The translations under genes and the position numbers were made by a program. The notes below the pieces were generated by a model. It worked only from the letters and a program-made list of their open reading frames with translations. It was not told the origin of the DNA and ran no database searches. DNA of 22,216 nucleotides from a virus, in the IMG/VR virus record IMGVR_UViG_3300003873_000089, positions 1 through 22,216 of that record; one strand, written 5' to 3'. Positions 1 through 22,216 of this stretch are shown here, in pieces; positions within the stretch are counted from its first letter, which is position 1; each line of letters opens with the position of its first letter.

Positions 1-1
1 A

Positions 2-136
2 AATGATTACACAAAATTTGGCAACTTTGATGGAATAATTAAAAAAATATCTAATTCACAAAGGTATAAAATGATAGGTAATTCGTGGACAAAAGATGTT
101 ATAAAACATATTTTTAGTGGTTTAGAAGTAAGGTGA
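2..136 (+). CDS. DNA cytosine-5 methyltransferase, C-terminal end only (partial)
   Basis: An open frame enters from the left edge and stops at TGA 134-136, giving about 44 residues. The stretch QRYKMIGNSW followed by TKDVIKHIF resembles the C-terminal motif X of phage Dcm-type cytosine methyltransferases, usually of the form RYK-x-(L/I)GN-S followed by a helix with V-I-x-H-I. The whole enzyme would methylate cytosine C5 using S-adenosylmethionine, and phages typically use this against host restriction. The catalytic PCQ and ENV motifs lie outside the window, so activity cannot be judged. The stop is followed at once by the ribosome site of the next small ORF, so this gene probably heads or belongs to the plus-strand operon. 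The family call rests on one motif and is moderately sure. Confidence 0.6.
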   Translation, partial: NDYTKFGNFDGIIKKISNSQRYKMIGNSWTKDVIKHIFSGLEVR

Positions 137-148
137 AGGAGGTATAAG

Positions 149-184
149 ATGATTAGAATAGATAAAGGGTTGGTGGCAAGATGA
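149..184 (+). CDS. 11-residue micro-ORF, possible leader peptide
   Basis: ATG at 149 follows a strong AAGGAGG site (136-142) with normal spacing and encodes MIRIDKGLVAR. Its TGA (182-184) overlaps the ATG of the next micro-ORF (181-183) as ATGA, the arrangement expected for translational coupling. The ribosome site belongs to the same near-identical cassette that precedes the next genes in this array, which argues that it is translated. No function is recognised. It may simply deliver ribosomes to the following hydrophobic peptide, or be the remnant of a larger gene. Confidence 0.4.
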   Translation: MIRIDKGLVAR

Positions 185-270
185 ATATCTTAATAATGCT
201 AAAGAAAGCAATTAAATGGCTGTTATGTGAAATTTACAGTATTATATTGTATATTTATGTGGTTCACTAA
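181..270 (+). CDS. 29-residue hydrophobic peptide, coupled to the upstream micro-ORF
   Basis: The ATG at 181 overlaps the stop of the preceding 11-codon ORF (ATGA), and the frame ends with TAA at 268-270. The peptide begins MNILIMLKKAIKWLL and continues with a run of I, L, Y and V. It looks like a short membrane-seeking or amphipathic helix with two lysines near its start. It has no ribosome site of its own, so translation would rely on coupling. Small hydrophobic phage peptides can be toxins, holin-like, or inhibitors of host membrane proteins, but nothing here fixes a role. It sits directly before the AAGGAGG cassette of the 113-residue gene. Confidence 0.4.
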   Translation: MNILIMLKKAIKWLLCEIYSIILYIYVVH

Positions 271-291
271 AAACCTATAAGGAGGTTTAAG

Positions 292-633
292 ATGGCAAAG
301 AGGATAATGTATTTAGAATTCAAATTAAGTATGCCCAACGTAGGTTCTTGGAATGGAAAATGGTCGGGAGAAGGGACGTATTATGCAATAGTTAAAAGGT
401 TAAAATTTGATAAAGCAGAGGAAGTTTTAAAGCATTCCAGCTATTATTACGGATGGGATGATGGCTGGGGCGCTCTTGTTAAAGTTACTCAGATTGATGC
501 AAAACAAGCTCGGAAAATTCAAAAATTAAGTAGCGGGTTTTGTGGATATGACTGGATGGTTGATTCTATTATTTCTTTTGGAAAAATATTGAATTCAAAG
601 CAACAAAAGAATCTTTTAAATAAGGAGGTTTAA
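292..633 (+). CDS. Conserved phage hypothetical protein, Trp/Gly/Tyr-rich, 113 aa
   Basis: The ATG at 292 follows AAGGAGG at 279-285. The protein is rich in aromatic residues and glycine: WNGKWSGEG near residue 20, YYYGWDDGWG near 52-61, and GFCGYDWM near 82-89. I recognise the pattern from small uncharacterised early proteins of other phages but cannot attach a function or a named domain. There is no signal peptide or membrane segment, so it should be a compact cytoplasmic protein. It is the first sizeable gene of the small-gene array, and the next gene begins one base after its stop, with that gene's ribosome site inside the 3' end of this one. Confidence 0.75.
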   Translation: MAKRIMYLEFKLSMPNVGSWNGKWSGEGTYYAIVKRLKFDKAEEVLKHSSYYYGWDDGWGALVKVTQIDAKQARKIQKLSSGFCGYDWMVDSIISFGKILNSKQQKNLLNKEV

Positions 634-634
634 G

Positions 635-844
635 ATGAAATTTAAATATATTGATTATGTAGAAATAGATAATGAAAATGTAATAGATGCAATAAAGCAA
701 GAATTTAATCCTGAAGAAATTTTTTCAAAAGATGAATTGCTTTCATTTATAGCTGAAAATTATAGCCCTTCAGAAGTTTTTACAGAATCACAGTTGCAAG
801 AGTGGGCAGAATTTAATGGCTATGATATTGTAGCAAAATATTAA
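635..844 (+). CDS. Small acidic hypothetical protein with an internal duplication, 69 aa
   Basis: The ATG at 635 follows AAGGAGG at 622-628, the second copy of an 18-base initiation cassette identical to that of the gene upstream. The protein is acidic and contains two similar units, NPEEIFSKDELLSF and SPSEVFTESQLQEW, each of the form (N/S)P-x-E-(I/V)-F-x-x-x-x-L. This looks like a duplicated helical hairpin. Phages often carry small acidic proteins of this kind and some mimic DNA, but no such role can be assigned here. Function unknown. Confidence 0.7.
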   Translation: MKFKYIDYVEIDNENVIDAIKQEFNPEEIFSKDELLSFIAENYSPSEVFTESQLQEWAEFNGYDIVAKY

Positions 845-857
845 TAGGAGGTTTGAA

Positions 858-1169
858 GTGGCTAAAAAAGATTATATGGAATTAGCATTGCAAATAGTTG
901 CACAATGTTGGGGGACTGAGGAAAATAAAAATAAGGTAATGGATGCTGATTTATCTGATGCTTGTGCTTACAAACTTGCTTATTGGATAGATAAAGTGGC
1001 ACAAAACCAAAGAAATGCAGAATATTACAAAAGTTTGCTTGACCGTATCGGGAAAGCTATTGGGGAAAGAGCTTATACTCCCGATTATGGCAGTATGTCT
1101 ATTGAGGTGCTTTATGATAAACTGCCTGAAATTATAGAAAATGATTATAAAAAGGAGGTTTTAAGATGA
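858..1169 (+). CDS. Conserved phage hypothetical protein, 103 aa, GTG start
   Basis: It starts with GTG at 858, six bases after the TAGGAGG-type site at 845-851, a variant of the repeated cassette. Its C-terminal half (YYKSLLDRIGKAIG, then YTPDYGSMSIEVLYDKLPEII) resembles a short module often seen in phage early proteins, of the form YYxxLLDxIG...DxGS...VLxxKLPEI. No biochemical function is known to me for that module. Its TGA overlaps the ATG of the next gene by four bases (ATGA, 1166-1169), so the two are probably translationally coupled. It appears soluble. Confidence 0.72.
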   Translation: MAKKDYMELALQIVAQCWGTEENKNKVMDADLSDACAYKLAYWIDKVAQNQRNAEYYKSLLDRIGKAIGERAYTPDYGSMSIEVLYDKLPEIIENDYKKEVLR

Positions 1170-1570
1170 ATTTATTAGATGCGGCTAAATTAAGTAAGCC
1201 TTTTAAAAGGAAAGATTGGAACAAGTGGTATCACGCACCAAACTCTTTGAGAGAGGTAACATTCTTTGTGATTGATGATGATATGAAATATTATCTTTTA
1301 ACTTTTAGTGATTTACTTGCTGATGACTATATCATCAAAGAGGAAAAGTGGTATGATGGAGATTTTAAAAAGAAATATCCTAATGGTGTATTATGCTGGG
1401 TATCTAATCTTTCTTATAGTTCTGACTATGTCGAAATTATTAAAGATTATAATAGTGATGAAGAAAAATTTATAAGCATTATAAATGAAGAATGGAATTA
1501 TGCTAAACCTATATCAAAAAAAGATGCACCTGTATTTTTAGAAGATTTAGAGGAGACTAAAAATGATTAA
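1166..1570 (+). CDS. Tad2/DUF2829-like small phage protein, candidate anti-defence factor
   Basis: The ATG at 1166 follows AAAGGAGG within 1151-1158. The N-terminal 60 residues have the layout of the Tad2-like (DUF2829) family: a first helix LLDAAKL, a basic-aromatic strand FKRKDWNKW (residues 13-21), a variable strand pair, then LTFSDLLADDYIIKEE (45-60), matching the family's DLLADDW(E/x)I ending. Family members from phages bind cyclic ADP-ribose-type signals and block Thoeris defence. Whether this protein binds such a ligand is not visible. The C-terminal half, containing LCWVS and WNYAKPI, is an extension that I have seen in mind with other small phage proteins but cannot name. It could equally be an unrelated phage protein sharing the short motif. 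The gene overlaps the endolysin start by eight bases. Confidence 0.5.
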   Translation: MNLLDAAKLSKPFKRKDWNKWYHAPNSLREVTFFVIDDDMKYYLLTFSDLLADDYIIKEEKWYDGDFKKKYPNGVLCWVSNLSYSSDYVEIIKDYNSDEEKFISIINEEWNYAKPISKKDAPVFLEDLEETKND

Positions 1571-2099
1571 AAACGAAATATTTCAATTCATAGCTTTTAG
1601 GTTAGAGAAAAGAGGTCAACCTAAAGGGGATAACCCAACCCTTTATGGTATAAACAAAAGATGGCATCCTAAAGAATATGCTGAAATAGAAAATGCTGAT
1701 GCTACTGACAATCCCTTGATTATTCAAGATGCAGTTCTAAAAGTTTATAACGATATGTTTGAGAATTCTATAGCAAAGTATTTTGAAAGCTACTATCCGT
1801 TATGGGTAAATATCTTTGATATGGGAATGAATAAGGGTAAAGATGATGCCGTCTTATGCTGGCAATGGACAATAAATGCTCTAACATCTACTCACTTAAA
1901 ACCTGATGGAATTTGGGGTAGAAATAGTAAAGGTTCACTTTATCTACTTAAAACTCTACCGATAAGATTGTGGAACGAAACATATTCTCTACAGCGGGCA
2001 AAAAACTATGCTTTAACTTCAAAAAAATCTTGGGTAAATGGGCTTATAAATAGGGTTATTAGGTTGCAAGAACATATAATTAGAATAGAGGAGAAATAA
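1563..2099 (+). CDS. Endolysin, GH108-type N-acetylmuramidase with PG_binding_3-like end
   Basis: The 178-residue protein matches the glycosyl hydrolase 108 layout. A helix carries the probable catalytic Glu15 in RLEKRG (the family usually has E-G-G), then PTLYGI (25-30) replaces the usual ATxYGI. WVNIFDMGMNKG (81-92) matches the FDxAVNxG motif, and DGIWGRNS (115-122) matches the DG-x-x-G turn of the PG_binding_3 region. It should cut the glycan backbone of peptidoglycan at lysis. There is no signal peptide or membrane segment, so export would need a holin. The start at 1563 has GAGGAG upstream and overlaps the previous gene by 8 bases. The loop after Glu15 is shorter and less glycine-rich than typical, so substrate detail is uncertain. 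Confidence 0.78.
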   Translation: MIKNEIFQFIAFRLEKRGQPKGDNPTLYGINKRWHPKEYAEIENADATDNPLIIQDAVLKVYNDMFENSIAKYFESYYPLWVNIFDMGMNKGKDDAVLCWQWTINALTSTHLKPDGIWGRNSKGSLYLLKTLPIRLWNETYSLQRAKNYALTSKKSWVNGLINRVIRLQEHIIRIEEK

Positions 2100-2384
2100 A
2101 TGAAATTAAAACAGGCTTGTCCAGAAGAAGACGTTGAATGTAACACAATAAATCTAACATTAGGTTTTCAAAGTTTCATCATAGGTATGATGAAATCTAA
2201 GGGTATAACACATAAAGAACTTGCTAAAAGAATGGGAGTTAGTAAAAGCAATGTTACTTATTTATTGACTTGGTCTAACAATCTTAGTTTAAAATCTATT
2301 GTGAAAATGCTTATAGCGTTAGATTTTAGTGATATAAAGATATACTTAAAAGGAGGGAGTGGAGATGATGAAAAACATAATTGA
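2100..2384 (+). CDS. Small XRE-type helix-turn-helix DNA-binding protein, 94 aa
   Basis: The ATG at 2100 directly follows the endolysin TAA, with GAGGAG just upstream. A helix-turn-helix of the Cro/C1 (XRE) type lies at about residues 28-75: SFIIGMMKSKGITHKELAKR (helices 1-2), MGVSKSNVTYLLT (recognition helix), then LSLKSIVKMLIALDF (helices 4-5). The N-terminal 25 residues carry two cysteines and are unlike the usual repressor start. Such proteins commonly repress or time phage or toxin-antitoxin promoters. No operator repeat is obvious beside it. Lying between endolysin and a small membrane protein, it could control this operon. The fold is fairly sure and the target unknown. Confidence 0.75.
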   Translation: MKLKQACPEEDVECNTINLTLGFQSFIIGMMKSKGITHKELAKRMGVSKSNVTYLLTWSNNLSLKSIVKMLIALDFSDIKIYLKGGSGDDEKHN

Positions 2385-2526
2385 TATTTTAACTATGATT
2401 GATTTTATATTAGTAGGTATATTCTTCACTATGGTAATTATTTTAATTGGCTACATTTCAATTGATATAATCAAAAGAGAGGGAAAATATATTGATAACT
2501 TGGATATAGAGTTAAAGGAGAATTAA
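2365..2526 (+). CDS. Small single-pass membrane protein, 53 aa
   Basis: The ATG at 2365 lies inside the 3' end of the helix-turn-helix gene, with AGGAGG at 2351-2356 and eight bases between, so the start is well supported. The frame ends at TAA 2524-2526, immediately before the next ATG. Residues about 12-34 (FILVGIFFTMVIILIGYISI within it) form one strong membrane helix, followed by a charged tail IIKREGKYIDNLDIELKEN. It is too short for the main holin families, but its position two genes after the endolysin makes a holin, antiholin or spanin-like accessory role possible. No family is recognised. Confidence 0.65.
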   Translation: MMKNIIDILTMIDFILVGIFFTMVIILIGYISIDIIKREGKYIDNLDIELKEN

Positions 2527-2796
2527 ATGATTAGACTAATTCTTTTTACTTCTAATTATTGCGTTGGTTGTGTGCCTATGAAAAAGAAAGTAACTAACAT
2601 TGTGCTTGAAACACCTAACAGCATTACTGCGGATTTTATCAACATAGATGAAAACGACGAGAACCTGCAGATGGCAAGGGTTTATTATGTTAGCTCAACA
2701 CCAACATTGCTAATAGAAGTTGACGGCAGGATAATGGATACTATTATAGGTAACGTGCCAGCAGAGGAGATAATAAAAGCTATTAGTTTGTTATAG
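2527..2796 (+). CDS. Phage thioredoxin/glutaredoxin-like protein, 89 aa
   Basis: The start at 2527 follows AAAGGAG, directly after the previous stop. The protein has the thioredoxin layout: strand IRLILFTSN, the redox motif CVGC at residues 12-15 at the head of a helix (PMKKKV), strand FINIDE, then VSSTPTLLI (55-63) with the conserved cis-proline (Pro59) facing the active site, and a final helix AEEIIKAISL. It should catalyse dithiol-disulfide exchange in the cytoplasm, for example supplying reductant to a ribonucleotide reductase. At 89 residues it is nearer glutaredoxin or NrdH length than full thioredoxin. No partner reductase gene is in view. Its stop overlaps the converging gene by six bases. 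Confidence 0.85.
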   Translation: MIRLILFTSNYCVGCVPMKKKVTNIVLETPNSITADFINIDENDENLQMARVYYVSSTPTLLIEVDGRIMDTIIGNVPAEEIIKAISLL

Positions 2797-3177
2797 GTGA
2801 ATCTTATCAAGAAAATGAATTATGATAAAAAGAAATTGAAAAGCTAAAGTTATCAAACCACCAATTAACCATCTGTCTAAATTATCAATTCGCCTATTTG
2901 TTTCAATTATCTTTGTATTTAAATCCTCAATCCTTTGTATATTAACGGGACAGTTTTTTGTCCCGTTAGAATTTATATTTTCAACCTGCTTAAATAGAGC
3001 AGTTATTTTCTTATTATTCTCATTCGTTTTCTCAACATAAGTTGTTAATTTATCCAAGCCTTCCATTACTTTAACCATACTATTTTCGTGAACATCTATT
3101 TTTGTAGCTAATGTAGCCACATTGAGATTAAGTTTATCTATTTTAGCATCAAGCTCATCTATTTTAGTATTTTCCAT
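2791..3177 (-). CDS. Tail-anchored coiled-coil membrane protein, XhlA-like, 128 aa
   Basis: Residues 1-100 are a long polar helix with heptad-like spacing (KIDELDAKIDKLNLNVATL, later RIEDLNTKIIETNRRIDNL). Residues 103-122 (WLIGGLITLAFQFLFIII) form a single C-terminal membrane helix ending in a short basic tail. This architecture matches XhlA/hemolysin-type holin accessory proteins and other phage tail-anchored coiled coils, though the sequence match is too weak to fix a family. Its place just after the holin gene supports a lysis-related job at the inner membrane. The gene carries a perfect 10-bp inverted repeat in its middle and ends in convergent overlap with the thioredoxin gene. The start at 3177 has GAGGTAGTA upstream. 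Confidence 0.65.
   Translation of the reverse strand: MENTKIDELDAKIDKLNLNVATLATKIDVHENSMVKVMEGLDKLTTYVEKTNENNKKITALFKQVENINSNGTKNCPVNIQRIEDLNTKIIETNRRIDNLDRWLIGGLITLAFQFLFIIIHFLDKIHL
2943..2968. repeat. Perfect 10-bp inverted repeat inside the coiled-coil gene
   Basis: TAACGGGACA (2943-2952) and TGTCCCGTTA (2959-2968) are exact reverse complements separated by six bases (GTTTTT). The hairpin is strong for such AT-rich DNA and lies in coding sequence for residues around 69-77 of the minus-strand gene. It sits about 150 bases beyond the last plus-strand gene, in the region where the two converging operons would collide. No T-run follows on either strand, so it is not a standard intrinsic terminator. 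Confidence 0.75.
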
Positions 3178-3181
3178 ATTA

Positions 3182-3607
3182 CTACCTCTTTAAATTTTCA
3201 GCTATTTTTTCCGCACTTCTTCCAACAACATAACCACCAATACCGAGTTTAAGCAATCCCCACATATCAGGAGGGATTTGTAACATAACTGCCTTATTAA
3301 CTCCAAATAAAAGCTGTATATAAGGTGCTATAATGTAGTTGTTAGCTATAATAACTCCGAAGAGCATCATTAAAATAGGTCTCCAATTTCTTTGTAACCA
3401 ACTCTTTCCTTGTTCCTCAGCTAAAACAGTTTTAACTTTTGCTTGTAGCTCATTATCATATTTTGCGTAATCTAATTGAGTAACTGCCTTTTGTATCTCG
3501 GACTTAATCTCAAGTGCTTTGTCCTTATCTAAAGTTGACTTATCAACCACCTTAAATATATCATCTACAATATTCCCTATTATAGGAATAAACGAAAAGA
3601 GACCCAT
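3182..3607 (-). CDS. Holin, three-transmembrane (GTA-holin type), 141 aa
   Basis: The protein has the layout of the 3TM holin family first defined in gene transfer agents and common in phages of Gram-negative bacteria. An amphipathic N-terminal half is followed by SWLQRNWRPILMM (69-81), the signature basic-aromatic motif. Membrane helices run at about 77-89 and 92-102, and a last segment IPPDMWGLLKLGIGGYVVGR (111-130) ends in the conserved GGYVVGRS motif. It should form the inner-membrane lesions that let the endolysin reach the cell wall. It starts four bases after an AAGGAGG-containing stretch and has a 4-base gap to the next gene. The matching endolysin lies on the other strand, which is unusual. 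Confidence 0.85.
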   Translation of the reverse strand: MGLFSFIPIIGNIVDDIFKVVDKSTLDKDKALEIKSEIQKAVTQLDYAKYDNELQAKVKTVLAEEQGKSWLQRNWRPILMMLFGVIIANNYIIAPYIQLLFGVNKAVMLQIPPDMWGLLKLGIGGYVVGRSAEKIAENLKR

Positions 3608-3618
3608 AGTGAGCCTCC

Positions 3619-3810
3619 TTAAACTTTAGTTTTTAGTTTGTTATATTCGTGCTTAATAGTTTGCCAGCCATCGTTTATATTGTGCTTTTCTTTCATCACC
3701 GTTGTTACTATTTTAATTCCATTCTTCTTACCTACAAAAAACCCTACTACAAAACTTATGATAATTAGAATAAAAAATATAACCGTTCCCGCTGTAGTTA
3801 AGCAATTCAT
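3619..3810 (-). CDS. Small N-terminal-anchored membrane protein, 63 aa
   Basis: The ATG at 3810 follows AAAAGGGGGAATT, an acceptable ribosome site. Residues 8-28 (TVIFFILIIISFVVGFFVG within it) form one membrane helix, followed by a basic turn KKNGIK and a polar helical tail to residue 63. An N-terminal anchor with a helical tail fits the general shape of an inner-membrane spanin (Rz-like) or a holin helper, but the tail is much shorter than usual for Rz. No family is recognised. It sits directly upstream of the holin in the lysis end of the late operon. Confidence 0.65.
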   Translation of the reverse strand: MNCLTTAGTVIFFILIIISFVVGFFVGKKNGIKIVTTVMKEKHNINDGWQTIKHEYNKLKTKV

Positions 3811-3822
3811 AATTCCCCCTTT

Positions 3823-3945
3823 TCATATAAATATATCTATGTTGTATGTAAGTATTATGTGAGAATATTTGCCCCACTCATACCAATGAATTAACCTGTC
3901 AATTATCATTCTGCCTTTGTAAGCGAGAATGTAGATAGTCTGCAT
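3823..3945 (-). CDS. 40-residue ORF like the N-terminus of a YiiX/NlpC-P60-type peptidase (truncated remnant)
   Basis: The ATG at 3945 is preceded by GAGG with five bases between, and the frame ends at TGA 3823-3825. The sequence IYILAYKGRMIIDRLIHWYE and then WGKYSHI resembles the N-terminal segment of phage permuted papain-like (YiiX/YaeF or NlpC/P60) hydrolases, which typically read Y-x-I-A-Y-x-G-x-S...I-R-W-x-T-x-x-x-Y-S/T-H-V, the histidine being catalytic. The rest of that domain, with its nucleophilic cysteine, is missing, and the next gene follows immediately. It is best read as a decayed fragment or a very small protein derived from one. The family link rests on about 25 residues. Confidence 0.45.
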   Translation of the reverse strand: MQTIYILAYKGRMIIDRLIHWYEWGKYSHIILTYNIDIFI

Positions 3946-3977
3946 TGTTACCTCAAAACCGTTCGCTCTTTAGAAAG

Positions 3978-4145
3978 TTAATCAGATTTGCCAGATGATT
4001 CATTAGCTTGCTCTGCTTGTAGCTTGTTAATTTGTTGCACTTTCTGATTTATAACCCGATTTAGTGACTGTAACTGTGACTGAAGTTGGCTTTGTTGCAT
4101 TATCAAGTCATAGACTTCCGCTTTCTCACTTTTTATTTTGTCCAT
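3978..4145 (-). CDS. Small coiled-coil protein, 55 aa
   Basis: The ATG at 4145 follows AGGAGG (on the minus strand) by four bases, and the frame ends at TAA 3978-3980. The product is almost all helix, rich in Q, S and K with leucine/valine heptads (LIMQQSQLQSQLQSL, then VINQKVQQINKLQAEQ), ending in a polar tail. It follows the tail fibre by eight bases, the ribosome site overlapping the fibre stop. Small trimeric coiled coils after fibre genes can be fibre assembly helpers or part of the fibre attachment, but there is no direct evidence. Function unknown. Confidence 0.6.
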   Translation of the reverse strand: MDKIKSEKAEVYDLIMQQSQLQSQLQSLNRVINQKVQQINKLQAEQANESSGKSD

Positions 4146-4153
4146 AGTTCCTC

Positions 4154-6073
4154 CTATACACTATAATATGGTATTTTATAATCTGTTCCTTGAATAGTAA
4201 TTGTTACAAAACCAACAGGATTTGCTGGTAATGTTGCTGTTCCTGCTGTTGCTGTTGTAGAAGTAGTAAGATTAAGAGCTAAACTTGTACCTATAGTAAC
4301 TTTTCCTGTTGAAGCATTGATTGCAAAAGGTCGCAGGGTATTAAAACTGCCGTCAGGATTACCTATATCAGTTAAAAGTAAATAAATGTTTGTGCCATCA
4401 TTTCTAATAAAAAGTGATTCATTTGATGTTGCTATTCTTATTTGTGAAGCTACACTTGATGATAAACCTATTTTAGTTTCTGCACCTCCAAATACAGATG
4501 AGCCGTCAGCATTTATTCGCCATAATATAGTTAAACCATCTGCTGAATTTCCAAATATCTCGGCTTGTCCTCCATCTGTAGCCGGAGTAAACATAACATT
4601 TGCAGTATCTGAAGGACCAATCGTTATAGCACGTGATACAGCATCAACAATATGGATTCCATTTACCACATTATTTATTCTTATACCGTCTTTCCAATTC
4701 CCAGATTGTCGTTCAATTATTAAGCCTTCACCATTAGTAGAAACATCTCCATATCCGTTTAACAGCATACCTATAACTTGAGTAGGAGCAGCTGGACTAA
4801 GCACATCTGTATCAACTTCTAATCCATATATAATTCCAGAATAATTACCAGCACCCTGCGCCAAAAAATTAGCTCCCCATACGGACGAACTGCCATTATT
4901 TGCTTTAGCACCACTATACAAGCCTAATATTCTTGCAGATGATGTTGTCCCTGTCCCATCGCCAATTGCACCACCATCTTGATAAGCCTCAGAAGCAAAT
5001 GCTATTTTTGCATAACTTGGAATATTGCTGTCAAATATTCTTCTTATATATGTATTGTTTATTTTATGTCCTGAATTTGTTAAATATGTTGGCAAATAAT
5101 CATAACTCGCAAAAGTGCTTCCTGCATTAAAATTCCAAAAAACATCCTCATTAGAAGGCAAGTTAAGATTATTAGTAATCAAAATATTTTTATTATAAAG
5201 TAATGTTTTGTTTAGTGTGATTGCCTTTTGTATTGCTTTTGTATCATCTGTCGTTCCATCACCCTTTGCCCCAAACCAATCTACATTAACCTCTTCGTCA
5301 TACTGCCTCATCCAGCACCCACTACCAGTATTTGTAGTATTAAACCACGTATCCTGCTGTGTTGTATCACTCCAATCGGTAGGAAATGTTTTTGTTGGGT
5401 CTATAATCGTTCCACCGTTGTGATTGGCTTTGTCTTGGTTAGCATCCCAATAAAATATTCCGCCACCGCCATCACCTTGTGTGTGATAACCTAACGTTAA
5501 TACAACAAACGGTTGCACACCGTCCCAATTGCTTAAATCTACGTTTAGCAAATCACTAATTGTATTCACTTTCAAGTTAATGTTTGAATAATCAACATTA
5601 GCTCTCCACGTTAGCTTCTTATCTGCTGTAGTACCTAAAAAGCCACCTCCTACAATCGGGGGCAGTGTAATTATTTGTCCTTCATCTATCGGGTCATACT
5701 GCAATGTTCTGTCAAATTTCTCTTCTAACTGCTGTGATAATAATGTTAATTTGTCTAACGCCTTTTCATGTGATGCTGCCGGAAAAGGTGAATTCTGCGT
5801 ATAAACCGTTTCTTGAGTATAAGGCACTTCACGGTAAATCAAAACAGTATAACCGTCGTTAGCAGAATTTGTAAGTGTAACTGTTCCACCGCTGTTATCA
5901 GAATTTATACTAACCTCGTAATCAGTTCCATAGGTTAATTGTGTTTTATTATTATCTAAATCATAAACAAATACTTGAATGTCAGTTGGTTCAATAACAG
6001 GAAAGTCAAAACTATATGTTGTTGTAGAACCATCGTTTATATAGCTTATTTTATTCTTAGTAGTTGTTATCAT
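4154..6073 (-). CDS. Tail fibre / tailspike protein with T7-type N-terminal domain, 639 aa
   Basis: Residues 1-125 match the T7 tail-fibre N-terminal (virion-attachment) domain: a strand start TTTKNKISYINDGSTTTYSF, FDFPVIEPTDIQVFV, and the helix PAASHEKALDKLTLLSQQLE at about 98-117. Around 196-260 is a glycine- and tryptophan-rich linker (GDGGGGIFYWD). VDWFGAKGDGTTDDTKAIQKAI at about 264-285 is the classic entry to a pectate-lyase-3-type right-handed beta helix. Residues 330-625 are Gly/Ser/Thr/Asn-rich beta repeats that probably form the trimeric receptor-binding shaft and tip. No enzyme active site is identifiable, so polysaccharide cleavage is only possible, not shown. The start follows AGGAG and overlaps the upstream stop as ATGA. 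Confidence 0.88.
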   Translation of the reverse strand: MITTTKNKISYINDGSTTTYSFDFPVIEPTDIQVFVYDLDNNKTQLTYGTDYEVSINSDNSGGTVTLTNSANDGYTVLIYREVPYTQETVYTQNSPFPAASHEKALDKLTLLSQQLEEKFDRTLQYDPIDEGQIITLPPIVGGGFLGTTADKKLTWRANVDYSNINLKVNTISDLLNVDLSNWDGVQPFVVLTLGYHTQGDGGGGIFYWDANQDKANHNGGTIIDPTKTFPTDWSDTTQQDTWFNTTNTGSGCWMRQYDEEVNVDWFGAKGDGTTDDTKAIQKAITLNKTLLYNKNILITNNLNLPSNEDVFWNFNAGSTFASYDYLPTYLTNSGHKINNTYIRRIFDSNIPSYAKIAFASEAYQDGGAIGDGTGTTSSARILGLYSGAKANNGSSSVWGANFLAQGAGNYSGIIYGLEVDTDVLSPAAPTQVIGMLLNGYGDVSTNGEGLIIERQSGNWKDGIRINNVVNGIHIVDAVSRAITIGPSDTANVMFTPATDGGQAEIFGNSADGLTILWRINADGSSVFGGAETKIGLSSSVASQIRIATSNESLFIRNDGTNIYLLLTDIGNPDGSFNTLRPFAINASTGKVTIGTSLALNLTTSTTATAGTATLPANPVGFVTITIQGTDYKIPYYSV

Positions 6074-6264
6074 TTCTTTCTCCTTTTAGCCATCTTTCTA
6101 AACGTTTGTGCCAAATTAGCTCGCCTTTTTATCGTAGCATTGTTAGACTGTTTACCTTTGTTAATACACGTTTGTGTTACTCCGCTATATCCTTGTTGTT
6201 TGCACCACGCTGTAAAAGCACCCGGCTTTTTTACTGCTCCTTGTATCCATTTCTTATCTGCCAT
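6070..6264 (-). CDS. Small basic phage protein, 64 aa
   Basis: The ATG at 6264 has AGGAGG upstream, located inside the last codons of the giant ejection protein gene. The product is strongly basic (many K/R, pI clearly above 10 by eye): KKWIQGAVKKPGAFTAWCK at the start, and RRANLAQTFRKMAKRRKK at the end. The WIQxAVKKPGAFTxW opening is a recurring pattern in small proteins of podoviruses, often beside tail or internal virion genes. It may bind nucleic acid or be a minor virion component. No function is established. It overlaps the tail fibre start by four bases. Confidence 0.7.
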   Translation of the reverse strand: MADKKWIQGAVKKPGAFTAWCKQQGYSGVTQTCINKGKQSNNATIKRRANLAQTFRKMAKRRKK

Positions 6265-6265
6265 T

Positions 6266-9200
6266 TTACTTACCTCCTAAATTGTTGTAAAGAAAATCTC
6301 TCATAGATTTATTACTGTAAACCGACCTCATATTGTGTATATTAACATACGATATTCCCATACCATAATCGCTGTTTACATTCTTTATTTGGTCATTTAA
6401 CGCTTTCATTTGTTTAAGCGTGTCTATCATTTTATCTTTATCACCATTATTCATAGCAACTTTATATTCACTTAACAACTGTTTTCTCTTCTGTGAATAA
6501 TACTGCGACAATGTTTTATAACTGTAATATAAGTTTTTAAACTCCGATATTCTCTCCGGAGTAAAACCAATTGACTGCAGTAATGCCTCTTGCTGTGTAG
6601 CTTTCATCGGTTTTCCTGTAATCGGGTCGTCTATAATTAAATCGCCGTTAGTCGTCAGTCCCCATTTGTATTCCTGCAACGCTTTAAATGGATATGTTAG
6701 TACTCTCGGCAACGGTGAATAATAAACCGCTTTGTTTAAATCACCGCTTGATAAATAATTAAGCGACTTGCCAAAATCTTTAGCTGTTGAATAACCTACA
6801 CCGAAAAACTGCGACATAAGAATATCACCAATACCTTTACCTGAAAATGATAATTCATCTGTCGGCAGTTGAAAACCTGCAGAGCTGGATACGTCAGTCG
6901 CTAATCCAAACGGCAAGTTGCCAAACAAACCGCCGTTAAGTAAGAAATTCATTACACCATTGTTGAGTCTTTTGTGTAAATCAACTTCTAAATCCCTGCC
7001 GGTTATTCTCGTATATTCTGACTTAACAGTATCATATAACGGTAGTAATCTCAAACCGCCCATAAACATTAAAGCACCTGCACCAAAAAGTATAGCACCA
7101 TATTGTTTTTCATTATACAGCTTTAGAAAACCTAACAATATTTGATGATTGTAAGACTGGAATGTTTGCCCTACCTTACCAAGTGATTTTAATGCACCTT
7201 TGCCTTGAAACATTATTGCTAATTCGCTGTCACCATATTTGCCGTTTGTTGTATAAACAAAGTCTCTTGTTTTGGCTACAGCTTCATCGCCGGTTAACTC
7301 CGGATGCACTCTCAAGTAAGCAAGTGCCGCACTCTTACGATTAGGTATTTCTGTGTATTTCATAAATAAACCGGCTTTCTCCATAATGCTGTTCCAAGTT
7401 TTTGCTATCAATGCTGACTGTCCAAGCATAAATTGATTACGCTGGTCAGTAGTTACACCCAGTTTATCAAGTGTATCTAACACTTGTTTTTCTCTGTCAG
7501 TTAATTTACCTGTTGCAAGGTCTTTTAAAGCTCCATTTAGAATAGTCGTTGCTTTTGCAGGGTCTAATACATTTTTACCGCCCAACTCGGCTATTAAATG
7601 CATTATAGTAATAGGTGGTTGAAATGTTATATTGACAAAAGCATTCTTAAAGTTTAATCCAAGATAACGCATAAATAGAAATGAGCGAGTATAACCAACT
7701 ACCTTATCAAGCACCGTTTTGTTAGACAACAGTTGTTCCTTATGCCATTTAAATGCTGTTTTAACATTATTTCCCCATTTATGCGACAACTCTTCTTCTA
7801 TTTTATTTAGTTCCCATTTCAAACTTTGTTTGTTTACAAATGACGTTGATTGTTTTAAATATAACTGCATAGCTCTCATTGGGTCTTCTATATAACCCTT
7901 AATATCTCTCTGACTTCTGTGAATGGTATGTGACATAAAGCCTTTAGCTTTTATTTCTTTTACAACATTATCTACAACTTGTTGTTTTTGTTCCGGAGTT
8001 ATATCCGTGTTATCCACAACGTTATTTATTATATTAAGTAAATTAAGTGCATCTAACTTTGTAACATCTAACGGCTCAGGTTCTTTAACTTCGTAAATAA
8101 TATTGTCGGCACCATATTTCTTTTTCATCTCATCAATTATTTTTTTGGCTTTATAACTCCTGCCGAGAAGTAATGCCGTAGGGTCAAACTCGTGATAACG
8201 CTCAATAACTTTGCCGTCTAAATCTCTAACAACAATATGAACATTGCCGACTTCTCTCTCTTGCGGCATAAAATACGGTCGCTTTTCTATTTCTGCATAC
8301 ATATATTTTCTTAATTCGCTAACCGTTTTTTCGCCTAATGTTGGCTCTAACTCACTAAGAGTTTTTTCCATAAACTCGTTTAACTTCTTACGAGCAACAT
8401 CGTAAAACTCTTTATGTTTTTTAAATATTTCTGACGCTAAATCTTTATATTCTAAATATTTACCGTTATCTAAAAATATATCGTTAGGGTTTTTTGACTG
8501 CCTATTGCCGTCCACAATAGCTTTGCCTACAGCTTCCACAAAACCTTTATAATCTTTTCCAACCTTTTTCTTAGCACTATCATATAAGCCTTTATAACCA
8601 TCTGCCACATCATACATAGGCTCTCTAAACTTCATTGTTTGCATTTCAACCTTAAATTTAGCTTCGTTAATTGCTTTACCCATTTCTCTTAATATAGGGT
8701 CTTTTAGATACTGCCAAGCAAAAGGATTGACTAAAAAAGTTTTTATAATATTTGTTTTAGGTTTATCAAATGGGACAGTCTTGCTTTTAATGTCAGCAAC
8801 GGTCTTATCCCAAGCATATTTAATGTTAGTACCACCTAAAAACCACAACTCATCAGTATTATTTACAGGTTCAACTTTCTCCGACTGTTTAAATTGCTGT
8901 AAATAATTATCAACACTTTCTACACCCTCATTATTAGCATCTAATAACCCAGTATTTTTGGTGCCATTTCCAGTGTTTTCTTCTTTATGTAGGTATGTAT
9001 CTCCTGAGCCCCTTCCCCCGTTTCGATAAACTTCTGAATTTTCTCTTTCGGATAATCCTTGAGTTCTTCTTCTCTCAGCTCCACTAACACTTCCCTCCAA
9101 TACCTGTCGTCGTCCACTAAATTCTCTGCCATTGCCCTCAACTCCTTTCTTAATTATTCCAATAAACTCAGGACTAAATGGTGATATATTGCCATATTCC

Positions 9201-11587
9201 GTATGTTTGCCCCATTGTGACCAATGCCCATAAGTATATAAATTAGGATTATATTTATCCAACCAATCCATATATTTAGGTGAAATCTGATTTTGTGTAA
9301 CAATAATACCATTATTGTTATATATTTTATCATATATATCTTTTTTTCTATCAACAAGTTTGTTAACATTTGTTGTATCTCCATAAACACTTTCAACATT
9401 CTCACCATCTAAATTAGCATAATCACTATCATCAAATAATACAACTTTTTTACCATCATTAATATGATTGCTCACAAATTTAAAAAAGTCAACATCTTCT
9501 TTATCTAAAATATATACATTCTTTTTTCTCAAAGTTTTTACAAAACTATCAAAACTTTTTTCCATATTTTTTATTCGTTCAGCAGGATAATTTTCACTAA
9601 TATACTCACTAAAAACTTCTTTAAATAAGGGATAATTACTTAACATTTCTCTTGTTTCTTTTTTAGCTTTAGTTTTATCCTTATATTTTTTTGCAATTTC
9701 TATCATTTTTTGTATTACTTTTTTAGTTTCTTTTACAAAATTATTATCTGATTGTAATTCTTTATAAAATTTATATTTATAAGGTTCAAATTTTTTAGAA
9801 ACATTGATATAAATAGGTTTATCAGTATTTTTTAAAATATCAAGATTATTCAAATAAATTAAAGAACCACCATAGGGGTCAAAATATGCATCAGCTTTTT
9901 TAAATACTTCTCTGTGTTTGTTTATAAGTTTATTAACCAAATTAACAGCATTATATTTATCACCGACAGTTTTTGTAATAGCAACTACATTTTCTTTCGA
10001 TGTTTTTTGAACTGATTTTTTAATAAATGGATAAAATTTATTATTTAATCCAAAAACATATTTTTTGCCATCAACATTTATAATTGGAACATTGCCTCTG
10101 ATTAAACCATCTATATCATTATTATTAAATTTGTATCCATAATTACCTAATATATTTAAAGCTATTTCTTTGTATTGTGGATGATTTTGTTTTTTTGAAT
10201 TATATCCTATTAAACTATTTTCTTTATTATAAAGCATTTTTTCATCTTTTATTGTTTCCGGCTTTTTCAATTCTTCTTGATATGTCTTATTATTATTCTT
10301 AGTTGTTACTATCACATTATCTTCGTTTATTTTACTTATGCTTACTGTTCGCTTTTGTGCATCAGAAATAGCTTGTTCAACTAATTTTACATCTTCAGGT
10401 TTAGTTGTGTCGGATAATTCATTCTTTAGTGTCTCTGTAAACTTAATATTGTTACCTAACTTTATAGATTCGTCATAAACTTTTGCTACTTCGCTTAAAT
10501 CATTTACAGCAGCTTTTAATTCGTTAATATCCTGCAGTTTAGGTTGTGGATTCTCATATTTATTCATTTCAGGATATTTACTGTAATCATAAGCACCTAA
10601 TCCTATAGCTGCAGAAAACATAACATTCATCAATGCACCTATAACTCGCATAGGTGATTTATCTTTTAAGCCATCATAAATCTGTGTAAGTGAGTTTGTG
10701 CCTTGAAATACCTGCGATGTTACGCCTTGCAATGCTACAGCACCAAGAGGTTTAGTTACATTTGCAGCATCTTTTAAACCCATAGACACAATAGCTTTTC
10801 CGAGTTTAGAATCCTGCACTAACTTTGAAAAAGCATTATAAGTTTCCGAGCCAAGTAAAGGAATACCAAGACCAAAGAAGAACCCTTGCAATGCATCGGG
10901 AGTCGCTTTATTTAATGCATCATAATAATCATTATATCTTGTGTTATTCTGCATAAACGAATCAACAGCATTATATAATCCGAATGTAGCACCTGTTTTT
11001 GCCATTCTGTAAAACAGATTTGCTTTCCAATCTATTTTTGCAAAATTACGCACCAAACTAATGTTCGATAACACTTTATCAAGTTTTGTGCCTGCTGATA
11101 TATATTTCATTGTTTTACCAAATATGTCAAAACTTTTGCCTGCAGCTCCAAAACTCGCAAGCATACCTAAACCGCCCGATAATGTTTGTGCTGACGCAAA
11201 GCCAATGTCTTCTAACGTATTACCTGTTGATTCAAACTCTGCCGGGTTGTTTAAAACACCAAAAGTTAGTTGATGAAAAAACTCGCCTACAGTTGCCTGA
11301 AAGTCATTCATTTGAGCAAGATTGAATTCCTTTAGTATGTCATCATAGCTCTTGCCTTCTTGAATAGCTATTAACTTCAAATAATCGTGGTCGTGCTGTA
11401 ACCCAAGAAATTTGTTTATACCTTCCTTTATTTTGTTTAATCTATTATCTTCCGAGCCTTGACTTAATATTTTCTCGTTAGGATTTGCTAAAGTAATATC
11501 ACCAAATATATCTCTGTTGTTAGTATTGTTGTCCGACTTATTGTCAACTAAAGTAATATCACCAGCAAAAACACTATCGTTTGCCAT
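6266..11587 (-). CDS. gp16-like giant internal virion / polyvalent ejection protein with PLxRFG-type end and an embedded Dam-like domain
   Basis: Numbered from the ATG at 11587, about 1773 residues. N-terminal residues 1-40 contain two F-x-GDITL-type motifs. Residues about 125-335 are helical with hydrophobic, Gly/Ala-rich segments (128-150, 232-247, 315-333), fitting membrane insertion. About 540-812 resembles a D12-class adenine methyltransferase (FDPYGGSL at 569-576, DDSDYAN at 719-725). About 815-890 is a Gly/Arg/Glu/Ser linker. About 1105-1120 (YFMPQEREVGNVHIVV) and 1416-1433 (PNRKSAALAYLRVHPELT) match the PLxRFG-type module of polyvalent phage proteins. By analogy with T7 gp16 it should be packed in the head and ejected to span the host envelope during DNA entry. 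I saw no lytic transglycosylase motif. An alternative start is ATG 11596. The methyltransferase-like part is visibly more AT-rich than its flanks. Confidence 0.8.
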   Translation of the reverse strand: MANDSVFAGDITLVDNKSDNNTNNRDIFGDITLANPNEKILSQGSEDNRLNKIKEGINKFLGLQHDHDYLKLIAIQEGKSYDDILKEFNLAQMNDFQATVGEFFHQLTFGVLNNPAEFESTGNTLEDIGFASAQTLSGGLGMLASFGAAGKSFDIFGKTMKYISAGTKLDKVLSNISLVRNFAKIDWKANLFYRMAKTGATFGLYNAVDSFMQNNTRYNDYYDALNKATPDALQGFFFGLGIPLLGSETYNAFSKLVQDSKLGKAIVSMGLKDAANVTKPLGAVALQGVTSQVFQGTNSLTQIYDGLKDKSPMRVIGALMNVMFSAAIGLGAYDYSKYPEMNKYENPQPKLQDINELKAAVNDLSEVAKVYDESIKLGNNIKFTETLKNELSDTTKPEDVKLVEQAISDAQKRTVSISKINEDNVIVTTKNNNKTYQEELKKPETIKDEKMLYNKENSLIGYNSKKQNHPQYKEIALNILGNYGYKFNNNDIDGLIRGNVPIINVDGKKYVFGLNNKFYPFIKKSVQKTSKENVVAITKTVGDKYNAVNLVNKLINKHREVFKKADAYFDPYGGSLIYLNNLDILKNTDKPIYINVSKKFEPYKYKFYKELQSDNNFVKETKKVIQKMIEIAKKYKDKTKAKKETREMLSNYPLFKEVFSEYISENYPAERIKNMEKSFDSFVKTLRKKNVYILDKEDVDFFKFVSNHINDGKKVVLFDDSDYANLDGENVESVYGDTTNVNKLVDRKKDIYDKIYNNNGIIVTQNQISPKYMDWLDKYNPNLYTYGHWSQWGKHTEYGNISPFSPEFIGIIKKGVEGNGREFSGRRQVLEGSVSGAERRRTQGLSERENSEVYRNGGRGSGDTYLHKEENTGNGTKNTGLLDANNEGVESVDNYLQQFKQSEKVEPVNNTDELWFLGGTNIKYAWDKTVADIKSKTVPFDKPKTNIIKTFLVNPFAWQYLKDPILREMGKAINEAKFKVEMQTMKFREPMYDVADGYKGLYDSAKKKVGKDYKGFVEAVGKAIVDGNRQSKNPNDIFLDNGKYLEYKDLASEIFKKHKEFYDVARKKLNEFMEKTLSELEPTLGEKTVSELRKYMYAEIEKRPYFMPQEREVGNVHIVVRDLDGKVIERYHEFDPTALLLGRSYKAKKIIDEMKKKYGADNIIYEVKEPEPLDVTKLDALNLLNIINNVVDNTDITPEQKQQVVDNVVKEIKAKGFMSHTIHRSQRDIKGYIEDPMRAMQLYLKQSTSFVNKQSLKWELNKIEEELSHKWGNNVKTAFKWHKEQLLSNKTVLDKVVGYTRSFLFMRYLGLNFKNAFVNITFQPPITIMHLIAELGGKNVLDPAKATTILNGALKDLATGKLTDREKQVLDTLDKLGVTTDQRNQFMLGQSALIAKTWNSIMEKAGLFMKYTEIPNRKSAALAYLRVHPELTGDEAVAKTRDFVYTTNGKYGDSELAIMFQGKGALKSLGKVGQTFQSYNHQILLGFLKLYNEKQYGAILFGAGALMFMGGLRLLPLYDTVKSEYTRITGRDLEVDLHKRLNNGVMNFLLNGGLFGNLPFGLATDVSSSAGFQLPTDELSFSGKGIGDILMSQFFGVGYSTAKDFGKSLNYLSSGDLNKAVYYSPLPRVLTYPFKALQEYKWGLTTNGDLIIDDPITGKPMKATQQEALLQSIGFTPERISEFKNLYYSYKTLSQYYSQKRKQLLSEYKVAMNNGDKDKMIDTLKQMKALNDQIKNVNSDYGMGISYVNIHNMRSVYSNKSMRDFLYNNLGGK
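11488..11564 (-). repeat. 17-base direct repeat encoding duplicated GDITL motifs
   Basis: CTAAAGTAATATCACCA occurs at 11488-11504 and again at 11548-11564, exactly 60 bases (20 codons) apart and in frame. On the minus strand it encodes the two GDITL motifs at residues about 9-13 and 29-33 of the giant ejection protein, separated by an Asn/Asp-rich stretch. The identity at the DNA level suggests a fairly recent in-frame duplication. Confidence 0.8.
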
Positions 11588-13286
11588 AAATCTCATCCCA
11601 ATACTTTTGATTTTCAGGTATAACTTGTAATGTTTTACCGTTTACTTTTATTCTAAACTTTAAAAAACCTATCTTATACTTGTCAACATATTCCTTCTTA
11701 ACGGGTATTTTGAACACAGGTGAAGCTGTTCCATTTAGCATTTTTGATAAATCATAATCGTGTGTAGGATTATATTTTTCTGACCTAAATAATTCAAAAA
11801 GCATTTTTTGTAACTTCTGCGAAAAATTAGTATCCGTAATTTGTTTATAACCTTTGCCAAATAAATCATATCCACTTTGAAAATAAATGTTATTAAAATA
11901 GTTACTATTAGTATTTAAAAAGTGGTCTTTATCATAAGGCAGTAGTGTTTCTGCTATAGCTTGATTTTTAAACGTATCCATTTGGTTTATACAATCTGCC
12001 TCACTATTTTTAGCTGTGCAATTTGCTAACATTATAAGCATTTTTGATTTTACTTGTTGTGCTGCATCTGTTGCTTTAAGAGTATCAACTTTAGAATTTC
12101 TTTTAGCGTCACTTGTATCTACAAAATTACTCATATAATTAACTTTAGTTGCAGCCATAGCTTCGTTTATTTTGCTATTTATTATTTTTTCAAATGTAGA
12201 ATTAGATTTTCCGTTAGCACTCTTTTCGTGTTCCTGCAGTATTAAAAACTTATTTTGTGCATCCAAAAAATAATTACGTGGCATACCTTTTTTAATCATA
12301 TCTTGCTGTAAATCATCTAAACTCTGATATTTGCCCTGATAAATATTTTGTTTAATTTGACCATATTCAGCTAAAACTCCTACATTATTAGCTTGTATAT
12401 TATTCCATATCTCAATCATCTTCTGTTTTTCATCAAGCGGAATATCTTTTGACCTCATTACATCCGATATTCCTATCTCACCTTTTCCTAATTTGTTCAT
12501 ATATGTGAACATTATATTTGCACGTTGGATTTTCATTTGTTGTAGTTTATACTCTTCTTGTTTGAGTTTATACTGCTTCGCTGACTTAATTATATTTAAC
12601 TTATCTGATTCACTTAATAACCCATTATAATCGCCTTTTTTAATTTCGTTTATAAGCTCTGTAGGATTTTCTTCTAACTTAGCTGCAATAATATTTCCTA
12701 CTGCCTTTTGTCTAAAATCATTTCTTATCTTTTCGGCAGCTGCCGGATTTATGGCTTTATTAGCAACAGCATCACTTAAAGCAGTATCAAAGTGTGCCAT
12801 AGCTGACATATATGTTGCCTTATCATTAACGCTTGTCAATACTGTTTGCTGTAGTTGGTCAAGTTTCACAAGTGTTTGTTGTGCTGCTAATTTAGCTTGT
12901 ATTGCCGTAAGTTTACTCATTGTGTCTATAGAAGTAACTTCAATTCTACGGTTTATCTCTGCTTGCAGTTGTGGTGAATCAAATTTCATTTTGGAAGTTA
13001 TAGCATTAAGCTGTTTCTGATATTCCTGCGGTGTCCATTGATTTTGTATGGCATCATTACTTAACTGCATTACTGTTGTCATAGCTTGTGTTGTGTCATT
13101 AAAATCGTTTAACTTTTTAGCAGTTTCAGCAATAGCATTCAAATGCTGTGCCATTGTATTTAAAGCACTAACCTGTGTCATATCAGGTGATATATTTACC
13201 GGTGTATGCGGTGTATTCATTGTAGGTCTTGTTATAGCTTGTTCGTTAGCCTGCGGTGCTTGCCCTACATAATAATTGTTTGCCAT
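11574..13286 (-). CDS. gp15-like internal virion protein, 570 aa
   Basis: Position between the gp14-like and gp16-like genes and an overwhelmingly helical, Gln/Asn/Lys-rich composition make this the equivalent of T7 gp15, a component of the ejected core that forms a tube across the periplasm with gp16. Residues 1-45 are a low-complexity, Pro/Thr-rich start (TRPTMNTPHTPVN). From about 45 the chain is long helices such as MAQHLNAIAETAKKLNDF and LAAQQTLVKLDQLQQTVL. No enzyme motif and no membrane helix are visible. Direct similarity to T7 gp15 is not obvious, as usual for this fast-evolving protein. It overlaps the next gene by 14 or 23 bases, depending on that start. Confidence 0.7.
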   Translation of the reverse strand: MANNYYVGQAPQANEQAITRPTMNTPHTPVNISPDMTQVSALNTMAQHLNAIAETAKKLNDFNDTTQAMTTVMQLSNDAIQNQWTPQEYQKQLNAITSKMKFDSPQLQAEINRRIEVTSIDTMSKLTAIQAKLAAQQTLVKLDQLQQTVLTSVNDKATYMSAMAHFDTALSDAVANKAINPAAAEKIRNDFRQKAVGNIIAAKLEENPTELINEIKKGDYNGLLSESDKLNIIKSAKQYKLKQEEYKLQQMKIQRANIMFTYMNKLGKGEIGISDVMRSKDIPLDEKQKMIEIWNNIQANNVGVLAEYGQIKQNIYQGKYQSLDDLQQDMIKKGMPRNYFLDAQNKFLILQEHEKSANGKSNSTFEKIINSKINEAMAATKVNYMSNFVDTSDAKRNSKVDTLKATDAAQQVKSKMLIMLANCTAKNSEADCINQMDTFKNQAIAETLLPYDKDHFLNTNSNYFNNIYFQSGYDLFGKGYKQITDTNFSQKLQKMLFELFRSEKYNPTHDYDLSKMLNGTASPVFKIPVKKEYVDKYKIGFLKFRIKVNGKTLQVIPENQKYWDEIYGKR

Positions 13287-13293
13287 TTTAACC

Positions 13294-13821
13294 TCACAAA
13301 TTGCTTATAGCTTGTAAACCTGTTATACCTGTATTTAACACACCAAACCATCTATTTTCATTAGCCTTTCTGTGTGATTGTGACTCTAACAAGCTATAAT
13401 TAGACATTTTATCAGCAATACCAGTTTTAACTCTGTATAAATCCCTAACATAATTTTCATATAAACCGGTTTTAGTGTTTTCCATAGCATTTATATTATG
13501 ATACAAATCTTGAACAGCAGAACCATATACTTCTACGCCTCGTGACGTGAAATAAGCTGATGTTTGTCCTGATACGCTGCGCTCTTTTGAGCCTACAGCA
13601 GCGTAGTTTTCAAGATAATTTAAATAAGCAGTTCCGCTATATTCCTGTGCAGAGTTTAATAAACTTTGTTTTGATAAATCATACTCTTCGGCATTTGTTA
13701 AGTTAGAACGCTGCATCTCGTTATAATATTTATATGTGCCGTAAGTTTGAGCTAATCCCGCCAAACCGCTAAATAAATGCTGGCTTGAACGGGATGTCAA
13801 CCACTTGCTAACAGAACTCAT
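13294..13821 (-). CDS. gp14-like internal virion protein B, 175 aa
   Basis: A Tyr/Ser/Ala-rich helical protein without charged clusters. It has a Gly/Ala-rich opening (HLFSGLAGLAQTYGTYKYY, about 15-33), repeated Y-x-x-Y spacing, and a second hydrophobic end (WFGVLNTGITGLQAISNL, 158-175). Size, composition and position directly before the gp15-like and gp16-like genes match T7 gp14, the first ejected protein, which forms a pore in the outer membrane. The call rests on gene order and character, not on a specific motif. It is three bases from the upstream gene and seven from the downstream one. Confidence 0.65.
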   Translation of the reverse strand: MSSVSKWLTSRSSQHLFSGLAGLAQTYGTYKYYNEMQRSNLTNAEEYDLSKQSLLNSAQEYSGTAYLNYLENYAAVGSKERSVSGQTSAYFTSRGVEVYGSAVQDLYHNINAMENTKTGLYENYVRDLYRVKTGIADKMSNYSLLESQSHRKANENRWFGVLNTGITGLQAISNL

Positions 13822-13824
13822 AAT

Positions 13825-14301
13825 TTAATCCTTTATATAAGCATAAAGCCAATAATCATTTTCACCGTCATATTTTTTCATAAGTCCCTCTTTATTAAAA
13901 CCAAGTTTTTTATACCAATTACAAGCCTTTAAATTGTTGTATAAGACTGTTACTTGAATACGTTTTACCGGGAGTTGTTTAACCATTTTTATATATTGCC
14001 TGCCGTTTTTACCGAAATCGTGTGATGTGACATTTTTATCATAAAAGCTATACAGCTCAACTACGTGTAAATTAACCGGGAATACATTTGCAATAACTTG
14101 TATTTTATCGTTATCATCTTTCATAGCCACAAGCAGTTTAAATCCATAAAGCTGGTATATTAAATCTTCTTCTTGCCTCATTGTCTCAATGATATTATAC
14201 ATTCCAACTTCATCAATCGTTCGTTTTACTACATCATCAAACTCTGCATTATTTAAAAAATTCAATATCTCATTATCGGTTGGAAATATTAAATAACTCA
14301 T
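13825..14301 (-). CDS. GNAT-fold N-acetyltransferase-like virion-operon protein, 158 aa
   Basis: The C-terminal third has the closing pattern of GNAT proteins: strand IQVTVLYNN (115-123), helix LKACNWYKKLGFNKEGLMKKY (124-144), then a final strand DYWLYAYIKD, matching A-x-x-W-Y-x-K-L-G-F of the family. Residues 43-70 give central strands. The acetyl-CoA-binding loop (usually Q/R-x-x-G-x-G/A) is not clearly present, so catalytic activity is doubtful. A GNAT-like protein at this slot, after the tail nozzle and before the internal virion proteins, is common in podoviruses and may be a minor virion or assembly protein. Start overlaps the upstream stop as ATGA. Confidence 0.72.
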   Translation of the reverse strand: MSYLIFPTDNEILNFLNNAEFDDVVKRTIDEVGMYNIIETMRQEEDLIYQLYGFKLLVAMKDDNDKIQVIANVFPVNLHVVELYSFYDKNVTSHDFGKNGRQYIKMVKQLPVKRIQVTVLYNNLKACNWYKKLGFNKEGLMKKYDGENDYWLYAYIKD

Positions 14302-16472
14302 TGTCCAACCTCTACATCGGTAGCTATTGCAAGTAAGTTAAACGGCAACGGTTGTGAGTGTTTTATACCCAAATACACTTGATTAAGTGTTCTCATTGTG
14401 CTGTATAAATCAACCTTTTTTATGCCGCTGTAAATAGGAACAAGATTATCCATTAAATCATTAGCCGTTCTAAATAACAACCAATAATCATCGTTCATAC
14501 CTATTCTACCGCCCATACTTTTGTATAGATACAATCTAACATCTTGTAAAAACTTAGGCTTATATACACTAACAATCTGACCTTGTGATATAATCTCTAT
14601 CGGAACTGTCTCAATCCAATACTCATAACCAAAACCAACAACAGCTTTTGTGGTATCCCAATCAAGCGTTATTGCACCGTTTGATACCGTAACATCAGAA
14701 TGAACACCTGTAGCAGTTAAAACACTTACAATAGTGCCATCAGGATACGGAACACTAATTGTATTTGTTGCATCACCTTCGTATATAACAGCACTATCAA
14801 CAAATACAGTATCAAAATAATTATCCCAAGTTGGATTATCGGTAGCTTCAATATAATAAACTCCGTTACGCTCTACTACCATATAAGTTTTTGAATAGTT
14901 ATCAGTAATAGATGGTATTGTTGCAATAGTTTTTATACTGCCGTTAGTTATATACTTTTGCCAAGCAATTATTTGTTCTGACTTTAAATAAGTCAATAAT
15001 GCAACTGTCCCATCTGATAATAACGCCCATACACGGCTGTAAGGCTCTTTTTCAAGTGACATTTCTACAACATTATCTTTCAATATGTCTCTATTAACCA
15101 ATGTCAAATCACTGCCAACATAACTATTAGAGGCATATTGATAACTAAAATCATACAGTCTTGTTGTGTGTGTTTGAGTGAATATAATATCAGAACCTAC
15201 TGTAATAGGTTGTATAAACGAACAACCATATTCCGACTGTTTAGTGATAGATATTGATTTAGGTGTTATACCTGTAGTGCTTCCGACTGCAAGATATTCT
15301 GCTCCGATTGTTCCTATAAACAGAAAATTACTGCCCAAAAGCCAAGTGATTTCATTATTTTCTTTTGACGCTATTTCATACACAAAAGCATTATTATCAT
15401 TTGTGCCAAATACAAAATTCTCATAACTGCCTATAACAGAACCAGCAATAACTTGCGGATTATTGGGCAAATTGCCAACAATAAGCCTGTTCTCAAAAAA
15501 GGTTACACACGCAGGATAAAAACTATCTTGATTTAGAAACTTAACATAAATAGGTGTATCACTTCCAAACGGGACTAAAACACACTTCCAAGTTACTTGA
15601 TTATCCGTAACCGTAGCATCAATTGTTTGTACCCAAGCAGGTTCGGAATTACCGCTGTTACCGGCAGTTGTAGCTTTATACACGCATCCGTTACTTACTA
15701 AAACAAAATCGCCAACTTCGTAAGAAACATTACTTTCCCAAACCTTTAATATGGTATGCGTATATTCTGCAGATTCAACATATATTCTTCCTGTAGCATA
15801 ATCTATACTCGCATTAACAAGATTTGTGCCAGTAAAATTACCATTACCATCATCAGTAACAGCATAAGAATTTCCGCCACTTGTGTAGTGCAATTCTATT
15901 TTACCGGGTTCAATTAAATTAACCGGCAACTGCCCTTCAACAACAGCAGATTTACTATCTCCATACGCAAGAATATATTCAAGGTTTAAAGTAACATCTT
16001 CTATTGTCCAATTATCTTCGGCTATGCGAGTAATTTTTTTAATAGGCTGACCTTTAAGCGTAAGATAAATTAAATCATCTTTTTGAACATACTGTATCTT
16101 TGACAAATCAACCGTGTTATCATACGTTAAGGCTATGTAGTATGGGTTATTACTACTATCTACAACATAACCATCAAGAGTTAGAAAATATATACGATTA
16201 TCATTGGCTACACCAGCGTGGTCTAAAACAAACAACAAAACATAAGCCTCGCTCTCTGAATAAATGAAAGGTATCATTCTAAACTTTGAACCTGTAATGT
16301 TGGCTATATATTTTGTTCCTTGTCTTTTTCTTATATTACCATACGGAGTAATTATACCATTATTACACTTTTTGAGTGAATGTAGATACCAATCTGCAGA
16401 TACACGCCCTAAAACTTCTTCGGATATAACGCCCCTATTGAAATGGTCAAGGACTATTGGTATCTTAGCCAT
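14298..16472 (-). CDS. Tail tubular protein B / nozzle (gp12-like), with a carbohydrate-binding-like insert, 724 aa
   Basis: The N-terminus matches podovirus nozzle proteins: FNRGVISEEVLGRVSADWY (11-29), then GIITPYGNIRKRQGTKYIA (39-57), RMIPFIYSESEAYVLLFV (65-82), of the form F-x-x-G-x-(L/I)S...GR...GG-x-x-RR-x-GT...F. The middle and C-terminal parts are beta-rich, including LTFS-like repeats of a beta-propeller. An insert at about 243-298 (VWESNVSYEVGDFVLVSNG, later TVTDNQVTWKC) resembles CBM5/12-like carbohydrate-binding modules. It should form the distal tail tube through which DNA leaves. The ATG at 16472 begins immediately after the stop of the gp11-like gene. Confidence 0.87.
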   Translation of the reverse strand: MAKIPIVLDHFNRGVISEEVLGRVSADWYLHSLKKCNNGIITPYGNIRKRQGTKYIANITGSKFRMIPFIYSESEAYVLLFVLDHAGVANDNRIYFLTLDGYVVDSSNNPYYIALTYDNTVDLSKIQYVQKDDLIYLTLKGQPIKKITRIAEDNWTIEDVTLNLEYILAYGDSKSAVVEGQLPVNLIEPGKIELHYTSGGNSYAVTDDGNGNFTGTNLVNASIDYATGRIYVESAEYTHTILKVWESNVSYEVGDFVLVSNGCVYKATTAGNSGNSEPAWVQTIDATVTDNQVTWKCVLVPFGSDTPIYVKFLNQDSFYPACVTFFENRLIVGNLPNNPQVIAGSVIGSYENFVFGTNDNNAFVYEIASKENNEITWLLGSNFLFIGTIGAEYLAVGSTTGITPKSISITKQSEYGCSFIQPITVGSDIIFTQTHTTRLYDFSYQYASNSYVGSDLTLVNRDILKDNVVEMSLEKEPYSRVWALLSDGTVALLTYLKSEQIIAWQKYITNGSIKTIATIPSITDNYSKTYMVVERNGVYYIEATDNPTWDNYFDTVFVDSAVIYEGDATNTISVPYPDGTIVSVLTATGVHSDVTVSNGAITLDWDTTKAVVGFGYEYWIETVPIEIISQGQIVSVYKPKFLQDVRLYLYKSMGGRIGMNDDYWLLFRTANDLMDNLVPIYSGIKKVDLYSTMRTLNQVYLGIKHSQPLPFNLLAIATDVEVGQ

Positions 16473-17048
16473 TTACGGACTTCCTAACCCTAATAGCCAT
16501 TTTGATTGGTCAACATACTGCGGTGTTCCCCTAATGCTATCCAAACCTCGTGCTTCTCTTAATGCTTTTTCGTATAGTGCATCATAGAACTGATACATCT
16601 GTGCATTGCCTTGTAACGATACACTTAATTCCATAACAAGTTTATAAGTTAGCACTTTTATAAAATAAGGTGGAAAAGTTGGTTCTTGTCCTTCTGAAAA
16701 GTAAACATATCTTAAATAAACCGGTGTAACATTAGCATAAATAACATTGCCTAATTCTTCATACTCAATTTTATTATTCTGACTATCTCTAAGTGATTGT
16801 ATTTTGACTATGTCGTTTGGTTCTTGATAGGCATACTGCCATAAATCTGATTGTTCGTTTACACTAAGTTGATTTAGTTTCGTGCGTTTTAATGCAAAAT
16901 TCCAATCTTGAAGTGATAAAACGTCTCTAAGTGCAGGATAATAAATATTGTTTACAACACTCGCAACCTTTGTATCATCAGTAAAAGCCATAATGGGGTC
17001 AACCCCCATTATGGCAAGAGAATAATTAACAATTTCTACAGAGTTCAT
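16473..17048 (-). CDS. Tail tubular protein A / head-tail adaptor (gp11-like), 191 aa
   Basis: The opening SVEIVNYSLAIMGVDPI, the segment YPALRDVLSLQDWNFALKRT (37-56) with its buried Trp, and the C-terminal helices (LTYKLVMELSVSL, MYQFYDALYEKALREARGLD) are the hallmarks of podovirus gp11-like gatekeepers, whose families read N-x-A-L-x-x-(L/I)G...Y-x-x-x-R-(D/E)x-x-L...W-x-F-A. It should form a dodecameric ring between portal and nozzle. It sits one base after the capsid stop and directly abuts the nozzle gene. Its first 20 codons contain a perfect 12-bp inverted repeat, described separately. Confidence 0.85.
   Translation of the reverse strand: MNSVEIVNYSLAIMGVDPIMAFTDDTKVASVVNNIYYPALRDVLSLQDWNFALKRTKLNQLSVNEQSDLWQYAYQEPNDIVKIQSLRDSQNNKIEYEELGNVIYANVTPVYLRYVYFSEGQEPTFPPYFIKVLTYKLVMELSVSLQGNAQMYQFYDALYEKALREARGLDSIRGTPQYVDQSKWLLGLGSP
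16987..17015 (-). terminator. Perfect 12-bp hairpin just downstream of the capsid gene, possible attenuator or 3'-end stabiliser
   Basis: GCCATAATGGGG (16987-16998) and CCCCATTATGGC (17004-17015) are exact reverse complements around a five-base loop. On the minus-strand transcript the stem ends at 16987 and is followed by TTTTAC, a short U-tract. It starts about 35 bases after the capsid stop codon, inside the gp11-like gene, where it encodes the near-palindromic residues AIMGVDPIMA. The short U-tract suggests partial termination or RNA 3'-end protection, not a full stop. Assignment as a terminator is inference. Confidence 0.5.
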
Positions 17049-17049
17049 T

Positions 17050-17985
17050 TTACTGCTTGCACTGCAGTTCTACAATTCTTTGCTCGTCCATTCTTGTTGC
17101 ACCGGCATACATTCCAAAGAATATTTGAACCGCATAGTTTTTATCAGGTCTTTCGTCTATTTTAGCCTGAGTTTCCTTGTTTATGGCAAGCAGTAATCCC
17201 TCTTTTGTTAATCCAATTACGTCATCAACATCCGCCGTTGTAGTTCCGTCGGTTAAAGTAACCGTTTCGGTATTCGTTAGGTTAGTCATAACAAACTCAA
17301 AACCCATATAAGAATTGATTGTGCCTTGAGCTATTGCTCTAACAGTCTCAGCATCTCTGGTTAAGTTTGTGGAAGCTAAATCATTTAAGAGTGAGAATAC
17401 TTGACGAGCAGGCAAGATAAGGTATCTCGGCTCGTTGGGGTCAACGTCTGCACTGTCCAAAATCTCTTTTGCATAAATCAGTTTATCAAACGTCAAACCT
17501 GTAGCAGTATTTGCAGTTTCGTGGTCAGCAGTTATAACCTGCGTAGATGGTAATGTAACGGCAGTTGTTCCGTCTTTGCCTGTGTATGCCGTTCCTGTTG
17601 CGGCATTCAAAATAAGATGGTCAATCTTTCTGCCCATTGCATAAGCAATATTCTGGACATATCTTGACGTTGGGTCAGCAAGCATTCTAACCTTATCTTT
17701 CTGCTCAATCAAATATGCCTTTGTCAAGAATGAACCGCTTATCATTCTTCTGTTCCACTCTGGGTCAGTAATAACTGTATCAGGGTGTCTTGTATCAACA
17801 GAAGTGTTATCGTCAACAAGAGTTGTTATATCGTCGTCTTTTTCCAATACATCGTAAAAACCTTGCTCACCTTTAAGAACATCATTAAGCACTATGTTTT
17901 TAAGTCTTGAACCATTTTGCTGTAGTGCCATTATAATGTTATCGTGGAAGATTTTTACAAATGCGGTATCAATATAGTTAGCCAT
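17050..17985 (-). CDS. Major capsid protein, 311 aa
   Basis: Size, position after the scaffold and sequence character identify the HK97-fold coat protein of the Phage_capsid_2 type. It has an N-terminal helix (TAFVKIFHDNIIMALQQ), a RHPDT...RRMISGSFLTKAYLIEQKDKVRMLADPTS region (about 65-105), AMGRKIDHLILNAATG (116-131), and PRYLILPARQVFSLL (about 186-200), the family's strand-helix signature. It forms the icosahedral shell. The start is ATG 17985 with AGGGGG six bases upstream. That ribosome site and start codon are exactly complementary to a segment of its own leader RNA. It has its own promoter about 135 bases upstream, the only sizeable gap in the late operon apart from that before the lysis genes. 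Confidence 0.9.
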   Translation of the reverse strand: MANYIDTAFVKIFHDNIIMALQQNGSRLKNIVLNDVLKGEQGFYDVLEKDDDITTLVDDNTSVDTRHPDTVITDPEWNRRMISGSFLTKAYLIEQKDKVRMLADPTSRYVQNIAYAMGRKIDHLILNAATGTAYTGKDGTTAVTLPSTQVITADHETANTATGLTFDKLIYAKEILDSADVDPNEPRYLILPARQVFSLLNDLASTNLTRDAETVRAIAQGTINSYMGFEFVMTNLTNTETVTLTDGTTTADVDDVIGLTKEGLLLAINKETQAKIDERPDKNYAVQIFFGMYAGATRMDEQRIVELQCKQ

Positions 17986-18114
17986 AGGTAGCCCCCTAAA
18001 TAATGTTTAGTTTAAATTAGCTTTACAATTTGAACCCAATCCCTTGAGATTGTCCGCTAACTACTGAGCGGGTCTCCAAATTGTAAGGCTACCTATGGAA
18101 GGTAGTTGTCTTAC
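17982..18114 (-). ncRNA. Structured 5' leader RNA of the major capsid gene, candidate cis-regulatory switch
   Basis: The 128-base untranslated leader folds, by eye, into several exact helices. A local hairpin pairs 18089-18094 with 18100-18105 (six bp, five-base loop). A long outer stem P1 pairs 18077-18086 with 18023-18032 (ten bp). Inside it are P2 (18067-18071 with 18054-18058) and P3 (18048-18052 with 18037-18041), making a three-way junction. Finally 18087-18098 is exactly complementary over 12 bases to 17982-17993, which holds part of the ribosome site and the AUG of the capsid gene. That long-range helix would stack directly on P1 and shares bases with the local hairpin, so the two are mutually exclusive. 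The folds are seen; the switching role is inferred. No known riboswitch class is recognised. Confidence 0.65.
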
Positions 18115-18120
18115 ATTTTA

Positions 18121-18149
18121 ACTATAATGCAAATAATTTATTTTGTCAA
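18121..18149 (-). promoter_or_regulatory. Near-consensus sigma-70 type promoter for the capsid transcript
   Basis: On the minus strand, TTGACA (18144-18149) and TATAGT (18121-18126) are separated by exactly 17 bases. The spacer is AT-rich, and A-rich sequence lies upstream of the -35 box. Transcription would begin near 18114-18116. It lies 22 bases beyond the scaffold stop, in the gap before the capsid gene. It is a host-type promoter, so host RNA polymerase would read it, giving extra capsid transcription independent of the upstream operon. Confidence 0.82.
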
Positions 18150-18170
18150 GTTTTTTTGGAACAGTTTTTG

Positions 18171-19028
18171 CTACTCACCGTAAATTATTTTATATAACGT
18201 CTTTACTTTCTCAACTGCAGCATCGTGTTCCGGATGTTCTCTATTGAAATAAGGATGATTACTATTGTTCATAATAGATTGCAACTCGCCTTTGGCATCA
18301 GCTTGTGAATAGCTGCTGGCTGCAAAATTATCCTCTTTGTAATATTCCCCCAAACTCGCAAGAGCTTTCACAAAATTAGGGTTAACGTCAAGACCTGCTG
18401 CAACAATTTGTTGTTTTACATCATCGGAAAATAACTTGAAAACTTTTTGAGCCGTATTCAATTTAGCTTGTGCCTCTTGTCCGAATTCTTGTGTTATCTG
18501 TTGTAAAGCCTGCTGTGCCATAGTTTGTCTTTCTTGAGCACTAATTTGACTATCCTGCTGTATAATATCCTTCATTTTACCGTAAAGTGCTTCAAACTGC
18601 TGTGGCAACAGTCCGACCTCGTGTGCTATTTTTTTGAACTCCGCAAAATCTTCCTGTGACGCAAATACTTTTGTAGCATCTTCAAAATCAGGATATTTGT
18701 TAGGGTCATCAGGAACACCCAGCTTTGTAAGAACCTGCTGCAATTCGTTCTCGTCTTTCGGCATAGGTATCTTATCTCTACCTATAAGTTTTTGAGCCTC
18801 TATATAAGATTTGGCAAGGTCTTTCGGGTCTTTGAATTTATCAATGTTAGGGTCATTCGCATAATCACCCAACATACCACGCCAATCAACAGTTTGAGCC
18901 TGTTGGCTGTTAGACTGGTCTCCAGTATTAGCATCTCCTAACAAAGAAGTGTTTGACTCAGTATCATTTGTAGTTTGTGTGTTACCATCTTGCGAACTAC
19001 CCGGTGGTGTTCGCATCTCTTCTGCCAT
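18171..19028 (-). CDS. Capsid assembly scaffolding protein, 285 aa
   Basis: An acidic, Gln/Asp/Lys-rich protein between portal and capsid genes. Residues 1-48 are low-complexity and polar. WRGMLGDYANDPNIDKFKD (about 50-68) followed by DLAKSYIEAQKLIG and IPMPKDENELQQVLTKLGVP is the recurrent podovirus scaffold pattern. The C-terminal half is helical (QFEALYGKMKDIIQQ, QQALQQITQEFGQEAQAKL), and ends in a HPYFNREHPEHDAAVEKVKTLY helix typical of coat-binding ends. It should guide procapsid assembly and leave before or during packaging. Two tandem ATGs follow AGGAGG; the second (19028) has six-base spacing and is preferred over 19031, which has three. It overlaps the previous gene by about 32 bases. 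Confidence 0.85.
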   Translation of the reverse strand: MAEEMRTPPGSSQDGNTQTTNDTESNTSLLGDANTGDQSNSQQAQTVDWRGMLGDYANDPNIDKFKDPKDLAKSYIEAQKLIGRDKIPMPKDENELQQVLTKLGVPDDPNKYPDFEDATKVFASQEDFAEFKKIAHEVGLLPQQFEALYGKMKDIIQQDSQISAQERQTMAQQALQQITQEFGQEAQAKLNTAQKVFKLFSDDVKQQIVAAGLDVNPNFVKALASLGEYYKEDNFAASSYSQADAKGELQSIMNNSNHPYFNREHPEHDAAVEKVKTLYKIIYGE

Positions 19029-19179
19029 CATTTGCCTCCTTTAAAAATTTTTGCAAGGCTATATAAACAGAGCGACGACCTAATAAATAAGCCATACGCT
19101 CCGGATTATCACTAAACTGGTCATTCATAACCGGTAATATCCCTAAAAAAAATATCAAGCTCCTTGCCATCACGACCAT
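18997..19179 (-). CDS. Bbp19-like small phage protein, 3' part in the shifted frame
   Basis: This frame carries the conserved end of a small podovirus protein that usually sits between portal and scaffold: DQFSDNPERMAYLLGRRSVY followed by IALQKFLKEAND, matching the EGRR-x-V-x-x-x-I-x-x-x-L ending of Bbp19-type proteins. It lacks the expected N-terminus, which is found in another frame just upstream (19121-19249). The first in-frame ATG is 19179. A start at ATG 19128 would overlap the upstream stop by eight bases (ATGAATGA) and permit re-initiation. A single joined product would be about 83 residues, the usual length. The gene overlaps the scaffold start. Confidence 0.55.
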   Translation of the reverse strand: MVVMARSLIFFLGILPVMNDQFSDNPERMAYLLGRRSVYIALQKFLKEANDGRRDANTTG

Positions 19180-19249
19180 TGAAAACTCTTTGGAGCATAT
19201 TTAACAATTTTATTTTCTCTGATTTCTGTTTATCTTGCTTTTCACTCAT
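19121..19249 (-). CDS. Bbp19-like small phage protein, 5' part (42 aa, frame broken)
   Basis: The ATG at 19249 overlaps the portal stop as ATGA (19246-19249), so the start is secure. The frame reads MSEKQDKQKSEKIKLLNMLQ, then RVFNGRDGKELDIFF, and stops at TGA 19121-19123. L-x-R-V-F-N-x-x-D-G-K-E-x-L is the known opening of Bbp19-type phage proteins, whose second half continues here in the +1 frame. A run of eight T (positions 19145-19152 on the minus strand) lies exactly where the two halves would join: removing one T fuses the frames. This is either a real split, an indel, or a site of transcript slippage. Function of the family is unknown; it is a conserved neighbour of the portal. Confidence 0.55.
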   Translation of the reverse strand: MSEKQDKQKSEKIKLLNMLQRVFNGRDGKELDIFFRDITGYE

Positions 19250-20793
19250 ATAATAGCCTCACTTTTTTTAATATTAAGTTGAGCTTGAGCCTGATTTTTC
19301 ATAGCTTTACCTTTTAACTCCTCTAATTGTAATTGTAACTGCTGTAATTGTGATTGTTGCCTCTGCTTTCTCATCTGCTCAACATCGCTTTCGTCGTTTA
19401 ACAAGTGAGAATCAACAGAGTAAATACTGGCAACCTTGCGTATAAAGTTATCCCAGTTCACATTATCAACAACATCAGGATTAAGTTGTGCAGACTGCAA
19501 AACAGTATTTAGCAGCACAACAAGGCTTGAGTATTCTGACGATTTTTGAGTTTGTGCAAGCGGTGACAAAAACTCTACCTTAACCGGTGTGTCAAACTGT
19601 TCTATAATGCCATTATCCACTAACAACAACAATGTCCTATACACAAGCGGAGTCAAAACCTCGTGTAGCAAACGTCCAATAACAGACCCAAGCAGTAACA
19701 TCTTTTCTTGATTTCTATGTATAACTTCTGTGGCTGTCATTGTTGTGTCTTTCATCATTAAAAATAAATCAACAAAAAACTTTTCGTTAATCACTTGTTT
19801 TACTGACTGTAAACTCTCTATATCAATATTGATATTACCAGTCGTCATAATAGGTTTAATTTGATTCTGCGGGTTCGGGTCAGCTCTATAATTCAACGCA
19901 CCGGGAGAAATATCTATATCACCCATATACCCTTGATACGGAACGTCAAGCGGAGGATTGGCAAGTTTCTCGTTATTTACCCAAAACGTTTTAGTAATTC
20001 TATTGCTTAAAATAACCGATGGAAGTGCATCTATGGCGGGTGAAGTGCCATACGTAACATCATTCGGAGTTTGCCATTGTCCGACAAAAAACGGAAAGGT
20101 ATCATAACCACCTTCTTTCAATATATGTTCCGTTTCTTTTTCTACCCAAACCGACTTAAACAGCTTGCCTTTAGTATTGGAATAGTTTTTGCTAACAGAA
20201 AATAATATTTCTACCTTTTCGTTTTGTGATGTTTTACTTTTTTGGACAATGCTGTCAGACACATTTTTCAACCCAAATTTCTCTATAACTTCTTCTACCG
20301 ACATTTTAATAAGAACAATCACCTCAACTACATTCCCCCAAATATCACGATTAAACACAAACGAATGCGGAGGGAACGATATAAACTTCAAACCGTTTAC
20401 GTCAGCCTCTTCATATAACAAACTTACACCGTAATTAACCAATGTCTCATACGATTGATAAAGACGTTGGTATAAGTTACTGCCTCTAAACGAAGCAAGT
20501 ATTTTATTTGTGGCATCACTCGCCCAATCTTCTTCTTGCTTACTGACGTTTGACGACGGTATGGGTGATAACGTAAACCATCTGCTTGCCGGATTAGTTA
20601 GATATGAATATAATCCGGACACAAGTATGTCTCTCGCCCTGAAAACCGTATCGTCATACAAAGTATATGGGTCAGTATAATCAGAGTATTTACCTCTAAA
20701 GCCTATACACCACCGTTCTACATCACGCCATAATGTCTCTATTTGCGAACGTTTGCTAAGAAGCTCATCATAGCGTTTTACTATGCCGCTCAT
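19246..20793 (-). CDS. Portal protein / head-tail connector (T7 gp8-like), 515 aa
   Basis: The N-terminus (ELLSKRSQIETLWRDVERWC, about 10-29) and the following TVFRARDILVSGLYSYLTNPASRWFTLSP (about 49-77) are the signature of the podovirus head-tail connector family: a helix with W-x-x-(V/I)-x-x-W, then A-x-x-x-L-x-S-x-L-x-x-x-L-T-x-P-x-x-x-W-F. The middle contains SFPPHSFVFNRDIWGNV, GTSPAIDALPSVILSNRI, and MKDTTMTATEVIHRNQEKM (about 346-364), all typical. The C-terminus is a Gln-rich helix (QRQQSQLQQLQLQLEEL), the usual barrel extension. A dodecamer forms the packaging vertex and binds TerL and the gp11-like adaptor. Start and stop both overlap neighbours by four bases. Confidence 0.92.
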   Translation of the reverse strand: MSGIVKRYDELLSKRSQIETLWRDVERWCIGFRGKYSDYTDPYTLYDDTVFRARDILVSGLYSYLTNPASRWFTLSPIPSSNVSKQEEDWASDATNKILASFRGSNLYQRLYQSYETLVNYGVSLLYEEADVNGLKFISFPPHSFVFNRDIWGNVVEVIVLIKMSVEEVIEKFGLKNVSDSIVQKSKTSQNEKVEILFSVSKNYSNTKGKLFKSVWVEKETEHILKEGGYDTFPFFVGQWQTPNDVTYGTSPAIDALPSVILSNRITKTFWVNNEKLANPPLDVPYQGYMGDIDISPGALNYRADPNPQNQIKPIMTTGNINIDIESLQSVKQVINEKFFVDLFLMMKDTTMTATEVIHRNQEKMLLLGSVIGRLLHEVLTPLVYRTLLLLVDNGIIEQFDTPVKVEFLSPLAQTQKSSEYSSLVVLLNTVLQSAQLNPDVVDNVNWDNFIRKVASIYSVDSHLLNDESDVEQMRKQRQQSQLQQLQLQLEELKGKAMKNQAQAQLNIKKSEAII

Positions 20794-21323
20794 AATAAGC
20801 TAAATACATCTGACAATTTATAAGATGAAACATTTTTGCCAAAATTACTGTTGTCAAATACCGTTTTCGTAATGTTGAACAAGCCCTGCGACGGATTGCC
20901 TAATAACGAAGTTTTATCACCTATAACCGTCGGTTTAGCTGCCGGTGCTTGTGAATCTATGGGTGGCTGTCCCGGATTAGGTATGTTTATTTTAGGTTTT
21001 TGCGTAGCACCTAAAACCGATGCTCCAGCTCCGGCAATTTCTGCAGCCTTACTGACTGACGATAACGAACCGAGAATACCACCGGCAGCAGACGTTCCAC
21101 TTGCCACCGCTGATGCTCCAAGTGCCGTATCAGCCATTGAACCTGCTGACGCAAGACCTGATGCGGCTGACGACGTTAAACCTAATGTTGAGCCAACCGC
21201 AGACCCAACGCCGGGAATGAGAAGTGAGGCTCCAGCAACACCAAGACTTTCTAACGGATGTTTTTTAATTTCGTGAAATGCGTGGCTTATTCCGTGTGTT
21301 ATTTTATGAACTGCGTGTGACAT
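20790..21323 (-). CDS. Gly/Ala/Ser-rich hydrophobic protein upstream of portal, 177 aa
   Basis: The ATG at 21323 follows AAGGAGG by five bases, so it is preferred over an upstream ATG at 21344. After a His-rich start (SHAVHKITHGISHAFHEIKK) the residues about 25-105 are almost all G, A, S, L and V, with runs such as GVAGASLLIPGVGSAVGSTL, suggesting membrane-active or tightly packed small-residue helices. The end contains a proline-rich stretch (NIPNPGQPPIDSQAPAAKP) and a polar tail. Similar Gly/Ala-rich proteins occur near the terminase or portal of several podoviruses with no proven function; a minor virion or ejected protein is plausible. It overlaps the portal start by four bases. Confidence 0.7.
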   Translation of the reverse strand: MSHAVHKITHGISHAFHEIKKHPLESLGVAGASLLIPGVGSAVGSTLGLTSSAASGLASAGSMADTALGASAVASGTSAAGGILGSLSSVSKAAEIAGAGASVLGATQKPKINIPNPGQPPIDSQAPAAKPTVIGDKTSLLGNPSQGLFNITKTVFDNSNFGKNVSSYKLSDVFSLL

Positions 21324-21333
21324 TTTTCCCTCC

Positions 21334-21630
21334 TTAACTAACACTTAAAATAATATTAACAGTATCCGTTCCGCTTGTTCCTGCCGTGTCAAATCTAACC
21401 TTTACATACGAAAATGCCAATGACCCATTAAACTTATATTCGGTTGCCGAAGACGCACTGTCAAACGTAAAATAATTAATACCATCCACACTAACATCTA
21501 AATAAAAACTTGTAGCCGTTGTAGCATTCGCAAATACACTAACGGTAGCAGCACCAACCGTTTCTATATCAAGTGTTGCGGCTACAGTTTCGTCGTGGTT
21601 TAATAAACTTTTACTAATTGGATTTATCAT
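21334..21630 (-). CDS. Small beta-rich protein between terminase and portal, 98 aa
   Basis: The ATG at 21630 follows AAGGAGG. The protein is rich in Thr, Ser, Ala and Val with alternating polar/hydrophobic strands (VAATLDIETVGAATVSVFA, TATSFYLDVSVDGINYFTF, VKVRFDTAGTSGTDTVNI), typical of a beta-sandwich. SVDGINYFTFDSASSATEYKF and YVKVRFDTAG resemble the core of small phage head-decoration or fibre-like folds with a D-G-x-x-(Y/W)-x-x-F pattern. I cannot name a family. A capsid-decorating or head-fibre role is a reasonable guess from fold and place, nothing more. Confidence 0.65.
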   Translation of the reverse strand: MINPISKSLLNHDETVAATLDIETVGAATVSVFANATTATSFYLDVSVDGINYFTFDSASSATEYKFNGSLAFSYVKVRFDTAGTSGTDTVNIILSVS

Positions 21631-21640
21631 TTATTCCTCC

Positions 21641-22216
21641 TTAAATATATTTCGCTTTTTTCTGAATATTACCGTTTAAATTCCCTAACAATGGTGGCAT
21701 CGCATACCTGTTAGCCATCTCCAGTGCGTCAATAATATCGTCGTGTTCCGCTTTCGTGCCGCTCTCTGCAAACATTATGAGTTCATTTTCTAACTCTGTC
21801 AAGTAGGGTGCATCTTTTTTATGCCATACTGCGTGTGCGGCATATAACGGCTGCAGTGATTTAATGCGGTCTTCCTTTTTGCCTTTCGGTGTGACCATCT
21901 CTAACTGAAAAAACACATTCCGCTTTAGCATCTCTTTGCGGATTATCTGATCCATAACCGCTTGAAATGCCACTTTCTCCACAAACACTTTCACCGGATG
22001 ATACTTTAACACCATCTCAAACAGTTTATCTATTGTAGTCTCAAGGTTATACCTTCCAAACTGTATATCTTCAATAAACCTTTGGTTCTGTGAATTAACC
22101 GCCAAATCCAATATAACCGTATAATCCGCTGTCCGTTTTTGCGACACAGCCAAATCTATGGCTATGTAGTGATTATATCTGTCTTTTTTATTTAACGTAT
22201 CATAATACTGGAAATA
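21641..22216 (-). CDS. Terminase large subunit, C-terminal nuclease domain (partial)
   Basis: The open frame runs unbroken to the right edge, so the gene continues outside. The visible 191 residues are the RNase H-like nuclease: HYIAIDLAVSQKRTADYT with the first metal-binding Asp (IAID), a second acidic motif VKVFVEKVAFQ (Glu), and HDDIIDALEMANRY with the third acidic cluster near the C-terminus. This domain cuts concatemeric DNA at packaging start and end; the ATPase that drives packaging lies outside the window. A TTG at 22151-22153 is not the real start because it falls inside the first catalytic motif. The gene ends ten bases before the next start. Confidence 0.9.
   Translation of the reverse strand, partial: YFQYYDTLNKKDRYNHYIAIDLAVSQKRTADYTVILDLAVNSQNQRFIEDIQFGRYNLETTIDKLFEMVLKYHPVKVFVEKVAFQAVMDQIIRKEMLKRNVFFQLEMVTPKGKKEDRIKSLQPLYAAHAVWHKKDAPYLTELENELIMFAESGTKAEHDDIIDALEMANRYAMPPLLGNLNGNIQKKAKYI

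Follow-up and report, generated by a model that had tools for sequence, protein, structure and literature searches.

We propose that the 5′ leader of the capsid mRNA of this virus acts as a translational switch, in which a conserved hairpin motif would keep the start codon open and dismantling of this motif would mask it; our probability for this reading is about 0.6. The window, i.e., the whole stretch of DNA analysed, is a virus record of 22,216 bases with a T7-like structural block on its minus strand (terminase, portal, scaffold-like protein, capsid, and tail tube A and B). The RNA ahead of the capsid gene is structured and conserved. Sequence comparison and computed folding together show two mutually exclusive conserved folds, kept jointly in two phages, one of them masking the ribosome site and the start codon in a riboswitch-like manner. 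The switch as such thereby has strong support; which way it works, and any binder, are what we infer.

The capsid leader and its competing strands

The capsid protein of the window is about 40% identical to HTVC010P-type capsid proteins. Because a sigma-70-type promoter precedes the leader (Table 1), the transcript should begin near 18114, the 5′ end of motif 1, which coincides exactly with the leader start named by an earlier note on this DNA. The closest relative found, L001 (IMGVR_UViG_3300026488_000108; capsid protein 83% identical), has a promoter with 12/12 consensus matches at the same place, again putting the transcript start at motif 1. Besides, a terminator-like hairpin with a 12-bp stem (17015-16987, minus strand) lies right behind the capsid gene, just inside the tail tube A gene, and, like the late terminator of T7, could give the capsid gene an mRNA of its own. 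None was seen after the capsid gene of L001, and at 66-87 L001 carries a terminator-like hairpin immediately 5′ of its perfect-consensus capsid promoter.

Table 1. Features of the capsid gene and its leader, in window coordinates
Feature	Position	Strand	Basis
Major capsid protein gene, 311 aa	17050..17985	(-)	phrog_3437 major head protein, E 1e-62
Strand C, GGCUACCUAUGG: G-run end, spacer, capsid AUG	17982..17993	(-)	complement of strand B; computed pairing
Ribosome-binding sequence AGGGGG	17992..17997	(-)	read directly
Closing stem, 3′ strand CAAAUUGU + extension AA	18023..18032	(-)	computed fold, L001 comparison
Rival hairpin, would break the outer stem of motif 2	18037..18052 (18052-18047 with 18042-18037)	(-)	computed fold
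Motif 2, permuted: GAGA-C-CCGCU-CAGUAGUU-AGCGG-ACAA-UCUC	18046..18076	(-)	score 12.0; 5 double-sided compensatory changes vs L001
Closing stem, 5′ strand ACAAUUUG	18077..18084	(-)	3 double-sided changes in 8 pairs vs L001
Motif 1 hairpin GUAAG-ACAA-CUACCU-UCCAU-AGGUAG-C-CUUAC (open form)	18083..18114	(-)	score 14.5
Strand B, anti-start strand CCAUAGGUAGCC	18087..18098	(-)	exact complement; P(pairing with start region) = 1.00
Strand A, CUACCU, competitor for strand B	18100..18105	(-)	changes along with B and C in L001
Sigma-70-type promoter TTGACA-17-TATAGT	18121..18149	(-)	11/12 consensus matches

The earlier note had described a 12-base complement between leader and capsid start, a six-base hairpin excluding it, and a ten-pair stem around two small hairpins. 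The complement is exact: minus-strand 18098-18087 (CCATAGGTAGCC) pairs with 17993-17982 (GGCTACCTATGG), the latter spanning the spacer and the ATG (17985-17983) together with the two final bases of the ribosome-binding G run, and a leader/start complement of 12 was reached in 0/300 shuffles. The six-base hairpin (18105-18100 with 18094-18089) is likewise present, within a longer hairpin closed by GTAAG/CTTAC (18114-18110 with 18087-18083). The two folds are confirmed to exclude each other; they share strand B, which can pair either with strand A or with the start region. Strand B is an inverted copy of the direct repeats A and C.

The ten-pair stem also appears in the computed fold, and the extension AA of the closing stem competes for the outer stem of motif 1. 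For the enclosed part, the two small hairpins are those of the computed fold; the comparative structure, GAGA-C-CCGCT..AGCGG-ACAA-TCTC (18076-18046), departs from the minimum-energy fold, in which the rival hairpin of Table 1 is used. This rival hairpin is kept in L001 with one-sided changes only. Another possible contact, between AGUUAGC in motif 2 (18062-18056) and the complementary GCUAACU formed by the codons right after the AUG (17982-17976), is not retained in L001.

Compensatory changes and folding computations

The earlier note had made its reading depend on compensatory changes in homologous leaders and on the helices being populated in a computed ensemble. Such changes are present in L001, whose leader has the same 5′ hairpin and the same inner domain as the window and a mask of 13 bases (CCATAGGATAGCC / GGCTATCCTATGG). 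Across eight helices, 15 pairs have changed on both sides between the two phages and 0 are broken. The mask helix itself carries no double substitution; it differs by a one-base insertion (CTACC to CTATCC in L001), found in strands A, B, and C alike. That all three strands followed suggests that both competing helices matter, since otherwise the third strand would have had no reason to follow. Furthermore, the 3′ strand of the outer stem of motif 1 (CUUAC; CCAGC in L001) fits both the 5′ end and the closing-stem extension, and it changes jointly with both of these rival partners. This covariation of the mask comes from a single pair of phages, in which template switching between inverted repeats could also have made the three strands uniform without selection.

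The window leader folds at −43.4 kcal/mol (z −3.24), a value matched in 0/200 shuffles. In the window and in L001 alike, the masked fold has the lowest energy, with a mask probability of 1.00 and the AUG paired at >0.99 at 37 and 25 °C, the two temperatures computed; the mask helix is thus populated at about 1.0. Prefixes shorter than about 130 bases in the window, or about 150 in L001, fold with the 5′ hairpin A:B instead. In a direct-path model without pseudoknots, the barriers from the open to the masked form were 4.2 and 5.0 kcal/mol for the two RNAs, and the reverse barriers were 19 to 22 kcal/mol. Because the former are low, the open form would last only with help from a stabiliser or from ribosome traffic. 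The energy model places the full two-motif fold 17 to 23 kcal/mol above the masked fold, which would mean that the motifs are more stable than the model allows or that the motif state is either transient or held by a binder. When motif 1 was enforced in the model, the start region was still only partly free.

A two-copy motif in related capsid leaders

Alignment of eight capsid proteins was used to fetch 80 loci, and their leaders were compared. A motif recurs among them, consisting of a stem, R-Y-A-R on one strand facing a single Y, and then an inner stem, and it occurs in two circular forms. Motif 1 is the top-scoring match in the window on either strand, and motif 2 is the second. At score 8, the motif precedes the capsid gene in 51/57 distinct leaders against 29/570 random segments of the same contigs, and two copies occur in 23/57 leaders against 0/570 control segments; the scanner and its score were devised after inspecting the leaders, so that this enrichment describes the set and is no blind test. 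Shuffled and real-sequence controls were run with the same scanner. When any base was allowed both at core base 1 and at the base opposite, the combinations of the two were A-C in 50 cases (0.5 expected), G-U in 15 (0.4), and others in 0 to 3; this exchange of A·C and G·U is as expected for a wobble pair. The usual positions are about −130 and −60 relative to the AUG.

In the alignment of a 26-sequence group (A3), 94.2% of cells are paired and 12 of 20 pairs show changes on both sides. Four of five measures exceed all 500 shuffles, the fifth was reached by 11, and slid controls came nowhere near. Among the phages carrying the motif are those of Pelagibacter, as well as Vibrio phage phiVC8 (L188; capsid protein 24% identical), which has both copies. 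The earlier note had suggested a search for the same leader before the capsid genes of related phages, and the motif is indeed widespread there, but the mask is known only from the window and L001. That note recognised the 5′ hairpin as a competitor and overlooked its membership in a clade-wide, two-copy internal-loop RNA.

Scans of viral and genome collections with capsid proteins, and scans with leader patterns and with capsid codon patterns yielded no mask-bearing leader besides L001; all other capsid leaders compared have a leader/start complement of at most nine bases. The nine-base complements in L028/L032 and L060/L063/L095 were taken as chance, being either AT-rich or located outside the leader.

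A few individual leaders deserve mention. L187 has motif 2 twice upstream of its capsid gene, resembling a tandem duplication of the leader, and in phiVC8 the promoter predicted in the record's annotation overlaps a stretch with motif 2 (409-459). In the A3 group, e.g., in L039 and L073, motif 1 appears to adjoin the stop codon of the gene upstream, and ribosomes terminating there could disturb the hairpin.

No Rfam 15 family matched the window or 20 relatives at threshold, three further source sequences gave no match at E ≤ 1, and relaxed thresholds returned chance-level matches only (E 0.97 and 6.5). A tRNA-like reading, prompted by GCTCAGT and GGTTCAAAT, was dropped as ARAGORN found 0 genes. 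Motif 1 presumably also resembles a 16S rRNA helix, a likeness that we regard as coincidence since the stems vary freely among relatives. Within the literature searched, no published description of this capsid leader RNA was found, though one may exist.

Proposed switch, rival explanations, and known systems

In the proposed switch, the 5′ end of the open fold forms motif 1, the conserved hairpin with its ACAA/C internal loop, which would be the first structure to form in transcription. In the closed fold, the start region captures the 3′ half of motif 1, so that the AUG is hidden together with the spacer and the end of the ribosome site, and the extended closing stem captures the outer stem of motif 1. 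Capsid would be made as long as motif 1 was kept in place, either by ongoing ribosome loading or by a protein or another molecule that binds both motifs. Otherwise, the start codon would first pair with the loop CCAU, the complement of AUGG, and the mask would then zip up. The default would be off. Because the motif hairpin and the mask cannot coexist in the window or in L001, the motif is the natural sensor, with the mask as its output. Either the capsid or the scaffold protein could be the binder; in this variant, its attachment to motif 1 would raise translation instead of lowering it.

Since most relatives carry the motifs without the mask, the shared motif must have a role independent of it, and its original job, judged from the leaders compared, is probably something other than masking. 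It is conceivable, at somewhat less than even odds, that these leaders form an undescribed RNA family with two copies of the R-Y-A-R/Y internal loop, which would sense a molecule or protein and set the level of capsid synthesis in a large group of podoviruses, abundant ocean phages among them, the mask of the window and L001 being its output stage.

The earlier note had left a choice between a switch and a folding timer. The switch layout stands, given the three-strand covariation with L001 and the folding of both RNAs, and the plain timer is weakened by the barrier of 4 to 5 kcal/mol. Such a timer, as proposed for the maturation gene of MS2, would leave the start open on new RNA and shut at equilibrium with no binder. 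The order of folding suits it, as the 5′ hairpin comes first and the mask prevails only once the start is transcribed. However, the modelled barriers are too low to keep the RNA open for long unless ribosomes do so, and the conservation of motif 1 in mask-less relatives would go unexplained; we consider a passive timer unlikely.

That same conservation of the motifs across the clade fits another main role for the leader, e.g., in mRNA stability or processing, in antitermination, or as a site for a phage or host protein, with the mask as a minor damping element in two phages. Motif 1 also begins at the stop codon of the upstream gene in many relatives, which means that the leader RNA occurs within a long message as well. 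However, a mask of 12 to 13 bp that buries the AUG in both phages and was kept through a three-strand change is hard to call minor, and we judge this explanation quite unlikely. The repeats might instead act as DNA, in an operator or a replication signal, or be relics of template switching between inverted repeats, with RNA pairing incidental; their direct and inverted arrangement is of a kind that can be homogenised. Independent compensatory changes in the non-repeat helices (closing stem and motif 2) and RNA covariation across the clade make this highly improbable.

Few proteins of a tailed phage are needed in such amounts as that of the capsid, yet to our knowledge there are few accounts of its control at the RNA level in DNA phages. 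The conserved RNA that precedes the capsid gene in phages of Pelagibacter and Vibrio hosts offers a testable handle on the control of capsid output and a new RNA family to seek in viral metagenomes.

Among known systems, translational riboswitches with an OFF default and protein-binding leaders, e.g., those of autogenous ribosomal-protein control, likewise have a folded, conserved 5′ domain with a strand able to mask the ribosome site or start. In contrast to these, the capsid leader has a two-copy R-Y-A-R/Y motif absent from Rfam, has a putative binder only, and controls a phage capsid gene. RNA thermometers also mask the start region by pairing, whereas the mask of the capsid leader is modelled as >0.99 paired at 25 °C as well as at 37 °C, and its rival fold uses a conserved motif. 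The leader of the MS2 maturation gene is open during folding and closed at equilibrium, as the capsid leader would be; the latter, however, belongs to a DNA phage transcript, its modelled barrier is too low for a passive timer, and it has a conserved motif in place of a cloverleaf. The put RNA of HK022 is a two-stem structured RNA, with putL lying just 3′ of an early promoter, and causes antitermination in lambdoid early operons via the zinc-binding domain of the RNA polymerase beta-prime subunit (PMC9378689). It shares the two-stem structure and the promoter-proximal place with the capsid leader, a likeness of layout; where put RNA acts on RNA polymerase, the rival fold of the capsid leader buries the start codon.
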